Shown here: positions 1 through 52,751 of the stretch, in pieces
How the letters are laid out: every line of letters starts with the position of its first letter
Numbering within the stretch: the first letter of the stretch is position 1
IMG/VR virus record: IMGVR_UViG_3300036826_000291
Coordinates: 1-52,751 of that record
Source of the DNA: a virus
DNA: 52,751 nucleotides
Direction: 5' to 3' (one strand)
Position numbers and translations under genes: made by a program
Notes under the pieces: generated by a model
Database searches by the model: none
What the model was told of the DNA's origin: nothing
The model's input: the letters and a program-made list of their open reading frames with translations, nothing else

Positions 1-577
1 GATCGACAAGTTCACCGGCGCGATCGACAGCATCAAGCAGCTGTGGGCGGATGGCTGGAATTGGATTCAGCAGAAGGCCGACGCCGCACTCACCGCCGTT
101 GCCGGCTTCTTCAAGCCGGTGATCGACGCACTCGACAAAGCTTTGCAACTGGCCAAGCAATTTGCCGACGCGCTCGGCGGTGCCGGTGCGCCGGCGGGCG
201 CCGCATCGGTGACGGCGGCGGGTGGCGGGCATGTGCGCGGTCCCGGTTCCTCGACCAGCGATTCGATCTGGGCGCGGCTCTCCAACAATGAATACGTGCT
301 GCGCGCCGCCGCGGTGCGCAAATACGGCACCGGCTTCCTCGACGCGCTCAATCGCATGGCGGTGCCGCTCGCCGGCGGCGGTCTTGCATCGCCGGTGCCG
401 ATGCCGCGCCTCGCCATGGAGGGCACGTCTGCGCGCCGCGTCGCGGTCGACCTCTCGATCATGGGCGAGCACTTCAACGACCTGCTCGCGCCGGAAGACG
501 TGGCCGACAAGCTGGTGACGTTCGCCATCCGCCGGCAGACGCGCTCGACCGGCCGCCGCCCCGCATGGGTGCGCTGA
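1..577 (+). CDS. Tape measure protein, C-terminal part (continues from the right end of the window)
   Basis: This is the 3' end of the tape-measure gene that starts at 50858. The codon phase at 52751 continues exactly into position 2 here, and the last 50 bases of the window equal the first 50. The joined gene has 807 codons (806 residues). This part opens in a 40-residue tandem repeat (Leu-Trp-Ala-Asp-Gly-Trp motif), then becomes Ala/Gly-rich, and ends in a segment with Asn-Asn-Glu-Tyr-Val-Leu that resembles the conserved C-terminus of many tape measures. The protein sets tail length inside the tube of a siphovirus. The stop is 2 bp before the next tail gene. The circular join is inferred from overlap and frame. 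Confidence 0.85.
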   Translation, partial: IDKFTGAIDSIKQLWADGWNWIQQKADAALTAVAGFFKPVIDALDKALQLAKQFADALGGAGAPAGAASVTAAGGGHVRGPGSSTSDSIWARLSNNEYVLRAAAVRKYGTGFLDALNRMAVPLAGGGLASPVPMPRLAMEGTSARRVAVDLSIMGEHFNDLLAPEDVADKLVTFAIRRQTRSTGRRPAWVR

Positions 578-578
578 C

Positions 579-1007
579 ATGGCCGACGAAACCCTGCTGG
601 TCATCACCGGCATGGGCGTGCCGCCCTATTCGGCGCGCGGCCTCAAGCAGATGCTTGCGCCGATCGACGCCGCGGTGGCGATCGAGCGCGACGTCAATGG
701 CGGGCTGCACGATTTGTCGTTCGCGCAATTCCGCAAGTATCACTCGACGATCAGCTGCACCGATCAGCAGGCGCCGGCGCTTGACGGCATCTGGCCCGGC
801 GACGTGGTGACGGTCGATTGCGTGGCGGAACTCTCGTTTCCGGTCGGCGGCTCACCGCAGCGCGCCGTGGTCCCTGGTTCGCAGCACGACGAAGCCGGCT
901 TCACCTTTTATCGGCCGCGGCTCACCATGCTGGTCACCGGCCACACCGTCGAGGCCGACGAATACGGCCACGAGACCGGCTGGCAGCTCGACCTAGAGGA
1001 ACAATAG
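579..1007 (+). CDS. Tail protein, unknown function (downstream of the tape measure)
   Basis: A 142-residue protein starting at an ATG two bases after the tape-measure stop. I do not recognise a named family. It has no signal peptide or membrane segment and looks like a soluble beta-rich protein. In siphoviruses, the slots just after the tape measure encode distal-tail and tip proteins, and the next gene here is a large tail-tip-like protein, so a minor tail role is inferred from position. Spacing to the next gene is 3 bp, consistent with one late operon. Confidence 0.6.
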   Translation: MADETLLVITGMGVPPYSARGLKQMLAPIDAAVAIERDVNGGLHDLSFAQFRKYHSTISCTDQQAPALDGIWPGDVVTVDCVAELSFPVGGSPQRAVVPGSQHDEAGFTFYRPRLTMLVTGHTVEADEYGHETGWQLDLEEQ

Positions 1008-1010
1008 GCC

Positions 1011-3002
1011 GTGCCACTTGGCCCGTTCTTTTTCGCGTGGACGGATGCGACCGAAACCACGTTTGCGCCGGCGCATGCGCGCGTTGACGAAACCATCTTC
1101 GCGTTCGAGCTGTCGCAAGAGGAAGGCGACTTCGCCTCGCTCAGGTTGGACGTGCGCAATCCGCGCGTCGGGCTGCTCGCGCCCGGCCGCAAGACCTGGG
1201 GCTGGTTCTCATGGGATCGCGCCTTCAATGCCGGCGGACCGGCCGACGTGGTGCCGCTGTTCTTTGGCCGCTTGATCGGCATCCCGACCAACGTGTTCGG
1301 CGAGATCGTCTCGCTCGAATTCATCGCCCGGCCGGCCGACTACGTGGCACGCAAGGCCACCGCCGCCGCGGCGCTGCGCGTATTGCCATGGTACGACCCG
1401 GTGTGGATCGCCGCCGACAAGCGCAGCGACGACGACACGGTGCTCGAGGCGCGCGCGGCGCTCTGGCATTGCGACCGCGTCACGCATGCGGTCACCGCAT
1501 CGAGCATCACCGCCGGCGAGGACGGCACCGAGAATTTTCCGGCGAGCGACCTGCTCAATCAGGGCCTCGACCTCAAGCTCAACAACGTGCCGCTGCGCTC
1601 GGTGCACGTCGACGGCAAGGTGTCGTGGGCGCAGACGGTGACGCGCGATCTCGATCTTTCCGCCTACATTCGCAGCCGATTCGCGGCGGTCACCGGCGAG
1701 CCGGTCATCACCTCGTTCACGTTCGACGGGCTGGTGCAGGGCTGGCCGCAGCCGGGCGCCGGCATCGGCGAGGGCTGGACCGTCACGGTCGGTAGCTGCG
1801 TGCTGACCGATAATCTGACTGTGCGCTCGTCATCCTACGACACCGGCAAGCCGTTAACCGGCAAAGACCCGTCAGCGACGGAGACCATCAACGGGCAGAT
1901 CAGCGGCAGCGACGACACCATGGCGATCCCGGCCGGCTCGGTCGCCTATATGCAGGTGCATACCGAGGGCAGCTACCACGAGAGCCGCGACGACGAAGGG
2001 CAATTGCAGTCGGTCAGTCAGACCGGGCAAGGGTCCGACGTGGTCGCGCCGCTCGGCCACCTCGCCGCGCAATTGCAGGTGCGCGCGCAGCCGAACAGCC
2101 GCCGGCAGACCGAACTTGTGAGCTTCGACCTCGCCGCCGAGGTGCAGCCGATCGTCACGCTGCCCGGCGAGGACGAACTTTTGTCAATTGCGGTTGACAG
2201 CGTCGACGTCGGCATCCCCATCGACGGCGAGATTCCGGTGGGGCAGCCGTGGCGGCGCAGCTACATCGCCACCGACCGCGGCCTGCGCTCGCTCGAATAT
2301 CTGATCCTCATGGCGCGGGCGCGGCTGCTGATGGCGGCGCGGGCGGTCGAAATCTCCGAAGCAGTCCCGTTCGCGCGGCTGCCGGATTTGAGCCTGCGCA
2401 AGTCGGCGACCGTCAACGATCCGCGGCTGCCGGCGGGCAGCGCCACCGGCAAGCTGATCGCCTATCGGGCGGCGCTCGACGGCAACACCGGCAAGGCCAC
2501 CTGCTCGGTGACGCTCGGCTGCAGCATCGGCCAGGGCGGCGCCATCAATCCGGTCGCGGGCAATCCGGTCTGGGCCGAGGCCGCCTATGTGGGCGCCGAC
2601 TATCAGGTGTTCGCCGGCGGCACCAATATCGTCGTCGGCGACGTCGGCTACACGCCGCCGGTGCCGGCGCCGAACGATGACGGCTTGAATTTCGACGCGG
2701 ACCTGACGCCGACCAATGCGCTCGAAACCCCGTTGACCATCAGCAATCCGCCGAACATGCAGCGCGCCCTGCTGATCGAGGTGGCGGAATCGACCGGCCT
2801 TGCCGCCGCCGCGAGCCCCGGCAACGGCAATCAGCCGATCGTCGACGCGGCGGTGGCGCAGATGACCGGGACGCTTAGCGCCAACCCGACCGCGATCCGC
2901 TTCGGCTTGAAGCCGCTCAATCGCGAGTTCACTACCGAATATCCGATCGCGGTGAGCATGCTAAAGATTCCGCAAACCATCGACCTGCAGTATTCGCCCT
3001 GA
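1011..3002 (+). CDS. Large tail-tip or host-specificity-like protein
   Basis: A 663-residue protein starting at GTG 1011, three bases after the previous stop. No closer ATG keeps the conserved-looking N-terminus (Pro-Phe-Phe-Phe-Ala-Trp). It is soluble and rich in beta-prone segments, with a Gly/Asn-rich C-terminal region. Size and place (tape measure, small protein, then this) fit a tail hub, tip or host-specificity protein, but no motif proves it. It overlaps the next gene by one base (TGATG), suggesting translational coupling. Confidence 0.6.
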   Translation: MPLGPFFFAWTDATETTFAPAHARVDETIFAFELSQEEGDFASLRLDVRNPRVGLLAPGRKTWGWFSWDRAFNAGGPADVVPLFFGRLIGIPTNVFGEIVSLEFIARPADYVARKATAAAALRVLPWYDPVWIAADKRSDDDTVLEARAALWHCDRVTHAVTASSITAGEDGTENFPASDLLNQGLDLKLNNVPLRSVHVDGKVSWAQTVTRDLDLSAYIRSRFAAVTGEPVITSFTFDGLVQGWPQPGAGIGEGWTVTVGSCVLTDNLTVRSSSYDTGKPLTGKDPSATETINGQISGSDDTMAIPAGSVAYMQVHTEGSYHESRDDEGQLQSVSQTGQGSDVVAPLGHLAAQLQVRAQPNSRRQTELVSFDLAAEVQPIVTLPGEDELLSIAVDSVDVGIPIDGEIPVGQPWRRSYIATDRGLRSLEYLILMARARLLMAARAVEISEAVPFARLPDLSLRKSATVNDPRLPAGSATGKLIAYRAALDGNTGKATCSVTLGCSIGQGGAINPVAGNPVWAEAAYVGADYQVFAGGTNIVVGDVGYTPPVPAPNDDGLNFDADLTPTNALETPLTISNPPNMQRALLIEVAESTGLAAAASPGNGNQPIVDAAVAQMTGTLSANPTAIRFGLKPLNREFTTEYPIAVSMLKIPQTIDLQYSP

Positions 3003-3394
3003 TGCCGAATCTCGAAACCGTCGTCCGCCCGGCGCAGACGCCTTCGGTCCGCCCGCCGCCGGTTGCGGCAAGCAACACCGCCGCGCCGCCGGCTGCCGAC
3101 GACAATTTGACGGAGATCGGCGGCGGCCAGGGGCAGGTGACCGAATTGCGTCACAGCATCTCGACGCAGATCACCTACTATTTCAAGCAGAAGGAAACGC
3201 GCCGCACCGTCGACGTGGTGCGCGTCAAGAACAAGGACAATAAAGAACAATATATCGACGTCGAGGTGACCAAGGAATTGCAGTTGCGCAACCAGCTGAC
3301 CAATGCGGACTCCAAGCTGCAATTGCGCCCGCCTGACCTCGACGCAAACATGGAAGTCATCAAGAAAAACCTGGTCAAGGAATTCGGCAAGTGA
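3002..3394 (+). CDS. Small tail-module protein, unknown
   Basis: A 130-residue protein whose ATG overlaps the previous stop by one base. The first about 35 residues are Pro/Ala-rich and probably disordered. The rest is charged and contains Lys-rich strands (Asp-Val-Val-Arg-Val-Lys-Asn-Lys). No membrane segment was seen. It shares a 4-bp overlap with the next gene, so the two are probably coupled. The function is not recognised; a structural or assembly role is inferred only from its place in the tail operon. Confidence 0.55.
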   Translation: MPNLETVVRPAQTPSVRPPPVAASNTAAPPAADDNLTEIGGGQGQVTELRHSISTQITYYFKQKETRRTVDVVRVKNKDNKEQYIDVEVTKELQLRNQLTNADSKLQLRPPDLDANMEVIKKNLVKEFGK

Positions 3395-4164
3395 GCGACG
3401 GCATCATCTTTGTCACCGACGACGCGGGCAAGTGGGGCACCGGCAAGGGCGCGCCGCTGATCGCCGCCGAGGCGGACGGCAATTTCTGGGAACTGCTCTC
3501 GCGCGTCGACACGCTGGAAACGGGATCGTTGCAGCCGGTGTCGATCGACCACATCACCGGCGACAACGGCGCGATCACCATCTTTCTCACCGATGGCTCG
3601 CAGCAGGGGCCGTTCCCGATGCCGGTGCCGCCGCTCATCTTCCGCGGCGAGTGGCAGAACTCGACCAGCTATGCGGCGTTCAACATGGTGCGCGTCACCG
3701 GCCGCGGCGTCTATCTCGTCTTGCAATCGCACACCACGCCGGCGCCGCCGGCGCCGTTCGATCCGGCCGCCAGCGGTCCCGATGGGCCGCTGTATATGTT
3801 CATGGTGCCGTCGCCCACCTATGACGTGGCGGTGTTCGTGCCCGGACCGCCGGGCTTCGGGCTGGCCGCCGGCGATCCGATGTTCGCGCATGCAGCAGCG
3901 CGGCCGTTCACGCTTCCGGCGAACCTGTCGGAATCGCACGGCTTCCTCTCGATCGCGCCGGCCGCCGATCTTTCAGTCGATCTCGCGCACAACGGCACCG
4001 TCGTCGGCGGCATCGCGTTCCCTGCCGGCGTGCAGGACGCGAGCTTTTTTCTCGACACGGACACCAAATTCAAGGCCGGCGATCTGTTGACCATCGCGCC
4101 GCCGCCGGCACTCGACAGCGCCGCGCGCAACTTGGCGCTGACGCTCGCCGGCCGGCCGGAATGA
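3391..4164 (+). CDS. Tail fibre-like protein
   Basis: A 257-residue protein starting at GTG 3391 inside the previous stop (GTGA). The N-terminus carries Lys-Trp-Gly-Thr-Gly-Lys-Gly and Ala-Glu-Ala-Asp-Gly-Asn-Phe-Trp, a pattern seen in phage fibre proteins where a fibre backbone begins. The middle has Phe-Arg-Gly-Glu-Trp and Tyr-Leu-Val segments resembling carbohydrate-binding or collagen-like fibre repeats, and Pro-Gly-Pro-Pro-Gly occurs near residue 150. A receptor-binding or fibre role is inferred from composition and from its tail-tip location. Confidence 0.55.
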   Translation: MSDGIIFVTDDAGKWGTGKGAPLIAAEADGNFWELLSRVDTLETGSLQPVSIDHITGDNGAITIFLTDGSQQGPFPMPVPPLIFRGEWQNSTSYAAFNMVRVTGRGVYLVLQSHTTPAPPAPFDPAASGPDGPLYMFMVPSPTYDVAVFVPGPPGFGLAAGDPMFAHAAARPFTLPANLSESHGFLSIAPAADLSVDLAHNGTVVGGIAFPAGVQDASFFLDTDTKFKAGDLLTIAPPPALDSAARNLALTLAGRPE

Positions 4165-4168
4165 GCGC

Positions 4169-4756
4169 ATGGCGCTCTCGCTCGGGCCGTTCGACCGCAT
4201 CGTCGGTATCAAGTGGGGCTCACCTTTTGCAGTGCTGAGGTTTAATACCGCTTGGTGGCTCAAAACGCCGGGAAACCCAAGCAATCCCGAGGTCGCCGTC
4301 GATGGCATATCGTTCGCGATATTCGACAACATCGAAATTCTGACGCCAAGCAATGTGATGTCGATCAAAAGCCATCCGCCCGTTCAGCGCGTAACGCCCC
4401 CGCCGCCCGACGCAACAATGTATTCAGTCGGGAACGGTGCGCTCGTGATGCTGAACCTGTCAACGTTGACTACGCAGGGCAGCGGGCAGGTAACGGTCGC
4501 GTTTTGGACCGGCGCAAGTACTTTGATACGGGAGAACGAGTTTGTTGAAATTGATTATCTGTGGGACACAGTTCTGCAGACGTACAAGGTGGGCGGTTTC
4601 GATAAATTCCCGGTGGACAGCGAAAACCGGCCGTCCGGCGAGTGGCCGGAACGGACTGCGATCAAGGGATTCATAAGTTCGGACGACAAAGACCATCCGT
4701 CGCCGAACACGCACGTCACCTACACCGTCGACCTCGCGACGCTCGAAATCACATAG
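4169..4756 (+). CDS. Hypothetical protein in AT-richer segment of the tail module
   Basis: A 195-residue protein with no family I recognise. The N-terminus is hydrophobic and aromatic (Phe-Asn-Thr-Ala-Trp-Trp-Leu) but has no clear membrane helix. Its codon use is visibly more AT-rich (many TTT, AAA, AAT and ATA codons) than the GC-rich genes on both sides, suggesting recent acquisition by recombination, as is common for fibre and receptor genes. A fibre-tip or adhesion role is possible but unproven. Confidence 0.5.
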   Translation: MALSLGPFDRIVGIKWGSPFAVLRFNTAWWLKTPGNPSNPEVAVDGISFAIFDNIEILTPSNVMSIKSHPPVQRVTPPPPDATMYSVGNGALVMLNLSTLTTQGSGQVTVAFWTGASTLIRENEFVEIDYLWDTVLQTYKVGGFDKFPVDSENRPSGEWPERTAIKGFISSDDKDHPSPNTHVTYTVDLATLEIT

Positions 4757-4769
4757 GAAAGTCCGCGCC

Positions 4770-4970
4770 ATGATCGCATTCCTCGTCTTCGCGCTGCTGG
4801 TGGTGCTGTTCACCGTGGTGCTGATCTACGTGCTCGATCTGCTGATCGGCATGGCGCCGGGCGCGCCGGCCAATCTGCGCACAATCGTGCGCATCATTCT
4901 GGTGCTGATCGCGCTCTTGGTGATCCTCTCGCGCGCGCTGCCGCTGCTCGGCGTCGCGACCGTCTGGTAG
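4770..4970 (+). CDS. Small protein with two membrane helices (holin candidate)
   Basis: A 66-residue protein with two hydrophobic helices at about residues 2-28 and 40-63, separated by a short Gly-Pro-Ala turn. A good ribosome site (AGGAAAG) precedes the ATG. Two-helix small proteins near the endolysin are often holins (class II), and the endolysin lies 2 kb downstream, so this and the single-helix protein at 6744 are the two holin candidates. It could instead be a generic small membrane protein. Confidence 0.5.
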   Translation: MIAFLVFALLVVLFTVVLIYVLDLLIGMAPGAPANLRTIVRIILVLIALLVILSRALPLLGVATVW

Positions 4971-4977
4971 CCGCCGC

Positions 4978-5970
4978 ATGGCCTTCATCCATATCGACGG
5001 CTTCGACTACTACACCGGCATCACCACCGGTGCCGCGCCGCTCAGCCAGCGATACACGACCGGCACCAACGAGTCGCTCGTTGCCGGTCGCTTCGGCGGC
5101 CTGGCGCTGCGCCAGGGGCAAGGCGTGTTGCGCAAGTCGCTGCCGGCGGCGAGCGCCACCTTGACGGTCGGCGCCGCGATCAATCCGATGGCGCTGCCGT
5201 CCTCGGCGCAGGGGCAATTCATTTTCCGCACCGCCGGTACGCAGGTGCTGCAGATCGGCATCGGCAGCGACGGGCGCGTGCTCGCCGGCCGCGGCGACTT
5301 CACAACGCAACTGATCGCGCAGTCGGCGGCCGGCGTCATCGTCGCCGGCGTCTTTAGCTATCTGGAAATCGTGCTGACGCGCAACGCATCCGCCGGCGCG
5401 GTCGAGGTCTTCTGCAACGGCGCGTCGGTGCTGGCGGCGAGTGCGGCCAACACCGGCGCGACCGACCCGGACCAGCTCGACTTCGGCAACGGCTTCGGCG
5501 CGCAGCCGACCGTCGACCTCGACGACTTCTACATCGCCAATACCGCCGCGCGCGTCGGCGAACGCCGGGTCGAGACGCTCTCCCCGAACGGCGACTCGCA
5601 AAAGAACTGGACGCCGCTCACGGGGACCGACAACTACGCCATGGTGACCAGCTTCGACGGCGACACCTCCTACGTGTCCGCCGCCGCCGCCGGCACGCTC
5701 GACCTTTACGACTTCGCCAATCTTTCAAGCCTGCCGGCGAACGTCTCGGCGGTGCAGACCATCATGTCGGCGCGCAAGGACGACGCGACCACCCGCACCG
5801 TGCGCGCTCGCGTTCGTTCCGGCGGCGCCAACGCCAACGGCGCGACGGTGGGCATGGTCACCGCCTACGGGCTGACGGCAGACATTTTCGCGGTCGATCC
5901 GAACACCTCGGCGGCGTGGCTCGCCGCCGCCGTCAATGCTATCAAGGCCGGCCCGGAGGTGGTGAGCTGA
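4978..5970 (+). CDS. Virion protein with LamG/concanavalin-like N-terminal region
   Basis: A 330-residue protein. The N-terminus (Ile-Asp-Gly-Phe-Asp-Tyr-Tyr) and the following roughly 190 residues of alternating strands, ending Val-Asp-Leu-Asp-Asp-Phe-Tyr-Ile-Ala, look like the concanavalin/LamG jelly-roll found in many phage adhesins. The C-terminal 130 residues are beta-rich with a short terminal helix. No signal peptide is present. Position in the tail-fibre region supports a virion-associated carbohydrate-binding role, which is inferred. Confidence 0.6.
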   Translation: MAFIHIDGFDYYTGITTGAAPLSQRYTTGTNESLVAGRFGGLALRQGQGVLRKSLPAASATLTVGAAINPMALPSSAQGQFIFRTAGTQVLQIGIGSDGRVLAGRGDFTTQLIAQSAAGVIVAGVFSYLEIVLTRNASAGAVEVFCNGASVLAASAANTGATDPDQLDFGNGFGAQPTVDLDDFYIANTAARVGERRVETLSPNGDSQKNWTPLTGTDNYAMVTSFDGDTSYVSAAAAGTLDLYDFANLSSLPANVSAVQTIMSARKDDATTRTVRARVRSGGANANGATVGMVTAYGLTADIFAVDPNTSAAWLAAAVNAIKAGPEVVS

Positions 5971-5973
5971 TCC

Positions 5974-6327
5974 ATGGCGCAAAATCTGCTAAGCGCCATT
6001 GCGGTCGAGGTGCTGCACGACGGCGCCGCAACGCCGCGCGTCTCGGCGATGCGCATCGAGGTTTTGCGCTCGATCGAGGTCGAGGCGCCGCCGCCGCTCG
6101 CGCCGCTCTACCTGCAGAACAAGCAGCGGTCCTTTGAACCGAAGCTGCATCGGCTCGACCGGCTGATCCTCACCGGCTTCGACAACGCCAATTCGTTCGG
6201 CGCGCCGATCCTGTTGCTAGGCCATCAGCTGCGGCCGGCGGCGGTCGAGAACGCGAACAGCTTCGGCGCGCAGGACATCAATCGGCCGCTGCCGCGTTAC
6301 GTCAACGCCGCGATCATCACGGGATGA
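5974..6327 (+). CDS. Hypothetical tail-region protein
   Basis: A 117-residue protein containing two imperfect copies of an Asn-Ala-Asn-Ser-Phe-Gly-Ala motif (about residues 70-76 and 92-99). I do not recognise a family. It is soluble with no membrane segment. Start ATG 5974 lies four bases after the previous stop, and it is followed by another structural-type gene with 6-bp spacing, so it belongs to the late operon. Confidence 0.5.
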   Translation: MAQNLLSAIAVEVLHDGAATPRVSAMRIEVLRSIEVEAPPPLAPLYLQNKQRSFEPKLHRLDRLILTGFDNANSFGAPILLLGHQLRPAAVENANSFGAQDINRPLPRYVNAAIITG

Positions 6328-6333
6328 ACCTCA

Positions 6334-6744
6334 ATGGCGAACGCACTCTATCCAAAGACCAAGGCCAAGTTGATGCGCGCCCTCATCGACCTCGAAGCCG
6401 TGACGATCAAGGCGGTGTTGGTCGATCTCGCAGGCTACACTTATCTTGCCGCGCATGAATTCCTGCAGCCGGACGTTCCGGGGGCTGCCCGCATCGCGAC
6501 CTCGGCGGCGCTCACCGGCGGAGCGGTCAACGCGGAACTCGCGCGTTTTGATTCCGATGACGTGCCGTTTCTCGCGGTCAACGGCCCGCAGATCAAAGCC
6601 ATCATCCTCTACATCGACACCGGCGCGGCCACGACCTCGCCGCTCCTGATGTATCAGGACACCGGCATCGTCGGCGTGCCGTTCACGCCAAGCGGCAACG
6701 ACGTGCAGATCGTGGTCGACGCAAACGGCTGGTTCGGGTTGTGA
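6334..6744 (+). CDS. Conserved phage structural-type protein
   Basis: A 136-residue protein of a type often seen in tailed phages. It starts Met-Ala-Asn-Ala-Leu-Tyr, has an early Thr-Ile-Lys-Ala-Val-Leu-Val-Asp strand, then Tyr-Leu-Ala-Ala-His-Glu-Phe-Leu, and ends in beta-strands with Asp-Ala-Asn-Gly-Trp-Phe. These proteins occur among virion genes, but their exact role is not known to me. Its stop overlaps the next start (ATGA). Confidence 0.55.
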   Translation: MANALYPKTKAKLMRALIDLEAVTIKAVLVDLAGYTYLAAHEFLQPDVPGAARIATSAALTGGAVNAELARFDSDDVPFLAVNGPQIKAIILYIDTGAATTSPLLMYQDTGIVGVPFTPSGNDVQIVVDANGWFGL

Positions 6745-6983
6745 TGGACCCGGACCCGCGACCGCGGCCGACCTCGACGGTGGCCGCCGCCGGCCAGGCG
6801 GCGAGCGATGTCGTCGCCGGCTTGCAGAAAAACCCGATGCTGCTTGCATTGGTGGTGCTCAACATCATCGGCATCGGCGCCGGCGTGTGGGTGCTCAAGG
6901 GCTTGACCGACATCAGCAACAGGCGGTTCGCAGAAATGATGACGATCACCAAGGAGTGCTTCGAGCACGTCAAAGCGCACTAA
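6744..6983 (+). CDS. Single-helix membrane protein (second holin candidate)
   Basis: A 79-residue protein with a Pro/Arg-rich N-terminus, one strong membrane helix at about residues 31-52 and a charged C-terminal tail. The ATG at 6744 overlaps the previous stop (ATGA); a GTG one codon upstream is possible. It is the last gene before a strong terminator and then the endolysin, so a holin or holin-accessory role (class III type, N-out) is plausible from position alone. Confidence 0.55.
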   Translation: MDPDPRPRPTSTVAAAGQAASDVVAGLQKNPMLLALVVLNIIGIGAGVWVLKGLTDISNRRFAEMMTITKECFEHVKAH

Positions 6984-7009
6984 AACGAGTCCTCCCGTGA
7001 ACTTGGAAA

Positions 7010-7037
7010 CCCCGCCATTCCGGCGGGGTCTTTTTTT
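7010..7037 (+). terminator. Intrinsic terminator between the late operon and the endolysin
   Basis: A perfect 7-bp GC stem (CCCCGCC / GGCGGGG) with a five-base loop is followed by TCTTTTTTT. This is a textbook rho-independent terminator on the plus strand. It sits after the single-helix protein and before the endolysin ribosome site, so it should end most late transcripts before the lysis gene. Confidence 0.88.
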
Positions 7038-7050
7038 ATGGAGCCGACCA

Positions 7051-7755
7051 ATGATCAAGCCCGCGGTCATCGACCTCTCGCACCACAACGTCATTCCGCA
7101 AAGCCTAAAGCCGGCGGCGGCGGCCGGGATTCTCGGCGTCATCCACAAGGCGACGGAGGCCACCGACTACCTCGACCCGAAACTTGACGCGCGCGCCGCG
7201 CTCGCGCGCGATGCCGGGCTTTTGTTCGGCGTCTATCACTTCCTGCGGCCGGGCGACATGGATGCGCAGGCGGAACACTTTCTCGACAGCATCGGCCACC
7301 TGCTCGACGACAAGCTCCTGCTGTGCGCCGACCACGAAGATTCCGGCGTGTCGCTTGACGAGCTTGCGGCATTCCTCGCCACCATCAAGGAGCAGACCGG
7401 GCACGACCCGGTGCTTTATTCCGGCCATCTGCTCAAGGAGCAGATCGGCGAGGATGACGACAACGAGTTCACCAAGTACCGGCTCTGGCTGGCGCAATAC
7501 ACCGACGACGTGCCGACCCTGCCGGCCGGCTTTGCCGACTGGTGGCTATGGCAATACACCGACGCCGGCGAGGTGCCCGGCATCGTTCCGCCGGTCGACC
7601 TCAACGCCTATGCGAGAACGGCGGTGCAATTGCGCGACGAATGGTCCGGCTTCAAGCCGGCGCCGGCCGACCGGCTGGTGCGCATCGCCATCGAGACGCC
7701 GCCCGACGTCGGCGTGGTGCTGATGATCAACGGCGAGGTGATCGAAATATCCTAG
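7051..7755 (+). CDS. Endolysin, GH25 (lysozyme/muramidase) family
   Basis: A 234-residue protein that hydrolyses the glycan strand of peptidoglycan at lysis. The start is ATG 7051, preceded by GGAG; an upstream GTG at 6997 would translate through the terminator and is rejected. Family features are Val-Ile-Asp-Leu-Ser-His at residues 6-11, Val-Ile-His-Lys-Ala-Thr-Glu at 30-36, Gly-Val-Tyr-His-Phe at 60-64, and the catalytic-type Asp94-x-Glu96 pair. Late strands carry Trp-Leu-Trp-Gln-Tyr-Thr. The last about 40 residues follow the catalytic domain and are unassigned. No signal peptide is seen, so a holin is needed for export. Confidence 0.92.
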   Translation: MIKPAVIDLSHHNVIPQSLKPAAAAGILGVIHKATEATDYLDPKLDARAALARDAGLLFGVYHFLRPGDMDAQAEHFLDSIGHLLDDKLLLCADHEDSGVSLDELAAFLATIKEQTGHDPVLYSGHLLKEQIGEDDDNEFTKYRLWLAQYTDDVPTLPAGFADWWLWQYTDAGEVPGIVPPVDLNAYARTAVQLRDEWSGFKPAPADRLVRIAIETPPDVGVVLMINGEVIEIS

Positions 7756-7946
7756 CGGAACCACCGCTCGACACAGGCATCGCAGAACTGTGCCGCAAAG
7801 CCCTTGCGGGTCCAGAGGATCAGCGGGCAATCGTCCTCGCCGATGCCGGCCGAGCAATAGGAGCAGAGCGCCGAACGCGGCGAATCCGGGCGGCCCCATG
7901 CGACGTGATGCCAATCGAAGCCCGGCTTGGGCGTCAGCGTTGCCAC
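7752..7946 (-). CDS. Small zinc-ribbon-like protein
   Basis: A 64-residue protein reading leftward from GTG 7946, with GGAG about 11 bases upstream overlapping the end of the preceding gene. It holds a Cys-Ser-Tyr-Cys knuckle and a Cys-Asp-Ala-Cys knuckle about 28 residues apart, as in a treble-clef or zinc-ribbon fold. It is the last gene of the repressor operon and its stop overlaps the endolysin stop on the other strand by 4 bp. The GTG start is my choice, because upstream codons in this frame lie inside the neighbouring gene. Confidence 0.6.
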   Translation of the reverse strand: MATLTPKPGFDWHHVAWGRPDSPRSALCSYCSAGIGEDDCPLILWTRKGFAAQFCDACVERWFR

Positions 7947-7953
7947 CGGCTTT

Positions 7954-8553
7954 TTATCTCCGCGGCGTGCGAATGATGCGATCCGGCGCCACCTCCACCG
8001 GGCGCGTTGACAGTTCAGCGCGGGCGATGCGCATGCCTTCGGCATCGGTGAGCCGTGCACCGTGCCGCCAGAACTCAACGCGCAGGAACGGCCGCGCCGG
8101 GACGATGACGTTGCTCGGCAGCATGGCGGCATCGCGCGCGAGCGCGCAGACGAACAGCAGCGGCCGGTCGGGCATCGCCGTGCGCTCGACAAGGCCGATC
8201 GGATCATCGGCGGAAAGCGTGCGATCGCTGATCAGCCCGCGATAGCTCGCGAGCGCAAGATAGGGGCACACCTGCAAACTGTAGCGCGCGCATTCAATGT
8301 GCATCGGCGGGTCGAGATAGGCGCCGCGCTCGTGAAATGCGGAGAACGGGCCGCCAACAAACCATAAACGACTCGGAAAAAGCCGCTCGCCGCAAATCGA
8401 GCATCGCTTGTCAAGCACGCATTGCAGCCGCCGGTGCTCGTCATTGATGGTGAAATGCGCGCGGCCGGCGGCATCGCGATAGACCGTCCAGGGGATCGGA
8501 TAGCCGCGCGGATCGCGCGGCAGGTGCGCCATGCGCTCGGGAGGCTCGATCAC
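7954..8553 (-). CDS. Conserved phage hypothetical protein with Cys-x-x-Cys
   Basis: A 199-residue protein starting at GTG 8553, which overlaps the previous stop (GTGA); an ATG seven codons later is an alternative. It contains Arg-Cys-Ser-Ile-Cys-Gly near residue 49 and His-Ile-Glu-Cys-Ala-Arg-Tyr near 85, which may together bind a metal. This pattern resembles small HNH-like or zinc-binding modules, but no catalytic HNH signature is complete. It is translated as part of the repressor-headed operon. Confidence 0.55.
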   Translation of the reverse strand: MIEPPERMAHLPRDPRGYPIPWTVYRDAAGRAHFTINDEHRRLQCVLDKRCSICGERLFPSRLWFVGGPFSAFHERGAYLDPPMHIECARYSLQVCPYLALASYRGLISDRTLSADDPIGLVERTAMPDRPLLFVCALARDAAMLPSNVIVPARPFLRVEFWRHGARLTDAEGMRIARAELSTRPVEVAPDRIIRTPRR

Positions 8554-8759
8554 AGCTTGCCCTTGGCGAGATCGCCGCGAATCTGCGCGGCGATGCTCTC
8601 CAACAACTCGGGAAGCCCCAAAGTCTCGTTCAAGCCGGCCTGCATCGAAAAGCCGCTGCCGCGCTCGCCGTTGAGGACGATGACGATTGCAGCTTGCGCC
8701 TTCGCTTTCTCTCGAACATGGGTGCAAAGGTCGTCATACTTGCCGGGTCCGAGTGCCAT
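8550..8759 (-). CDS. Small hypothetical protein
   Basis: A 69-residue protein with ATG 8759 and a good AGGAGA site. It overlaps the previous stop by one base and the next start by four. It has an Ile-Val-Ile-Val-Leu-Asn-Gly-Glu strand followed by Gly-Ser-Gly-Phe-Ser, then a leucine-rich helix. I do not recognise the family. Tight coupling on both sides shows it is a real operon member. Confidence 0.55.
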   Translation of the reverse strand: MALGPGKYDDLCTHVREKAKAQAAIVIVLNGERGSGFSMQAGLNETLGLPELLESIAAQIRGDLAKGKL

Positions 8760-8977
8760 CACATCTCCTGTTCGTCGCATGTCTCATAGGCGTCGGGCAG
8801 CGGCACGATTTCGGGCAGGCCGTTGGCGCGGCGCCTGGGATTGACGCGCTGCACGCAGGCGAGACAGATGGGTTGCCGCTCGCCGCCGATGGTGATCGAG
8901 GGCACGCGCAGCGGATTGAAGCTGAATATCTTGCCGCAGCCGATGCACGGCGCCATGGCGAAAGCGTAGCCCATCAT
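8759..8977 (-). CDS. Conserved phage protein with paired Cys-x-x-Cys knuckles
   Basis: A 72-residue protein beginning Met-Met-Gly-Tyr-Ala-Phe-Ala, with GGAG upstream. It contains Ala-Pro-Cys-Ile-Gly-Cys-Gly near residue 10 and Cys-Leu-Ala-Cys near 38, followed by Arg-Val-Asn-Pro-Arg-Arg-Arg. Small proteins of this pattern are common in tailed phages of several bacterial phyla, and their function is unknown. Two CxxC knuckles indicate zinc binding, and a nucleic-acid or protein-adaptor role is the usual inference. Confidence 0.65.
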   Translation of the reverse strand: MMGYAFAMAPCIGCGKIFSFNPLRVPSITIGGERQPICLACVQRVNPRRRANGLPEIVPLPDAYETCDEQEM

Positions 8978-8987
8978 GGTTCTCCGT

Positions 8988-9629
8988 TTATGCCGCGTCC
9001 CGCCACCGGCCGAAGCGCGCGACCAGATGCGCAACGACGGCGGCGCGGCGCCGCGGTTCAGCGTCGCCATCCGGCGGATGACGATTGGCAGGATGATCGA
9101 GCCACGACACCGCGAATTCAAAATCCTCGTCCTGCATGCGAATGCCGGCAATCGAGCGCAGGCCATAGAGTTCGGCTTCACCCGCGGGCCGCTCGTAAGG
9201 TATCGCGACCATCGGCGGCAGCATTGGCCATTGCGGGCGGATCGAGGGGTAAAGCGTGGTGTCGATCAGCAGCGAGCACGACGGGATAAGCACGACCATG
9301 TGGCCGTTCCAGCGGCCCGGCTCTTTGCGGATGCGCTTGTCGGGGGCACCGATGCCGAGGCTATGCACGATCGCCGGGCCGCGCCGCGCGATCATGACCA
9401 CGCAGACCTCGCGCACCCGCGCCGGAATGTCGATGGCGCGCAGGAAATCGCGCACCGTCAACGAGCAAAGGACGCACGACTCTTTCGACTTGTCGCCATG
9501 CTCGATCAATGGCTGCCGCCCGAACGCGGGGTGCAGCTCGGCCGCCATGACGGCGAGCGCCTTCATCACCTTGCCCGGCAGGTGCGGCGCCAGCACCTCA
9601 AGATCGCCGAGCCGCAACGGTTCAGTCAT
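8988..9629 (-). CDS. Transglutaminase-like (papain-fold) protein
   Basis: A 213-residue protein starting at ATG 9629. The order of a Cys on a helix (Cys52/Cys55 with Leu-Thr-Val-Arg-Asp-Phe-Leu and Ile-Pro-Ala-Arg-Val), His110 in Asn-Gly-His-Met-Val-Val-Leu and Asp123 in Leu-Ile-Asp-Thr-Thr matches the transglutaminase-like Cys-His-Asp triad, including the typical Gly/Ile-Pro-Ala-Arg turn after the Cys helix. The reaction could be peptide cleavage, amide transfer or none; the substrate is unknown. It lies in the repressor operon, so it may be made in lysogens. The family call rests on motif order only. Confidence 0.55.
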   Translation of the reverse strand: MTEPLRLGDLEVLAPHLPGKVMKALAVMAAELHPAFGRQPLIEHGDKSKESCVLCSLTVRDFLRAIDIPARVREVCVVMIARRGPAIVHSLGIGAPDKRIRKEPGRWNGHMVVLIPSCSLLIDTTLYPSIRPQWPMLPPMVAIPYERPAGEAELYGLRSIAGIRMQDEDFEFAVSWLDHPANRHPPDGDAEPRRRAAVVAHLVARFGRWRDAA

Positions 9630-9671
9630 TGCTTGCCTTCTCGTCGGGCCACAGGCCAAAGAGGCCGGCAA

Positions 9672-10238
9672 TCACCTTTGGCATTGCGCAAGCCCTTGCA
9701 GCAATTCCACGGTCGAATGCGTTGCCTCGCGCACGCTGCCGTGGACCTCGTGCCACAGGCCGTCATCGAAAAAGCGCGGCGCGAACAGCGTGAAGGCGTC
9801 GGTCGCCGAGTAGCGGATCAGCGCCGCAACACCTTCCTCGGCGCGGCGCGCCAGATAGGCGCGCAACGCCGGATCGCGGTGCGCATCGCGATAACGCGGG
9901 TCAACCCACACCTGCACCACCTCGATATGGCGCGTCTCGCCGGTGCGGTCGTCGCGCGCCACGATGAAATCCGGCATCACGTCGATGACGTAGTGAGCCC
10001 GGTCGGGGCGCGAGAGATCGGCGGTGTCGGCGTTGCCGAGCCAGCGGCAGGACCACAGCGCGCACGACATCGGCATGTCCGGCCGGCGATAGACCGCGCA
10101 GCCGCGGCCGACGCGCTGGTGCTTGCAGCGTTGGTTGGCGCCCTTGCCGAGTTCGCGCACCGGCAAAAGCTTGCAGCACAGCGTGCATTCGCCACAGTGT
10201 CGGTTCGGCCCGCCTAGTCGCGGTCGCGCGTCAGCCAT
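9672..10238 (-). CDS. YkgJ-type Cys-cluster (zinc/iron-chelating domain) protein
   Basis: A 188-residue protein. The N-terminus has Cys-Gly-Glu-Cys-Thr-Leu-Cys-Cys-Lys, then Cys-Lys-His and Gly-Cys-Ala-Val-Tyr, then Met-Ser-Cys-Ala-Leu-Trp-Ser-Cys. This is the hallmark cluster of YkgJ/UPF0153 proteins, thought to hold zinc or iron. The C-terminal half is a phage-specific extension with no recognised motif. It starts inside the 3' end of the DUF3846 gene (25-bp overlap). The biological role is unknown. Confidence 0.72.
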   Translation of the reverse strand: MADARPRLGGPNRHCGECTLCCKLLPVRELGKGANQRCKHQRVGRGCAVYRRPDMPMSCALWSCRWLGNADTADLSRPDRAHYVIDVMPDFIVARDDRTGETRHIEVVQVWVDPRYRDAHRDPALRAYLARRAEEGVAALIRYSATDAFTLFAPRFFDDGLWHEVHGSVREATHSTVELLQGLAQCQR

Positions 10239-10558
10239 GTCATGAACTCCCGGTCGCCGGACACCACCGCAATCGTGCCGACAAGGAAATCGCCGCCGAG
10301 CGTATAGCCGCGACGGCGCGCGTCGGTCAGCCAGAGCAATGTGGCGCGCTCGTTGTAGGGCAGGCCGCGCAGCTTGCCTTCCTCATTGGCGAAGGCAACG
10401 CAGGCGCGGCCGTTGGCGCGCGTCAGGTAGGGCACCCGCTCGACATAGCCGCCGACGATTGCCTGCAACCGCGCGAGCAATTGCGCATCGTCCTTGGCGT
10501 CGGCCGGCTCGGTGACGACCTCGCCTTGCGGCGCGATGATGGTGATGGCGCCTTTCAC
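10214..10558 (-). CDS. DUF3846-like protein
   Basis: A 114-residue protein starting at ATG 10558, overlapping the repressor stop (ATGA). The N-terminus (a short beta strand, then Ala-Gln-Leu-Leu-Ala-Arg-Leu-Gln-Ala-Ile-Val-Gly-Gly-Tyr-Val-Glu) and the later Asn-Glu-Glu-Gly-Lys-Leu-Arg-Gly-Leu-Pro-Tyr-Asn match the DUF3846 pattern of phages and plasmids. Function unknown. Coupling to the repressor suggests expression during lysogeny. Confidence 0.65.
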   Translation of the reverse strand: MKGAITIIAPQGEVVTEPADAKDDAQLLARLQAIVGGYVERVPYLTRANGRACVAFANEEGKLRGLPYNERATLLWLTDARRRGYTLGGDFLVGTIAVVSGDREFMTWLTRDRD

Positions 10559-10917
10559 TTGGCGCCGCCGAGCATTTCGGCGATCTGCACGATCAGGACG
10601 CGGCGGCGGCCCTCAACAGCCTGAAACGCGCGCAGCAGCCGCAGCGTGTCGTTGCGATCGACAAGCGACGACAATTCGATTTCGCGGGTGTCGCCGAGCT
10701 TGGCGAAAAACTTCGCCGGCGAGACACCGAGCGCCTCGGCGATCATCTGTAGGCGGCTGCCGCTCACGCGATTTTTTCCGTTCTCGTACTTCTGCACCTG
10801 CTGGAACGTGACGCCGATCTGCGCTGCCAGCGAGGCTTGCGAGACGCCGCCGGCCACGCGCAGGCTGCGGATCAGGTGGCCGATATGCTGGTCGAGTTCA
10901 TTGATGTCCTTCGCCAT
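10555..10917 (-). CDS. XRE-family repressor (CI-like candidate)
   Basis: A 120-residue protein. Residues about 12-67 form a classic XRE helix-turn-helix, with Gly-Gly-Val-Ser-Gln-Ala-Ser-Leu-Ala-Ala-Gln-Ile-Gly-Val-Thr-Phe-Gln-Gln-Val-Gln followed by Tyr-Glu-Asn-Gly, the version typical of rhizobial regulators. The short C-terminal helix region could mediate dimerisation; no peptidase (LexA-like) domain is present, so induction would not be by RecA-type autocleavage. It is transcribed away from the HTH gene at 11072, the usual immunity-region layout, and heads a minus-strand operon. Confidence 0.8.
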   Translation of the reverse strand: MAKDINELDQHIGHLIRSLRVAGGVSQASLAAQIGVTFQQVQKYENGKNRVSGSRLQMIAEALGVSPAKFFAKLGDTREIELSSLVDRNDTLRLLRAFQAVEGRRRVLIVQIAEMLGGAK

Positions 10918-11071
10918 TGATCACCTCGGTTGTAAGTCGTCGCCATCCGCCGGCAACGGGGATTTGCCGCGGGGACTTCCAAAGGTGCTTGTGCATAGAT
11001 GCGGTAATTGCGGAACCGCGCAGTCATGATAGCCGTTTTCGCAACACGCGCAAGTAGTGCAGGGTGCGGCA
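10918..11071. promoter_or_regulatory. Divergent immunity control region
   Basis: This 154-bp gap lies between the divergent XRE repressor and Cro-like genes and should hold both promoters and operators. I see partial dyads, such as GCGGT (11001-11005) facing ACCGC (11015-11019) and TCATGA near 11023, but no convincing -35/-10 pair, so individual promoters are not assigned. Confidence 0.45.
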
Positions 11072-11443
11072 ATGGCAACGGCGGCGCATGGCAAAAAACG
11101 CTATGGCGTTGCCATGCTGCGCGACGAACAACGCAAGTTGCGGGAATGGCTCAAACAGGCAATCAAGTTCTCGGGTGAGAGTCAGGCGGAACTGGCGCGG
11201 CGACTCGCCGCGACGCTCGATCCGTCATGGACGCCGGATCGCGTCAGCAAGCTCTGGCGCAAGCGCGGACTGAGCGCGGTCGAGCTGCTGGCGATCGAGC
11301 AGATCACCGGCTTTCCGATTCCGTCGATAAAGACGCGACCGCGGCCGTCGCTGCCGGACCGGCAAAAATTGAAGCTGCTTGACGCGCTGCGCGCGCTACG
11401 GCAGCAGATCGACGACATGATTGCCGAGTTGGAGGCGCGGTAA
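11072..11443 (+). CDS. HTH protein, Cro-like candidate
   Basis: A 123-residue protein starting at ATG 11072; GTG 11057 is an alternative. The middle has Gly-Glu-Ser-Gln-Ala-Glu-Leu-Ala-Arg-Arg-Leu and a recognition-type segment (Thr-Pro-Asp-Arg-Val-Ser-Lys-Leu-Trp-Arg), then Leu-Ala-Ile-Glu-Gln-Ile-Thr-Gly-Phe-Pro-Ile-Pro, the usual end of an XRE domain. The C-terminus is a leucine-rich coiled-coil helix. It is divergent from the repressor, so it probably antagonises it, which is inferred from layout. Confidence 0.65.
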   Translation: MATAAHGKKRYGVAMLRDEQRKLREWLKQAIKFSGESQAELARRLAATLDPSWTPDRVSKLWRKRGLSAVELLAIEQITGFPIPSIKTRPRPSLPDRQKLKLLDALRALRQQIDDMIAELEAR

Positions 11444-11520
11444 TGCGCTGCTGGATTCTCGACGCCAACCGCCAGCCGGTCGAATGGGCGAGCCGCCGGC
11501 CGGCGGGGCGTGAGGGCTGA
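11443..11520 (+). CDS. Possible 25-residue peptide
   Basis: A short frame whose ATG overlaps the stop of the HTH gene (TAATG). The peptide starts Met-Arg-Cys-Trp-Ile-Leu-Asp-Ala-Asn and continues Gln-Pro-Val-Glu-Trp. This start resembles small phage proteins with a Trp-x-Leu-Asp N-terminus that normally run on to about 60-80 residues, so this may be a decayed copy. Coupled translation is possible, but no other evidence supports it. Confidence 0.25.
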   Translation: MRCWILDANRQPVEWASRRPAGREG

Positions 11521-11640
11521 AAAAACGGCCTAGGGGCGGCCTTGCCGCCGTGGCGCCTGGGAGCGCCGCCGGGCCAATCCTGGGCCATCCTGGGGCGATT
11601 GGCGGGCGTGGCGGGGCAGGCCGGCGGGGCAGGTATGGGC

Positions 11641-11820
11641 GCGGCCTTTGGTCGCAAAAGAAAACAAACCGCGTACCAATACGAAACGAAATTGGGAAAC
11701 AGCGGTGTGGAACGCTTTGAAATCACAAAAAAAGTATGTTTTGCCCCAAAAAGTGAATGGCCTTATATTTCAAAGCGTTGGTCAAAATGTTTCCCACTTT
11801 TCCCCACCACGTTTCCCACG
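11641..11820. other. AT-rich repeat region beside the integrase: attP candidate
   Basis: A non-coding, visibly AT-rich stretch next to the integrase gene. It holds a perfect 13-bp inverted repeat (AACGCTTTGAAAT at 11711-11723 and its complement at 11767-11779) and arm-like repeats: TGGGAAAC at 11693-11700 and its complement GTTTCCCA at 11789-11796 and 11811-11818. A core with flanking arm repeats next to a tyrosine integrase is the expected attP architecture. The exact core sequence is not identified. The segment 11521-11640 shows no feature I can support. Confidence 0.5.
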
Positions 11821-11827
11821 GCATGAA

Positions 11828-11854
11828 AAAAGCGCCCCGAACGGGGGCGCTTTT
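11828..11854 (-). terminator. Terminator downstream of the integrase
   Basis: An 11-bp perfect stem (AAAAGCGCCCC / GGGGCGCTTTT) with a five-base loop. Read leftward it ends in six T residues, so it terminates the integrase transcript. Its symmetrical ends may also stop rightward transcription. Confidence 0.82.
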
Positions 11855-11874
11855 GCCGACAGCCGCGCGGGCGG

Positions 11875-13002
11875 TTAGTCGATCACCCGCAGGTGCGAAC
11901 CGCGCTTCGGCGTTGGCGCCGGCGTCTCGGCCTCAAGCGCCGCGTCCCAAAGGTTGACCACACGCTGATTGATGGCGCGCTGCTCGGCGGCCTTGGCGTA
12001 ATATTCCGCCATCGCGTTCGAGAGATGCCCGGTCACCGATTTGATGCCGGCGGTCCCGACCAGCAAGCCGGCGACATCGACCGCCGCATTCTTGCGCAGG
12101 CCGTGCATCGTCAACCCGTCAAATGTCTTGCCGAGCCGGCGCAATTCGCGGCTGATTGCCATGCTCAACACGCGCGCGCTGGCATAGGGTCGCCCATAGG
12201 CATTGACCAGGATCGTCTCGGCCGTGCGCGGGGCGGCGTCGAGCGCCTCGCGCAGCGGCTTCGGGCACAGGTGATAATTGGCGATCTCCATTGCTTCGCC
12301 CTTGCCCTTCTCGGGCCGCACCAGCAGGCCGCGGCCGTCATAGTCCGCCCATGTCATCTTCACGCTGTCGCCGCCGCGCTGCGCGCCGAAATGCAGCAGC
12401 AGCTTCGCCAGCCGAAGATTGGCCGGCACCGCCGCCATGAACTTGCGCTGCGCCTCGGCGCTCCACGGCCGATGCGGGCGCTTGACCTTGTAATGGCGCT
12501 TGGCATCGAGCGTCGGATCGGGCCGGCCCTTGATGGCAAACTGCGGATGCTTTTTTGCGGCGCCCCAGATCAGCGACAGCAGGCTCACGCGCAGGTCGGC
12601 GGCGGCGGGCCCGCGCTCTTTGGCGACAAGCTCGCTGTAGATGTCGACCGCATCGACGTCGAGGTCGCCGAGCCGGCCGGCGCCGAGATCGGCGTGGATC
12701 ATGTTCAGCACGCCGTTGTAGCTGATGCGGGTGCGCGGGCGCAGCTTGATGAAATCGGTCGACGCGACATAGTTGGAGATCGCGGCTGCCACCGAATCGG
12801 TGCCGGGCGAGGCGCGCACCACCTTCGCGGGGCGGGGAGGTGCGAGCGCCTTGATGCAGGCATCATAGGCGCGTTTGAATTCGGCGCTGCGCTCGTCGCT
12901 CGGCAGCGGAATGGTCTTGCCACCGGGACGGCGAAAGTAGACGTAGGTCGTCGTCTTATCGCGGCCGAACTTGCGGTAAAGGTATTTGCTGCGGTCCGTC
13001 AT
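11875..13002 (-). CDS. int: Tyrosine-family integrase
   Basis: A 375-residue site-specific recombinase that inserts the prophage. The N-terminal about 60 residues resemble an arm-binding domain, a SAM-like core-binding domain follows (about 70-160), and the catalytic domain carries Arg209 (Gln-Arg-Gly-Gly-Asp), a beta-strand Lys near 232, His300-x-x-Arg303, His326 (Thr-Gly-His) and Tyr334/Tyr335. The whole set is present, so it should be active. GGGGGG before the ATG gives a ribosome site. The upstream HTH gene ends 15 bp away and is probably co-transcribed from a promoter at 13242-13270. Confidence 0.93.
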   Translation of the reverse strand: MTDRSKYLYRKFGRDKTTTYVYFRRPGGKTIPLPSDERSAEFKRAYDACIKALAPPRPAKVVRASPGTDSVAAAISNYVASTDFIKLRPRTRISYNGVLNMIHADLGAGRLGDLDVDAVDIYSELVAKERGPAAADLRVSLLSLIWGAAKKHPQFAIKGRPDPTLDAKRHYKVKRPHRPWSAEAQRKFMAAVPANLRLAKLLLHFGAQRGGDSVKMTWADYDGRGLLVRPEKGKGEAMEIANYHLCPKPLREALDAAPRTAETILVNAYGRPYASARVLSMAISRELRRLGKTFDGLTMHGLRKNAAVDVAGLLVGTAGIKSVTGHLSNAMAEYYAKAAEQRAINQRVVNLWDAALEAETPAPTPKRGSHLRVID

Positions 13003-13017
13003 CTGATGGCCCCCCTC

Positions 13018-13215
13018 TTACGCGCGGCGCAGGTCGTCGAGCGAAATCTTGCCCGCAAGCACGAGCCGCAGCAGCTTGGCGATTGCCGGTGGCACTTTCG
13101 ATTCGCCGGCGGCCAGCCGCTGCGCTTGGCGGCGCGAGAGGCCAATCAGCGGTGCGGCACCGACTTGGCTCAGGCCAAGCCGGTCGAGTGCGGCGAGATA
13201 TTCTTTGGCGGTCAT
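13018..13215 (-). CDS. Small HTH protein upstream of the integrase
   Basis: A 65-residue protein. Leu-Gly-Leu-Ser-Gln-Val-Gly-Ala-Ala-Pro-Leu-Ile-Gly-Leu-Ser-Arg-Arg-Gln-Ala-Gln followed by Leu-Ala-Ala-Gly-Glu forms a short helix-turn-helix, typical of small rhizobial phage and chromosomal regulators. It lies in the same direct transcript as the integrase, so it probably autoregulates integrase expression or directs recombination. It has no full XRE length (five helices) but the core is clear. Confidence 0.65.
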   Translation of the reverse strand: MTAKEYLAALDRLGLSQVGAAPLIGLSRRQAQRLAAGESKVPPAIAKLLRLVLAGKISLDDLRRA

Positions 13216-13241
13216 TGGTGCGATTCCTTTCGAGTAAAATG

Positions 13242-13270
13242 AAATTACGCCGAAATGGCGCTCACGTCAA
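13242..13270 (-). promoter_or_regulatory. Leftward promoter with overlapping dyad for HTH-integrase transcript
   Basis: Read on the minus strand, TTGACG (13270-13265) and TAATTT (13247-13242) are separated by exactly 17 bp, close to the sigma-70 consensus. The spacer contains the inverted repeat CGCC-GAAAT-GGCG (13248-13260), a plausible operator. It lies 27 bp or more upstream of the HTH start. Confidence 0.62.
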
Positions 13271-13315
13271 TATGGCGCAAGGGGGTAGCGGGAGGTCGCC
13301 CGGCGGTCGAGCGGC

Positions 13316-13567
13316 TCACCGCCGCAGCCGCTCCTGCAACAGCCGATGAATGGAATTACCAGCACTCTCCTTGATGCTGTCATAGGCCGCATCGAGTTCC
13401 AGGCGGTCCCAGGTCGCCATGGCGCGAATGTGAATCGGCTTTGGCAAAATGCCCTCATCGACCAATTGTAAAAAAGTTGTGCGGCTCATCGAAAGATAGG
13501 CGGCGGCGCGATCGGCGCGCAGCGCCCGCGGCGGATAGGCCAGATGATCGGCGAGCTTGTCGCTCAT
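13316..13567 (-). CDS. AlpA/excisionase-like MerR-type HTH protein
   Basis: An 83-residue protein. Arg-Ala-Asp-Arg-Ala-Ala-Ala-Tyr-Leu-Ser-Met-Ser-Arg-Thr-Thr-Phe, then Leu-Val-Asp-Glu-Gly-Ile-Leu-Pro-Lys-Pro and Ala-Thr-Trp-Asp, is the winged HTH of AlpA and phage excisionases. It lies next to the integrase region, where an Xis-like role (directing excision or repressing int) is usual. The assignment as excisionase is inferred from position. Confidence 0.7.
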   Translation of the reverse strand: MSDKLADHLAYPPRALRADRAAAYLSMSRTTFLQLVDEGILPKPIHIRAMATWDRLELDAAYDSIKESAGNSIHRLLQERLRR

Positions 13568-13612
13568 GGCTTTATAATGGCCTCCGCGTGGCAGCGGCAG
13601 TAGGGATCGTTT

Positions 13613-13852
13613 TCATTGGATTGCGTCCGCCTGCTCGCGCCGCGCCGCCTGCAACTGGCCGCTCAGGGTGTCAGCAAAGAACACCTTCGCCGCCGCGTCG
13701 GGGCCGGTGCCGGCGAGCACCAGCGCGGAATTGACGGCGAGCGCGTTGAGCAATTCAAAAACGCGGTCGGGATGCGCCGGGCCGGCGGCAAGATGCCGGC
13801 GCACGATGTCGGCGATCTCGGTCACCAGCGCCTCGACGCGCGCCTCGTCCAT
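13613..13852 (-). CDS. Small early protein, unknown
   Basis: A 79-residue, mainly helical protein (Val-Glu-Ala-Leu-Val-Thr-Glu-Ile-Ala-Asp-Ile-Val and Leu-Leu-Asn-Ala-Leu-Ala-Val) with no recognised domain. ATG 13852 follows the upstream stop by 4 bp, so it is the distal part of the leftward early operon. It resembles small rhizobial phage proteins of unknown role. Confidence 0.5.
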   Translation of the reverse strand: MDEARVEALVTEIADIVRRHLAAGPAHPDRVFELLNALAVNSALVLAGTGPDAAAKVFFADTLSGQLQAARREQADAIQ

Positions 13853-13856
13853 GCTT

Positions 13857-14117
13857 TCAGTGTCCTCGCTTCACCAGCTTGCAGGCGACTTTGACCGATC
13901 GCGGATCGTCAGCCCGACCAGCGGTCGTCACGACAATGCGTTGGCCGCACGTTTCGCACTCGATGAGGTATTGGCCGCACCGCTTGGCGGGATAGGGAAG
14001 CCGTTCGGTGCAAGTCGCGTCGGCGCTGCGCGAGGCATCTATGTCAATACCTTTCGGAAAAGCTGGATCAGCCGCGCATTGCGGCTCACGTCCGGCGTCG
14101 TACCAAGTCACTTTCAT
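13857..14117 (-). CDS. Small Cys-rich early protein
   Basis: An 86-residue protein starting Met-Lys-Val-Thr-Trp-Tyr-Asp at 14117, overlapping the previous stop by one base. It has a Glu-Cys-Glu-Thr-Cys-Gly knuckle in the second half plus Cys residues in the first half and Val-Ala-Cys near the end, so zinc binding is likely. The following Gln-Arg-Ile-Val-Val-Thr-Thr-Ala-Gly-Arg-Ala-Asp-Asp-Pro-Arg-Ser strand occurs in rhizobial phage proteins I cannot name. Confidence 0.55.
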   Translation of the reverse strand: MKVTWYDAGREPQCAADPAFPKGIDIDASRSADATCTERLPYPAKRCGQYLIECETCGQRIVVTTAGRADDPRSVKVACKLVKRGH

Positions 14118-14401
14118 CACGCGCTCCCGCTGACCGGCAGGTGTGCCGCGGAGAACGCGGCGATCTCGTCGGCGATCGCGTTCATGCAATGCAGGTTGCT
14201 GCGCGTCGGCTCGGCGGCGCCGTCGTCGAGCACCCGGCACAACAGGTAGAGCAGGTGCTGCGCGCCGGCAAAATAGACGCGGCGCACTTCCTCAACCTGT
14301 TCCGGCGGCAGGCGGGAATCGAGGTGCTGCCGGCGGAAGGCGGCAAAGCCCGCCTCGATCAGCGTTGCCGACTTGATCAGGCGCTCGAGTGCCTCATCCA
14401 T
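14117..14401 (-). CDS. Helical early protein, unknown
   Basis: A 94-residue protein with ATG 14401 preceded by GGGGGA; an alternative ATG 12 bases upstream is possible. It is almost entirely helical and has a Cys in Leu-Leu-Cys-Arg-Val-Leu and another near the C-terminus. Not recognised. It overlaps the preceding gene by 8 bp and the following one by 1 bp, so it is clearly part of the coupled operon. Confidence 0.5.
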   Translation of the reverse strand: MDEALERLIKSATLIEAGFAAFRRQHLDSRLPPEQVEEVRRVYFAGAQHLLYLLCRVLDDGAAEPTRSNLHCMNAIADEIAAFSAAHLPVSGSA

Positions 14402-14831
14402 GGTTTCCCCCATTGTCATTAGAGAGCGGTTGCAGCAGGAACAGCGGCACCGGCTTGCCGTCGTTATCATCAAGCCGGGCGACGGCGCCGTGCGGGGCGT
14501 GCAGCTGATTGGCCTTGTCAATGCCATCGCATAAGACCGCCACCGCCGCCGACGCCTGCGCGCACAGCGCGGTCTGCTTCTCCCGCGCCACGTCACGCTC
14601 GGCCTGCAGGTGGTGCAGGTCGGTGCGCGCCTGTGCGATCGCCAGATCGAGCAGGCTCGCGTGCGCAACGAGCCGCTCGTGCGCAAGCCGCAACGTCTCA
14701 AGTTCGTCGGCAAGGCGCGCGTTCTCGGCGTCGCGCTCGGAAAGCTGCTCACGCAAACGGTTGCGCTCCGCGACCAAGTCGTGAATGCCACGCACCGAAG
14801 CCTCCATGGCCTCGACCGATTGTTCCATCAT
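14394..14831 (-). CDS. Coiled-coil early protein
   Basis: A 145-residue protein. Residues about 5-100 form a long heptad-patterned coiled coil (Leu-Arg-Glu-Gln-Leu-Ser-Glu-Arg-Asp-Ala-Glu-Asn, then Leu-Glu-Thr-Leu-Arg-Leu). The C-terminal 40 residues are less structured. It starts Met-Met at 14831. Its 5' end overlaps the 3' end of the upstream gene by 83 bp in another frame. Function unknown; such proteins can be scaffolds or partners. Confidence 0.5.
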   Translation of the reverse strand: MMEQSVEAMEASVRGIHDLVAERNRLREQLSERDAENARLADELETLRLAHERLVAHASLLDLAIAQARTDLHHLQAERDVAREKQTALCAQASAAVAVLCDGIDKANQLHAPHGAVARLDDNDGKPVPLFLLQPLSNDNGGNHG

Positions 14832-15288
14832 GGATCACCCTCATTGCTGCGGAGAGCACCACGGCGAGCGCGGCGAGCGCCAGCGCCAGCCGGGCGACCG
14901 ACACCTCGTCGCGCCGGTATGAAATGGTCTGCACTACGCGCGGCGGTCGCGGCGGCGGCGGCAGTTTTGCCGCCGGCGGCGTCGGGGATACCGCGACAAA
15001 CACCGGCGGCAAGGCTGCGGGCGGCGCGAATGCGAGTGCGAGCGCAGACTCGAGCGGCGGCGCGTCCGGCGGCCGTGGCTGCGGCAACGGCACGATTGCC
15101 GGCGGCCACGCAAGTTCGGCCCTCGGCCTGCCGGCGCGTCCGCGATACCAGCAGCGGCGGTGCTCGATCATGCGCCATGCCCAATGCGCGCCGGCGCCGG
15201 CCTGCGCTTGGCAGGCGACCGCGCCTTGCGCCGGCCGCGAGCATGCGAGCACGAGGCCGCAAACCGCACAGGTGAGCGCGCGTCTCAT
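14749..15288 (-). CDS. Exported Pro-rich protein with C-terminal membrane helix
   Basis: A 179-residue protein with a signal-like N-terminus (Met-Arg-Arg-Ala-Leu-Thr-Cys-Ala-Val-Cys-Gly-Leu-Val-Leu-Ala-Cys), a loose lipobox, then His-Trp-Ala-Trp-Arg and Arg-Arg-Cys-Trp-Tyr, a motif I associate with small rhizobial exported proteins. A long Pro/Ala linker follows, and a membrane helix sits at about residues 132-148. Envelope location is likely. The long overlap with the coiled-coil gene makes the true C-terminus less certain. Not recognised further. Confidence 0.5.
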   Translation of the reverse strand: MRRALTCAVCGLVLACSRPAQGAVACQAQAGAGAHWAWRMIEHRRCWYRGRAGRPRAELAWPPAIVPLPQPRPPDAPPLESALALAFAPPAALPPVFVAVSPTPPAAKLPPPPRPPRVVQTISYRRDEVSVARLALALAALAVVLSAAMRVIHDGTIGRGHGGFGAWHSRLGRGAQPFA

Positions 15289-15500
15289 GGGCGCGCCCGC
15301 CGCTTGTCGCCGGGCAGCGACAACCGCCGCAGCTTTTCAAGCGCGCCCTGCATGAAGCGGTAGTCCTCGGCGGTGATCTCGAACGTCGCAAACGCGGTGC
15401 GGCAGTCCTGGCAGATGCGGCGGCGCCGGCCGCCGGCGGTGGTGGTCACCACCGTGAGCGTCGAGCCGCAGCTCGGGCACGGCACATGCTCGGCGATCAT
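15285..15500 (-). CDS. Small zinc-ribbon protein
   Basis: A 71-residue protein with Cys-Pro-Ser-Cys-Gly near residue 8 and Cys-Gln-Asp-Cys near 30, spaced like an N-terminal zinc ribbon, followed by a helix with Glu-Asp-Tyr-Arg-Phe-Met. Early-operon position and fold suggest DNA or RNA binding, for example a small transcription factor, but no named family is recognised. It overlaps both neighbours by four bases. Confidence 0.6.
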   Translation of the reverse strand: MIAEHVPCPSCGSTLTVVTTTAGGRRRRICQDCRTAFATFEITAEDYRFMQGALEKLRRLSLPGDKRRARP

Positions 15501-15832
15501 GCGTCATCCTCGATTCTGATCGGCGAAATCGAGAGCGCGGTGAGCGGACGATTGGGCTTGCCGTCGGCGCGCAGCGGCCGCAGCGTGCTTTGTGTGCGCC
15601 ATGCTTGAAGCGCGGCCTCAAGCGAGGGAAAGCGCATCGCCTTGGCGACGTCCGGCGAACTGGTGAAATAGCCGATGCCGCCGAACGCATTGACATCGAA
15701 GGCGACGATATATTCGCCGTCGATCACGCGATCGGCGAGCATCGCGCCGGCCGCCTTGACCGCATCGGTCACCGGCCGCTCGCCCTCGCCGGCGACATGG
15801 AATTGTCGCAAGACCCAAGCCATGACGATCAC
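15497..15832 (-). CDS. Small early protein, unknown
   Basis: A 111-residue protein starting at GTG 15832 (overlapping the recT stop, GTGA) or, three codons later, at ATG 15823; no strong ribosome site distinguishes them. It has strands Glu-Tyr-Ile-Val-Ala-Phe-Asp and Ile-Gly-Tyr-Phe-Thr and no recognised motif. It sits directly after recT and is likely translated with it. Confidence 0.5.
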   Translation of the reverse strand: MIVMAWVLRQFHVAGEGERPVTDAVKAAGAMLADRVIDGEYIVAFDVNAFGGIGYFTSSPDVAKAMRFPSLEAALQAWRTQSTLRPLRADGKPNRPLTALSISPIRIEDDA

Positions 15833-16704
15833 GCGGCGTTGTCGGGTTGCACGTCATCGGGCGGTGGCGGCTCCGGTTGCGTCGGTGGCGGCTCCTGTTG
15901 CGCGCCGCCGAAATGGTCGAGCGCGCCCATCACGCCGCCGGTGACAAGCTCGCGCTCGTGCTGCCGCTCGCTCGGCACCTGATCAAAGGCACCGTCGTCA
16001 TCGTCGCGGCGCATCAGGTGATCGAGGTCGTCGCTCGACGCCGGCAATCGCTTGTGCAGATTGCGCAGCACAGTCTTCAGCGCCGCTTCCTCCCACCATT
16101 GGCCCCACATCGGGCCGTCCTTGGCGCGGCTGATCGCGCGGCGCTTCTCGATGTCGGCGGCCGACATGACCTTGATCATCACGCCGCCGTCCTTGGTCTC
16201 GGCCATGGCATAGGCTTTGATCACCTTGCCGCCGCCATCGCCGGGCGAGTGGTAGAGGTGCTCGCCGTGCTCGTCCTTCCAGTATTTGAATTCCTCGCCC
16301 TCGCGCACCACGTCGACCGACACCGATTTGAACTGACCGCTGTTGCGGAATCGCTTCAACAGGCCGCCGACCATCGGCATCCACACCGCAATCTGCTGAC
16401 GGTAGGTGGGCGATTTCGGACTATTGTCGGCAAAGGCGACGATGGTGCCCTCGCGGCCGTCCGGCAACAGGCCGTCGTTGGCGGCGCGCATGCAGGCGTT
16501 GAAAAACGTCTGGCGATTGACGGCGATAAGGTCGACGTTCAAGGCGCAGGCGGTCATCACCACGCGCACGAATTTTTCCGGCGGCATGTGCGCGGGCAGC
16601 GCCATGCGGAATTCGTCGAGGCGGCTGTGCAGCTGCTCGCGCAGCGCCACCATGGGATGAATGGTCGGTTGCTGTTTCGCTCCCGCCTTGGTCGTGGTCG
16701 CCAT
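15829..16704 (-). CDS. recT: RecT-family single-strand annealing protein
   Basis: A 291-residue recombinase that anneals complementary single strands after exonuclease resection. The start is ATG 16704, preceded by GGAGG; upstream in-frame codons fall in the pentamer tract. Family marks are Pro-Pro-Glu-Lys-Phe-Val-Arg-Val near residue 41, Asn-Asp-Gly-Leu-Leu-Pro-Asp-Gly-Arg-Glu near 76, Trp-Met-Pro-Met-Val-Gly-Gly-Leu near 107 and Gly-Pro-Met-Trp near 194, plus an acidic/Pro-rich disordered tail. It pairs with the YqaJ-type exonuclease at 18475, two genes upstream in the same operon. Confidence 0.92.
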   Translation of the reverse strand: MATTTKAGAKQQPTIHPMVALREQLHSRLDEFRMALPAHMPPEKFVRVVMTACALNVDLIAVNRQTFFNACMRAANDGLLPDGREGTIVAFADNSPKSPTYRQQIAVWMPMVGGLLKRFRNSGQFKSVSVDVVREGEEFKYWKDEHGEHLYHSPGDGGGKVIKAYAMAETKDGGVMIKVMSAADIEKRRAISRAKDGPMWGQWWEEAALKTVLRNLHKRLPASSDDLDHLMRRDDDDGAFDQVPSERQHERELVTGGVMGALDHFGGAQQEPPPTQPEPPPPDDVQPDNAA

Positions 16705-16744
16705 TTGCGTTTTCCTCCGCGATTGAAGGGGAAGGGGGTTTACC

Positions 16745-17140
16745 CCTTCCCCGATTTGCCGGCCTTGCCGGGCCGCGCCATGCGATGATCCGACTTGCCA
16801 ACCGAGCCAAGCCAAACCCCGCCCGGCCTCGCCGGCCTCGCCGCGCAAAACCGGGCAATGCAACGCAATGCAACCCTAGCCAAGCCTCGCCGAGCGATGC
16901 CGAGCGATGCCGCGCCGGCCGCGCGCTGCAACGCCGCGCCGTGCTCAACGCTGACAAGCGCGCCGAGCCCTGCCGGCCTTGCTCTGCCCGGCCTAGCCCG
17001 GCCGTGCTCTGCAACACCGTGACGCGCACCGCCGAGCACTGCACCGCCTTGCCGGCCTTGCCTCGCCAAGCCATGCTCGGCCGTGCCTTGCTACGCACCG
17101 CCTCGCCACGCCCCGCCATGCCATGACAAGCCAGACCGGG
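16745..17140 (-). repeat. GGCNN pentanucleotide-phased tract upstream of recT
   Basis: About 400 bp between the 17173 gene and recT in which, on the transcribed (minus) strand, GGC or near-GGC recurs about every five bases with the other two positions varying, for example GGCAT-GGCGG-GGCGT-GGCGA-GGCGG near 17100-17130. There are occasional phase slips of one base and a few TAG stops. It is not a simple tandem repeat, because the units differ. It is open in several frames merely because the pattern avoids stops, and I see no protein-like sequence. It forms the 5' leader of recT. Confidence 0.8.
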
Positions 17141-17172
17141 CGCCGCCTTGCCAAAATCGGACAGCCGATCCG

Positions 17173-17673
17173 TCATGAAGCTCGCGCCTCCACCCGCTCG
17201 CGCTTGTGGGTCAGCCGTTCACGCGCCATGCGCACCAGATCGCAAATATCGAGCAATTCCCGGTAGCGGGTTTCAAAGGCGCGCAGGTCGCGCTCGGCGG
17301 CGCGCAGCACCGCAAGCTGCAAGTCGCGGCTGCCCATCACCTCGGTCGCGGTGCGGTAGCTGGTGCCCTTGGCATCCGACACCGACAGGAACGCGCGCCG
17401 CGGCGGCTTGTCGTCGTCGGGATCGACCATGCGCACGATGCGAATCAGTTCGCGCGCTTGGTCGAGCCGGTGCTGGTGCGCGGCGGTCTTGTCGTTCCAA
17501 TCGAAATACGGATGCAGCGGGTCGCCGCGCTCGCGCGCCTTGCGCACCACGTCGTCCGGTTCGAGCCGCCCGCCGTGCTCAAAGGCTATCTGCTCAAGCG
17601 CCGCGCCGATCACCTGCGGGTCGGCATGCGCGCGATTCCTGATGGTGATCGGACCGTCGCGGAACACATACAT
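17173..17673 (-). CDS. Conserved phage early protein, unknown
   Basis: A 166-residue protein with Asp-Pro-Gln-Val-Ile-Gly-Ala-Ala-Leu-Glu near residue 18 and His-Pro-Tyr-Phe-Asp-Trp-Asn-Asp-Lys-Thr-Ala near 54, then Leu-Asp-Gln-Ala-Arg-Glu-Leu-Ile-Arg. This module recurs in alphaproteobacterial phages next to recT/exonuclease genes. The C-terminal half is a helical segment with heptad character. The function is not known, and a recombination-cassette role is inferred from neighbours. Confidence 0.6.
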   Translation of the reverse strand: MYVFRDGPITIRNRAHADPQVIGAALEQIAFEHGGRLEPDDVVRKARERGDPLHPYFDWNDKTAAHQHRLDQARELIRIVRMVDPDDDKPPRRAFLSVSDAKGTSYRTATEVMGSRDLQLAVLRAAERDLRAFETRYRELLDICDLVRMARERLTHKRERVEARAS

Positions 17674-17679
17674 CGGCGG

Positions 17680-18459
17680 CTACTCCGCAGCCTGTTGCAA
17701 TTGCTCGGCAACCGGCATCGGTCCCTTGCCCTCGGCAAAGGCGTCCCACGCTGCTTCTTCCTCCAGCGACGCAAGATGGTACGACCCCGCCCATCCCTCT
17801 TTTTCGTTGCGCCAGTCGCCGACGCCGACGTCGTTGCCGCTGGCATTGATCAGATAGGCGAGCGCGTGCAGAGGACAGCGCGCGACGTTGAGCGTGCCGG
17901 TGATGCGCAGCGCCCACACCAGGAACTCGGCGCGATAGGCAAGGTTGGCGGTTTTACTGATCGTTCCGATTCGGACCATGTCCTCGCGCATGCGCGGCGC
18001 GGAACCGAAAATGCGCACCAGCGGCAGATTGCAGCTTGCCCCGGCCAGCGCCGGCCGCACGCTGACCAGCGTCGCATCGAGATGCAGCGCCGCCAGCACG
18101 TCGGTCTTGGCAATGCCGCGGTCGGTATGCGCCGCCGACTTGATCGCTTTCTTGATCGCGGTCACCGGAAAGCCATAGGTGCCGTCGCCCATGGCATAGA
18201 GCGAATTGACAAAATCTTCCTGCGGGTCGCGCGGCTTCTGTTCGACGATCGCGCCGGTTTGCTGCTGCAGCATCGCCAGCCGCGCCTTTTCCGACCACGC
18301 ATGGCAAATGAGCGGCGTGTCGCCGACAATCCAGAACTTGAATCGCTGGCGCATCGGCTCGTGCGACAGCATCGCGCCAAGCTGGATTTGCTCGGCGCTG
18401 ATCTTCGGCGGCGCGTCCTTGCGCTTGCTCGCCGCGCGCTTGGGTGACTTGGTGACCAT
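17680..18459 (-). CDS. Recombination-cassette protein with Thr-Pro-Leu-Ile motif
   Basis: A 259-residue protein between the YqaJ-type exonuclease and recT genes. It starts with a basic tail, then Val-Gly-Asp-Thr-Pro-Leu-Ile-Cys-His-Ala-Trp-Ser near residue 44, Asp-Pro-Gln-Glu-Asp-Phe-Val-Asn-Ser-Leu-Tyr near 78 and Tyr-Gly-Phe-Pro-Val-Thr-Ala-Ile-Lys-Lys-Ala-Ile near 95. Similar proteins occur in phage recombination cassettes. The pattern is reminiscent of RAMP-like folds, but I cannot confirm that. The function is unknown; assistance to recombination or DNA binding is inferred from position. Confidence 0.55.
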   Translation of the reverse strand: MVTKSPKRAASKRKDAPPKISAEQIQLGAMLSHEPMRQRFKFWIVGDTPLICHAWSEKARLAMLQQQTGAIVEQKPRDPQEDFVNSLYAMGDGTYGFPVTAIKKAIKSAAHTDRGIAKTDVLAALHLDATLVSVRPALAGASCNLPLVRIFGSAPRMREDMVRIGTISKTANLAYRAEFLVWALRITGTLNVARCPLHALAYLINASGNDVGVGDWRNEKEGWAGSYHLASLEEEAAWDAFAEGKGPMPVAEQLQQAAE

Positions 18460-18474
18460 TTGCCTTCCTCCCTG

Positions 18475-19398
18475 TTAAGCCGCTTCCTCGTCGCGGCGCT
18501 TGTCGATGATGCGCAATATGCGCAAATTTTTTTCCGGCACGGTGTATTGCGGGCGATGCTGCGTTTTCCATGTGATTGAAAAATCCGGCACCAGCGCGCG
18601 CTCGGCCTCGCCCATGCGCGCCATCAGCAGCGTTTCGATCTGCTTGCAGCGCGCTTCGGCTTTGCTGATCTGCTCCTTGAGGTCGGCGCGCTCAATCAGC
18701 CCGGAGACAATCGCGTTATCAAAGCGCAAGTCGGCCACCTGCTCGGCCGTTTCCTTCGGCCACAAGAGCGGCAGCAGCTCGCGATCGAGCCCGTAATCGG
18801 CATCGGGCTCGCGCCCGGCGGCGAGGTCTTGCCAGAACCGCGCGACCGCATCGCGGATGCGCTGCTCCGCACCGGCATGGCGCGCCACCTCGTACAGCGG
18901 ACATTCGAGATTGAATGGGTCAACGACAAGGGCGGCGACCACGCCGAACGCGGCATCGGTCAGCAGCAGCTCGGTGAGGTTCTGCAGCACGATCCAGAAC
19001 GGCGGATTGTCCGCGGTCCATTCGCGCTTGAAGACCGACGGCGCGACGGTCTTGCATTGCAGGACGCCGAGGCCGCGCGCGTCGCCATGCACGAAATAGT
19101 CGGGCGTCGCGCCGAGCCGCAAATCCGGGTCATAGAAATACTCGCTGCATTTTTCGAGCCGCCAATCCGGCCGCTGCTCCGCAACGGCAGCTGCTACGCT
19201 CGACTCCAAGAGCTTGCCGCGCCGCAGCACCGCGCTTGCCGGTGCCGGCAGTTCGATGCCGCGCTTCTCCATGTAGAGCCGCAGCGCCGAGCAATAGGGA
19301 TGAACACCAACCGTCGCCGCGACATTCGATGCCGTCACATGCTCGGGCCGCTTGGGATGCAGTTTGCCGTCCTCGACCGGCTCGCGGATCACTGGCAT
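18475..19398 (-). CDS. YqaJ-type viral recombinase exonuclease
   Basis: A 307-residue nuclease expected to resect double-stranded ends for RecT. The start ATG 19398 overlaps the previous gene's stop region; a longer frame to 19473 lies inside that gene. PD-(D/E)xK marks include Leu-Gly-Ala-Thr-Pro-Asp-Tyr near residue 90 and Leu-Gln-Cys-Lys-Thr near 113. The usual Glu before the Lys is Gln, as I believe is seen in some related phage enzymes, so activity is likely but not certain. The C-terminal half has a coiled-coil helix and Thr-Trp-Lys-Thr. It lies upstream of recT in the same operon. Confidence 0.8.
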   Translation of the reverse strand: MPVIREPVEDGKLHPKRPEHVTASNVAATVGVHPYCSALRLYMEKRGIELPAPASAVLRRGKLLESSVAAAVAEQRPDWRLEKCSEYFYDPDLRLGATPDYFVHGDARGLGVLQCKTVAPSVFKREWTADNPPFWIVLQNLTELLLTDAAFGVVAALVVDPFNLECPLYEVARHAGAEQRIRDAVARFWQDLAAGREPDADYGLDRELLPLLWPKETAEQVADLRFDNAIVSGLIERADLKEQISKAEARCKQIETLLMARMGEAERALVPDFSITWKTQHRPQYTVPEKNLRILRIIDKRRDEEAA

Positions 19399-20246
19399 GG
19401 CGCTCGCTCCCGCTCCGGCGGAACGACAACATAGCGGCTCCGCTTGATGCCAAGCGAACCGTCGCCGGCCCAATAGTCAGCGATCAGCGTCCAGATGCCG
19501 TGAATGCGGCGCTTGTGCGCGCGCGTCCAATGCAGCGCCTTGGTGCCGGTGGTTCCGATTCTTTCGCTGTCGCCGTCTACGATCACCGTCTCGGTCGACA
19601 GCAAAATTTCGGTCCAGGCTTGCAACGGAAAAATGCCGAGTATCTTGCGGCGCGCAAGGACTTCGCGGGCAAGGCCACGATGCGGATCGTGGACTTTGCG
19701 GCCGATAACTTTGGGCGTGTTGATCAGCAGCAGGAAGGCGTAGAGCCGCCACAGCATCGCTGGCACTTCATAGGGCTCGACATGCGAACCGTCAGTATTC
19801 TGGAGCCGGTAGTTTAGAGTTTCTCGAAATATTGCGTGCTCTATCGTGTTCCAGGTCAACGGGCCGGTCTTCGCGAGCGAATTGCTCAGCGCCATAACGC
19901 CGATGCGCCCGCCGAGAAAATTCGGGCCTGTCCGCGCAGCACAATAGACGGTAGCCCATTCTTGGCCTCCACCTTGGCGGACAAGCATGAACCCGATGCG
20001 CTCGCCGTTCTTGTCGTCGAATTCAATCCACGTCCTTGCAGCAGGAAGGAACGACCACTCGACCGAAGGGAAGGCAGCGACAAGCATCTGGTCAAGAATC
20101 GCGCCGGCGGCGTCATAGATTTGCGTGACCTCGAAGCAATGGAATTCTTCGCGAAACTGCGGCAGCAATCCGCCGCGATCTTGGAACGTCCGCCGTTTCA
20201 CCGGCAGCGTCATGTCCTTGACGATGCGATAGGCGAGCGGTGTCAT
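19389..20246 (-). CDS. Conserved rhizobial-phage protein, unknown
   Basis: A 285-residue protein with somewhat lower GC than its neighbours. Conserved-looking segments are a central His-Ala-Ile-Phe-Arg-Glu and, at the C-terminus, Arg-Ile-His-Gly-Ile-Trp-Thr and Leu-Gly-Ile-Lys-Arg-Ser-Arg-Tyr, a signature I associate with rhizobial prophage proteins. The function is not known. It is the second gene of the leftward early operon, overlaps the previous stop (ATGA) and runs 10 bp into the exonuclease gene. Confidence 0.55.
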   Translation of the reverse strand: MTPLAYRIVKDMTLPVKRRTFQDRGGLLPQFREEFHCFEVTQIYDAAGAILDQMLVAAFPSVEWSFLPAARTWIEFDDKNGERIGFMLVRQGGGQEWATVYCAARTGPNFLGGRIGVMALSNSLAKTGPLTWNTIEHAIFRETLNYRLQNTDGSHVEPYEVPAMLWRLYAFLLLINTPKVIGRKVHDPHRGLAREVLARRKILGIFPLQAWTEILLSTETVIVDGDSERIGTTGTKALHWTRAHKRRIHGIWTLIADYWAGDGSLGIKRSRYVVVPPERERAPCQ

Positions 20247-20386
20247 GGCTGCCGCCTCCGCTCATGCCACCGCCGCGCATAATCGTGCGCGTCACGCCAT
20301 GCCTTGCGCCTGTGCCAGTCGTCGAGTGCCTTGAAGCCGACCAGCGCGGCCAGCAGCACCACAATGAAGACGGCGACCTCGACCAT
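20243..20386 (-). CDS. Small single-helix membrane protein, first gene of leftward operon
   Basis: A 47-residue protein. ATG 20386 has GAGG six bases upstream, better than the ATG at 20398. One membrane helix occupies about residues 2-19, followed by a strongly charged, Arg/His/Trp-rich cytoplasmic tail. It overlaps the next gene by four bases. Function unknown; tiny early membrane proteins may alter the host envelope. Confidence 0.55.
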   Translation of the reverse strand: MVEVAVFIVVLLAALVGFKALDDWHRRKAWRDAHDYARRWHERRRQP

Positions 20387-20429
20387 GCGATACCTCATCG
20401 GCTGACGCGAGCGCGTCGCCGCTCTTGTT

Positions 20430-20454
20430 CCGGCGGGGAGGTTTTCCCCGCCGG
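20430..20454. other. Perfect hairpin in the early control region
   Basis: A 10-bp perfect stem (CCGGCGGGGA / TCCCCGCCGG) with a five-base loop lies between the leftward promoter and the first leftward gene. No U-tract follows on either strand, so it is more likely a leader element (RNA stability, attenuation or antitermination) than a simple terminator. Confidence 0.6.
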
Positions 20455-20522
20455 CGTTGAGGATTTTGCAATGACGGGAACGGCTAGCGCCTGACCGGGC
20501 ACGAGGTGGTCCCGGACGCAAA

Positions 20523-20551
20523 GCTAATTGCAAGTAGCCGCCGCCTGTCAA
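20523..20551 (-). promoter_or_regulatory. Leftward early promoter
   Basis: On the minus strand, a perfect TTGACA (20551-20546) is followed after 17 bp by ATTAGC (20528-20523). It points into the leftward operon, about 140 bp upstream of its first gene, and the RNA would contain the 20430-20454 hairpin. The -10 is imperfect. Confidence 0.6.
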
Positions 20552-20619
20552 TCATAACTGACGGTAGTGTCGCGTCTTAAACTCTAGCGCGCAAAAAAAG
20601 GCACCAAACAAATCCGGTA

Positions 20620-20642
20620 GTTAGATCGTTCAACAAACTAAC
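20620..20642. promoter_or_regulatory. Dyad operator candidate in the early control region
   Basis: A 23-bp interrupted dyad: GTTAG (20620-20624) and CTAAC (20638-20642), with an inner GTT/AAC pair. It lies between the leftward promoter and the rightward YdaS-like gene, where a repressor could control both directions. The remaining parts of 20387-20822 hold an A9 tract (20661-20669) and a CTTCACG/CGTGAAG inverted repeat (about 20747-20783). I could not assign a rightward promoter. Confidence 0.45.
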
Positions 20643-20822
20643 GGTTTGCCGGCGAGGGCGAAAAAAAAATTTGTGCGCTCCGTTGCGGCGTGGTCGGCGA
20701 AATATTCTTTGTCGACGTCGCAAGGTCTTAGCCGGCGAAAACAAACTTCACGAACCGCTGGCCTTGCAACGGCTTCGCGTGAAGCGATGCTTTCCGTGAG
20801 GGAAAATCAGGAAGCCAAAGCA

Positions 20823-21113
20823 ATGCCGGAACGCCGCAACCGCAACCGCGCCTGCCGGCCGCGGCTGGCGCCGCAACGCAAGTGCCCGGTGCTCGCCCGC
20901 ATTCGCCGCGAGAAGGGCCTGGCGCCGCTGATTGCCGCGGCGCTCGGCATTTCGCGCGAGGCGGTGTGGAACTGGAAACGAGTGCCGGCCGAGCGCGTGC
21001 GCACCGTCGCAAAGCTGCTCGGCATCGCCGAGCACCGCATTCGCCCCGACCTCTATTCACCGCCAGCAGGAGCAAGCCATGGCCAAGCCAGCGAGCAGCA
21101 AGAACACGTTTGA
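20823..21113 (+). CDS. YdaS/Cro-type HTH regulator
   Basis: A 96-residue protein starting at ATG 20823, with AGGAAG upstream. After a basic tail, Leu-Ala-Pro-Leu-Ile-Ala-Ala-Ala-Leu-Gly-Ile-Ser-Arg-Glu-Ala-Val-Trp-Asn-Trp-Lys, Val-Pro-Ala-Glu-Arg-Val and Arg-Pro-Asp-Leu-Tyr match the YdaS/Cro fold, in which the Trp-Lys recognition helix is typical. It heads the rightward operon beside the early control region, so it probably regulates the leftward or its own promoter. Its 3' end overlaps the next gene by 35 bp. Confidence 0.7.
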   Translation: MPERRNRNRACRPRLAPQRKCPVLARIRREKGLAPLIAAALGISREAVWNWKRVPAERVRTVAKLLGIAEHRIRPDLYSPPAGASHGQASEQQEHV

Positions 21114-21462
21114 TTCCGCGATCGTCAGAAGCCTTGTCGGCAAGATCGACGGCTACCTCGACGACCTTGCAAGCGAGCACGGCAGCTACATGCAAGCCTG
21201 CCGCGGCATTCGCGAGTCGATCGCCGGCGTCTATGACGAAGCCAAGGCGCGCGGCGTTCCGAAGAAGGAACTGCGCGCGTTTGTCTCCGCGCGCATCAAG
21301 CTCAGGAAGGCGCGCGCGGTGCTCGACAATCTCGAAGCGGATCAGCGCGAGACGGTCGAAATGCTGGCCGAGGCGTTCGGCGACGCCGCCGACCTGCCGC
21401 TCTTCGAGTCCCGCATCAAGCGCGCGCGACCGGCGACCGCCGACGTGGTGCCGCTGCAGTAA
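21079..21462 (+). CDS. GapR-like DNA-binding protein (DUF2312-like)
   Basis: A 127-residue protein starting at ATG 21079 with CAGGAG upstream. The central region Ile-Ala-Gly-Val-Tyr-Asp-Glu-Ala-Lys-Ala-Arg-Gly-Val-Pro-Lys-Lys-Glu-Leu-Arg and the following charged helix ending Leu-Ala-Glu-Ala-Phe-Gly match GapR, the alphaproteobacterial nucleoid protein that binds overtwisted AT-rich DNA ahead of replication forks. An N-terminal extension of about 35 residues is phage-specific. It is followed 9 bp later by a DNA methyltransferase and then a GcrA homologue. Confidence 0.68.
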   Translation: MAKPASSKNTFDSAIVRSLVGKIDGYLDDLASEHGSYMQACRGIRESIAGVYDEAKARGVPKKELRAFVSARIKLRKARAVLDNLEADQRETVEMLAEAFGDAADLPLFESRIKRARPATADVVPLQ

Positions 21463-21471
21463 GGCGGGGCG

Positions 21472-22695
21472 GTGTCGGCCGCCGGCGGCATCGAGTGCCA
21501 CCACGGCGATTGCCTCGCCGTGCTGCCGACGCTCGCCGCCGACAGCATTGATGCCTGCATCACCGACCCGCCCTATCACCTGCAGTCCATCGTCAAACGC
21601 TTCGCCAAGACCGGGCGCACCGACAAGACACGCTCGCGCTCCGGGCCGCACCAGCGCACCGCCAACGGCTTCATGAACAAGCAATGGGACGGTGGCGCCA
21701 TCGCGTTCGATGCGGCCACATGGGCGGCGGTGCTGCGCGTGTTGAAGCCCGGCGCCTACATCGCCGCGTTTTCCTCGACCCGCACATTCGCGCGCATGGC
21801 GGTCGCGATCGAGGATGCCGGCTTCATCACGCATCCGTTCATCGCCTGGATTTTCGGGCAGGGATTCCCCAAGGCGCATCGCGTGCATGACGACGCATGG
21901 GAAGGCTGGCGCTACGGCACGCAATCGTTAAAGCCGGCGATCGAGCCCATCTACATCGGGCAGAAGCCATTCGAGCCGGGGCTGACCGGCACCGAGAACG
22001 TGCGCAAGTGGGGCACCGGCGCAATCAACATCGACGGCTGCCGGGTGCCGAGCGCGGACGCGGCCGTGCCGCGCGGCGGCGAGGCAACGGCCGGCAAAGC
22101 CTATGCGGCCAGCGGCGCGACCAACTTTGCAGCGAAGCCCGGCATGCGTCGCGGTGTCAGCAATGGCGGCGATGCGCTCGGCCGCTGGCCGGCGAACGTC
22201 ATCCTTGACGGCAGCGCCGAGGTGCTCGCGGCGTTTCCCGAGGCGCCAGGGCAGCAGCGCCGCGTCGGCCCGGATCACGGCGACAAGACCTCGCACGGAA
22301 TCTACGGCGACTATGGACCGCGCAACGAACACGCGCCGCGCGCGGATCACGGCTCGGCCGCGCGGTTCTTCTACACCGCCAAGGCGGATCGCCACGAGCG
22401 GCTCGGCTCAAAGCATCCGACCGTCAAGCCGCTCGACCTGATTGCCTACCTCATTCGCCTGCTGACCCCGCCGGGCGGCATCGTGCTGGACCCGTTTGCC
22501 GGCACCGGCACCACCGCCGAGGCGGCGTTCAACGAGCATATGCGCGCGGTGCTGATCGAGCGCGAGGCCGAATACGTGGCCGACATTCATCGTCGCATCG
22601 CGCTCATGCGCGCCGGTCGCGACGAACGCATCCGCCAAGTCGCCAAGGCAAAGGCGGCCGACCGGCCGCCTGATCATGGACCTTTGTTCGCGTGA
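21472..22695 (+). CDS. DNA methyltransferase, N4/N6 amino class
   Basis: A 407-residue enzyme starting at GTG 21472, nine bases after the previous stop and preceded by AAGGCGGGG. It has motif IV Thr-Asp-Pro-Pro-Tyr at residues 31-35 and motif I Asp-Pro-Phe-Ala-Gly-Thr-Gly-Thr-Thr near residue 341, i.e. the beta-class order with a long variable target-recognition region between. It methylates adenine-N6 or cytosine-N4; the site cannot be read from sequence. No restriction partner is adjacent, so it is a solitary enzyme. Lack of an obvious CcrM-like C-terminal domain argues against it being a CcrM orthologue. Confidence 0.88.
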   Translation: MSAAGGIECHHGDCLAVLPTLAADSIDACITDPPYHLQSIVKRFAKTGRTDKTRSRSGPHQRTANGFMNKQWDGGAIAFDAATWAAVLRVLKPGAYIAAFSSTRTFARMAVAIEDAGFITHPFIAWIFGQGFPKAHRVHDDAWEGWRYGTQSLKPAIEPIYIGQKPFEPGLTGTENVRKWGTGAINIDGCRVPSADAAVPRGGEATAGKAYAASGATNFAAKPGMRRGVSNGGDALGRWPANVILDGSAEVLAAFPEAPGQQRRVGPDHGDKTSHGIYGDYGPRNEHAPRADHGSAARFFYTAKADRHERLGSKHPTVKPLDLIAYLIRLLTPPGGIVLDPFAGTGTTAEAAFNEHMRAVLIEREAEYVADIHRRIALMRAGRDERIRQVAKAKAADRPPDHGPLFA

Positions 22696-22707
22696 GGGAG
22701 GTGCGTC

Positions 22708-23145
22708 ATGAAGTGGAAAGGAGAAACTACCGAACAATTATGCGGCTATCTGGCGCGCGGCCTGAGCCTCGCGCAGATCGCCGCGGCGTTCTCGATAAGC
22801 CGCAGCGCGGTTGCCGGCGCGGTGTTCCGGCTGGACAAGCAGCCGCCGCGACCGCGGCAACCGCCGCGCCCGCGCGCCGAGCCATTACGCCGGCGGCCAC
22901 GGCCGCGGGTGCTGCCCGACCGCCTGTCATTCCGTTCGGCGCCGGCCATGCGGGCGCAGCCGGCGCCGCCGCCGCCGCCGGCGGCAGCGCCGCGCATGAT
23001 CGAGCTGGTGGAGCTGACCGCGGACACCTGCCATTGGCCCTACGGCGACAATGCGCCGTTCCGCTTTTGCGGCGCTGCGACCGACGACGGGCGGCCGTAT
23101 TGCGCGGCGCACGCGCAGGAAAGCGTGCGGTGCGGTCATGCGTGA
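22708..23145 (+). CDS. gcrA: GcrA-family cell-cycle regulator
   Basis: A 145-residue homologue of GcrA, the alphaproteobacterial sigma-70 cofactor that acts at methylated promoters. The N-terminal HTH-type segment (Gly-Leu-Ser-Leu-Ala-Gln-Ile-Ala-Ala-Ala-Phe then Ser-Arg-Ser-Ala-Val-Ala-Gly) and the C-terminal signature (Asp-Thr-Cys-His-Trp-Pro-Tyr-Gly-Asp, then Phe-Cys-Gly-Ala, then Tyr-Cys-Ala-Ala-His) are both present, joined by a Pro/Arg-rich linker. The final few residues differ from typical GcrA. It follows the methyltransferase by 12 bp and overlaps the TSCPD gene by 8 bp. Confidence 0.85.
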   Translation: MKWKGETTEQLCGYLARGLSLAQIAAAFSISRSAVAGAVFRLDKQPPRPRQPPRPRAEPLRRRPRPRVLPDRLSFRSAPAMRAQPAPPPPPAAAPRMIELVELTADTCHWPYGDNAPFRFCGAATDDGRPYCAAHAQESVRCGHA

Positions 23146-23605
23146 GGTTCTGCCGCAGCGGCGCGCCAACGAGACGTTCGGGCTGCGCTTCTGGAATCAG
23201 GATTGGCTGGTCACGGTCGGCTTCTATGCCGACGCAAGGCCGGGCGAGGTGTTCATCGCCGGCCGCAAGGCATCGAGCGATCTCGAATGGACTGCGCGCG
23301 ACGGCGCGATCCTTTTGAGCCTCGCGATTCAGCACGGCGTGCCGCTCGACACCATCAAGGCGGCGCTGACCCGCAACCCGGACGGCTCGCCGTCGACGCT
23401 GATCGGCGCGGTCGCCGACCGGCTTTCGGGAACTCATCAGGATTCCTTAGTCAAGGTTGTCGAAACCTCCAAGTGTCGCGCCAAGGGCGGCCACGCGCGC
23501 GCCGCCAAGCTCACCGCAGAGCAGCGCGCCGAGATCGCCAGCCGCGCCGGCGCCGCACGATGGGCAAGGCACCGCAAGCCGGACGGCAATGGAGCGCAGC
23601 CATGA
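23138..23605 (+). CDS. TSCPD-domain protein
   Basis: A 155-residue protein. Asn-Glu-Thr-Phe-Gly-Leu-Arg-Phe and Pro-Gly-Glu-Val-Phe-Ile-Ala-Gly-Arg-Lys, then Ile-Leu-Leu-Ser-Leu-Ala-Ile-Gln-His-Gly-Val-Pro-Leu-Asp-Thr-Ile, match the TSCPD domain found at the end of some B12-dependent ribonucleotide reductases and as stand-alone rhizobial proteins. The C-terminal about 50 residues are a basic Ala-rich helix. Its role in the phage is unknown; a nucleotide-metabolism link is only suggested by the family. The start ATG 23138 lies inside the end of gcrA. Confidence 0.62.
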   Translation: MREVLPQRRANETFGLRFWNQDWLVTVGFYADARPGEVFIAGRKASSDLEWTARDGAILLSLAIQHGVPLDTIKAALTRNPDGSPSTLIGAVADRLSGTHQDSLVKVVETSKCRAKGGHARAAKLTAEQRAEIASRAGAARWARHRKPDGNGAQP

Positions 23606-23762
23606 GAGACCTTTCCGACGTGCCGCAGGCCGACAGTTGCGAGAATCCGCGGTGCCAGCGCCCGCATGTGCTGTTGCTGGACGCGCATGGCGAGCCGTTC
23701 GCGCAATTGCCGGCAAAGCTATGCGCCGCGCCGCCGCACGTCAACATGAGGTTACGGTCAGC
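23602..23762 (+). pseudogene. Small Cys-containing gene that has lost its stop, next to the brnTA insertion
   Basis: From ATG 23602 (ATGA overlap with the previous stop) the frame encodes Asp-Ser-Cys-Glu-Asn-Pro-Arg-Cys and His-Val-Leu-Leu-Leu-Asp-Ala-His-Gly-Glu-Pro-Phe-Ala-Gln, which look like a real small protein. The frame then runs without a stop straight into the antisense of brnA and brnT (first stop at 24390). The likely explanation is that brnTA landed at the 3' end of this gene and removed its stop. I annotate only the protein-like part. Confidence 0.45.
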
Positions 23763-24086
23763 CTATTTTCGCCGGCTGGCGCGCGCCAGCACCTCGCCCA
23801 TGCGGGTTTGCCAGCCGGGGCCGCCGGCGCGGAAATGCGCGATCACCTCGCGCGGCAGCCGCAGGGTGATGCTTTGCCGGCGCTCGCTTGCCGGCATTGC
23901 CGGCCGGCCGACGCCGCGCGCCTGCGCCATCAGCGTGAAATCGCGCTCGCTCAGCGGCGGATTATCGGGATCGGCTTTCGCCGCCGCGGTGATGTCCGCG
24001 TCGGTCATGGCATCCAGCCGGCGCTTCTGCGCCCGCGTGAGCCGCGCCTTGCGCGCCTGCTCAGCACTCATTCGCACCGTCGTCAT
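23763..24086 (-). CDS. brnA: BrnA-type antitoxin
   Basis: A 107-residue antitoxin for BrnT. The N-terminal half is charged and probably disordered, binding the toxin. The C-terminal half has Gln-Ser-Ile-Thr-Leu-Arg-Leu-Pro-Arg-Glu-Val-Ile-Ala-His-Phe and Gly-Pro-Gly-Trp-Gln-Thr-Arg-Met, the ribbon-helix-helix typical of BrnA that binds the operator. ATG 24086 has AAGG upstream and overlaps brnT by 26 bp; a later ATG at 24071 is possible. It is expressed as the second gene of the operon, toxin first, as is usual for brnTA. Confidence 0.85.
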   Translation of the reverse strand: MTTVRMSAEQARKARLTRAQKRRLDAMTDADITAAAKADPDNPPLSERDFTLMAQARGVGRPAMPASERRQSITLRLPREVIAHFRAGGPGWQTRMGEVLARASRRK

Positions 24087-24339
24087 AACGCCTTTCCTCG
24101 GCACGGTTGGCGCGGCGCGCCGAAATGATCCGGCAATTTGCGCCGCGCATGGTGAACACGACAACGTAGAGCTTGCCGGCGATGCGGCCGACGCACTTGC
24201 GCCGCGCCTCGCCGTCGCGGGTACGCGAGACGTCGAATTCGACCCGCGCCGGATCGTCAAACACGCGCACCGCGAATTCGAACGGCACGCCATGGTCGGC
24301 AAGATTGGCTGCGGCCTTGGCGGCGTCCCATTCGAACAT
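24061..24339 (-). CDS. brnT: BrnT-type ribonuclease toxin
   Basis: A 92-residue RelE-fold toxin. It begins Met-Phe-Glu-Trp-Asp-Ala-Ala-Lys-Ala-Ala-Ala-Asn, the classic BrnT start, then His-Gly-Val-Pro-Phe-Glu, Cys-Val-Gly-Arg-Ile, Val-Val-Phe-Thr-Met-Arg and Arg-Ile-Ile-Ser-Ala-Arg-Arg-Ala, which carry the basic residues used for RNA cleavage. It is the first gene of the operon. No ribosome site is visible and the -10 lies only seven bases before the ATG, so its mRNA may be leaderless. Confidence 0.88.
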   Translation of the reverse strand: MFEWDAAKAAANLADHGVPFEFAVRVFDDPARVEFDVSRTRDGEARRKCVGRIAGKLYVVVFTMRGANCRIISARRANRAEERRYDDGANEC

Positions 24340-24344
24340 GGCAA

Positions 24345-24375
24345 TTTATGTAAATACACAAATAGGCAAGGTCAA
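24345..24375 (-). promoter_or_regulatory. brnTA promoter with near-perfect operator palindrome
   Basis: On the minus strand TTGACC (24375-24370) and TACATA (24352-24347) are 17 bp apart. The -10 lies inside TTTATGTAAATACACAAA (24345-24362), an 18-bp palindrome with one mismatch, which is the expected target of a BrnA-type repressor. The ATG of brnT lies seven bases after the -10, so the transcript probably starts at or within two bases of it. Confidence 0.72.
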
Positions 24376-24380
24376 GCGCC

Positions 24381-24914
24381 ATGCCGATGATCCTGGCGCT
24401 CGACCTTGCCAGCAGGAGCGGATGGGCGCTCGGCGCGGCCGGCGAGACGCCGCGGTCCGGCTCGGTCAGCTTCGCGCGGGCAGAGCACAGCATGGCGGCG
24501 CACTTCGTCGGCTGTCGGCAATGGCTGACCGATTTCGTCGCGGTCAACAATCCGCGCATCGTCGTCTTCGAGGCGCCGCTTGCGCCGTCATACGTCGCCG
24601 GCCGCACCAACACCGACACCGTGCGCAAGTTGATGGGGCTGACGGCAATCGTCGAGGAAGCACTTTACGGCAAGGGTTTTGACGTGCGCGAGGCGCCCGT
24701 TTCAAAGGTGCGCGAATTCTTTCTCGGCACCGCGCACTTGAAGCGTCGCGAGGCCAAGCAGGCGACCAAGCATCGGTGCGTCGAGCTTGGCTGGCGGCCG
24801 TGCGACGACAACGCCGCCGATGCGCTCGCGCTGTGGGCCTACATGGTCGGCATCGTCGCGCCGGCGCACGGATTGAAGCTCCTGCCGCTGTTCGGACGCG
24901 AGGTGCGCGCATGA
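24381..24914 (+). CDS. RuvC-like Holliday-junction resolvase
   Basis: A 177-residue nuclease of the RNase H fold. Ile-Leu-Ala-Leu-Asp8-Leu-Ala-Ser-Arg-Ser-Gly-Trp, Val-Val-Phe-Glu64-Ala-Pro and Cys-Asp-Asp-Asn-Ala-Ala-Asp147-Ala-Leu-Ala carry the four acidic positions (Asp8, Glu64, Asp143, Asp147) of RuvC-type enzymes. It would resolve branched DNA during replication or packaging. It is divergent from brnT across a 41-bp gap that holds the brnTA operator, and no good ribosome site is visible before its ATG. Confidence 0.85.
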   Translation: MPMILALDLASRSGWALGAAGETPRSGSVSFARAEHSMAAHFVGCRQWLTDFVAVNNPRIVVFEAPLAPSYVAGRTNTDTVRKLMGLTAIVEEALYGKGFDVREAPVSKVREFFLGTAHLKRREAKQATKHRCVELGWRPCDDNAADALALWAYMVGIVAPAHGLKLLPLFGREVRA

Positions 24915-25660
24915 TGTTCTTTGTCGGCCTGCACTTCCCGCATCACGCCAAGCATTTCGCGCGCGCCTGCATCTCGATCAAGCAGCTGCGCCGCCGGCAG
25001 AAGCCGTTGGGCGCGACCGAGATCATCATCGACAGCGGCGCATTCAGCGAGATTTCCCTGCACGGCGAATTCAAGACGCCGGTTGAGCAATATGCCAGCG
25101 AGCTTGCGCGGCTTGCCGGCATCGCCAACATCGCGATCGCGGTCGCGCAGGATTTCATGTGCGAGCCGCCGATGCTTTTACGCACGGGTTTGAGCATTGC
25201 CGAGCACCAGCGCAGAACCATCGAACGCTACGACGCGCTTCTCGCGCACTCGCCGGTTCGGATCATGCCGGTGCTGCAAGGATGGTCGCCGGACGACTAC
25301 CGCCGCCATCTTGCCGGCTACGGCGACCGGCTAACCTTCGGACAGTGGGTCGGCGTCGGCACCTTGTGCAAGCGCAACGGCGCGCCGGAGCGCATCGTCG
25401 ACATTCTTTGTGCCATCCGCCGCGAGCGCCCGGACCTGCGGCTGCACGGCTTCGGCATCAAGGCGACGGCGCTGCGCCATCCGGCCGTGCGCGAGCTGCT
25501 CTATTCCGCCGATTCGATGGCCTGGTCATTCGCGGCGCGCAAGCAAGGCCGCGACAGCAACGACTGGCGCGAGGCGCACGCGTTCGCCGAGCGCGTCCAG
25601 CAGATTGCCGCATTGCCGATGACAGCATGGCAGATTCCGTTGCCGTTGGAGCGCGCATGA
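24911..25660 (+). CDS. DpdA-like deazaguanine DNA transglycosylase family protein
   Basis: A 249-residue TGT-like protein starting Met-Met-Phe-Phe-Val-Gly-Leu-His. Marks are Ile-Ile-Ile-Asp41-Ser-Gly-Ala-Phe-Ser-Glu-Ile, Ala-Val-Ala-Gln-Asp81, Ile-Met-Pro-Val-Leu-Gln-Gly, Trp-Val-Gly-Val-Gly and Ser-Ala-Asp201-Ser-Met-Ala-Trp-Ser. This arrangement is that of phage and island DpdA, which swaps guanine in DNA for a 7-deazaguanine (preQ0-type) base. No queC/queD/queE/folE gene was found in the genome, so the base would have to come from the host queuosine pathway. It overlaps both neighbours by four bases. Confidence 0.72.
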   Translation: MMFFVGLHFPHHAKHFARACISIKQLRRRQKPLGATEIIIDSGAFSEISLHGEFKTPVEQYASELARLAGIANIAIAVAQDFMCEPPMLLRTGLSIAEHQRRTIERYDALLAHSPVRIMPVLQGWSPDDYRRHLAGYGDRLTFGQWVGVGTLCKRNGAPERIVDILCAIRRERPDLRLHGFGIKATALRHPAVRELLYSADSMAWSFAARKQGRDSNDWREAHAFAERVQQIAALPMTAWQIPLPLERA

Positions 25661-25959
25661 CCGCGGCGGTCGACATCTTCCGCGCCCGCGCCGAGGCCCG
25701 CGCCATGCTGGTCGCGGCCGGCGAAATGGGCATGCAGGACGCCGTCGACGGCTTGCAACAGGCGGCCGATGCTTATGGCCTCATTGGCGAGATCGGCGCC
25801 GATGGAGTCCAGGCGCTTGTCGCCGAGGCATTCGCCGCGGTGCCGCGCCGTTGGGTTTTGCTCAATCGCATTCTCGCCGGCACCGTCACCCTGCTGACCG
25901 GCGATGGCGGTGTCGGCAAGACGCTGCTGGCGAAGTTCGCGGAGAAGCGCGAGCCATGA
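25657..25959 (+). pseudogene. Truncated RepA-like ATPase, ending just after the Walker A motif
   Basis: A 100-residue frame. The N-terminal about 60 residues are a helical replication-protein-like region, then Val-Pro-Arg-Arg-Trp-Val-Leu-Leu and Gly-Thr-Val-Thr-Leu-Leu-Thr-Gly-Asp-Gly-Gly-Val-Gly-Lys-Thr-Leu-Leu form the start of an AAA_25/RepA-type ATPase. It stops nine codons later (Lys-Phe-Ala-Glu-Lys-Arg-Glu-Pro, then TGA), losing Walker B and the rest. The next gene starts within its stop (ATGA). This looks like the left scar of a module exchange that replaced the original replicative ATPase by the HNH and primase-helicase pair. Confidence 0.75.
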
Positions 25960-26477
25960 CCTTCGCAACCGAATCAGACATTGCCCCGGCGTGTCAGTGT
26001 ATTCGGCGCGAATTGCGGCGACGTCTAATCGACGGCGGCGGCTGTCAATATCGTTGGCAATGTCTCGATTGCGGAAGATCGGTCGGTTCGGCAGTCAAGC
26101 GCACCGAAGCGGTGTCGTTCTATCGCGGATGCGAAACCGAGATTCCGCAATGGGACGAGCGGTTGCATAACGACTACTGGCAAACGCGCGAAAACCTTTG
26201 GCAAGAAAGACGCGAACGGCAAAACCGAGAGCGCGAGCAACATAACATCGAGTGGTGGAGGCGATATAATCTTTATCTGCAATCGCCACAGTGGAAAATA
26301 AAGCGCGCGCAAGTGCTTCGGCGCGCTGGAAACATCTGTGAGGGTTGTCGGCGGCAGAAGGCGACGCAGGTACATCATCTTAGCTATGAGCATGTATTCA
26401 ATGAATTCCTGTGGGAGTTGGTAGCTATCTGCGATGATTGCCACGAACGAATTCATGTGGCGGGGGAGCCGCAATGA
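25956..26477 (+). CDS. HNH endonuclease
   Basis: A 173-residue protein with an N-terminal Cys-rich zinc-binding region (Cys13/Cys15 and later Cys-Leu-Asp-Cys) and a C-terminal HNH domain: Cys-Glu-Gly-Cys, Val-His-His-Leu-Ser-Tyr, Cys-Asp-Asp-Cys-His and a last His. A charged helix links the two. The sequence is more AT-rich than most of the genome, as is the following helicase, suggesting they came together. It may be a homing-type nuclease, or act in DNA processing; no intron or intein is seen next to it. Confidence 0.78.
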   Translation: MTFATESDIAPACQCIRRELRRRLIDGGGCQYRWQCLDCGRSVGSAVKRTEAVSFYRGCETEIPQWDERLHNDYWQTRENLWQERRERQNREREQHNIEWWRRYNLYLQSPQWKIKRAQVLRRAGNICEGCRRQKATQVHHLSYEHVFNEFLWELVAICDDCHERIHVAGEPQ

Positions 26478-28372
26478 ACCGACTCTCTCCAAGCGAGGCG
26501 CTCAAGCGACATAACATCGAATATGTCGCGACCAAGAGCGGAAACTACACAACCGCATGCCCGAATTGCTCTGGCGGCGGCTATCTCAACGTCAAGGTGG
26601 AAAAAGACAAGGTCGCGTGGTTTTGCCACAACTGCAATGTCGGCGGCAGTGAATCGCTTGACCAGCACGAAAGCGACCTCGGGCCGATCACGGCGACATT
26701 CAACTACACCGACGAACAGGGCAAGCGGCTGTTTCAGGTATTGCGATTTGAACCGCCCGGACAGCCAAAGCAGTTTCGTCAGCGCACCGACCCGGAGCAG
26801 AAGAAATGGTCGATCAAGGGCGTGCGCCTGGTTCCATACCGGCTGCCCGAATTGTTGGAAGCAATCGCTTCGGAGCGCCCGGTGCTGATCGTCGAAGGCG
26901 AGAAGGATGTGGAAAATCTTCGCGGAATTAACGTGACCGCGACATGCAATCCGATGGGAGCAGGCAAGTGGCAGAGGTCGTTCTCGCCGATTTTCAATGG
27001 TGCCGATGTGATCGTCTGCCAGGACAACGACGAACCCGGCCGCAATCATGCGCAGCAGGTCGCTCGCATGTTGGCGCCCGTCGCCAAGCGCGTGCGATTG
27101 CTCGATCTCGCGACGATCTGGCGCGGCATCGAGAAAAGCGACGATGTAAGCGACTGGCTCAAACGCGGCGGCGGCAATGCCGACACGCTGTGGCATGCAA
27201 TCGAAGCACTCGAAGATTGGCGACCGGGTGACAGCGAGCAAACCATAAACGGCAACGGCGCGGCGCATGGCGATACGCCGAAAATACTTTCTAAAGCCGA
27301 GTTCATCCGCGGCTTTACTCCCCCAGATTACCTAATTGAAGGTATCTTGCAGCGCCGCTTCATCTATGCGCTCACCGGCCAGACCGGACACGCAAAGACC
27401 GCGGTGGCCCTGCTGATCGCCAGCCTTGTCGCCCGTAGTGACCGCAACACCCTGCTTGGCCTGCACCATGTCGATGCTGCACGCGTCGTTTATTTCGTCG
27501 GTGAGAATCCTGACGATGTGCGCATGCGCGTCATCGGCACTGACGCAATGCGGGACGATGACGCGGCACAAGACAAAATCTGGTTCATTCCTGGCGTCTT
27601 CAGCATCGTTGAAATATTCGAGACGCTGCTTGCCGATATTAAGCAGAACGGCGAGGTGGGCTTGATCATCGTCGATACCAGCGCCGCCTATTTCCTTGGC
27701 GATGAAGAATTGAACAACGTACAGATGGGCAATTATGCCCGCGTGCTGCGCAAGCTCACAACCCTGCCCGGTGCGCCATGCGTGCTGGTGCTGTGCCATC
27801 CGACCAAGCGTGTCGCCGAGCCGTCCGAACTCTTGCCGCGCGGCGGCGGTGCTTATCTCGCCGAAATGGACGGTAACCTGACGCTGTGGCGCACCGCCGA
27901 TGACATGGTTGAAATGTCTTACAACAAGATGCGCGGTCCCGGATTCCAATCAATCTCGTTTCGACTTGAAGCGATCAAGTCACCGAAACTCAAGGACACA
28001 AAGGACCGATTGGTCGCCACCGTGCGCGCAATCGCAATCACCCGCGGGGAGGAGGAAGCGCAGCTCGCCGCCGCGCACAGCGACGAAGATCGCGTGCTCG
28101 CCGCCATGCTCGCTGAACCGGATGGCTCGCTGGCGCTATGGGCCGAACGCATCGGCTGGAAAGACAATGCCGGCGAACCGTACAAGAAAAAGGTCGAGCG
28201 CATCGTCGGCGGCCTCAAGCAGCAGACACCGAAGATCATCGAGAAGCACCGCTCGCGCTGGCGACTCACGGACCGCGGCAAGGAGGAAGCGCGCAAGGCC
28301 ACGCTCGCCATTGCCGCCGTCGAGCGCCGCATGGCCGAGCCGCAGCAGCCGCATCAGCTTGGATTCCTGTAA
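26474..28372 (+). CDS. Primase-helicase (zinc finger, Toprim, RepA/DnaB-like ATPase)
   Basis: A 632-residue replication protein starting at ATG 26474, overlapping the HNH stop. Zinc ligands are Cys29-Pro-Asn-Cys32 and Cys51-His-Asn-Cys54. The Toprim part has Val-Leu-Ile-Val-Glu-Gly-Glu-Lys-Asp near residue 140 and Val-Cys-Gln-Asp-Asn-Asp-Glu-Pro-Gly near 187. The ATPase part has Walker A Ala-Leu-Thr-Gly-Gln-Thr-Gly-His-Ala-Lys-Thr near 300 and Walker B-like Leu-Ile-Ile-Val-Asp-Thr near 405. A C-terminal winged-helix-like region follows. It should prime and unwind the fork. An iteron-like array lies directly after its stop. Confidence 0.88.
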   Translation: MNRLSPSEALKRHNIEYVATKSGNYTTACPNCSGGGYLNVKVEKDKVAWFCHNCNVGGSESLDQHESDLGPITATFNYTDEQGKRLFQVLRFEPPGQPKQFRQRTDPEQKKWSIKGVRLVPYRLPELLEAIASERPVLIVEGEKDVENLRGINVTATCNPMGAGKWQRSFSPIFNGADVIVCQDNDEPGRNHAQQVARMLAPVAKRVRLLDLATIWRGIEKSDDVSDWLKRGGGNADTLWHAIEALEDWRPGDSEQTINGNGAAHGDTPKILSKAEFIRGFTPPDYLIEGILQRRFIYALTGQTGHAKTAVALLIASLVARSDRNTLLGLHHVDAARVVYFVGENPDDVRMRVIGTDAMRDDDAAQDKIWFIPGVFSIVEIFETLLADIKQNGEVGLIIVDTSAAYFLGDEELNNVQMGNYARVLRKLTTLPGAPCVLVLCHPTKRVAEPSELLPRGGGAYLAEMDGNLTLWRTADDMVEMSYNKMRGPGFQSISFRLEAIKSPKLKDTKDRLVATVRAIAITRGEEEAQLAAAHSDEDRVLAAMLAEPDGSLALWAERIGWKDNAGEPYKKKVERIVGGLKQQTPKIIEKHRSRWRLTDRGKEEARKATLAIAAVERRMAEPQQPHQLGFL

Positions 28373-28625
28373 TCGGGACAAGCCGGGACGTGTCCCGTGT
28401 CCCGATTTGTCCCGATTGGAGATAAGGCATGGCGACACAACAAAAAATGCCGGGACGGGCGGTGAAAGTCGCCCCGGCAGACATAGACCCAGTCGGAATG
28501 TCTGACCGGGGGGGCCTTTTTCACCCCGCAATGAGGTTTTCAAAGCCATGTTTTTGCGCTGCAGTATTTCGGGACAACTCTATATCCCTCCCCGTAGGGG
28601 AGGGTAGTTTGTCCCGATTGTCCCG
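28371..28625. other. TGTCCCG iteron-like array: replication origin candidate
   Basis: The heptamer TGTCCCG or its complement occurs at 28374-28380, 28391-28397, 28398-28404, 28408-28414, 28570-28576, 28610-28616 and 28619-28625, with CGGGACG variants at 28384-28390 and 28451-28457. The first cluster is a nested dyad (10-bp perfect arms at 28371-28380 and 28398-28407). An 8-bp perfect hairpin (CCCTCCCC-GTA-GGGGAGGG, 28586-28604) lies between the two clusters. Clustered iterons next to a replication gene, partly AT-rich, suggest an origin or a binding site for a phage initiator. Confidence 0.6.
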
Positions 28626-28683
28626 TTTCACCTGTAACCATTTTTTCTTCGGCGCTGCACAAAAACGAAAAACGAGGGGCAAA

Positions 28684-29193
28684 ATGCTGATCAAAGCCGG
28701 CGACCTGAAATTCAACCCGCTCGACGGCATCGCCACCGCGCCGCCCGCGACCTGGAACGGCGCGCATGTCGGCGTACAGCTCGCCGAAGCGTTCCGCACG
28801 CTTGCCGCCATGCCGGCCTGCCGCGCGAGCGCCTCCGGTTTCTGGCCGGCCTATACGCACGACTGGCAAGATCTGTTGGCGCAGCAGGAAGCGGAAGCCG
28901 ACGACAAGGCCAGAGCCAACGCGCAGGCCAACCGCATCCGCATCGCGCCGAGCATCGAGGCGGTCAGCCGAATGGAAACCGCGATCTACTGGCCGGCCCG
29001 CTACCTCGCGCCGCAAAGCCCGGACATGGCGCGCGCCGTCAACGCGGTTGCCTGCGCGATCGCCTTCGAGCGCGATGCCTCATGGGTCGCGCGGCGCTAC
29101 GGCGGCAACGTGCGCCAATGGCAGCGCGATTATGTCGACGGCTGCATCGTCATCGCCGTCAAGCTGGTGCGCGATTGCGTGGCGGTGTTTTAA
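28684..29193 (+). CDS. DUF6362-like protein
   Basis: A 169-residue protein with a strong ribosome site (GAGGGG) before ATG 28684. The C-terminal half (Ser-Arg-Met-Glu-Thr-Ala-Ile-Tyr-Trp, then Ala-Arg-Arg-Tyr-Gly-Gly and Gln-Arg-Asp-Tyr-Val) resembles DUF6362, thought to be an HTH-type domain. The frame stays open back to ATG 28429, which also has a good ribosome site (GGAGATAAGG), but the intervening translation does not look like protein and spans the iteron array. I prefer 28684. Confidence 0.55.
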   Translation: MLIKAGDLKFNPLDGIATAPPATWNGAHVGVQLAEAFRTLAAMPACRASASGFWPAYTHDWQDLLAQQEAEADDKARANAQANRIRIAPSIEAVSRMETAIYWPARYLAPQSPDMARAVNAVACAIAFERDASWVARRYGGNVRQWQRDYVDGCIVIAVKLVRDCVAVF

Positions 29194-29206
29194 GGAACAG
29201 CTCGAG

Positions 29207-29749
29207 ATGCGACTCGCCTATGCCGACCCGCCCTACATCGGATGTGCGCACCTCTATCGCGATCATCCCGACTATGCCGGCGAGGTCGACCACGCCGCAT
29301 TGATCGCGCGCCTGCAATCCGAGTTCGATGGTTGGGTCTTGCACGCCAGCGCCACGCCGCATTCGATGGCCACGCTCGCGCCGCTGGTCGAGTACACCGG
29401 CGCTCGCTGGTGCTCGTGGCGCAAAGGCTTTGCCGCCTTCAAGGCGAACGTGTCCGTCGCCTATGCCTGGGAGCCGGTCATCATCAAGGCCGCACGCAAG
29501 CCCGTCGTCGATCATCGCATGGTGATGCGCGATTGGTTCGACTGCATTGCCGACGACATCGAATGCTCGATCACGCTGCGGCGCGGCCTGACCGGAGCAA
29601 AGCCCGAGGCGGTCTGCCATTGGGCATTCGCGCTGATGGGCGCCGAGGCCGCAGACGATCTCACCGATCTCTATCCCGGCACCGGCGCCGTGATGCAAGC
29701 ATGGCGCTCGTGGTGCGATGCTCCACGATTGGCTCGAGCTGCCCGATGA
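29207..29749 (+). CDS. Permuted DNA methyltransferase-like protein
   Basis: A 180-residue protein beginning Met-Arg-Leu-Ala-Tyr-Ala-Asp-Pro-Pro-Tyr: the catalytic DPPY motif is at residues 7-10. Near the C-terminus, Asp-Leu-Tyr-Pro-Gly-Thr-Gly-Ala-Val resembles the SAM-binding Asp-x-Phe-x-Gly-x-Gly motif. The order DPPY then motif I is the beta-type permutation. It is small and has no obvious target-recognition domain, so it may act on bases with partners or be inactive. It has AAGGA upstream and is coupled to the next gene (ATGA). Confidence 0.6.
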   Translation: MRLAYADPPYIGCAHLYRDHPDYAGEVDHAALIARLQSEFDGWVLHASATPHSMATLAPLVEYTGARWCSWRKGFAAFKANVSVAYAWEPVIIKAARKPVVDHRMVMRDWFDCIADDIECSITLRRGLTGAKPEAVCHWAFALMGAEAADDLTDLYPGTGAVMQAWRSWCDAPRLARAAR

Positions 29750-30417
29750 TTGACGACCTCGACATTCCCACCGCCGCCGAAGCCGAGTACCTCGCCGAGT
29801 TCGGCTGCATCGCGATCTGCATCGCGTGCTCACCGTCACGCCTGCCGTGCGTCGTCCTCGTCACCGATGATCTTGCCGCCACGCTCGACCGCATCCGCGC
29901 CGAGTGGCACTGGTCAATCGGCCTTGCGACGGTGCTGTGGTGTGCCGACACCGATGTTGCGGGCAAGCTCGTCACCGCGATCGCGGCGCCGCTCGATACC
30001 AACGGCCGCCTCGACACCGATGCCGACGATGCCGAGCGCCAGGTCCGGCGTGCCGCGACGCTCGCCGGTGTGCCGCTCACCGCACATGCCGCGGCGCTCG
30101 CCAGGGTCCGCGCCGCCCTTGCCCGCGTCGACGGGCTGATTGCCGAGGCCAATGTCGGCGGCGATCTCTCGTGGTTCAATGCCGCGTATCGGCGCTACCG
30201 GCTGGCGACCGGCGAAGATGCGATGCCCTACGGCCATGCGTTGCGGGAGTTGCGCCGGGCGGTGGTTCGCCGATTGGTTGGTGCGGGCGATGCCCCGGCG
30301 CTCGATACCGCCCTCCTGCGGGACGTATTCCCGCCCGCAAGCCGTAAAATTCCGGCCGCTGGTGCGCGAAACCGGCCCGCCCCTAGTCGGATAGCCCTTG
30401 CCCGGAAAAACGAATAG
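29746..30417 (+). CDS. Hypothetical protein downstream of methyltransferase-like gene
   Basis: A 223-residue protein starting at ATG 29746 inside the previous stop. The N-terminus is Cys-rich (Phe-Gly-Cys-Ile-Ala-Ile-Cys-Ile-Ala-Cys), then a Val-Leu-Val-Thr-Asp-Asp strand, then long Ala/Arg-rich helices with Trp-Phe-Asn-Ala-Ala-Tyr-Arg-Arg-Tyr. Not recognised. Because it is translationally coupled to the methyltransferase-like gene, a shared function is possible but not shown. Confidence 0.5.
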   Translation: MIDDLDIPTAAEAEYLAEFGCIAICIACSPSRLPCVVLVTDDLAATLDRIRAEWHWSIGLATVLWCADTDVAGKLVTAIAAPLDTNGRLDTDADDAERQVRRAATLAGVPLTAHAAALARVRAALARVDGLIAEANVGGDLSWFNAAYRRYRLATGEDAMPYGHALRELRRAVVRRLVGAGDAPALDTALLRDVFPPASRKIPAAGARNRPAPSRIALARKNE

Positions 30418-30558
30418 GCGGCGATCCTGGCGCGACTGCGGGCATATGCGTTTACGGTATGGCTTGGCCTTGCGGGCTTGCCGAATTTGCCTATGCGCTT
30501 ACCTCTTGACAGTCCGCCGCGAATCACTTGGCCTCACGGGCGCGCTGCCGGGTGGACC

Positions 30559-30720
30559 ATGGGCGAACGGGAAAAATTCCGTTGGGAACGCTGGCGTAGA
30601 GCGAAGCGGCGCTTGCGGCAGGGGATGGTCGATAAGAAGCGTCTGTGGATGATTTCCTGCGTGACCGGGAACATGCAGACCGCGGCGCGAATCTTGCGGC
30701 AGCCGTCACGAATCCTTTAG
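30559..30720 (+). CDS. Small basic protein, possible DNA binding
   Basis: A 53-residue, highly basic protein from ATG 30559 (upstream GGGTGG). It has Arg-Trp-Glu-Arg-Trp-Arg-Arg-Ala-Lys-Arg-Arg and, at the end, Val-Thr-Gly-Asn-Met-Gln-Thr-Ala-Ala-Arg-Ile-Leu, a helix-turn-helix-like end. An in-frame upstream ATG (30478) would add an unstructured tail. The 30418-30558 gap and the 30721-30841 gap hold nothing else I can support, although GGGACCG and GGACCC around 30729-30748 face each other imperfectly. Confidence 0.4.
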   Translation: MGEREKFRWERWRRAKRRLRQGMVDKKRLWMISCVTGNMQTAARILRQPSRIL

Positions 30721-30841
30721 ACGAATAGGGACCGTATTTTCGGACCCGCCGCGCGGCGTGCGCCCGCCCTGCCCACTTTGCGGATATTTTGGCCTCCCTC
30801 CGACCGGCTTTGCTTCGGCCCAAACCGCGCGAGTTTGAAGG

Positions 30842-31483
30842 ATGATGGCGGCGAACTTCCGCGACCGCATCGTTGAACTGCGGCGCATCAAGGCCGGCGA
30901 GCTGCGGGCGCATGCCAAGAACTGGCGGCTGCACCCGGAAGGCCAGCGCAGCGCGCTCACCGCGATGCTCGCCGACATCGGCTTTGTCGGCGCGCTCATC
31001 GCCCGGCAGGTCGACGGGCATCTCGAGCTGCTCGACGGACACCTGCGCGCCGACCTCGCGGCCGACAGCGAGGTGCCGGTGCTCGTGGTCGATCTGACCG
31101 ACGATGAAGCAGCCAAGGTGCTCGCCACCTATGATCCGCTGTCGGCGCTCGCCGTCACCAACGCCGAGGCGCTTGCCGATCTGCTCAAGGGTGTCGAACT
31201 CGACGAACATGCCGAGTTGCGGCGCATGATCGCCGACCTCACCGTCAAGCTCGAACGCAAAGAGACCGAAGGCCCGGACGACCGCATCGACGTCCCCGGC
31301 ATGGAGCTGCAGCCGCACGAGCACTACGATTTCCTCGTGGTGCTCGCCACGACAACGCACGAATGGAACGTGCTGTGCGATCGCCTCGCACTCAAACCGG
31401 AGAAGCGGCGCGGACGCATGGGCACCTGCCGCGCGATCCGCGCCGAGGCGCTGCTCAAGCTGCTGCCGGCATCGGCAAAATGA
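30842..31483 (+). CDS. ParB-like nuclease-domain protein
   Basis: A 213-residue protein. The N-terminal half contains Ala-His-Ala-Lys-Asn-Trp-Arg-Leu-His-Pro, then Gly-Phe-Val-Gly-Ala-Leu-Ile and Leu-Leu-Asp-Gly-His-Leu-Arg-Ala, the ParB/sulfiredoxin-like fold with its Asp-Gly-His-x-Arg box. The C-terminal part is phage-specific. In phages such proteins often accompany DNA-modifying enzymes. It starts Met-Met at 30842, overlaps the glycosyltransferase gene (ATGA), and its job is unknown: DNA nicking, CTP-dependent binding or regulation are all possible. Confidence 0.72.
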   Translation: MMAANFRDRIVELRRIKAGELRAHAKNWRLHPEGQRSALTAMLADIGFVGALIARQVDGHLELLDGHLRADLAADSEVPVLVVDLTDDEAAKVLATYDPLSALAVTNAEALADLLKGVELDEHAELRRMIADLTVKLERKETEGPDDRIDVPGMELQPHEHYDFLVVLATTTHEWNVLCDRLALKPEKRRGRMGTCRAIRAEALLKLLPASAK

Positions 31484-32244
31484 TCGACTACCGAATCGTG
31501 GTGCCGTCACGCGGCCGGCCGGGCAACGTCGCAAAGCTGTTGTCGTTGATGCCGAGCGCCTGCATCTGTGTCGATCAACGCGAGCGCGCCGACTACGCCG
31601 CGGTGGTGCCGAAGAAGCAGCTGCTCTTGCATCCGCCGTCGAGCGGCGGCCCGGCCGCACGCAACTGGATCATCGAGAACGTCAAGGCAACTTGCCTCAT
31701 CCAGTGCGACGACGACCTGAGCGGCGTGCGCTCGACCATCGGCAGCCGGCGCTTTCTCACCGACCCTGACGAGGTGATGGCGGTTCTTGAGAACGCCATG
31801 ACCGCCTGCCACGATCTCGGCCTGACGACGTTCTGCTTTTCGCGCACCATCAATACGACCGTGATTCATCCAGAGCTGCGGCCGATCGTGCCGGTGCAGC
31901 AGGTCTATGGCTGTTGGGGCGTGATGGGCGCGGCGCGGCATCGGCTCTACGACACGACGTTAAAGAGCCGCGCCGATCTCGATTGGAGCTTGGCGACCTT
32001 GCTGCACGACCGTTGCGTCTATGCCGATGTGCGTTTCTATTTCGACTTCGGCTCGTCATTCAGCGGCGCCGGCGGCAACTCCGGGCTGGTCACGGCCGAC
32101 GACTTCAAGACCTCGACCGAGATTGTCGCGAAGCGGTGGGGTCGCGCGATCTCGTTCAAGCGACCCGGCTATCACAAGGGCGGCGGCGACACCGTTGCCG
32201 GCAAGCCCGACGTGCGCCGCAGCAACCGGCTGGCGCAGCGGTGA
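31480..32244 (+). CDS. Glycosyltransferase-like protein (GT-A fold; TET-associated-type)
   Basis: A 254-residue protein. Tyr-Arg-Ile-Val-Val-Pro-Ser-Arg-Gly-Arg at residues 4-13, Cys-Val-Asp-Gln-Arg-Glu at 30-35, Leu-Leu-Leu-His-Pro-Pro at 48-53, Ala-Arg-Asn-Trp-Ile-Ile at 60-65 and Gln-Cys-Asp-Asp-Asp at 75-79 resemble the phage glycosyltransferases found with TET/JBP dioxygenases that glycosylate modified bases. No TET-type gene was recognised in this genome. It is flanked by a ParB-like gene and a sulfotransferase-like gene in a coupled trio. The substrate, DNA or a surface glycan, is unknown. Confidence 0.6.
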   Translation: MIDYRIVVPSRGRPGNVAKLLSLMPSACICVDQRERADYAAVVPKKQLLLHPPSSGGPAARNWIIENVKATCLIQCDDDLSGVRSTIGSRRFLTDPDEVMAVLENAMTACHDLGLTTFCFSRTINTTVIHPELRPIVPVQQVYGCWGVMGAARHRLYDTTLKSRADLDWSLATLLHDRCVYADVRFYFDFGSSFSGAGGNSGLVTADDFKTSTEIVAKRWGRAISFKRPGYHKGGGDTVAGKPDVRRSNRLAQR

Positions 32245-32864
32245 TGGCCTTCATCACCGAAAAGACGCTGTTCATTCACGTGCAGAAGACCGGCGGCATG
32301 ACGGTGCGCCGCGTGCTCTACCGCGCAACGCCGCTCGGCCGCGAGAGCGGCGACGCCGAAGGCGAGCGGCATATCGGACTGCCGCAGTTGCGCGCCAGCC
32401 ATCCCGGCATCGAGGCCGGCCGGCTTTCGTTCGGCTTCGTGCGGCATCCGGTGTCGTGGATCGTCTCGCGATGGGCGTTCGCCGTGGTGACCGGCTTCCC
32501 GATGCAGATGCAGCACCGCGGCAGCGCCGCCGCGCTGTGGCTCGCCGCATGCTGGCATGATCGCTTCGAGGAATTCGCCGCCCGCACGCTCGACCGCTAT
32601 CCCGGCATCGCCACGCAGACCATGTTCAGCATGCTCGGAATGTGGTCCGGCAAGAGCGTCGACCGCATCGGCAAGACGGAAAATCTGATCGGCGACCTGA
32701 CCGCAATCCTCGACGCCGCCGGCGAGCACTACACGCTCGACAATGATTGCTGGCGCAACGGCACCGACCGGACGATCCGCGACGCGGTGATCGTCTCAGA
32801 CAAGCTAAAGGCGCGCATCATGCGCGCCGAAAGCCAGCTGTGCGAACGGTTCGGCTACGAGTGA
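32244..32864 (+). CDS. Sulfotransferase-like protein
   Basis: A 206-residue protein with the 5'-phosphosulfate-binding-loop-like sequence Phe-Ile-His-Val-Gln-Lys-Thr-Gly-Gly-Met-Thr at residues 10-20 and the 3'-phosphate-binding-type Phe-Val-Arg-His-Pro-Val-Ser-Trp-Ile-Val-Ser-Arg-Trp near 65-77, as in PAPS-dependent sulfotransferases. Members of this fold also include some kinases, so activity is inferred. It overlaps the glycosyltransferase stop by one base (TGATG), indicating a joint role, perhaps sulfation of a glycosylated product. It is the last gene of the rightward operon. Confidence 0.7.
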   Translation: MAFITEKTLFIHVQKTGGMTVRRVLYRATPLGRESGDAEGERHIGLPQLRASHPGIEAGRLSFGFVRHPVSWIVSRWAFAVVTGFPMQMQHRGSAAALWLAACWHDRFEEFAARTLDRYPGIATQTMFSMLGMWSGKSVDRIGKTENLIGDLTAILDAAGEHYTLDNDCWRNGTDRTIRDAVIVSDKLKARIMRAESQLCERFGYE

Positions 32865-33064
32865 GGCTCGACGCGACGCAGCCGGTCATCGAGCCGCAGC
32901 ACGAAGCGCGTCAGAATGTCGAGGTCATGGCGCATGTCGGCAATGTCGGCGGCGACCTGCCCGAGACGCTCGCCGAATGGATCGAACCGCTCGTGCAAGG
33001 CACGAACCTCGCCCTGGATCGCGGCGAGGCGCTCGGCAATGAATTCAAGACTTGGCTCGGGCAT
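32855..33064 (-). CDS. Small coiled-coil protein, last gene of leftward accessory operon
   Basis: A 69-residue, almost fully helical protein with heptad repeats (Ile-Ala-Glu-Arg-Leu-Ala-Ala-Ile-Gln, Leu-Arg-Leu-Asp-Asp-Arg-Leu). Its stop overlaps the sulfotransferase stop by 10 bp on the other strand. It starts within the 3' end of the upstream gene (20-bp overlap). Not recognised. Confidence 0.5.
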   Translation of the reverse strand: MPEPSLEFIAERLAAIQGEVRALHERFDPFGERLGQVAADIADMRHDLDILTRFVLRLDDRLRRVEPHS

Positions 33065-33638
33065 TGTTCGCTCCCTCTTTCAGCGCCCAGAGCCGATAGG
33101 CTTCATCCTCATAGGCATCCTTGCCGCCGGCCTGCGGCGGGTCGAGCTTGGCGCTCTCGGCGCGAAAGTAGGCGATGCCGCGGCCCTTGGCCTTGCCGAC
33201 AATGGTGTGCTGATCGTTCGCCCAATCGGGAATCGCCGGGGCGAAATCTTCCAAGAGCGAGCGCAGCCCGATCGCCGCGCCGAAGTGGCAGCCCTCGCGC
33301 GACTTGGGCGCGCGGCACAGGAGCCGGATGGCGTTGCCGACCATCAGCCGCGCCTCGCCGGGATTGTCCGGCGACTTGGCATATCGCTGTTTCGACTGCT
33401 CGACGGCGGCGGCGACGAACGGCACGATCCACGGCGCGGCGATGCAGTCGACGTCTTCGTGGGCGATGACTTCGAGCCGATTGCACACCATCGAATGAAA
33501 GGCTTTCGAGGTGTGCATCAGTTCGCAGGCCATCTCCATCGCCTCGCGTTCCAGGCCGCGGCGGATGAATTTCTGCATCGCCGAGACGCAGCCCATGGCG
33601 GGGAGATTGTTTCTGGTCGGTGGAATCGGCATCGGCAT
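33045..33638 (-). CDS. Protein resembling the C-terminal region of RarA/MgsA-type proteins
   Basis: A 197-residue protein. Gln-Lys-Phe-Ile-Arg-Arg-Gly-Leu-Glu-Arg-Glu-Ala near residue 22, Ala-Cys-Glu-Leu-Met-His-Thr-Ser-Lys-Ala-Phe near 37 and Asn-Arg-Leu-Glu-Val-Ile-Ala-His-Glu-Asp near 53 resemble the helical C-terminal region of RarA (replication-associated recombination protein), found alone in rhizobial phages. The ATPase part of RarA is absent. It could act as a decoy or adaptor for host replication-repair machinery, an inference from similarity only. It has the AAGGGACCAA box upstream. Confidence 0.5.
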   Translation of the reverse strand: MPMPIPPTRNNLPAMGCVSAMQKFIRRGLEREAMEMACELMHTSKAFHSMVCNRLEVIAHEDVDCIAAPWIVPFVAAAVEQSKQRYAKSPDNPGEARLMVGNAIRLLCRAPKSREGCHFGAAIGLRSLLEDFAPAIPDWANDQHTIVGKAKGRGIAYFRAESAKLDPPQAGGKDAYEDEAYRLWALKEGANNARAKS

Positions 33639-33722
33639 TTTCGTTTGGTCCCTTCGTTGCTAGAATTGCAATCCCCAATGCCGGCCTTTTTGGGTTGGTC
33701 CCTTTTGAGACCGGCGGGGAGG

Positions 33723-33747
33723 GGCGCGCCGCTTAACCCGGCGCGCC
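33723..33747 (-). other. Hairpin after the 33755 gene
   Basis: A perfect 9-bp stem (GGCGCGCCG / CGGCGCGCC) lies just past the stop of the leftward 33755 gene. No T-run follows, so it is a weak terminator or an RNA-stabilising hairpin rather than a textbook terminator. The 33639-33754 gap holds this hairpin and two AGGGACCAA boxes. Confidence 0.45.
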
Positions 33748-33754
33748 TCTTTGC

Positions 33755-34108
33755 TTAGTGCGCGGTCCGGCGCCGCGAACGGGCCGGCGCCACTTCGGCG
33801 ACCGGCGTAGCTTCGGCTTCCGGCAGCAGCTCGGCGGCCGGCTCGGCGACCGGCAGCGGCAGCGGCGCGGGGATGGTGACGCCGGCCGCAGCAAGTGCCG
33901 CGCTCACCGCCTCGAATGTGTCGGCGACCGCGAAGCCGCCGCCATCGGTGAAGGTGAGCCGGGTGCCGACGCGGCCACCCTTGCGCCGGTAATAGGTGCG
34001 GATGGCCTCGACCTGCACGACGGCCGGCACGGTCGATTCGATCGCGACGCCGGACTCGTTCTCGTCATAGGCTTCGCGGTCAACCATGTTCAAAGTGATG
34101 GTCCTCAT
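33755..34108 (-). CDS. Small protein of the accessory operon, unknown
   Basis: A 117-residue protein with Met-Arg-Thr-Ile-Thr-Leu-Asn at the start, then Val-Glu-Ala-Ile-Arg-Thr-Tyr-Tyr-Arg-Arg-Lys-Gly and Gly-Thr-Arg-Leu-Thr-Phe, then a Pro/Ala/Glu-rich disordered tail. It overlaps the cyclotransferase stop by four bases (ATGA), so they are coupled. No family recognised. Confidence 0.5.
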   Translation of the reverse strand: MRTITLNMVDREAYDENESGVAIESTVPAVVQVEAIRTYYRRKGGRVGTRLTFTDGGGFAVADTFEAVSAALAAAGVTIPAPLPLPVAEPAAELLPEAEATPVAEVAPARSRRRTAH

Positions 34109-34680
34109 TTTGACTTGCTCCGATTGTGCCCCGTGGGGCGCTTGCTGGCGGCCTGTTTCCCGGTGGCAGCCTTCCCGGTCTTAGCCGGCGGAACCGCCGC
34201 CGGTAATGCAAGACGCTTGTAGCCGTCACGGTGACGGCGGCGGCGCTCGAAATAAGTCTTGTCCTTGTCGGCCCAGGCGTGCCGTACCGCGTCTTCAAGC
34301 GGCGCGACGTCAAGGTCGAAATCCCGATAGCCTTCGATGATCGTCTGCAGATAGCTTTCGGTCGGCGGCATGATGCCGGTCGAATTCATCACGTACAGCA
34401 TCAACTGGTATTCGTCGCCGGCGCCGATCACCGGCAAGTGGACCTTGCGGTAAAGCCCGGCCGCGATGCCTTCGTAGCGATCGAGCGCGCGCTCGCACGC
34501 CGCGGTGATCTTCCAGATGCCGCCGGGGCACTCGGCGCCCGGTTCCTCGATGCAGTCGGCGACGCCGCGAAAGACAAGCCGCCAGTCCGGCAGCGTGAAG
34601 CTCGCGAGCGGCTTGGCCTGCGGACAGCGGTACGCCATGTGCGCGCGATTGAGATTGGAGCCGTAAGCGAAATAGAGCAT
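34105..34680 (-). CDS. Gamma-glutamylcyclotransferase-like protein
   Basis: A 191-residue protein of the GGCT/AIG2 fold. It opens Met-Leu-Tyr-Phe-Ala-Tyr-Gly-Ser-Asn-Leu, the family signature, and the acidic catalytic position is in Asp-Arg-Tyr-Glu-Gly near residue 70. The C-terminal 40 residues are Lys/Ala-rich and probably disordered. Members release 5-oxoproline from gamma-glutamyl amines. Together with the amidoligase two genes upstream it could trim or recycle a gamma-linked peptide; that partnership is inferred. AGAGGGACCA lies directly before its ATG. Confidence 0.82.
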   Translation of the reverse strand: MLYFAYGSNLNRAHMAYRCPQAKPLASFTLPDWRLVFRGVADCIEEPGAECPGGIWKITAACERALDRYEGIAAGLYRKVHLPVIGAGDEYQLMLYVMNSTGIMPPTESYLQTIIEGYRDFDLDVAPLEDAVRHAWADKDKTYFERRRRHRDGYKRLALPAAVPPAKTGKAATGKQAASKRPTGHNRSKSK

Positions 34681-34692
34681 TGGTCCCTCTTG

Positions 34693-34887
34693 TTAGCCGG
34701 TATGGCCGTCGTCTATCGCCTTCATGGCGAGTCGAATGTAGAGCGGTGTGCGGCGTTCGCCGCGTTCCCAGGCGACCCAGGCGGCGCGCGACGCGCCGAT
34801 GGCGATTGCGGCGGCGCGCTGCGAGAGCTTGTGGCGCTTGCGCCAGCGGACCAACGCGGGAAGCGGCTCGGGGCGGGTTGTCGGCAT
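34693..34887 (-). CDS. Small XRE-type HTH protein
   Basis: A 64-residue regulator. Val-Arg-Trp-Arg-Lys-Arg-His-Lys-Leu-Ser-Gln-Arg-Ala-Ala-Ala-Ile-Ala-Ile-Gly-Ala-Ser-Arg and Trp-Glu-Arg-Gly are a short XRE helix-turn-helix. ATG 34887 has AGGAG upstream. It sits between the amidoligase and cyclotransferase genes, with its own promoter-like box at 34899-34933, so it may control this operon. Confidence 0.65.
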   Translation of the reverse strand: MPTTRPEPLPALVRWRKRHKLSQRAAAIAIGASRAAWVAWERGERRTPLYIRLAMKAIDDGHTG

Positions 34888-34898
34888 GGTCGGCTCCT

Positions 34899-34933
34899 GG
34901 CCTGAATATGTACCAGCAGCCGGCCTAGCAGTC
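34899..34933 (-). promoter_or_regulatory. Third copy of the accessory-operon promoter box (weak)
   Basis: The plus-strand GGCCTGAATAT (34899-34909) matches the -10/operator part of the boxes at 36048 and 38361. The minus-strand -10 would be CATATT (34910-34905) with GACTGC at the -35 position 17 bp away, a poor match. It lies just upstream of the HTH gene. Confidence 0.4.
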
Positions 34934-34976
34934 GCCTGCCCGTTGCGCAAGGCGGTATGCGCGGCGGACAAGGCGA

Positions 34977-36005
34977 TCATCGCCGCAACTCCGCTTGCCG
35001 GCGATTGAGGAATTCCGCTTCCGCATCGGCGGCCTCGATCAGCGCGACGAATGCCGGAAGGTCGATCGGCGTGTCCTGCCCCGCATCGGCGACCGCATAG
35101 AAGCGGTCAACGCCGCGGCTGCGCACGACCGTGACTTGAATGCCGGCGAGCCGCGCCTGCCGGTTGACCGACAATGCCGCCCAATCGGTGCCGGCGATGA
35201 TCTCGGAGCGGGTCGCGCCCTCCGGGCGGCAGATCATTTCGGCGGTGCGGCGAGTCTTGCTGTCGCGCAGATGATCGAAGCTTGTCGGCCGCGGTGCGCG
35301 CTGCATGCCGGTCTTGCCGGCCTTGGCGGCGGCGACCATGCGGAGGCAGCACTTGATCCAATTGGTCGCCTTTTCCGCGTCGATGGTTCCGGCGTGCTGG
35401 CGAAACTCGACCGTCGAATGTTTCTGGAACGCGGTCAGGTTCAGCTTGAAAAATCGCTGGTGATAGGCGGGCCCGCGTCCCGTGGCGCGAATGCCGGTTT
35501 GCGCCTCGACCAACTGCGCGAAGCTCGCCGCGGAATCGACCGCCGGAAGATTGGCGCTCGCGAGCGAACGGCAATAGACGTTGGTCCCGCCGCGACGCGA
35601 GGCCGGCATTAGGCCGTCAATGACCGGCTCAAACTTCGCGTAAAGCTTTACGAGATTCTTGAAGAACGCGAGATCGCCGCCGCGCGCACCGACGTGAACG
35701 TGAAAGCCGCATGACTGATTGACGCTGGCGCCGATGGCGGTAAGCGCGCGGCACATCGTCTCGACTTGCGCGAGGCCGTCGGCGCCCTGCAAGATCGGCG
35801 ACACAAGCTCGCCGCCGAAACCGGTGCCGCGCACGGAGCCGTCATGAACGATTTTCCAGGCGGTGACGCCGGCGTGAGTCGGCGCGAGTCGGTCGCCGAC
35901 GTTGACCGCGATGCCGGTTTGCGCCGAAAGCTCGCGTGCGGCGTTGGAATGCGGCGCCGGAAAGATAACCTCGAATTCAACGCCGAAGGTGAAAGCCGGA
36001 AGCAT
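34977..36005 (-). CDS. Amidoligase-family enzyme with C-terminal DUF3489-like region
   Basis: A 342-residue protein. The catalytic-domain marks are Phe-Gly-Val-Glu-Phe-Glu at residues 7-12, Gly-Gly-Glu-Leu-Val-Ser-Pro-Ile near 64-71 and Ser-Cys-Gly-Phe-His-Val-His-Val near 97-104. They belong to the amidoligase (glutamine-synthetase-like) family that joins carboxyl and amino groups. After about residue 255, Ile-Cys-Arg-Pro-Glu-Gly-Ala-Thr and Gly-Thr-Asp-Trp-Ala-Ala-Leu-Ser-Val-Asn resemble the DUF3489 winged-helix module, an unusual fusion. Substrate unknown. Box AGAGGGACCAA and a clear promoter lie upstream. Confidence 0.8.
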   Translation of the reverse strand: MLPAFTFGVEFEVIFPAPHSNAARELSAQTGIAVNVGDRLAPTHAGVTAWKIVHDGSVRGTGFGGELVSPILQGADGLAQVETMCRALTAIGASVNQSCGFHVHVGARGGDLAFFKNLVKLYAKFEPVIDGLMPASRRGGTNVYCRSLASANLPAVDSAASFAQLVEAQTGIRATGRGPAYHQRFFKLNLTAFQKHSTVEFRQHAGTIDAEKATNWIKCCLRMVAAAKAGKTGMQRAPRPTSFDHLRDSKTRRTAEMICRPEGATRSEIIAGTDWAALSVNRQARLAGIQVTVVRSRGVDRFYAVADAGQDTPIDLPAFVALIEAADAEAEFLNRRQAELRR

Positions 36006-36047
36006 TGTTGGTCCCTCTTGTGGCCGCGCGAACGGCCGTTGAAACGT

Positions 36048-36082
36048 GGCCTAAATATAGGCCGGGCATGCCCTGCGGTAAA
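36048..36082 (-). promoter_or_regulatory. Leftward promoter 1 of the accessory operon, with dyads
   Basis: On the minus strand TTTACC (36082-36077) and TATATT (36059-36054) are 17 bp apart. The spacer holds GGGCATGCCC and the -10 lies in GGCCTATATTTAGGCC (6-bp arms), so a dimeric regulator could cover both. It is closely matched by the promoter at 38361-38395 and drives the amidoligase gene. The rest of the 36006-36300 gap holds the hairpin at 36267-36294 and an AGGGACCAA box without a gene. Confidence 0.68.
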
Positions 36083-36266
36083 GCCAAATCGCGGCGATTT
36101 CCTTTCATTGTTTGGAGCCTGTTGAACGGACCAAGCCGCCGGCAACTCAGCAAAAGCGCCGGCAGTGGCCGGCGCGGAGAAAATTGTTCTTCTGGCGATT
36201 GGCGCGTAAGCTGGCCTTCCGCAAGGCGCCTTTCGGGGTTGGTCCCTCTTGGGGCGCCGAGCGGAA

Positions 36267-36294
36267 GGGGCGCGGCGCGCGAACGCCGCGCCCC
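36267..36294 (-). other. Hairpin after the DUF6573 gene
   Basis: A perfect 11-bp GC stem (GGGGCGCGGCG / CGCCGCGCCCC) begins just past the stop of the leftward 36301 gene. It is followed by only two T residues. Probably a transcript 3' end or a processing hairpin isolating this gene from the amidoligase transcript. Confidence 0.5.
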
Positions 36295-36300
36295 ACCACC

Positions 36301-36699
36301 TCAATCCTCGGTCGGCAGCATGATGGTGATGACCGGCGCGGCATCATCGCCGGGGCCGCAGATCGCCTTAAGCTCAACCGCGTCGCGGCGGTCGAGCCGC
36401 TCACGGTTGCTGTTGCGGACCCACAGCCGATAACGGATCACGTCGCCGCCTTTGCCGTGGCGAATGGCGACGCGCAGCATATAGACGACGTCCCACAGCC
36501 GGCCGGCAATGTCCTGCCCGCGCACACCGGGCGGCACCTCGACGTAAGCGTCCCACACCGCGCGCGTCACCGCGCATGGGAATTTGAGTCCGGCTTCGCG
36601 TGCGGCCTCGCTCACGTCGACCAGCACGCCATCGGCGATCGCCTGGGCGCGGCTGTAGCTGGAAATCACCGGGCCGAACACATCATCGGTGCCGCTCAT
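36301..36699 (-). CDS. DUF6573-like protein
   Basis: A 132-residue protein with Asp-Asp-Val-Phe-Gly-Pro-Val-Ile-Ser-Ser-Tyr-Ser-Arg-Ala near residue 4, Asp-Gly-Val-Leu-Val-Asp-Val-Ser and, at the end, Leu-Lys-Ala-Ile-Cys-Gly-Pro-Gly-Asp-Asp then Val-Ile-Thr-Ile-Met-Leu-Pro. This is the pattern of DUF6573, found on plasmids and phages. Function unknown. Its start overlaps the previous stop by four bases. Confidence 0.68.
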   Translation of the reverse strand: MSGTDDVFGPVISSYSRAQAIADGVLVDVSEAAREAGLKFPCAVTRAVWDAYVEVPPGVRGQDIAGRLWDVVYMLRVAIRHGKGGDVIRYRLWVRNSNRERLDRRDAVELKAICGPGDDAAPVITIMLPTED

Positions 36700-36911
36700 G
36701 ACCGTGCACCGTGGTGCGCCTCGCATGCGGCCTTCGCCTCGTTCATTGAGGCAAAGTCTTTGCCGACGACGTAGTGAAGATCGGGCATGTTGAACATCGC
36801 GTTGTAACGGCCGCGAACCGCGATATACACCAAATAGCGCCCGCCGGTTGGCGGGTCAGCGACTTGGCATTTGCGCGCCGTGTTATAAGGCGGCGTGTCC
36901 CATAGCAGCAT
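36696..36911 (-). CDS. Small protein of the accessory operon
   Basis: A 71-residue protein with AGAGGGACCAAG directly before its ATG. The centre, Tyr-Leu-Val-Tyr-Ile-Ala-Val-Arg-Gly-Arg-Tyr-Asn-Ala-Met-Phe, forms strands, with a helix at the end. Two Cys residues are far apart. No family recognised. Confidence 0.5.
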   Translation of the reverse strand: MLLWDTPPYNTARKCQVADPPTGGRYLVYIAVRGRYNAMFNMPDLHYVVGKDFASMNEAKAACEAHHGARS

Positions 36912-36992
36912 CTTGGTCCCTCTCTTTGGTGGTGGCCTGATCGTCAGGCGGTGGAGGCCAGCCCACCGCAACGGCGCTCGCGCGCCGTTTCA

Positions 36993-37208
36993 CTATTCCT
37001 CGATCTTGATGCCGATCCGCAGCGCATCGGCGCGGGTGAGCACGATGCCGGCGGCGTGTTCGTAGCGCGCGCTCAAATCCGAATTGACCGGATAGACGCT
37101 GGCATCGAGGCGGGTCGCCGCCGCGCCGTCCTCGACATGCAGCACGACAACGTTTCCATTGTCGTCGAGGCGGCCGAAAAACGTGCCGTTTGTCGCGATA
37201 GTCTTCAC
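36993..37208 (-). CDS. Small protein of the accessory operon
   Basis: A 71-residue protein starting at GTG 37208, with AGGAGAG upstream; an ATG seven bases earlier is out of frame and gives no protein-like product. Strands include Gly-Asn-Val-Val-Val-Leu-His-Val-Glu-Asp. Function unknown. A CGGCGC-GCGA-GCGCCG hairpin lies just past its stop (about 36965-36985). Confidence 0.5.
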   Translation of the reverse strand: MKTIATNGTFFGRLDDNGNVVVLHVEDGAAATRLDASVYPVNSDLSARYEHAAGIVLTRADALRIGIKIEE

Positions 37209-37225
37209 TCATTGCACTCTCCTGG

Positions 37226-37465
37226 TTAACGCCGGAACAGGTCGCGGCGGAAATCGTGGAACGCATCGTTGATGCGGTCGCGCGTGACCTGCGCTTCGAA
37301 CCGGGCGCGCTCGGCCGCGGCGCGGCGCGCCGAGTCGTCGCGCGCGGCCTCTAATGCCGCTTCCTCGCGTGCCGCCTGCAGTGCGGCGTCCGATTGCCCG
37401 TTCGGCTTGGCGATCATGCCGAGCACAAACAGGGCGGCGAGAAGGATGAAAAGTTTTTTGATCAT
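37226..37465 (-). CDS. Small anchored or exported coiled-coil protein
   Basis: A 79-residue protein with a signal-anchor helix at residues 4-18 (Leu-Phe-Ile-Leu-Leu-Ala-Ala-Leu-Phe-Val-Leu-Gly) and an Ala/Arg/Glu-rich helical tail with coiled-coil character. It is reminiscent of short Rz-like spanin fragments, but it lies in the accessory operon far from the endolysin, so I do not call it a spanin. Confidence 0.5.
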   Translation of the reverse strand: MIKKLFILLAALFVLGMIAKPNGQSDAALQAAREEAALEAARDDSARRAAAERARFEAQVTRDRINDAFHDFRRDLFRR

Positions 37466-37470
37466 GGCGG

Positions 37471-37659
37471 TCACCGCGGCTCGACGGTGACGGTGATCGA
37501 CTGCGGCGCGGCACCGCGCTCGAATGCGGTCTTGCGCAGGTACATGGTGCCGACCTTGGCCCACACCTGCTCGACCGGCTGGCCGGCCTCGTCGACTTCC
37601 TGATAGCGCAGCGCGCCCTTGGTTTCGCGCTCCAGGCGCATCTTCACGATGGTAGGCAT
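37471..37659 (-). CDS. Conserved small phage protein (Lys-Gly-Ala-Leu-Arg-Tyr type)
   Basis: A 62-residue protein. Arg-Glu-Thr-Lys-Gly-Ala-Leu-Arg-Tyr-Gln-Glu near residue 11, Gly-Thr-Met-Tyr-Leu-Arg-Lys near 37 and a final Val-Thr-Val-Glu match small proteins found widely in phages and actinobacterial elements. They are of unknown function, probably a small beta barrel. A variant box (AGAGGGACTA) precedes the start. Confidence 0.6.
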   Translation of the reverse strand: MPTIVKMRLERETKGALRYQEVDEAGQPVEQVWAKVGTMYLRKTAFERGAAPQSITVTVEPR

Positions 37660-37745
37660 TAGTCCCTCTTTGGTTTGCGGCCTTTGGCCGGATGCGAAGA
37701 TCGCATCGACGGGCAGCGCGCGCGGCGCTGCCCTTGCGATACGGT

Positions 37746-37970
37746 CTAATGTCGGCCGGTCATGGCCGAGTAATTGAATGGCGCGACCACGCGCGGGCGG
37801 TCGAGCCATGCAGGTGCACGCGCTTCGCGAATGAACCGCGCGGTCGCTTCCGGCCACGCCACCGCGTCGGCGGCGCAGTCGGTCCATGCAAGTTCGCCGT
37901 CGTGCAGCGAGGCCCAAAGCGTCGTGCCCTCGAATTCGCCGGCGACGCGGAACATTCCACGGAAGGCCAT
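37746..37970 (-). CDS. Small protein of the accessory operon
   Basis: A 74-residue protein starting at ATG 37970, one base inside the previous stop (TAATG). It has Phe-Arg-Val-Ala-Gly-Glu-Phe-Glu-Gly-Thr and Trp-Pro-Glu-Ala-Thr-Ala-Arg-Phe. Unknown. A GGGCAGCG/CGCTGCCC hairpin (about 37712-37733) lies downstream. Confidence 0.45.
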   Translation of the reverse strand: MAFRGMFRVAGEFEGTTLWASLHDGELAWTDCAADAVAWPEATARFIREARAPAWLDRPRVVAPFNYSAMTGRH

Positions 37971-38158
37971 TAGCGTTGCATCCAGACGTCGTCGATGGCT
38001 CTGCACACTTCCTCCGGCGACTTGCCGAACAGGTCGGCGACAAGGGCGGCGGCAACGATTCCGCCCTCACTGAAAACGCCGTGCTCGGAGTCCATGCACC
38101 AGCATTCATCGTTCGTGGCGATCCACGCGACGGCCGCGCGATAAAGTTGCTTGCTCAT
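37970..38158 (-). CDS. Small protein of the accessory operon
   Basis: A 62-residue protein with Trp-Ile-Ala-Thr-Asn-Asp-Glu-Cys-Trp-Cys and Val-Ala-Asp-Leu-Phe-Gly-Lys-Ser-Pro-Glu-Glu. The box variant AGTGACCAA precedes its ATG. No family recognised. Confidence 0.45.
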   Translation of the reverse strand: MSKQLYRAAVAWIATNDECWCMDSEHGVFSEGGIVAAALVADLFGKSPEEVCRAIDDVWMQR

Positions 38159-38164
38159 TGTTGG

Positions 38165-38320
38165 TCACTCCCAATGGGTTGCGTGACTGGCGCGTTCTTG
38201 CCGGCCGCAAAGAAACTGCGCGATTCGCTTGGCCTCTTTCCGGGTGACGGCCTCGACCGTTACTTCGCGAATGACGCGACCGGAACGATCCTCAATTTCG
38301 ACTTGATAGGTACGGAGCAT
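38165..38320 (-). CDS. First small protein of the accessory operon
   Basis: A 51-residue protein with Tyr-Gln-Val-Glu-Ile-Glu-Asp-Arg and Val-Thr-Val-Glu-Ala-Val-Thr-Arg-Lys-Glu-Ala strands and a helix, resembling a compact beta-beta-alpha fold. AGAGAGGGACCAA lies just before the ATG and promoter 2 is about 45 bp further upstream. Confidence 0.5.
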   Translation of the reverse strand: MLRTYQVEIEDRSGRVIREVTVEAVTRKEAKRIAQFLCGRQERASHATHWE

Positions 38321-38360
38321 TTTTTGGTCCCTCTCTGGGCCGCGACGGCCCGGTTTCGAT

Positions 38361-38395
38361 GGCCTGAATATAGGCCGGCATTGCCGGGCTACAAA
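38361..38395 (-). promoter_or_regulatory. Leftward promoter 2 of the accessory operon, with dyads
   Basis: On the minus strand TTTGTA (38395-38390) and TATATT (38372-38367) are 17 bp apart. CCGGCAATGCCGG sits in the spacer, and GGCCTATATTCAGGCC covers the -10. The layout is the same as promoter 1 at 36048-36082, including the flanking GGCTTT. It starts the operon at 38320. The other part of the 38321-38454 gap includes TATAAT overlapping the terminase start. Confidence 0.7.
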
Positions 38396-38454
38396 GCCAA
38401 AGTTGGAGAAAACTATTTCATTGGTCGGAAAACCGGACAAAGGAATTCCCTATA

Positions 38455-39135
38455 ATGCCTGAAACCGAGGCCGGGATAGTATCGACCGCAGCGGCGACGG
38501 CTTTGCTGCTGATGGACACGCCCGCGGAATTGGATGCCTTGCGCCGCGCCGGCTGGATCAAACCGGAAGGGCCGGACCGCTGGCGGCTGGTGCCGCTGGT
38601 GCAAGGCTTTGCCCGGTGGGCGCGCTTCACCGCAACCACCGCGACGACCGCGCAGCTCGCCGCGTGCTGGTCCGTGACCAAGGTGCGCGTCGCGCAGCTC
38701 GCCGGCGAGGGCTGGTTCAAACCGATCGCCGGCCATCGCGGCGTCTATGACTGGGCCGAAGCCAACAGCGGCATCGTCCGCTACCTGCGCGACGATGGGC
38801 GGCGCACCTCAAGGAGCACGGCCGAAGCTCACGCGCGCGAGGTCAAGACCCGCGAGGTCGAGTTGCGCATTGCATTGCGTGCCGGCGAATTGATGGAGCA
38901 CGCCGAGCACATTGAAATTCTCGACGAGCTGCTTGGCCTGGTGCAATCGGAACTGGCAGGATTGCCGGCGCGGCTTTCCCGCGATATGCGCGAGCGGCAA
39001 CGGATCGAACAGGCGGTCGATGCAATCCTCGAAAGGCTTTCGGCGCGTGCCGCCGAAAGGAGTCGGCAGCTGGCAGCGAGCTTCGCTGGCGCTCAAGCGA
39101 GCGCCACGCACGACGCCGGATCAATGGGCGGCTGA
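38455..39135 (+). CDS. Small terminase subunit (Nu1-type)
   Basis: A 226-residue DNA-recognition subunit of the packaging motor. The N-terminal region has two HTH-like segments, including Thr-Thr-Ala-Gln-Leu-Ala-Ala-Cys-Trp-Ser-Val-Thr-Lys near residue 61. The middle contains a long charged helix (Ala-His-Ala-Arg-Glu-Val-Lys-Thr-Arg-Glu) and the C-terminus is helical. It overlaps the large-subunit gene by 89 bp. A perfect TATAAT overlaps its ATG, so part of its promoter may lie there, but the matching -35 is poor. Confidence 0.8.
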   Translation: MPETEAGIVSTAAATALLLMDTPAELDALRRAGWIKPEGPDRWRLVPLVQGFARWARFTATTATTAQLAACWSVTKVRVAQLAGEGWFKPIAGHRGVYDWAEANSGIVRYLRDDGRRTSRSTAEAHAREVKTREVELRIALRAGELMEHAEHIEILDELLGLVQSELAGLPARLSRDMRERQRIEQAVDAILERLSARAAERSRQLAASFAGAQASATHDAGSMGG

Positions 39136-41017
39136 ACACCGCAGCTATCCGCAGAGCGCAGCGATACCGGGGCCGCGCGACCCGGCGTTGACGCCCTACA
39201 TGATCGCATTCGAGCGCGCCGTCGCCGAGGGCGCCTATCGGCGCATCGTCATCATCACCGCCAGCCAAGCGGGCAAGACCGAGGCGTTGCTCGACATTGC
39301 CGGCCAGCGCCTCGATCAGCGGCCGGCGCCGATTCTCTATGTCGGTCCGAACAAGCAGTTTCTGACCGAGCAATTCGAGCCGCGGGTGATGGCCTTGCTC
39401 GACAGCGCGCCGGCGCTCGCCGCAAAGGTGGCGCGCGGCAAGCGCATGACCAAGACCCGCAAGGTGATCGCCGGGGTTCCGTTTCGGCTCGCGCATGCGG
39501 GATCGTCGGCGGCGCTAAAGAGCGATCCGGCGGCGCTCGCCCTGGTCGACGAGTATGACGAGATGCTCGCCAATGTCCGCGGCCAGGGCGACCCACTCGG
39601 CTTGGTCGAACGACGCGGCGACACCTATGCGGAATTCGTCTGCGCCGTCACCTCGACACCGCGCCGCGGCATGATCCGCGCCGTCAAGGAGCAGAGCGGC
39701 TTGGTGTTCTGGGCGGTGAGCGAGGTCGAGGACATCGAGTCGCCGATCTGGCGGCTGTGGCAGGCGGGCACGCGGCATCACCTCGCATGGCCGTGTCCGC
39801 ATTGCGGCGAGTTCTTCATTCCGCGGTTCGATTGCGTGCGCTGGCCGGACGGCGCCACGCCGATCGAGGCCGAGCATGCGACCTTCCTCGAATGTCCGCG
39901 CTGCGGCGGCATCATCGAGGATGCGCACAAGGCGGCGATGAATGCGGCGAGCCGCTTCGTTGCGCCGGGACAGGCGATCGACCGCGACGGCAACGTCAGC
40001 GGCGAACCGCCGCAAGCAACATCGTTGACGTTTTGGGTATCTGGCCTTGCCTCGCCGTTCGTCAGCTTCGGCGAGCGCGTGCGTAGCTATCTCGAGGCCG
40101 TCGCCATGGGCGACGACGCCATGGTGCAGACCGCCGTCAATGCCGGCTTCGGCGAACTCTATTCGCCGGCCGCCGGCGCTTTGAAGGAATGGCAGCAAGT
40201 CGCCCGCCGCCGGCAGCCGCATCGCTTCGGCGAGGTGCCGACCGACGTGCTCAAGCTCTCGGCCGCGGTCGACGTGCAGGCCAATGCGCTGTTCTATTCG
40301 ATCCGCGGATGGGGCGCGCGCGCCTCGTCATGGCAGATCGAGAGCGGCGAACTCGCCGGCTTCACCAACGAGCCGGAAATCTGGAACGATCTCGCGCATG
40401 TGCTGACCGAGCATTACGGCGGCTTGCCGATCGCGCTCGTATTGATCGATTCCGGTTTCCGGCCCGACAAGCCGAACGAAGGGCCGACCAACGTCGTCTA
40501 TGACTTTTGCCGGCGAATGCGGCGTTTCGTCAGACCGACAAAAGGCTACGCCACGCTGTCGGCGCCGGTGCTGCGCGGCAAGGCCAAGGTGACGGTGCCC
40601 GGCCATCGCAATCCGGTCGCGTTGGAGCTGGTGCGGCTCGACACCGACTATTGGAAATCGCGGCTGCACGAACGGCTGGCATGGCCGGAGGATCAGCCCG
40701 GCGGCTTCGTGCTTTCATCCGACGCCACCGACGACTATTGCAAGCAGCTCGTTTCCGAGGTGCGCAAGCTGACGCCCGGCGGCAAGCCGCAATGGATCAG
40801 GATTTCGCGCGCGAATCATTTTTTGGATGCGGAGGCCATGAATGAGGCCGCCGGGCATCTGCTGGCGGTGCAGAAGATTCCGCTCGGCACAAGACGCAAC
40901 GCCGCGCCGCAAGACGATGACGACACGCCGCCGCCGCCACCGCCCGCCGCCCCTGCCGCCGCGCTCGACATGCGCAAGATGATGGCGGGATTCGCGGCGC
41001 GCATGAACAGGACTTAG
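39047..41017 (+). CDS. Large terminase subunit, GpA family
   Basis: A 656-residue packaging ATPase/nuclease. The start is taken as GTG 39047, since the next ATG (about 39198) would remove conserved sequence. Walker A-like Thr-Ala-Ser-Gln-Ala-Gly-Lys-Thr-Glu lies near residue 71, Walker B-like Leu-Ala-Leu-Val-Asp-Glu-Tyr-Asp-Glu near 170, a Cys-Pro-His-Cys and Cys-Pro-Arg-Cys pair in the middle, and nuclease-region segments Leu-Ile-Asp-Ser-Gly-Phe and Asp-Thr-Asp-Tyr later. A Pro-rich tail ends the protein. GpA-type motors cut at cos sites in lambda, so cohesive ends are likely here. Confidence 0.93.
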   Translation: MPPKGVGSWQRASLALKRAPRTTPDQWAAEHRSYPQSAAIPGPRDPALTPYMIAFERAVAEGAYRRIVIITASQAGKTEALLDIAGQRLDQRPAPILYVGPNKQFLTEQFEPRVMALLDSAPALAAKVARGKRMTKTRKVIAGVPFRLAHAGSSAALKSDPAALALVDEYDEMLANVRGQGDPLGLVERRGDTYAEFVCAVTSTPRRGMIRAVKEQSGLVFWAVSEVEDIESPIWRLWQAGTRHHLAWPCPHCGEFFIPRFDCVRWPDGATPIEAEHATFLECPRCGGIIEDAHKAAMNAASRFVAPGQAIDRDGNVSGEPPQATSLTFWVSGLASPFVSFGERVRSYLEAVAMGDDAMVQTAVNAGFGELYSPAAGALKEWQQVARRRQPHRFGEVPTDVLKLSAAVDVQANALFYSIRGWGARASSWQIESGELAGFTNEPEIWNDLAHVLTEHYGGLPIALVLIDSGFRPDKPNEGPTNVVYDFCRRMRRFVRPTKGYATLSAPVLRGKAKVTVPGHRNPVALELVRLDTDYWKSRLHERLAWPEDQPGGFVLSSDATDDYCKQLVSEVRKLTPGGKPQWIRISRANHFLDAEAMNEAAGHLLAVQKIPLGTRRNAAPQDDDDTPPPPPPAAPAAALDMRKMMAGFAARMNRT

Positions 41018-41020
41018 AGC

Positions 41021-42802
41021 ATGCCGACCAAGGTCAAGGACGCGACGCCGCGACGGCCGCGCGACGCAACCGCGCGGGCGAAGCCGAGCGCCACCTTCAT
41101 GCGCGACCTTGGCACGCCGTATCTCGCACCATGGCGGCCGGCGCTGCGCGAGGTGTCCGACGACGTGCGCCAGTCGTGGGCGCAGGCCGCGGCGCGCGCC
41201 ATCGACATGATCCAGAATTCCGGCTGGATTTCCGGCGCGGTCGACCAAAGCATCGCCTACACCATCGGCGCCGGGCTGCGGCTCGCCTCCAAGCCGGACG
41301 CCGCCGCGCTCGGCTGGACCGCCGACGAGGCGCAGCAATGGGCGCACGACGTCGAGCGGCGATGGGAGGCGTGGGCAAACCGGCCGATCGAATGCGACGT
41401 CGAGGGCAAGGCGTCGGTCGGCAAGATGCAGGCACAGGCCATGCGCTCGCACTTTGCCTATGGCGAGGTGCTGGCCACCTTGCCGTTCGTCAAGCGCCAG
41501 GGCTGCCAGTACGGAACCAAGGTGCAGATGCTGCCGCCGCTGCGGCTCGCGCAGGACACCAATCCGCCGACCATGGTGCAGGGCGTGATTCGTGACGCCA
41601 CCGGATTCCCGTTGGCCTACCGCATCAAGAAACCGCCGACCGATTACGCCGCGCCCGCCTATCGCGACATTCCGGCGCGCGACCCATGGGGCCGCTCGCA
41701 GGTCGTCCATGTGTTTGACGGCTCGCCCGGTCAGGCGCGCGGCATTGCACCGATCACCCCGGCGCTGCGCGTGGTGCGCCAGTTCGATCAGCTCTCCGAC
41801 GCCACGCTGACCGCGGCGCTGTTGCAGACCATCTTTGCCGCCACGGTCACCTCGCCGCAGCCGACCGAGGAAGTGCTGGCGGCGTTTCAGGATTTGGTCG
41901 AGCAACAGGCATCGCGCATCGGCACGACCGGCGACGTGCCGACGCCGATCGAGGCGATGATGGCGTCGCGCCAGGGCTGGTACGACCAGACGCAGATCGA
42001 CCTCGGCCGCCACGGCAAGGTGGCGCACCTCGCGCCCGGCGACGAAATGGCGCTGCATCGCTCGGAACATCCAAACGCGACATTCGAGGCGTTCGCAAAA
42101 TTCCTGCTGCGCGAGATCGCGCGCTGCTTGGCGCTGACCTATGAGGATTTCACCGGCGACTATGCGGGCGCCACCTATTCGTCGGTGCGCATGGCCACCT
42201 CGGCGATGTGGATGATCACCGTCTATCGGCGCGTCAACATCATCGCCCCGTTCCTCAATCCGATTTTCGAGGCATGGCTTGAGGAAGACATCGAGAACGG
42301 CTGGACACCGTTTCCCGGCGGCGTCGACGGCTACATCGCCAATCGCGCGGCGGCGACGCGCGCGCACTGGCGCGGTCCCGCCAAGCCGCAGGCGGACGAT
42401 GCGAAGTTCGCCAACGCCATCAAAACGCTGCGCTCGCTCGGCGTCATCACCGACGAATGGATCTGCGGCGAGATGGGCGAGGATTGGGAGGACGTCTACG
42501 AGCAGCGCAAGCGGGAAAAGGACAAGCGCCAGAGCCTCGATCTGCCGGACGGCAACGGCGCGGCGCCGGCGCAAACCGCAAGTAACGAACCCGGGAACGG
42601 CGAAAACGAACCCGGGGCCGCCGGCGATGGCATGAATGCGGACGAAAACCCGCAGGGATTGATGGCGCTCTTGCAAGCTCTCGCCAGCCGGCCGGCGCCG
42701 ACCGTCAACGTCACCGTGCCGCGCGGCAAGAAGATCATCAAGCAGGTCGAGCATGACGACAACGGGCGCGTGGCGCGCATCGTCGAGCACGAGGAAGAAT
42801 AG
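41021..42802 (+). CDS. Portal protein, lambda family
   Basis: A 593-residue dodecamer-forming portal. Family segments include Ala-Arg-Ala-Ile-Asp-Met-Ile-Gln-Asn-Ser-Gly-Trp, Gly-Ala-Gly-Leu-Arg-Leu, His-Val-Phe-Asp-Gly-Ser-Pro-Gly-Gln-Ala-Arg-Gly and Asp-Phe-Thr-Gly-Asp-Tyr-Ala-Gly-Ala-Thr-Tyr-Ser-Ser-Val-Arg. The C-terminal region is Asn/Glu/Pro-rich. The gene sits 3 bp after the large terminase, as expected, but the lambda-type gpW gene is not between them; it lies at 45168. Confidence 0.93.
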   Translation: MPTKVKDATPRRPRDATARAKPSATFMRDLGTPYLAPWRPALREVSDDVRQSWAQAAARAIDMIQNSGWISGAVDQSIAYTIGAGLRLASKPDAAALGWTADEAQQWAHDVERRWEAWANRPIECDVEGKASVGKMQAQAMRSHFAYGEVLATLPFVKRQGCQYGTKVQMLPPLRLAQDTNPPTMVQGVIRDATGFPLAYRIKKPPTDYAAPAYRDIPARDPWGRSQVVHVFDGSPGQARGIAPITPALRVVRQFDQLSDATLTAALLQTIFAATVTSPQPTEEVLAAFQDLVEQQASRIGTTGDVPTPIEAMMASRQGWYDQTQIDLGRHGKVAHLAPGDEMALHRSEHPNATFEAFAKFLLREIARCLALTYEDFTGDYAGATYSSVRMATSAMWMITVYRRVNIIAPFLNPIFEAWLEEDIENGWTPFPGGVDGYIANRAAATRAHWRGPAKPQADDAKFANAIKTLRSLGVITDEWICGEMGEDWEDVYEQRKREKDKRQSLDLPDGNGAAPAQTASNEPGNGENEPGAAGDGMNADENPQGLMALLQALASRPAPTVNVTVPRGKKIIKQVEHDDNGRVARIVEHEEE

Positions 42803-42804
42803 AC

Positions 42805-43224
42805 ATGGCAAACATTCGCCCGACGACAACAAGCCGCAACGCGATGCTGCAGGCGATCCTTGACCGCATCAATCTCGGCTCCGGTCCCGGCACCATCAAG
42901 ATTTACGACGGGGCGCAGCCGGCGAACGGCGACACCGCGCCATCGGGCACCTTGCTGGCAACACTCGCGTTCAGCGATCCGGCATCGGGAGCGCCGGCCT
43001 CCGGTTCGGTGACGTTCTCGGCGATTGCCGAGGTCAACGCCGCCGCCACCGGCACCGCAACCTGGGCACGCATTGCCGACTCGACCGCGGCGAGCGTGTT
43101 TGACGGCGACGTCAAGTCGGACGGGACCGGCTTCATCAACTTCAACCGCACCGATTTCGTCGCCGGCGGGCCGGTGCGCATCACCTCGTTCGTCTTGACC
43201 GTGCCGGCCAGCATCACGTTCTGA
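42805..43224 (+). CDS. Fibre-cassette structural protein
   Basis: A 139-residue protein. Met-Leu-Gln-Ala-Ile-Leu-Asp-Arg-Ile-Asn near residue 14, then Gly-Thr-Ile-Lys-Ile-Tyr-Asp-Gly and repeated Gly-Thr-Ala-Thr-Trp-Ala-Arg strands form a beta-rich protein. It is similar in style to small virion proteins preceding phage fibres. It begins two bases after the portal stop. A decoration or fibre-attachment role is inferred. Confidence 0.55.
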   Translation: MANIRPTTTSRNAMLQAILDRINLGSGPGTIKIYDGAQPANGDTAPSGTLLATLAFSDPASGAPASGSVTFSAIAEVNAAATGTATWARIADSTAASVFDGDVKSDGTGFINFNRTDFVAGGPVRITSFVLTVPASITF

Positions 43225-43225
43225 C

Positions 43226-44413
43226 ATGCCCGGCGCGTTCGCGGATCGCGTCTATTTTTCGACCGCGACGGTCGGCACCGGCGACATCGCGGTCGGCGCG
43301 GCGATCGCCGGCTTTCGCACGCCGGCGCAGGCCGGGCTCTCAACGCAGCTCGTCTCCTACGCGATCGAGGACGGTGCGAATTACGAGGTCGGCCGCGGCA
43401 CGCTGTCGGCTGCCGGCGCCACCATGTCACGGGCGCCGCTCGCGTCATCGAATGCCGGCGCGGCGATCGCGCTCTCGGGTGCGGCGCGCGTGCTGCTGAC
43501 CGCCATCGCCGCCGACCTCAATGAATTCGCGCTGGTCAATCAGGACACCACCGGCAGCGCCGGCACGCTAAATCCCGGCCGCAACATCGACGGCCAGCTT
43601 TTCAACGGCGCCGCCGACATTACGGTGATCGCGCCCGGAACACACGCCGCCGCCGGCAAGCCTGCCCCGGTCGATGCCGACGAACTGCCGTTGGTGGATT
43701 CCGCGGCGAGCAATGGTCTAAAGAAGCTCACTTGGGCGAACCTCAAGGCGGCGCTCAATAGCTATTTCGGCGGGCTGTATCTTCCTTTAACGGGAGGCTC
43801 ATTAACAGGTGGATTATCTATTCTTCCTGCGGCAGATTCTAATGCCAATATTGTAGCGACGGCGACAGGCGCGGGAGTAGTTAGTCATACTTTTACGGGA
43901 GATAGCGTTGTTCAAATCATCATGCAACGCAACTCCGACAATGCAACCGGGGTTGCATCGACATTCCGCAAACGCCGCGGAACGCAGGCGTCTCCATCCG
44001 ATATTGTGCTCAACGACAGCCTGGGCTTCTATCGGTGGGCGGGCCGACTGAGCGGCACCGACACGAATCAGGGGCAGCTTGAAGTCATCGCCACCGCCGC
44101 CACGCCGTCGTCGAGCGCACGCGACGCGCGCATGGTCGTCACGCTCGGCACCGGGGCGACCTTCTCGGAAATCGCGCGGCTCGACCATGCCACCGGCTTG
44201 TCGATGTTCGGCGCGAACGTCGTCATCGACCAAACGCGGCATCACGTCCTGCGCCAGTACACCGTTGCCACGCTGCCGGCCTCGGCAACGCTCGGCGCGC
44301 TCGCCATGGTGACGGATGCAGGCGGCACCATCACCTATCGCGGCGCGCCTACGAGCGGCGGCAGCACGAAGATCATGGTGATGTTCAACGGCGTCGCCTG
44401 GGAATATCACTGA
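43226..44413 (+). CDS. Fibre-like protein (head or tail) with an AT-rich insert
   Basis: A 395-residue protein. The N-terminal about 95 residues contain the Tyr-Ala-Ile-Glu-Asp-Gly-Ala-Asn-Tyr-Glu-Val-Gly-Arg-Gly motif common to phage fibre N-termini. The middle has Tyr-Leu-Pro-Leu-Thr-Gly-Gly-Ser-Leu-Thr-Gly-Gly, a phage fibre repeat, and the end (Val-Met-Phe-Asn-Gly-Val-Ala-Trp-Glu-Tyr) resembles fibre C-termini. From about 43788 to 43930 the DNA is clearly AT-richer. Location among head genes suggests a head fibre, but a tail fibre is possible. Confidence 0.65.
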   Translation: MPGAFADRVYFSTATVGTGDIAVGAAIAGFRTPAQAGLSTQLVSYAIEDGANYEVGRGTLSAAGATMSRAPLASSNAGAAIALSGAARVLLTAIAADLNEFALVNQDTTGSAGTLNPGRNIDGQLFNGAADITVIAPGTHAAAGKPAPVDADELPLVDSAASNGLKKLTWANLKAALNSYFGGLYLPLTGGSLTGGLSILPAADSNANIVATATGAGVVSHTFTGDSVVQIIMQRNSDNATGVASTFRKRRGTQASPSDIVLNDSLGFYRWAGRLSGTDTNQGQLEVIATAATPSSSARDARMVVTLGTGATFSEIARLDHATGLSMFGANVVIDQTRHHVLRQYTVATLPASATLGALAMVTDAGGTITYRGAPTSGGSTKIMVMFNGVAWEYH

Positions 44414-45150
44414 TGCTCGGCAACGCACCGCTTAGCGGCCTGCCGCTTGCCGGCCTGCCGCGGCGCTATGAAGCAACCGCATCCGGCCATCTCTCGCTGA
44501 CCGGCGCGGCGAGCGGCCAACAGGTCATTACCGGGACCGCGGCGGGACAGCTTTGGCTCACCGGCGCCGCGGCGGCGATCCAGGCGATTGCCGGCACCGC
44601 GGCGGGCCAACTTCGCCTCACCGGCGCGGCGAGCGGCCAGCAGGTCATCGTCGGGACGGCCGCCGGCCAACTGATCTTCACCGGCGAGGCCGGCAGCATC
44701 AGCGTGCAGATCGGTTCCGCCGCCGGCACGCTCGTGCTGACCGGCGCCGCAGCCGGCGAGCACGCAATCGCCGCGATTGAAGGCACCGCCACGGGCGCGC
44801 TCGTGCTCACTGGTGCGGTTGCCGGCGAAGCGGGTGTCACCGCCCGGCCGGTGTTCGGCGCGATGGGCGGCAAGCACAAGCGGCCCCTGCGCACCGCCAT
44901 CGCGGTCGGCCGGCTTAGCTTTGCAGGTGCCGCCGCCGGGCTGGTCATCACCGAGGCCGAGGCCGCTGCTGCGCTGGCCATGGCGGGCGGCGGAAGCGGC
45001 ACGACCGCGCCGGTGGTGCCGCGCGAAGGCGCGGCGCGCGGCGAGTTTGCGAGCGCGCCGGAACCGCGCGAGGGCGCGGCGTGCGGGGAGTTGGGAATCG
45101 CGGGCGACCCGTGGCGGGACTACGACAACGCGCTCGCGCTTGCCGCGTGA
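44413..45150 (+). CDS. Repeat-rich virion protein
   Basis: A 245-residue protein overlapping the previous stop by one base (TGATG). Residues about 20-150 carry tandem units of about 22 residues with the core Gly-Thr-Ala-Ala-Gly-Gln-Leu and Leu-Thr-Gly-Ala-Ala-Ser-Gly-Gln-Gln-Val-Ile, a likely beta-solenoid or fibre shaft. After that come a basic Lys-His-Lys-Arg segment, an Ala-rich helix and a charged tail. It belongs to the fibre cassette. Virion location is inferred from its neighbours. Confidence 0.55.
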   Translation: MLGNAPLSGLPLAGLPRRYEATASGHLSLTGAASGQQVITGTAAGQLWLTGAAAAIQAIAGTAAGQLRLTGAASGQQVIVGTAAGQLIFTGEAGSISVQIGSAAGTLVLTGAAAGEHAIAAIEGTATGALVLTGAVAGEAGVTARPVFGAMGGKHKRPLRTAIAVGRLSFAGAAAGLVITEAEAAAALAMAGGGSGTTAPVVPREGAARGEFASAPEPREGAACGELGIAGDPWRDYDNALALAA

Positions 45151-45167
45151 AAAATAGGAGAAGCACA

Positions 45168-45407
45168 ATGGCCGAAGATGCCTGCGCAATTCTCGAACAG
45201 CTGCGCAAGGCGCGGCTCGACCTCTTGACCGGGCAATCGCGTGTTCGTGTCGTAATCGCAAACGGCATAGACGTCACCTATTCAAACGTCGAGATGGCGG
45301 CGCTCGAACGCGCCATCGCTCAATACGACGCCGCGTGCGCGCAGCAGCAGGGGCAGCTGCCGCGCCGCTACGCTTTCCGCGCCGGGGCAATGACCTACCA
45401 AAAATGA
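45168..45407 (+). CDS. gpW-type head-tail joining protein
   Basis: A 79-residue protein with GGAG upstream. Ile-Leu-Glu-Gln-Leu-Arg-Lys-Ala-Arg-Leu-Asp-Leu-Leu-Thr-Gly near residue 7, a Thr-Tyr-Ser-Asn-Val-Glu-Met beta hairpin and Leu-Glu-Arg-Ala-Ile-Ala-Gln-Tyr match the alpha-beta-alpha gpW fold that completes filled heads. Lambda's gpW lies before the portal; here it lies after the portal and fibre cassette. It overlaps the next gene by four bases (ATGA). Confidence 0.7.
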   Translation: MAEDACAILEQLRKARLDLLTGQSRVRVVIANGIDVTYSNVEMAALERAIAQYDAACAQQQGQLPRRYAFRAGAMTYQK

Positions 45408-45634
45408 TCTGCCCGGCCTGCTACGGCCGCGGCTTTGCGCATGCGCCATGCGGCGAGTGCGGCGGCTGCGGCCGGCTGCATTGCTGCGACGGCTTGAAGG
45501 AGTCCACCGATGACGATCCTGCTGCGCATCGCCGAGCGGGTGCTTGGCCGCCCGCTGCTGATTCATCCGGCCAAGGCCGAACTGATCGCCTCGGTGCTCG
45601 GCGACCGCATCGGCATCGGCGGCTCGTTCATTGA
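45404..45634 (+). CDS. Cys-rich small protein overlapping the protease gene
   Basis: From ATG 45404 the first 30 residues hold Cys-Pro-Ala-Cys, Cys-Gly-Glu-Cys, Gly-Cys-Gly and His-Cys-Cys, a plausible DnaJ-type zinc module. I believe similar short peptides sit between gpW and the protease in related rhizobial phages. There is no stop until 45634, so it would overlap the protease by 125 bp with a non-protein-like tail. A stop lost by mutation is possible. Confidence 0.45.
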   Translation: MICPACYGRGFAHAPCGECGGCGRLHCCDGLKESTDDDPAAHRRAGAWPPAADSSGQGRTDRLGARRPHRHRRLVH

Positions 45635-46796
45635 ACGCGATGAACTGCCGGCAGCGTTGACCGCGCCGCTCACCGAACGTCCGGCGGCAAATCGCCTTGT
45701 CGGCGAGCCGGTCATGGCCGGCCGCACCGAGCTTTATCGCCGCGCCAACGGCGTCGGCATCATTCCGATCGTCGGCACGTTGACCAATCGCGGCACTTCC
45801 ATCGGCGAGGATTCGTCCGGCTTCACCTCGTATGAAAGCATCGCGGTACAGATGCGCGCGGCGCTCGCCGACCCGCAGGTGCAATCGATTCTGCTCGACA
45901 TGGACTCGGCCGGCGGCGAGGCCAGCGGCATGTTTGCGCTTGCCGATGCGGTGCGCACCGCGCGCGCAACAAAGCCGGTGAGCGCCGTGGTCGACGACAT
46001 GGCGGCAAGTTCCGCATTCGGCATCGCCGCCAATGCGACCGAGGTGGTGGTGTCGCCGACCTCGATCACCGGCTCGATCGGCGTGGTGCTGCTGCATCTC
46101 GACCAATCCGCCGAATTGCAGATGAAGGGCCGCCGGCCGACGCTCATTTTTGCCGGCGCCCACAAGGTCGACGCCAATCCGTTCGGGCCGCTCTCCCCGG
46201 AGGTGCGCGCCGATCTGCAACGCGAGGTCGACACGTTCTATGCGCGCTTTGTCGATCAGGTGGCCGCCGGCCGCCCGCGGCTCACCACCGACGCGGTGAA
46301 GGCAACGGAAGCGCGCATCTTCATCGGCGCGGAAGCAATCGACGCCGGTCTTGCCGACCGCATCGGCACCTTCGACGACACGCTTGCGCGCCTGTCATCG
46401 GCCATTCGCGCCAGGAACCTAGCAGGAGGTCCAATCATGCAGACGAACGATAACCCGATTGCCCGCGCCGACCACGACACCGCGGTGCGCGAGGCGCGTG
46501 CGCAGGGCGAGGCCGCCGGGCGCACCACCGCGATCGAGCGGGTGCGCGCCATCCTCAATTGCCCGGAGGCCAAGGGCCGCGAGGCGCAGGCGCAGGTGTT
46601 CGCGCTCGACACCGACATGGCCCCGGACGTCGCCGCCAAGGCGCTCGCCGCCGCACCCGCCGCCAAGGCAACGCCGGCGCTCGACGTGCGCGGCGCGGCT
46701 CCGCTGGCAGCCGGTGCCGCGTCGGCCGCGGACGACAGCAAGGCGCGATGGGATCGCTCGCTCAAGCGCGCCGGCGCCACGATGCCGGCGGCGTAA
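45510..46796 (+). CDS. S49 head maturation protease with C-terminal scaffold region
   Basis: A 428-residue SppA/ClpP-fold protease. Asp-Ser-Ala-Gly-Gly-Glu-Ala-Ser-Gly at residues 132-140, Met-Ala-Ala-Ser-Ser-Ala-Phe-Gly at 164-171 (nucleophile Ser167 or Ser168) and Ala-His-Lys219-Val-Asp give the Ser-Lys pair. Residues after about 310 form an Ala/Arg/Glu-rich helical region, as in lambda C/Nu3-type fusions where the C-terminus acts as internal scaffold. AAGGAG lies before ATG 45510. It matures the procapsid before DNA entry. Confidence 0.88.
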   Translation: MTILLRIAERVLGRPLLIHPAKAELIASVLGDRIGIGGSFIERDELPAALTAPLTERPAANRLVGEPVMAGRTELYRRANGVGIIPIVGTLTNRGTSIGEDSSGFTSYESIAVQMRAALADPQVQSILLDMDSAGGEASGMFALADAVRTARATKPVSAVVDDMAASSAFGIAANATEVVVSPTSITGSIGVVLLHLDQSAELQMKGRRPTLIFAGAHKVDANPFGPLSPEVRADLQREVDTFYARFVDQVAAGRPRLTTDAVKATEARIFIGAEAIDAGLADRIGTFDDTLARLSSAIRARNLAGGPIMQTNDNPIARADHDTAVREARAQGEAAGRTTAIERVRAILNCPEAKGREAQAQVFALDTDMAPDVAAKALAAAPAAKATPALDVRGAAPLAAGAASAADDSKARWDRSLKRAGATMPAA

Positions 46797-46831
46797 GCCG
46801 CTTGCCGCAACCCCGAACACAGGAGACGCAC

Positions 46832-47296
46832 ATGGCAAATTCGTTCACCGAAACCCCGCATCCCGCTCAGTTCATCCTGACTGAGCAGGACGGGCACCTC
46901 TCTCGCGACAATCTCAAGATTGCCGCCTCGCAGACCATCGCTGTCGGCGGCATCCTGGTCGACGGCGGCGCCGGCGGCTATGTCGCCTACGACAAGGCGG
47001 CACCGCCGGCCGCCGGCACCAAGGTTGCGCTGGCGATCTATCCCGCGGTGACCGGCGTCGGCGAGACCACCTCCATCGCAGCGATCACGCGCGCGGCGGA
47101 AGTAAACGGCCTCGCAATGTCGTGGCAGGCGGGCATGAGCAATGCGCAGGTTCTCGCCGCTGCCGCATCGCTGGCCGCCTTCATGATCATCGTGCGCGGC
47201 CTGCCGGCCGGTTTCGTCACCATGGCGGCCGAAGGCCAGTCGGCCGAAGACCAGCCGCCGGCTGACCAGCCGCCGGCCGAGCAGCCCGCCGCCTAG
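46832..47296 (+). CDS. Head decoration protein (gpD-like)
   Basis: A 154-residue protein with AGGAGA upstream. The N-terminus Glu-Thr-Pro-His-Pro-Ala-Gln-Phe-Ile-Leu, Leu-Ser-Arg-Asp-Asn and Gly-Gly-Ile-Leu-Val-Asp-Gly-Gly match the lambda gpD-type decoration protein. The C-terminal tail has three Glu/Asp-Gln-Pro-type repeats and is likely flexible and surface-exposed. It is followed by an attenuator-like hairpin and the major capsid gene. Confidence 0.8.
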   Translation: MANSFTETPHPAQFILTEQDGHLSRDNLKIAASQTIAVGGILVDGGAGGYVAYDKAAPPAAGTKVALAIYPAVTGVGETTSIAAITRAAEVNGLAMSWQAGMSNAQVLAAAASLAAFMIIVRGLPAGFVTMAAEGQSAEDQPPADQPPAEQPAA

Positions 47297-47338
47297 TTTC
47301 CACCCTTCCCGCAACCAACCCGCCCGGACGGGGAAAGC

Positions 47339-47362
47339 CTCCCCGGCCTCCGGGGAGCTTTT
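47339..47362 (+). terminator. Attenuator-like hairpin before the major capsid gene
   Basis: An 8-bp perfect stem (CTCCCCGG / CCGGGGAG) with a three-base loop, followed by CTTTT, lies between the decoration and major capsid genes. The short T-run suggests partial termination or an RNA-stability element separating two highly expressed products. Confidence 0.5.
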
Positions 47363-47378
47363 GCCTTTGGAGGAACCA

Positions 47379-48392
47379 ATGCTCGACATCTTCCATCTGA
47401 ACGCATTCGGCGTCGTCGAACTGACCGATGCGATCAACCGTCCGGTGTTCGTGCCGGGGCGGCTCGGCCAGATGGGCCTGTTCACCGAAAGCAGCGTGTC
47501 GACCATCGACATTGCGATCGAGGAACGCGACGGCGTTTTGATTCTGGTGCCGCCGACACCGCGCGGCGGTCCCGGCGTCACGGTGCAGAAGCCCGGCCGC
47601 ACCGTGCGAGTGCTGCGCGCTCCGCACTTTGAGATCAACGACGCGGTGATGGCCGAAGAAGTGCAGGGCGTGCGCGCCTGGGGCACCGAGGATCAGGTCG
47701 AAATGGTGATGGACAAGGTGAGCGACCGTTTGCTGATCCATCGCTCTTCCATGGAAACCACCATGGAATATTCCCGCGTCGGCGCGGTGATCGGCATCGT
47801 CACCTATGCGGACGGCACGCAGCTAAACCTGTTCACCGAGTTCGGCGTCACGCAAGACCCGGAAATCCCCTTCGACCTCGCCAACAAGGTCGACGGCGCG
47901 CTGCGCAAGCAATGCGCGCAGGTGATCCGGCAATTGTCGCGCAACCTCGGCGGCGTCGCCTTCACCGGCGTCAACGCCATCTGCGGCGATGCGTTCTTTG
48001 ACGACCTCTTGGCCAACGAGGAAGTGCGCGCGACCTTCCTCAACAACCCGGCTGCCGCGCAATTGCGCGCCGCCTACATCGCCAACGGCTTGTCCTACGG
48101 CATGTTCGATTTCGGCGGCATCATGTGGGAGAACTATCGCGGCTATGTCGGCGGCACCAGCTTCGTCGACACCGACCATTGCCATCTGTTCCCCGGTGGC
48201 GTGCCGAACCTGTTCCGCACCTACATGGCGCCGGCCGACTACATCGAGACGGTCAACCGTCCGGGGCAGCGCATGTATGCCAAGCAGTACGACATGGCCA
48301 ACGACAAGGGCGTCAATCTCGACGTGCAGATGAATGCGCTCAACATCTGCACGCGGCCGAAGTCGCTCCTGAAGGGCCGCCGCGGCGCCTGA
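47379..48392 (+). CDS. Major capsid protein, gpE family
   Basis: A 337-residue protein with GGAGGAACC before the ATG. Met-Leu-Asp-Ile-Phe at the start, Phe-Glu-Ile-Asn-Asp-Ala-Val near residue 86, Phe-Asp-Phe-Gly-Gly-Ile-Met-Trp-Glu-Asn-Tyr-Arg-Gly near 245 and the final Met-Asn-Ala-Leu-Asn-Ile-Cys-Thr-Arg-Pro are lambda gpE-type marks. It forms the icosahedral shell. Its size is close to lambda's and its place after decoration protein follows the lambda D-E order. Confidence 0.93.
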   Translation: MLDIFHLNAFGVVELTDAINRPVFVPGRLGQMGLFTESSVSTIDIAIEERDGVLILVPPTPRGGPGVTVQKPGRTVRVLRAPHFEINDAVMAEEVQGVRAWGTEDQVEMVMDKVSDRLLIHRSSMETTMEYSRVGAVIGIVTYADGTQLNLFTEFGVTQDPEIPFDLANKVDGALRKQCAQVIRQLSRNLGGVAFTGVNAICGDAFFDDLLANEEVRATFLNNPAAAQLRAAYIANGLSYGMFDFGGIMWENYRGYVGGTSFVDTDHCHLFPGGVPNLFRTYMAPADYIETVNRPGQRMYAKQYDMANDKGVNLDVQMNALNICTRPKSLLKGRRGA

Positions 48393-48395
48393 TCC

Positions 48396-48719
48396 ATGGC
48401 GGCCATCGACTATCCGGCGCTGGCTGCGCTCGCCACCGGACTCATCGCCGATTTCGGACGCGCCGCAACCCTGACGGTTGACGGCGGCGCCGACATTGCG
48501 GTGACCGTGGCGCTGATCGACTACGGCCGCGCCGAGCGCGACGGCGCGATGATCAACGTCGACGATCGCCGCGCCTTCATTTCCGCCGATGCCGGGGTGA
48601 TGCCCGACCCGGAACTGCATGAGCTCGTGCTTGACGGCCAGAGCTTCCGCATCGTGTCGACGCGCGCCGTCAAGCCCGGAGCAACCATCCTCTATTACGA
48701 CTGCCAGGTGCGCGCATGA
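48396..48719 (+). CDS. Head-tail connector protein
   Basis: A 107-residue protein three bases after the capsid stop. It is a beta-rich protein (Ala-Ala-Thr-Leu-Thr-Val-Asp and Phe-Arg-Ile-Val-Ser-Thr-Arg-Ala-Val-Lys-Pro-Gly) typical of head-completion or stopper proteins after the capsid gene. The ATG of the next gene overlaps its stop (ATGA). Connector identity is inferred from gene order. Confidence 0.6.
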   Translation: MAAIDYPALAALATGLIADFGRAATLTVDGGADIAVTVALIDYGRAERDGAMINVDDRRAFISADAGVMPDPELHELVLDGQSFRIVSTRAVKPGATILYYDCQVRA

Positions 48720-49174
48720 CCGATCGGCGCGAGCAAACGCTGGCGCGGCTCACCGTCATCATGGCCGAGATTCCGAGCATCCAGGCGGCGGTGCGCAATC
48801 GCGGCGAACTGCCGGCCAACAAGCGGCCGGCGATCGTGGTGCTCGACGGCGACGAAGTGGCGCGCGAAAGCGTTGCGCAGCAGCGTGGCCGGCTCACCCT
48901 GGCGCCGCACCTTGTCGACCTCACCCCGGAAATCTTCATCGTCATGGACCAGCGCGAGCCGCACAATGTCGGCATCGGCGAGGATCTGAACGCGCTGCGC
49001 ATCGCCGTGCTCAAGGCGATAATCGCCGATCAGGAGCTTGTCGGGATTCTCGGCGCGAACGGCGACATTCGCTATAACGGCTGCAACACCGACATGGCCA
49101 CCGGCCGCGCCATGGAGGGCCAGATGCAGCTCTCAATCACCTTCACCTACGCGCTGCGCCCCTCCGAACTCTAG
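48716..49174 (+). CDS. Tail terminator/completion-like protein
   Basis: A 152-residue protein. Its order (head connector, this, major tail protein) fits a gpU-type terminator. Segments include Val-Leu-Asp-Gly-Asp-Glu, Thr-Pro-Glu-Ile-Phe-Ile-Val and the final Ser-Ile-Thr-Phe-Thr-Tyr, a strand-rich ending usual in this class. No diagnostic motif was seen, so function rests on synteny. Confidence 0.6.
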   Translation: MTDRREQTLARLTVIMAEIPSIQAAVRNRGELPANKRPAIVVLDGDEVARESVAQQRGRLTLAPHLVDLTPEIFIVMDQREPHNVGIGEDLNALRIAVLKAIIADQELVGILGANGDIRYNGCNTDMATGRAMEGQMQLSITFTYALRPSEL

Positions 49175-49189
49175 CAGGGAGTGACTCTC

Positions 49190-49735
49190 ATGCCCGTCTC
49201 GCTGATCTCGCCCGACGTCGACAACTATCAGGTCGGCAAAGGCATCGTCTCGTTCAAGCCGGAAGGCGGCACCGACTTCATCGACCTCGGCAACGTCGCC
49301 GAACTGGAATACACGCCGAGCATCGAGAAGCTCGACCACTTCTCAAGCCGCGCCGGGGTCAAGAGCAAGGACAAGTCCATCGTCACCCAGCGCGGCGGCA
49401 CGTTGCGCGTGCTGATGGAGGAATTCACCGCGCAGAATCTGGCCATGATCCTGATGGGCGTGGTCGATCCCGGCACGCCGCCGGCCGGCCCGAGCATCGA
49501 CATTTTTGCCGCGCCGAGCATCTTCGGCGAAGTCAAGTTCCAGGCTACCAACGACGTCGGGCCGCGGTGGGACTTGGAATTCTACTACGTCGAGTTTTCA
49601 CCTTCGGGCTCATTCAGCCCGATTTCCGACGAATGGAATCAGATCGAGGTCACCGGCGAGGTGCTGGTGGCGCCGGCCGGCAGCACCAATGCCGGCAAGG
49701 TCGGGCTGGCGACGCTCACCAATCTGCCCGCGTAA
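49190..49735 (+). CDS. Major tail protein
   Basis: A 181-residue tube subunit. ATG 49190 has AGGGAG upstream; a GTG three codons earlier is unlikely. Ile-Val-Ser-Phe-Lys-Pro, Phe-Ile-Asp-Leu-Gly-Asn-Val and Leu-Asp-His-Phe-Ser-Ser-Arg-Ala-Gly-Val-Lys-Ser-Lys-Asp are typical of siphovirus tail tube proteins. The C-terminal part Trp-Asn-Gln-Ile-Glu-Val-Thr-Gly-Glu-Val completes the fold. It is followed by the tail chaperone genes. Confidence 0.8.
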   Translation: MPVSLISPDVDNYQVGKGIVSFKPEGGTDFIDLGNVAELEYTPSIEKLDHFSSRAGVKSKDKSIVTQRGGTLRVLMEEFTAQNLAMILMGVVDPGTPPAGPSIDIFAAPSIFGEVKFQATNDVGPRWDLEFYYVEFSPSGSFSPISDEWNQIEVTGEVLVAPAGSTNAGKVGLATLTNLPA

Positions 49736-49738
49736 CGA

Positions 49739-50158
49739 ATGGTCAGCTTGACCGACATTGCGCCGGCCACCGCGCGCGTCGCGGTGCTCGGCAGCGAGAT
49801 CGAGGTGCGCGGCCTCACCATGCGCGACATCGCGCACCTGCTCTCCCGCTTCCCGCAATTGCGCATGATCGTCGCCGGGCGGCAGGAATCACTGACGGTC
49901 GACGACATCATCGCGGCGGCGCCCGATGCGATCGCGTCAATCATCGCCTGCGGAACCGGCGGGCGCGACGACGATGCGGCGCATGCCGCCGCCGACGCGC
50001 TGCCGGTCGAGGCGCAGACCGACGTCATCGAGGCGATCGTGGCGTTGTCGTTCCCAAAGGGCTTCGGCCCTTTCGTGGCGCGTCTCATGGCCATGGCCGG
50101 CCAGCTGCAAAGCGCCGTGGTCGGCACGACGCCTTCGCCGCCGCCATCGAATTCCTGA
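49739..50158 (+). CDS. Tail assembly chaperone, first frame (gpG-like)
   Basis: A 139-residue mostly helical protein with Glu-Ile-Glu-Val-Arg-Gly-Leu-Thr-Met-Arg-Asp and, near the end, Phe-Val-Ala-Arg-Leu-Met-Ala-Met-Ala-Gly. Its place between the major tail protein and tape measure is that of lambda gpG. The frame contains CCCAAAG at 50053-50059 (codons CCA-AAG), a perfect X-XXY-YYZ slip site directly at an AAAGGGC-TTCG-GCCCTTT hairpin (50056-50073), after which a -1 frame continues to 50337. Confidence 0.72.
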   Translation: MVSLTDIAPATARVAVLGSEIEVRGLTMRDIAHLLSRFPQLRMIVAGRQESLTVDDIIAAAPDAIASIIACGTGGRDDDAAHAAADALPVEAQTDVIEAIVALSFPKGFGPFVARLMAMAGQLQSAVVGTTPSPPPSNS

Positions 50159-50337
50159 TCAGCGCCGGGCATCGCGAGGCTTGGGAGTACACGCCGCGGC
50201 AGATCAGCGGCTTCATGCTGCTCGCCGGCGCGCGATTGAAGCGCGAGGCGGCCGGGCAATTGTCGTTGCACGCAACGGCGGCGCGCGGCAAGCCGGAAGC
50301 GATCCGCAAAATCTTGAAGGACGCCGAGCGCGAATGA
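50059..50337 (+). CDS. Tail assembly chaperone, -1 frame extension (gpT-like)
   Basis: The frame reached by a -1 slip from 49739. It ends Ile-Glu-Phe-Leu-Ile-Ser-Ala-Gly-His-Arg-Glu-Ala-Trp-Glu-Tyr-Thr-Pro, then Gly-Phe-Met-Leu-Leu-Ala-Gly-Ala-Arg-Leu, which look like real protein. It has no usable start codon upstream (first ATG 50215 would drop the conserved part), so it should be made only as a fusion, as lambda GT. If the slip occurs at 50053-50059, the fusion is about 199 residues. The first about 25 residues of the -1 frame do not look like protein, so the slip may occur later. Confidence 0.65.
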   Translation, partial: GLRPFRGASHGHGRPAAKRRGRHDAFAAAIEFLISAGHREAWEYTPRQISGFMLLAGARLKREAAGQLSLHATAARGKPEAIRKILKDAERE

Positions 50338-50852
50338 AGATCGCAATCAAGCCGTCGAGCTTCGAGAAGGTGGCGAAGAAACAAGGCAACGAACTGGTCG
50401 CCGCCTATTCGCAGACCGCGACATTGCTGGCCTCGGCGCTGCGCACCGCCGGCCGCGCCGATACCAAGACCGCTGGCAAGTTCGGCGCCTGGGCGTTCTC
50501 GGTCACCACCAAGCGCGCCGGCGACCTGCGCATCATCCGTTCGATCGCCGGCTCCAAGGTGGTCGAGCAACTCGAATTCGGCGCCGTCGTCCAGGGCAAG
50601 CCGCTGTTGTTCATCCGCCTCTCGTTCGCAAAGGACGCGCCGCGCAATCCGCGCCGCTACACCGGCGAATTGGTGCGCGTCGATCGCAAGGTCGGCGTGC
50701 CGCTCTTGGTGCAGTCGGGCGGCGATCCGAAATATTTCGGGGTGCCGCGCGTGGTGATGCCGCGCAAGCTGCATCTGCGGGAGATCGGCCGCGACCTGGT
50801 TGACGACGTGCCTTCGGTTTATTTCAAGCTACTGTCGCAACAGAAAGACTAG
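50334..50852 (+). CDS. Minor tail-region protein (gp10/DUF6441-like)
   Basis: A 172-residue protein overlapping the previous stop by four bases. Ala-Thr-Leu-Leu-Ala-Ser-Ala-Leu-Arg near residue 30, Val-Val-Gln-Gly-Lys-Pro-Leu-Leu-Phe-Ile near 85 and Asp-Asp-Val-Pro-Ser-Val-Tyr-Phe-Lys at the end. Similar proteins precede tape measures in rhizobial phages. The name DUF6441 is my recollection, not proven. A tail assembly or minor tail role is inferred from position. Confidence 0.5.
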   Translation: MKIAIKPSSFEKVAKKQGNELVAAYSQTATLLASALRTAGRADTKTAGKFGAWAFSVTTKRAGDLRIIRSIAGSKVVEQLEFGAVVQGKPLLFIRLSFAKDAPRNPRRYTGELVRVDRKVGVPLLVQSGGDPKYFGVPRVVMPRKLHLREIGRDLVDDVPSVYFKLLSQQKD

Positions 50853-50857
50853 CGCGC

Positions 50858-52751
50858 ATGCCGACCGAACGCATCGTGCAGGAAATCGTCGTCACCGGCG
50901 ACGAAGCCGCGCGCAAGCAGATCGAGGCGCTCGGCGCGGCCTCAGACAAGACCATGGCCAAGAGCGCCGCGGCGGCGGGCGGCGCGTCAAAATCCTTCGG
51001 CGAACTTGAAGGCGCCACGGAAGGGCTGCACGGCGCGTTGGAGGCGCTCAGCAAGCGCCTCGTCCCGCTCGCCGGCGAGTTCAACGAGGTCGCGGACGTC
51101 GTCAGAAAATTCGGCGGCACCATGAGCATCGCCGCCGCGGCGGTGGTGGCGCTGACCGGCGGGCTGTTCGAAGTTGCCCGGCGTTCGTCCGAGGCCGCCT
51201 CGGCAATCAAGGAGGCATCGACCCGCGCTGGCACCAGCGCGAAGAATTTTCAAGAAATGAGTTTCGCCTTCCGGCAGTCCGGCTCCAGCGCCGAGGCGCT
51301 TGAGAAGGGCATGGCCATCATCCTCGATGCCGCCGAGAAGGGCGGCGATGCGGCCAAGCCGTTCGAGAAGCTCGGCATCGCGCTGACGGAACTTGGCAAA
51401 GCGCGCGATCCGATCGACGTGATGCGCGACATTGCCGACAAGATGGCGGAAATCCCCGACCCGACGCAGCGCGCGCAAATCGCCATCAGTCTGTTCGGGC
51501 GCCGCGTCGGCACGCAATTTGTCGAGCCATTGCAGGACGGCTCCAAGGGCATCGACGAGCTGATCGACAAGCTCAAGAAAATCGGCGGCGTATTGAGCCC
51601 TGCGGAACTGGCGGTCGGCAAGGAATTTTCCGACACCATGGACCGGCTCGGCACCGCCGCATCGGCGACCGCCACCAAGGTCGGGCTGGCATTCGTGCCG
51701 ATGTTCGACCCGCTGATCGAATCGCTTTCTAAGATGATCGGCGCGATTCAGCCGTCGCTCGTTGCCGCCGCCCATGCGGTGACGGAATTCCTCAAGCCGG
51801 TGTTCGACGATATTGCGGCGGCGTTTTCCGGTTCCGGCGACAAGATCAAAAGCCAGTTCATCAAGGTGGTGGTCGACGGCTTCAAGGGCATGGGAGCCGT
51901 CATCGGCGAGGTGAGCAAGGAAATCGGTTCGGCGCTCGGCGGCTTGAAGACCGTCGTCGATGGCCTTACCGCCGCCTTTAATGGATTGTTCGGCACCAAG
52001 TTGACCAGCTTCGATCTGGTCGGCTTCGCCATCGGCGCTCGCTTGGCGGCGACCGCGCTGCGCCTGCTGGCTGGCGCCGTCATCTTCCTGACCCGCGCGG
52101 TCAATCCATGGATGATCGCAATTTCGGGCGTGCTCGCGCTGCTGGCGATCCTCAACGACAACATCTCGCCGGAACAGTGGAAGGCACTCGGCGCGGCAAT
52201 CGCAAACATCGGCCCCACAATTACCAACGCCATCGCCGGGATGGGAAATCGCATCAAGCAGCTTTGGAATGATGCGCTGACCTTCATCGGCGACAAGACC
52301 AGCGCGGTCATGACCGCCGTTGCGGGCTTCTTCAAGCCGGTGACCGGCGCGGTCGCAAGCGCGCTCGAAGGCGTCAAGCAGCTGTGGGCCGACGCCTTGA
52401 AATGGATCGGCGACAAGGCGAGCGCCGCGCTCGCCGCCGTTGGCGGATTGTGGCCGCAGGTCACCGACGCGCTCGGCGGCGTGCTGACCCGCATCAAGCA
52501 AGCATGGGCCGCCGCCTGGGCTTTCGTCAGCGACAAGGCGAGCGCCGCGCTCGCCGCCGTTGGCGGTTTCTTCGCGCCGGTCACGGACGCGGTCGCAAGC
52601 GCGCTCGACGGCATCAAACAGCTATGGGCGGATGGCTGGAATTGGATTCAGCAGAAGGCCGACGCCGCACTCACCGCCGTTGCCGGCTTCTTCAAGCCGG
52701 TGATCGACAAGTTCACCGGCGCGATCGACAGCATCAAGCAGCTGTGGGCGG
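50858..52751 (+). CDS. Tape measure protein, N-terminal part (continues at position 1)
   Basis: The 5' part of the gene whose 3' end is at 1-577. It starts at ATG 50858, five bases after the previous stop. Early residues form helices, with a hydrophobic segment near residues 87-105 (Ala-Ala-Ala-Val-Val-Ala-Leu-Thr-Gly-Gly-Leu-Phe), and a second near residue 400 (Ala-Gly-Ala-Val-Ile-Phe-Leu). The C-terminal part contains 40-residue tandem units starting at 52262, 52382, 52502 and 52622. The frame is open to the last base. The full protein is about 806 residues, consistent with a medium-length tail. Confidence 0.9.
   Translation, partial: MPTERIVQEIVVTGDEAARKQIEALGAASDKTMAKSAAAAGGASKSFGELEGATEGLHGALEALSKRLVPLAGEFNEVADVVRKFGGTMSIAAAAVVALTGGLFEVARRSSEAASAIKEASTRAGTSAKNFQEMSFAFRQSGSSAEALEKGMAIILDAAEKGGDAAKPFEKLGIALTELGKARDPIDVMRDIADKMAEIPDPTQRAQIAISLFGRRVGTQFVEPLQDGSKGIDELIDKLKKIGGVLSPAELAVGKEFSDTMDRLGTAASATATKVGLAFVPMFDPLIESLSKMIGAIQPSLVAAAHAVTEFLKPVFDDIAAAFSGSGDKIKSQFIKVVVDGFKGMGAVIGEVSKEIGSALGGLKTVVDGLTAAFNGLFGTKLTSFDLVGFAIGARLAATALRLLAGAVIFLTRAVNPWMIAISGVLALLAILNDNISPEQWKALGAAIANIGPTITNAIAGMGNRIKQLWNDALTFIGDKTSAVMTAVAGFFKPVTGAVASALEGVKQLWADALKWIGDKASAALAAVGGLWPQVTDALGGVLTRIKQAWAAAWAFVSDKASAALAAVGGFFAPVTDAVASALDGIKQLWADGWNWIQQKADAALTAVAGFFKPVIDKFTGAIDSIKQLWA
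52262..52751 (+). repeat. 120-bp tandem repeats in the tape-measure gene
   Basis: Units begin at about 52262, 52382, 52502, 52622 and (after circular joining) 41. Each encodes 40 residues opening with a Leu/Ala-Trp pair and carrying Ala-Ala-Leu-x-Ala-Val-x-Gly. The last two units share an identical DNA stretch of about 85 bp (from 52625 and from 44), far more alike than the earlier units, so one duplication is recent. Confidence 0.8.
52702..52751 (+). repeat. 50-bp terminal repeat identical to positions 1-50
   Basis: Bases 52702-52751 equal 1-50 exactly and the reading frame is conserved across the join. Part of this sequence (about 8-40) is not shared with the neighbouring repeat unit, so the overlap is specific. 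It most simply reflects a circular or concatemeric assembly, not a biological terminal repeat. Confidence 0.85.

What the first reader, a model, noticed from the sequence alone, without database searches (positions are those of the whole stretch)
16745..17140. A 400-bp GGCNN pentanucleotide-phased tract in the recT leader
On the transcribed strand, GGC recurs in a five-base phase about 80 times with two freely varying positions. This is neither a tandem repeat nor a codon pattern (period 5, not 3). It must be maintained by selection or by a specific mechanism such as protein binding on one helical face every half-turn, RNA structure or recombination hot-spotting next to the annealing protein. 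I know of no function.
Basis: seen in the sequence. Interest (0 to 1): 0.72.

Follow-up and report, generated by a model that had tools for sequence, protein, structure and literature searches.

The report
Phage VIPR guide-RNA array beside recT
The odd five-base rhythm is a string of guide-RNA sequences of a recently described phage weapon (VIPR, a simple relative of CRISPR), whose two free letters per repeat appear to spell out, codon by codon, a gene of a rival phage; it is a good new example of a known kind, not a new kind.

Summary
On the - strand, 17152..16762 is a period-5 tract of about 80 units, GGY-NN (relaxed to NGC-NN), with GGY conserved and NN almost maximally variable. The recT interpretation is wrong. 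Two genes upstream lies a Vipr homologue (17680-18459 -): same PHROG family as Vipr of phage SUSP1, AlphaFold model matching Csm3/Cas7 RAMPs; between them is a conserved partner gene (17173-17673 -). Of 72 loci with a related Vipr, 67 carry such an array (0 of 91 other phage loci), but none carries recT nearby. This is a VIPR system (bioRxiv 2026, PMC13142463): guides with GGY/NN repeats read with one skipped base between NN pairs. Tested independently on this clade, the 1-nt skip clearly exceeds shuffles (61 vs 15 +/- 4.6). One relative's guide spells the conserved motif of rival vipr genes. The window's first guide decodes as PLFIIGVDGVKTRIFD, a motif of GpA-type terminase large subunits. 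Unlike the characterised type II, guides have no separate tails: runs abut through 4-nt phase-shift junctions (RAGGCY|GGC), probably the 'staggered' form the preprint mentions. Expression and activity are untested.

The parts
16762..17152 (-). vrRNA array: about 80 pentanucleotide units (GGY/NN, relaxed to NGC/NN), five runs separated by GGCC|GGC 4-nt junctions
17055..17152 (-). run R1, 20 units; variable NN = CC CT TT AT AT GG GT GA GG GT AA AC CG AT TT GA = PLFIIGVDGVKTRIFD; predicted target terminase large subunit (GpA family) of a rival phage
16976..17053 (-). run R2, 16 units; no target found
16918..16974 (-). run R3, 12 units with an internal 1-nt slip
16835..16916 (-). runs R4/R5, 17 units with an internal 1-nt slip; no target found
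16762..16833 (-). runs R6/R7, 15 units with an internal 1-nt slip
16728..16752 (-). 10-bp G/C hairpin just after the last unit (possible 3' tail or end of the array transcript); the 101-nt stretch as a whole does not fold much better than shuffles (z -1.67)
17680..18459 (-). vipr: 259-aa RAMP-fold protein, phrog_4652 (same family as SUSP1 Vipr)
17173..17673 (-). candidate vap (Vipr-accessory protein), phrog_15946, next to vipr in almost all related loci; no similarity to SUSP1 Vap1
15829..16704 (-). recT (PF03837), downstream neighbour, not part of the system
18475..19473 (-). YqaJ/RecE-like exonuclease, upstream neighbour, not part of the system

Best explanation
The tract is the guide-RNA (vrRNA) array of a phage-borne VIPR system. 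Shown: a vipr gene, a conserved partner gene and a GGY/NN array form a module that recurs in many phages without recT; the NN pairs, read with one skipped base, match phage genes with the skipped base at the codon wobble position. Inferred: the array is transcribed, Vipr subunits coat the RNA one per 5-nt unit (holding GGY and presenting NN), the complex binds the dsDNA of a competing phage through NN-skip-NN pairing and represses the target, here the terminase large subunit gene of another tailed phage (run R1). The 4-nt junctions RAGGCY|GGC mark where one guide ends and the next begins.
For: 1) Vipr: P0003 and SUSP1 Vipr both fall in phrog_4652 (E 1.9e-16 and 1.4e-96); hhalign of the family against SUSP1 Vipr gives probability 97.9, E 4.7e-13, with the glycine-rich GVGDWR..G stretch aligned. 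The AlphaFold model has pLDDT 87, and the top PDB matches are RAMPs, mostly Csm3/Cas7. 2) Association: 67 of 72 vipr-bearing loci (some near-duplicates) score above the array threshold, 0 of 72 shuffled versions and 0 of 91 other phage loci do; a P0002 homologue lies beside vipr in almost all, recT in none. 3) Code: in the window GGY entropy is 0.3-1.3 bits, NN 1.9-2.0. Over 0.9 Mb of phage DNA, 7 consecutive NN units match 61 times with a 1-nt skip (shuffles 14.9 +/- 4.6, max 28); skips of 0, 2 and 3 give 13, 5 and 18 (shuffle means 10-11) (three of the 61 positions are in L081, which had been fetched with R1). The main hit is a guide of L052 with 11 consecutive units equal to DMVRIGMGTAD of vipr genes, in frame; L052's own vipr differs there. 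4) Window: R1 decodes to PLFIIGVDGVKTRIFD. Two degenerate patterns from it hit 7 contigs in IMG/VR; 6 are GpA terminases at the same codon and in frame. In 27 Rhizobiales terminases taken by family only, the summed best match is reached by 10 of 1000 shuffles and the top match by 2 of 1000.
Against: No perfect target of R1 was found (best 11-12 of 19 units), and none for R2 or R4. R3-R7 contain 1-nt slips that the published code does not explain. No separate structured tail per guide. The 1-nt-skip excess is carried by few guides, chiefly one of L052. No expression data. The terminase assignment was found after the fact, the two patterns were loosened by hand, and its shuffle support is moderate (about 0.002-0.01 before any correction for the gene families that could have come up).
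Confidence: 0.94

Rival explanations
1. The tract is a cis-acting leader of recT (RNA structure, attenuation or Chi-like recombination hot spot).
For: It directly precedes recT, and a strong hairpin lies between them.
Against: In 60-odd loci the array goes with vipr/vap; recT is in none of those flanks and the exonuclease only in one. Fold z-score only -1.67. No Rfam family.
Confidence: 0.03
2. The tract encodes a low-complexity protein (ORF 16421-17176 -, ATGA overlap with the upstream gene).
For: The frame is open for 251 codons and its ATG overlaps the stop of the preceding gene.
Against: Period 5, not 3; the ORF runs out of frame into recT; only 13 of 47 related arrays have any fully open forward frame; the 4-nt junctions would be frameshifts.
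Confidence: 0.02
3. It is a VIPR array, but decayed: a relic that no longer guides anything.
For: The GGY motif is relaxed here (first G kept in 70% of units), three runs hold 1-nt slips, and no perfect target was found in IMG/VR.
Against: Relaxed NGC is also seen in relative L004, whose array has some 30 runs; vipr and vap are intact; R1 still spells 16 consecutive codons of a terminase motif.
Confidence: 0.15

Closest known systems
VIPR type II of Escherichia phage SUSP1 and a Pseudomonas fulva prophage (PMC13142463)
   Same: Vipr family (phrog_4652, RAMP fold), phage-borne two-gene locus, GGY/NN pentanucleotide guide RNA, 1-nt skip code, targets in rival phages
   Different: SUSP1 has separate guides, each with a conserved tail; here runs are joined head to tail by 4-nt junctions. 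Accessory protein is phrog_15946 instead of phrog_5926. GGY relaxed to NGC.
VIPR types with staggered arrays of overlapping vrRNAs (mentioned in PMC13142463, fig. S18)
   Same: Overlapping, abutting guides would describe this array
   Different: The type could not be checked: the supplement is not readable here
Class 1 CRISPR-Cas, type III Csm (Csm3/Cas7)
   Same: RAMP fold of the subunit expected to coat the guide RNA; periodic unpaired positions
   Different: No CRISPR repeats and spacers, no other cas genes among the neighbours scanned; period 5 with 3 non-pairing bases per unit

Membership tests
VIPR system | Vipr protein: small single-RRM RAMP homologue with glycine-rich loop | tested here: met
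   phrog_4652 shared with SUSP1 Vipr, hhalign 97.9%, Foldseek to Csm3/Cas7. Length 259 aa, longer than the about 20 kDa typical
VIPR system | vrRNA with alternating GGY/NN pentanucleotide repeats, 9-16 units, beside vipr | tested here: met
   about 80 units in five runs of 12-20; recurs in 67 of 72 related loci
VIPR system | NN positions recognise DNA with a 1-nt skip | tested here: met
   by sequence only, for the clade: 61 vs 14.9 +/- 4.6, other skips 13, 5, 18 against 10-11; R1 to terminase. No biochemistry
VIPR system | vrRNA transcribed and bound by Vipr | not testable with these tools
   needs sRNA-seq and pull-down
VIPR type II (SUSP1 clade) | vap1 accessory gene | tested here: not met
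   P0002 does not match SUSP1 Vap1; different PHROG
VIPR type II (SUSP1 clade) | each guide followed by an invariable structured 3' tail | tested here: not met
   runs abut through 4-nt junctions; only one hairpin, at the end of the array
VIPR, any of the seven types | assignment by the published Vipr phylogeny | not tested
   the supplement with the types could not be read
CRISPR-Cas | direct repeats alternating with spacers | tested here: not met
   array consists of 5-nt units, no long repeat
CRISPR-Cas | adaptation or effector cas genes in the locus | tested here: not met
   the immediate neighbours scanned (YqaJ exonuclease, Vap candidate, recT) are not Cas proteins by Pfam, PHROGs or NCBIfam; the whole window was not scanned

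The most novel reading that the evidence does not exclude
A contiguous array form of VIPR in which one unbroken transcript of 5-nt units yields several overlapping guides, the -1 phase-shift junction (RAGGCY|GGC) replacing the structured tail, and in which carriers fight each other: guides aimed at the most conserved motif of rival vipr genes while the carrier's own vipr is altered there (L052).
Probability: 0.4. Interest if true: 0.75.

Novelty: new member of a known kind. Interest (0 to 1): 0.58.

Why it matters
A reader without tools picked out the signature of an RNA-guided system first reported in 2026. This locus and its relatives give an independent sequence test of the published gapped code in a clade with another accessory gene, suggest guide by guide what such phages attack (terminase, vipr itself, possibly a ParB-like protein and an integrase), and give a grammar for finding guide boundaries in tail-less arrays.

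Tried and rejected
Exact 10-unit R1 pattern in IMG/VR: no match. R1 with up to 3 mismatches in 397 Rhizobiales genomes: none. Decoded peptides against Pfam: too short, nothing. R2 and R4 eight-unit patterns: 4 and 49 scattered hits without a common gene or extension, taken as chance. P0002 against SUSP1 Vap1: no similarity. P0002 fold search: no significant match, weak winged-helix-like hits at E 0.2 or worse. Rfam: nothing. Plasmid collection: no match. Self-targeting of R1 in the window: best 7 of 19 units, not in its own terminase motif. A first, coarser test of the skip rule on 0.6 Mb showed only a slight excess for skip 1 and was replaced. recT-leader, helical-face and coding explanations rejected as stated.

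Full report
OBSERVATION. The tract shows a strong period of five: lag-5 autocorrelation 0.508 against 0.310 +/- 0.025 in shuffles, highest period-5 Fourier power in 52.7 kb, no period 3. Parsed as units of a GGY-like trinucleotide plus NN on the - strand it runs from 17152 to 16762, 80 units. GGC occurs exactly 49 times; the rest are relaxed forms (TGC, AGC, CGC, GTC). The phase breaks by one base at 4-nt junctions of the form GGCC|GGC, giving five runs: R1 20 units, R2 16, R3 12, R4/5 17, R6/7 15; the last three hold one further internal 1-nt slip each. Position entropies in the window are 1.34, 0.34 and 0.48 bits for GGY and 1.88 and 1.98 for NN: a fixed scaffold with free dinucleotides. In the four closest loci, 42 of 53 junctions are preceded by AA or GA and 52 of 53 have a pyrimidine as the junction base.

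SURROUNDINGS. On the same strand, in order of transcription: a YqaJ/RecE-like exonuclease (18475-19473), a 259-aa protein P0003 (17680-18459), a 166-aa protein P0002 (17173-17673), the tract, recT (15829-16704). The window is a temperate tailed phage (integrase 11875-13002, GpA-type terminase, portal, capsid); portal relatives are phages of Rhizobium, Paracoccus and Aurantimonas among others, so an alphaproteobacterial host is likely (inference).

WHAT IT IS. A paper search for pentanucleotide repeats with recT and phage led to PMC13142463, which describes VIPR: phage-encoded Vipr, an ancestral RAMP protein, with vrRNAs of 9-16 YNNGG repeats whose NN pairs recognise dsDNA with one skipped base between them. 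P0003 belongs to phrog_4652, and so does the protein at 28474-29061 (-) of SUSP1, which lies between intergenic stretches carrying GGY/NN repeats as the paper describes. I identified that gene as SUSP1 vipr from position, size, neighbour and flanking repeats; the record calls it hypothetical. Profile comparison of 51 relatives with it gives 97.9% probability. The AlphaFold model of P0003 (pLDDT 86.8) finds Csm3 and other Cas7-type RAMPs as top solved structures, and a viral protein annotated as RAMP superfamily.

ASSOCIATION. 60 relatives of P0003 came from IMG/VR, further ones from genomes and phages. Of 72 loci, some of them near-duplicates, 67 hold an array above threshold; the best shuffled locus scores 19.8 against a threshold of 40, and none of 91 other phage loci reaches it. 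P0002 homologues lie beside vipr in nearly all, on either side of the array, while RecT has no homologue in these flanks and the exonuclease only in L002. The module therefore moves as vipr, vap and array; recT is a neighbour in this phage only.

THE CODE. All runs of the relatives were decoded and searched over 0.9 Mb of phage DNA, arrays masked. Seven consecutive NN units match 61 places with a 1-nt skip against 14.9 +/- 4.6 for shuffled guides (max 28); skips of 0, 2 and 3 give 13, 5 and 18, against 10-11 expected, so apart from skip 1 only the skip of 3 is slightly raised. Three of the 61 positions come from L081, which had been fetched with R1; the rest is independent of the window. Most of the excess is one guide of L052 whose first 11 units read, codon by codon, DMVRIGMGTAD, the conserved motif of Vipr; many other vipr genes carry it, but L052's own vipr reads DMVRIGAGVAD with another arginine codon, 8 of 11 units. 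Guides of L014 and L017 match the motif A[YF]R[IL]ADNK of ParB-like genes, and one of L047 matches IYTHIS of an integrase; these two are weaker, and the gene names there are my reading of the translations.

THE WINDOW'S OWN GUIDE. R1 begins with AA GG, which R2 shares, and ends with AA, the junction mark; the 16 units between read PLFIIGVDGVKTRIFD. A scan of IMG/VR with pieces of R1 confirmed one contig, a GpA terminase at KGLFIIGVDGVKADILSW in frame. A pattern from the 3' part gave one hit, a GpA terminase with LQIVGVDGIKTRLFDRL. A pattern from the 5' part gave six hits, five of them GpA terminases with PLF[IL][IV]GVDG[VL]K, all in frame at the same place; the sixth is a lipase-like protein. 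In 27 Rhizobiales terminases taken by family only, the best R1 match falls on this motif in seven genes, and the summed match is reached by 10 of 1000 shuffles; an earlier profile test that included L081 gave 86 of 20000 shuffles at or above the observed value. Each of the 16 units is found at its codon in at least one of these terminases (read), though no single one has all. I take the target to be terL of a phage not in the collections (about 75% likely). The window's own terminase lacks the motif, so it would be safe.

LIMITS. Nothing here shows transcription, processing or DNA binding. Targets of R2-R7 are unknown, and 1-nt slips inside runs are unexplained. The published type could not be assigned because the supplement was not readable; the preprint's 'staggered arrays with overlapping vrRNAs' fits best. 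The type II marks (Vap1, separate tailed guides) are not met, so it is filed as a VIPR system but not as type II.

VERDICT. The sequence feature is real, functionally interpretable and belongs to a recently described kind. Interest 0.58: known in principle, but a clean, independent case with a decoded guide and a different array form.

Noticed in passing
L052:5624-5691: Guide whose first 11 units spell DMVRIGMGTAD of Vipr; matches vipr genes of many other loci but not its own vipr (8 of 11 units): possible VIPR-against-VIPR targeting with self-avoidance.
   Followed up: yes
L014:6786-6838 and L017:6763-6869: Guides matching the motif A[YF]R[IL]ADNK of ParB-like genes in L005 and L047, in frame.
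   Followed up: partly
L047:5683-5745: Guide matching an integrase motif (EDIYTHIS) in L022 at 8 of 13 units.
   Followed up: no
L068:4950-5564, L069:4893-5636, L070:4944-5564: Gordonia phages ODay (gp19), Pipp (gp42) and Mycobacterium phage Saal (gp51): Vipr homologues annotated as hypothetical proteins, with a P0002 homologue nearby; well-sampled phages in which targets could be searched.
   Followed up: partly
L067:6173-6577: A spurious-looking ORF (GKAWQGKQGMVGK...) at a Vipr relative seems made of array sequence; such low-complexity proteins in databases may be misread vrRNA arrays.
   Followed up: no
L040, L042, L049, L052: Loci with a second array on the other side of vipr (e.g. L049:3597-4089 and 5732-5915).
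   Followed up: no
L011, L026, L041, L056, L066: Vipr relatives without an array above threshold (L026 may be cut by its contig end); L056 has repeats spaced by GGTTTTAC, perhaps another array form.
   Followed up: no
window 31363-32244 +: Glycosyltransferase-like gene (phrog_842, glucosyl-HMC glucosyltransferase): possible DNA modification by this phage.
   Followed up: no
window 21472-22695 +: DNA methyltransferase-like ORF (motif DPPY), read from the translation only.
   Followed up: no

What the first reader, a model, noticed from the sequence alone, without database searches (positions are those of the whole stretch)
30842..32864. Coupled ParB-like, glycosyltransferase and sulfotransferase genes: a possible hypermodification pathway
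Three genes overlap by 1-4 bp. The first is a ParB-like protein, the second resembles glycosyltransferases that act with TET/JBP base oxidases, and the third has both PAPS-binding-type motifs of sulfotransferases. A sulfated glycan on DNA or on a virion or host surface would be new to me. They lie in the replication/modification operon that also contains two methyltransferase-like genes and DpdA, which favours DNA as the target. No base oxidase was recognised.
Basis: partly seen in the sequence, partly recalled or inferred. Interest (0 to 1): 0.72.

Follow-up and report, generated by a model that had tools for sequence, protein, structure and literature searches.

The report
Phage cassette for sulfo-sugar attachment
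This phage carries a compact, repeatedly conserved three-gene cassette that probably attaches a sulfur-bearing, negatively charged sugar to something, most likely the phage's own DNA, which would be a new kind of DNA decoration; the sugar target has not been shown.

Summary
In detail: a ParB-like gene (30842-31483), a glycosyltransferase gene (31480-32244) and a sulfotransferase-like gene (32244-32864) overlap by 4 and 1 bp. The glycosyltransferase scores above the Pfam cut-off for TAGT (PF20691), the family of the phage T6 enzyme that glucosylates DNA, and its model is a GT-A fold. The sulfotransferase keeps both PAPS-type motifs in six relatives, but scores below the Pfam cut-off and its structure model failed. 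Relatives carry the strongest evidence. Of 17 distinct ParB-TAGT loci found with glycosyltransferase or ParB queries, 13 have a sulfur gene in the TAGT cluster: this sulfotransferase (6), a second sulfotransferase-like family (5), or a UDP-sulfoquinovose synthase (2). Others add APS kinase or UDP-galactopyranose mutase. So a sulfo-sugar is well supported; DNA as target is inferred from TAGT kinship and from the ParB domain, elsewhere fused to DNA methylases. Virion or other protein targets remain open. Cultured Microbacterium phages carry a ParB-TAGT-UDP-glucose dehydrogenase version, so the target can be tested.

The parts
30842..31483 (+). ParB-like protein (213 aa): N-terminal ParB/Spo0J-like domain plus a small C-terminal domain found in the ParB proteins next to TAGT genes
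   Evidence: PHROG ParB and DNA-methyltransferase profiles; Spo0J 1vz0 by profile E 9.4e-6; alignment of 15
31480..32244 (+). TAGT-family (PF20691) glycosyltransferase, GT-A fold (254 aa)
   Evidence: 33.8 bits vs cut-off 27.5; 16 of 17 aligned members match TAGT; model pLDDT 81.6, pTM 0.82; GT-A matches; DDD motif at residues 77-79
32244..32864 (+). sulfotransferase-like protein (206 aa) with PAPS-type motifs K15-T16-G17-G18 and R67...S75
   Evidence: motif residues invariant in 6 relatives; PHROG 3347; Pfam PF03567 below cut-off
33045..33638 (-). MgsA_C-like (RarA C-terminal-like) protein, constant neighbour of the cassette; role unknown
   Evidence: PF12002 19.4 bits, below cut-off 27; found at 19 of 22 loci tabulated

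Best explanation
A phage DNA-decoration cassette. The TAGT glycosyltransferase transfers a sugar from a nucleotide sugar to phage DNA after or during replication; the ParB-like protein brings it to DNA or selects sites; the sulfotransferase then places a sulfate from host-made PAPS on that sugar. In relatives the same end, a sulfonated sugar, is reached by making UDP-sulfoquinovose first, and others add UDP-galactofuranose supply or their own APS kinase. The charged sugar would shield the DNA from host nucleases. Shown: gene identities (the sulfotransferase less firmly), gene coupling, and repeated linkage of TAGT with sulfur-sugar genes. Inferred: DNA as acceptor, order of steps, protection. 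Unknown: the base, the chemical handle on it, and the sugar.
For: Sulfo-sugar part: 13 of 17 distinct ParB-TAGT loci found by TAGT or ParB queries carry a sulfur gene in the TAGT cluster, most as the next gene, in L003 and L018 after the mutase gene. Two scans with the sulfotransferases as query returned 18 records: TAGT and ParB lie beside the gene in 8 of 9 and 8 of 9; the misses are L073, cut 85 bp upstream, and L025, which has ParB but no TAGT. In L087 the sulfotransferase is on the opposite strand, still adjacent. APS kinase: L025 complete, PDB 5cb6 E 2e-45; L003, fused, 52 bits; L073, 72% like L003's. SQD1-type synthase: L036 vs PDB 1qrr 305 bits; L017 63% identical to it. UGM in L003, 209.8 bits, L018 and L022. 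DNA part: T6 beta-glucosyl-HMC-alpha-glucosyltransferase is a TAGT, 35.8 bits, and the passages I saw of PMC13216743 say that it adds glucose to glucosylated hmC; the model matches the homologue of Klebsiella phage PKO111, E 1.3e-9; the ParB domain is in one ORF with a DNA methylase in L035, L037, L038 and L039 and lies under DNA-methylase annotations in many phages. No membrane-like segment in the three proteins: highest 19-residue Kyte-Doolittle mean 1.47.
Against: Thymidylate-synthase/dCMP-hydroxymethylase family in 0 of 23 records and in 0 of 4 further ones including the complete Microbacterium phage Gina, while the T6 control rang; AlkB-type and 2OG-Fe(II) type 3 oxygenases in 0 of 20 each; Tet_JBP in 0 of 23, but with no positive control. 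So no known maker of a hydroxyl handle was found (many records are fragments). Sulfotransferase below Pfam cut-off and structurally untested. 4 of 17 loci lack a sulfur gene (L011, L022 cut at contig end, L024, L040). Genes that look virion-related are close in some loci. Comparison of the TAGT profile with T6 gave E 0.0028 but probability only 10.8.
Confidence: 0.52

Rival explanations
1. The cassette makes a sulfated or otherwise acidic glycan on a phage structural protein or another protein. The TAGT fold would have been reused for protein acceptors, and the ParB-like protein would be a companion of unknown role.
For: No base hydroxylating enzyme found. In L003, L014 and L019 a gene shortly upstream looks virion-related to me (no family call supports this; L014's protein matched 0 Pfam families), and in L024 the cassette sits between what look like tail genes and terminase. 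A search listing shows that actinophage capsid glycosylation is discussed in print (abstracts only). GT-A matches in the PDB include protein and teichoic-acid transferases.
Against: TAGT includes the T6 DNA enzyme; the ParB domain is elsewhere tied to DNA methylases; ParB, or its C-terminal part in cut contigs, is present at all 17 TAGT loci.
Confidence: 0.25
2. The cassette alters a host surface glycan or lipid, for example to exclude other phages, with sulfated sugars.
For: UDP-galactofuranose, sulfoquinovose and sulfation are usual on cell surfaces (general knowledge); PHROG places the closest sulfotransferase family among moron and host-takeover genes.
Against: None of the three proteins has a membrane-like segment; no lipid-carrier transferase or flippase was noticed beside the cassettes (ORF lists, read by eye); a ParB partner is hard to explain here.
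Confidence: 0.1
3. ParB and TAGT modify DNA, but the sulfur genes act on something else and are neighbours only because this slot collects accessory genes.
For: TAGT loci without a sulfur gene exist (L011, L024, L040); L025 has ParB, sulfotransferase and APS kinase but no TAGT; SQD1 relatives occur in viral contigs L090-L092 without ParB or TAGT.
Against: Three different sulfur routes converge on the same slot, with 1-4 bp overlaps in the window, L002, L017 and L036; the two sulfotransferase families lie beside ParB-TAGT in 16 of 18 records.
Confidence: 0.08

Closest known systems
T-even di-glucosylation: phage T6 beta-glucosyl-HMC-alpha-glucosyltransferase (TAGT, PF20691)
   Same: Same glycosyltransferase family and fold; T6 protein passes the TAGT cut-off. 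PMC13216743 (passages seen) reports 288 of 753 genomes with a solitary TAGT of undefined role; the present TAGT looks like that solitary sort.
   Different: T6 has dCMP hydroxymethylase next to the gene, and an alpha-glucosyltransferase; no hydroxymethylase was found here, and a ParB-like protein and sulfur-sugar genes are present instead.
Microbacterium cluster EC phages (Gina, Quhwah and relatives): ParB - glycosyltransferase - UDP-glucose dehydrogenase - MgsA_C-like
   Same: Same order of ParB, TAGT-like gene, nucleotide-sugar gene and MgsA_C-like gene, the first three with 4-bp overlaps in Gina; the glycosyltransferase is in 56 of 50,697 phage records.
   Different: A nucleotide-sugar dehydrogenase (PF00984 60.7 bits) instead of a sulfur gene; the glycosyltransferase is only 23% identical. 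No DNA modification was mentioned for these phages in the passages that I saw of PMC7302621.
RB69-type arabinosylation of phage DNA
   Same: A DNA glycosyltransferase pathway with an unusual sugar (PMC6024577 seen as search listing only; passage in PMC13390438).
   Different: No sulfur step; needs a hydroxylated cytosine made at the mononucleotide stage; no such enzyme of the PF00303 family was found here.
Carboxymethylcytosine pathway (CmoX/CmoY) with ParBc neighbours
   Same: ParB-domain proteins beside a phage DNA hypermodification pathway (passages of PMC12783734).
   Different: Uses a carboxyl handle and an AMP-forming ligase; no C5-methylase family member in the window, and in only 2 of 23 records.
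UDP-sulfoquinovose synthase SQD1
   Same: L036 protein aligns over its whole length with 1qrr.
   Different: There it serves sulfolipid synthesis; here it overlaps a TAGT gene by 4 bp in L017 and L036. It is not in the window itself.

Membership tests
TAGT, TET-associated glycosyltransferase (PF20691) | profile score above the curated cut-off | tested here: met
   33.8 vs 27.5 bits; 16 of 17 aligned members match at E 0.01, some below the cut-off
TAGT, TET-associated glycosyltransferase (PF20691) | GT-A fold with acidic metal/nucleotide-sugar motif | tested here: met
   model pLDDT 81.6; PDB GT-A matches, best E 7.7e-9, Z about 15; residues 77-79 DDD invariant or nearly so in 17
TAGT, TET-associated glycosyltransferase (PF20691) | association with a TET/JBP oxygenase (gives the family its name) | tested here: inconclusive
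   0 of 23 records, but nothing rang in the controls either
TAGT, TET-associated glycosyltransferase (PF20691) | sugar transfer to DNA | not testable with these tools
   needs enzyme assay or nucleoside mass spectrometry
PAPS-dependent sulfotransferase | 5'-phosphosulfate-binding and 3'-phosphate-binding motifs (motif positions recalled) | tested here: met
   K15-T16-G17-G18 and R67/S75 (8 apart) invariant in 6
PAPS-dependent sulfotransferase | curated profile score | tested here: not met
   PF03567 17.4 vs cut-off 22; PHROG 3347 1.3e-3, relatives 1.2e-4 and 3.4e-9. I call it sulfotransferase-like for this reason
PAPS-dependent sulfotransferase | PAPS-binding fold | tested here: inconclusive
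   structure model failed, pLDDT 42.3
ParB/Spo0J | N-terminal ParB domain | tested here: met
   1vz0 E 9.4e-6, 6sdk 3.3e-5 by profile; PHROG profiles
ParB/Spo0J | full partition protein with central DNA-binding domain and CTP switch | tested here: inconclusive
   structure matches end by profile position 121 of 212; the rest is a different C-terminal domain
T-even type hydroxymethylcytosine glycosylation | dCMP hydroxymethylase (PF00303 family) | tested here: not met
   0 of 23 records, 0 of 4 further ones, T6 positive; fragments limit this
7-deazaguanine (DpdA) pathway as partner of the cassette | DpdA conserved with the cassette | tested here: not met
   over the cut-off in 1 of 23 records, the window

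The most novel reading that the evidence does not exclude
Some tailed phages put a sulfated or sulfonated sugar on their DNA bases, a class of nucleobase decoration with sulfur in the sugar, installed by a ParB-TAGT pair that needs neither a hydroxymethylase nor a TET enzyme; three different enzyme routes (two sulfotransferase families and UDP-sulfoquinovose synthase) have been recruited to the same slot for the same charged end product.
Probability: 0.45. Interest if true: 0.9.

Novelty: new variant of a known kind. Interest (0 to 1): 0.74.

Why it matters
Solitary TAGT enzymes are stated in print to be of undefined role (PMC13216743, passages). This cassette gives them a concrete, testable chemistry: charged sugars. 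If the target is DNA, it adds sulfur-bearing sugars to the known nucleobase decorations, points to an unknown handle on the base, and gives the ParB domain, whose part in DNA modification is said to be unknown (PMC12783734, passages), a second kind of partner besides methylases.

Tried and rejected
Searches of 50,697 phage records with the window glycosyltransferase and sulfotransferase: no match; with the L026 sulfotransferase and the L036 SQD1: no match. Genome-contig scan with the glycosyltransferase alignment: none. PDB sequence searches for glycosyltransferase and sulfotransferases gave only what look like chance hits. Handle on the base: PF00303, PF12851, PF00145, PF13532, PF13640, PF01555 and DpdA all fail to accompany the cassette. 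I considered DpdA-made deazaguanine as acceptor and dropped it because DpdA is not conserved with the cassette. I considered that the L003 APS-kinase-like protein fused to a nucleotidyltransferase might serve another group transfer; the standalone, complete APS kinase in L025 makes PAPS the simpler reading, but L003's is not settled. The 3'-phosphate motif of the second sulfotransferase family (L003 type) is not canonical in spacing; only its P-loop-like motif is clear, and its Pfam score is below cut-off. The genome search with PF20691 missed the window, G013, G017 and Gina, which hold a TAGT relative by alignment, so its misses are not counted. Claims that a sulfated DNA sugar is not in print rest on searches of an open-licence library only; the 2013 paper that, as I recall, named TAGT is not held.

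Full report
Observation. The window is a 52,751-base virus record. Orthologues in L002, L013, L014 and L019 give pN/pS between 0.29 and 0.58 in all 12 comparisons with the window genes, so all three are genes under purifying selection and not chance frames.

Identity. The glycosyltransferase passes the TAGT cut-off (33.8 vs 27.5 bits); 16 of 17 aligned members match TAGT at E 0.01. Its model, from 16 sequences, has mean pLDDT 81.6 and pTM 0.82; it matches GT-A enzymes in the PDB (best Foldseek E 7.7e-9; Z about 15 over roughly 200 residues) and, among viral models, proteins named TET-associated glycosyltransferase and the beta-glucosyl-HMC-alpha-glucosyltransferase of Klebsiella phage PKO111 (E 1.3e-9). 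Phage T6's own enzyme is a TAGT by the same profile (35.8 bits); the profile-to-sequence comparison with it gave E 0.0028 with a probability of only 10.8. The ParB-like protein matches PHROG ParB and ParB-methylase profiles and Spo0J by profile (E 9.4e-6), but no Pfam family. The sulfotransferase-like protein is the weakest identification: Pfam below cut-off, PHROG galactose-3-O-sulfotransferase at 1.3e-3 and, for relatives, 1.2e-4 and 3.4e-9, both PAPS-type motifs invariant in six sequences, structure model failed with pLDDT 42.

Relatives. Scans with the glycosyltransferase and ParB alignments returned 6 and 31 loci. After removing duplicates of the window, of L002 and L003, and L015 and L016 (which gave the same identities as L014), 17 distinct loci hold TAGT with ParB: window, L002, L003, L008, L010, L011, L013, L014, L017, L018, L019, L022, L023, L024, L026, L036 and L040. 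Thirteen of these 17 carry a sulfur-sugar gene in the TAGT cluster: the window type of sulfotransferase in the window, L002, L013, L014, L019 and L026; a second sulfotransferase-like family with the motif NSGSTW in L003, L008, L010, L018 and L023; a UDP-sulfoquinovose synthase in L017 and L036. The four without are L011, L024, L040 and L022, whose contig ends inside a UDP-galactopyranose mutase gene. The L036 synthase matches SQD1 (1qrr) with 305 bits over its length, and L017's is 63% identical to it; both overlap the TAGT gene by 4 bp. L003, L018 and L022 carry UDP-galactopyranose mutase. L025 has ParB, the second sulfotransferase and a complete APS kinase (PDB 5cb6, E 2e-45) but no TAGT; L003 has an APS-kinase-like domain fused to a nucleotidyltransferase, and L073 has the window-type sulfotransferase followed by a 72% identical copy of that fused protein. 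A genome-wide search of 19 records found APS kinase over the cut-off in 2. The other 15 of the 31 ParB loci have no TAGT nearby: L025 above, and 14 with the ParB N-terminal domain or a distant ParB, 4 of them in one ORF with a methylase.

Linkage from the other side. With the two sulfotransferase families as queries, 9 and 9 records came back. TAGT and ParB lie beside the gene in 8 of 9 and 8 of 9; the misses are L073, whose contig starts 85 bp upstream, and L025. L083, L084 and L087 are new loci found this way and are not in the count of 17. In L087 the sulfotransferase runs against TAGT and ParB on the other strand and is still adjacent. With the SQD1 pair as query 5 loci came back; L090, L091 and L092 have neither ParB nor TAGT by the profiles used, so that enzyme also serves other viral pathways.

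A wider core. In Microbacterium phage Gina a ParB-like gene, a TAGT-like glycosyltransferase, a UDP-glucose dehydrogenase and an MgsA_C-like gene follow one another, the first three with 4-bp overlaps; the glycosyltransferase is found in 56 of 50,697 phage records, all Microbacterium. The dehydrogenase has the family's central domain (60.7 bits). An MgsA_C-like neighbour lies at 19 of 22 tabulated loci. Across these versions the sugar chemistry differs, but the products share added negative charge: sulfate, sulfonate or, by inference, uronic acid.

Target. For DNA: TAGT kinship with T6, whose TAGT adds glucose to already glucosylated cytosine according to the passages I saw in PMC13216743 and PMC13390438; the ParB domain, which shares one ORF with a methylase in L035, L037, L038 and L039 and lies under DNA-methylase annotations in many phage records, in line with the passages I saw of PMC12783734. 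Against: no handle. Thymidylate-synthase/dCMP-hydroxymethylase family in 0 of 23 and 0 of 4 more records, T6 ringing as control; AlkB-type and type 3 2OG-Fe(II) oxygenases in 0 of 20 each; Tet_JBP in 0 of 23 without a working control; C5-methylase in 2 of 23, N6/N4 methylase in 2 of 20, DpdA in 1 of 23 over its cut-off. Most records are fragments, so these absences are soft, but Gina is a complete genome. The immediate surroundings of the cassette vary: a replication region in the window, what look like tail and terminase genes in L024 (by eye).

Mechanism. Most likely the TAGT moves a sugar onto DNA with help of the ParB-like protein, and the sulfotransferase adds sulfate from PAPS made by the host, or by the phage's own APS kinase where it has one; in the SQD1 version a ready sulfonated sugar is transferred. 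I give 0.52 to this as a whole, about 0.8 to the sulfo-sugar part alone and about 0.6 to DNA as acceptor. Protein targets, above all virion proteins, are the main rival.

Novelty. Glycosylated phage DNA is known; a sulfur-bearing sugar on it was not found in the open-licence library by searches. Solitary TAGTs are reported as of undefined role in 288 of 753 genomes (PMC13216743, passages). I file this as a new variant of a known kind, with the target unproven.

Noticed in passing
window 24911-25660 (+): DpdA family protein (PF23859, 132.8 bits), over the cut-off in this phage only among 23 records examined; a second, separate DNA modification is likely.
   Followed up: partly
window 34105-34680 (-) and 34977-36005 (-): AIG2-like gamma-glutamyl cyclotransferase (44.3 bits) and Amidoligase_2 (125 bits) genes side by side, found in 7 and 6 of the 15 genomes clustered; they might make an amide-linked modification of their own.
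   Followed up: partly
window 22708-23145 (+): GcrA cell-cycle regulator (PF07750, 91.4 bits), which suggests an alphaproteobacterial host.
   Followed up: no
window 9672-10238 (-): Cysteine-rich protein with a CxxCxxCC-like start, no Pfam match, shared by 4 of 15 genomes clustered.
   Followed up: no
window 15829-16863 (-), 18475-19473 (-), 11875-13002 (-): RecT and YqaJ-type recombination genes and a weak phage-integrase match (22.7 bits, cut-off 27.1).
   Followed up: no
L090 1499-8779: Viral contig with an SQD1-like synthase among several genes that look like sulfotransferases and glycosyltransferases by eye, without ParB or TAGT; possibly another sulfated-glycan cluster.
   Followed up: no
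L025 5467-7563: ParB-like gene followed directly by the second sulfotransferase and a complete APS kinase, but no TAGT on the 13.5-kb contig; the sugar step may have been lost or be elsewhere.
   Followed up: partly
window 33045-33638 (-) and L065 7549-8169: MgsA_C-like protein that accompanies the cassette at 19 of 22 loci and also in Microbacterium phage Gina; its role beside a glycosyltransferase is unexplained.
   Followed up: partly
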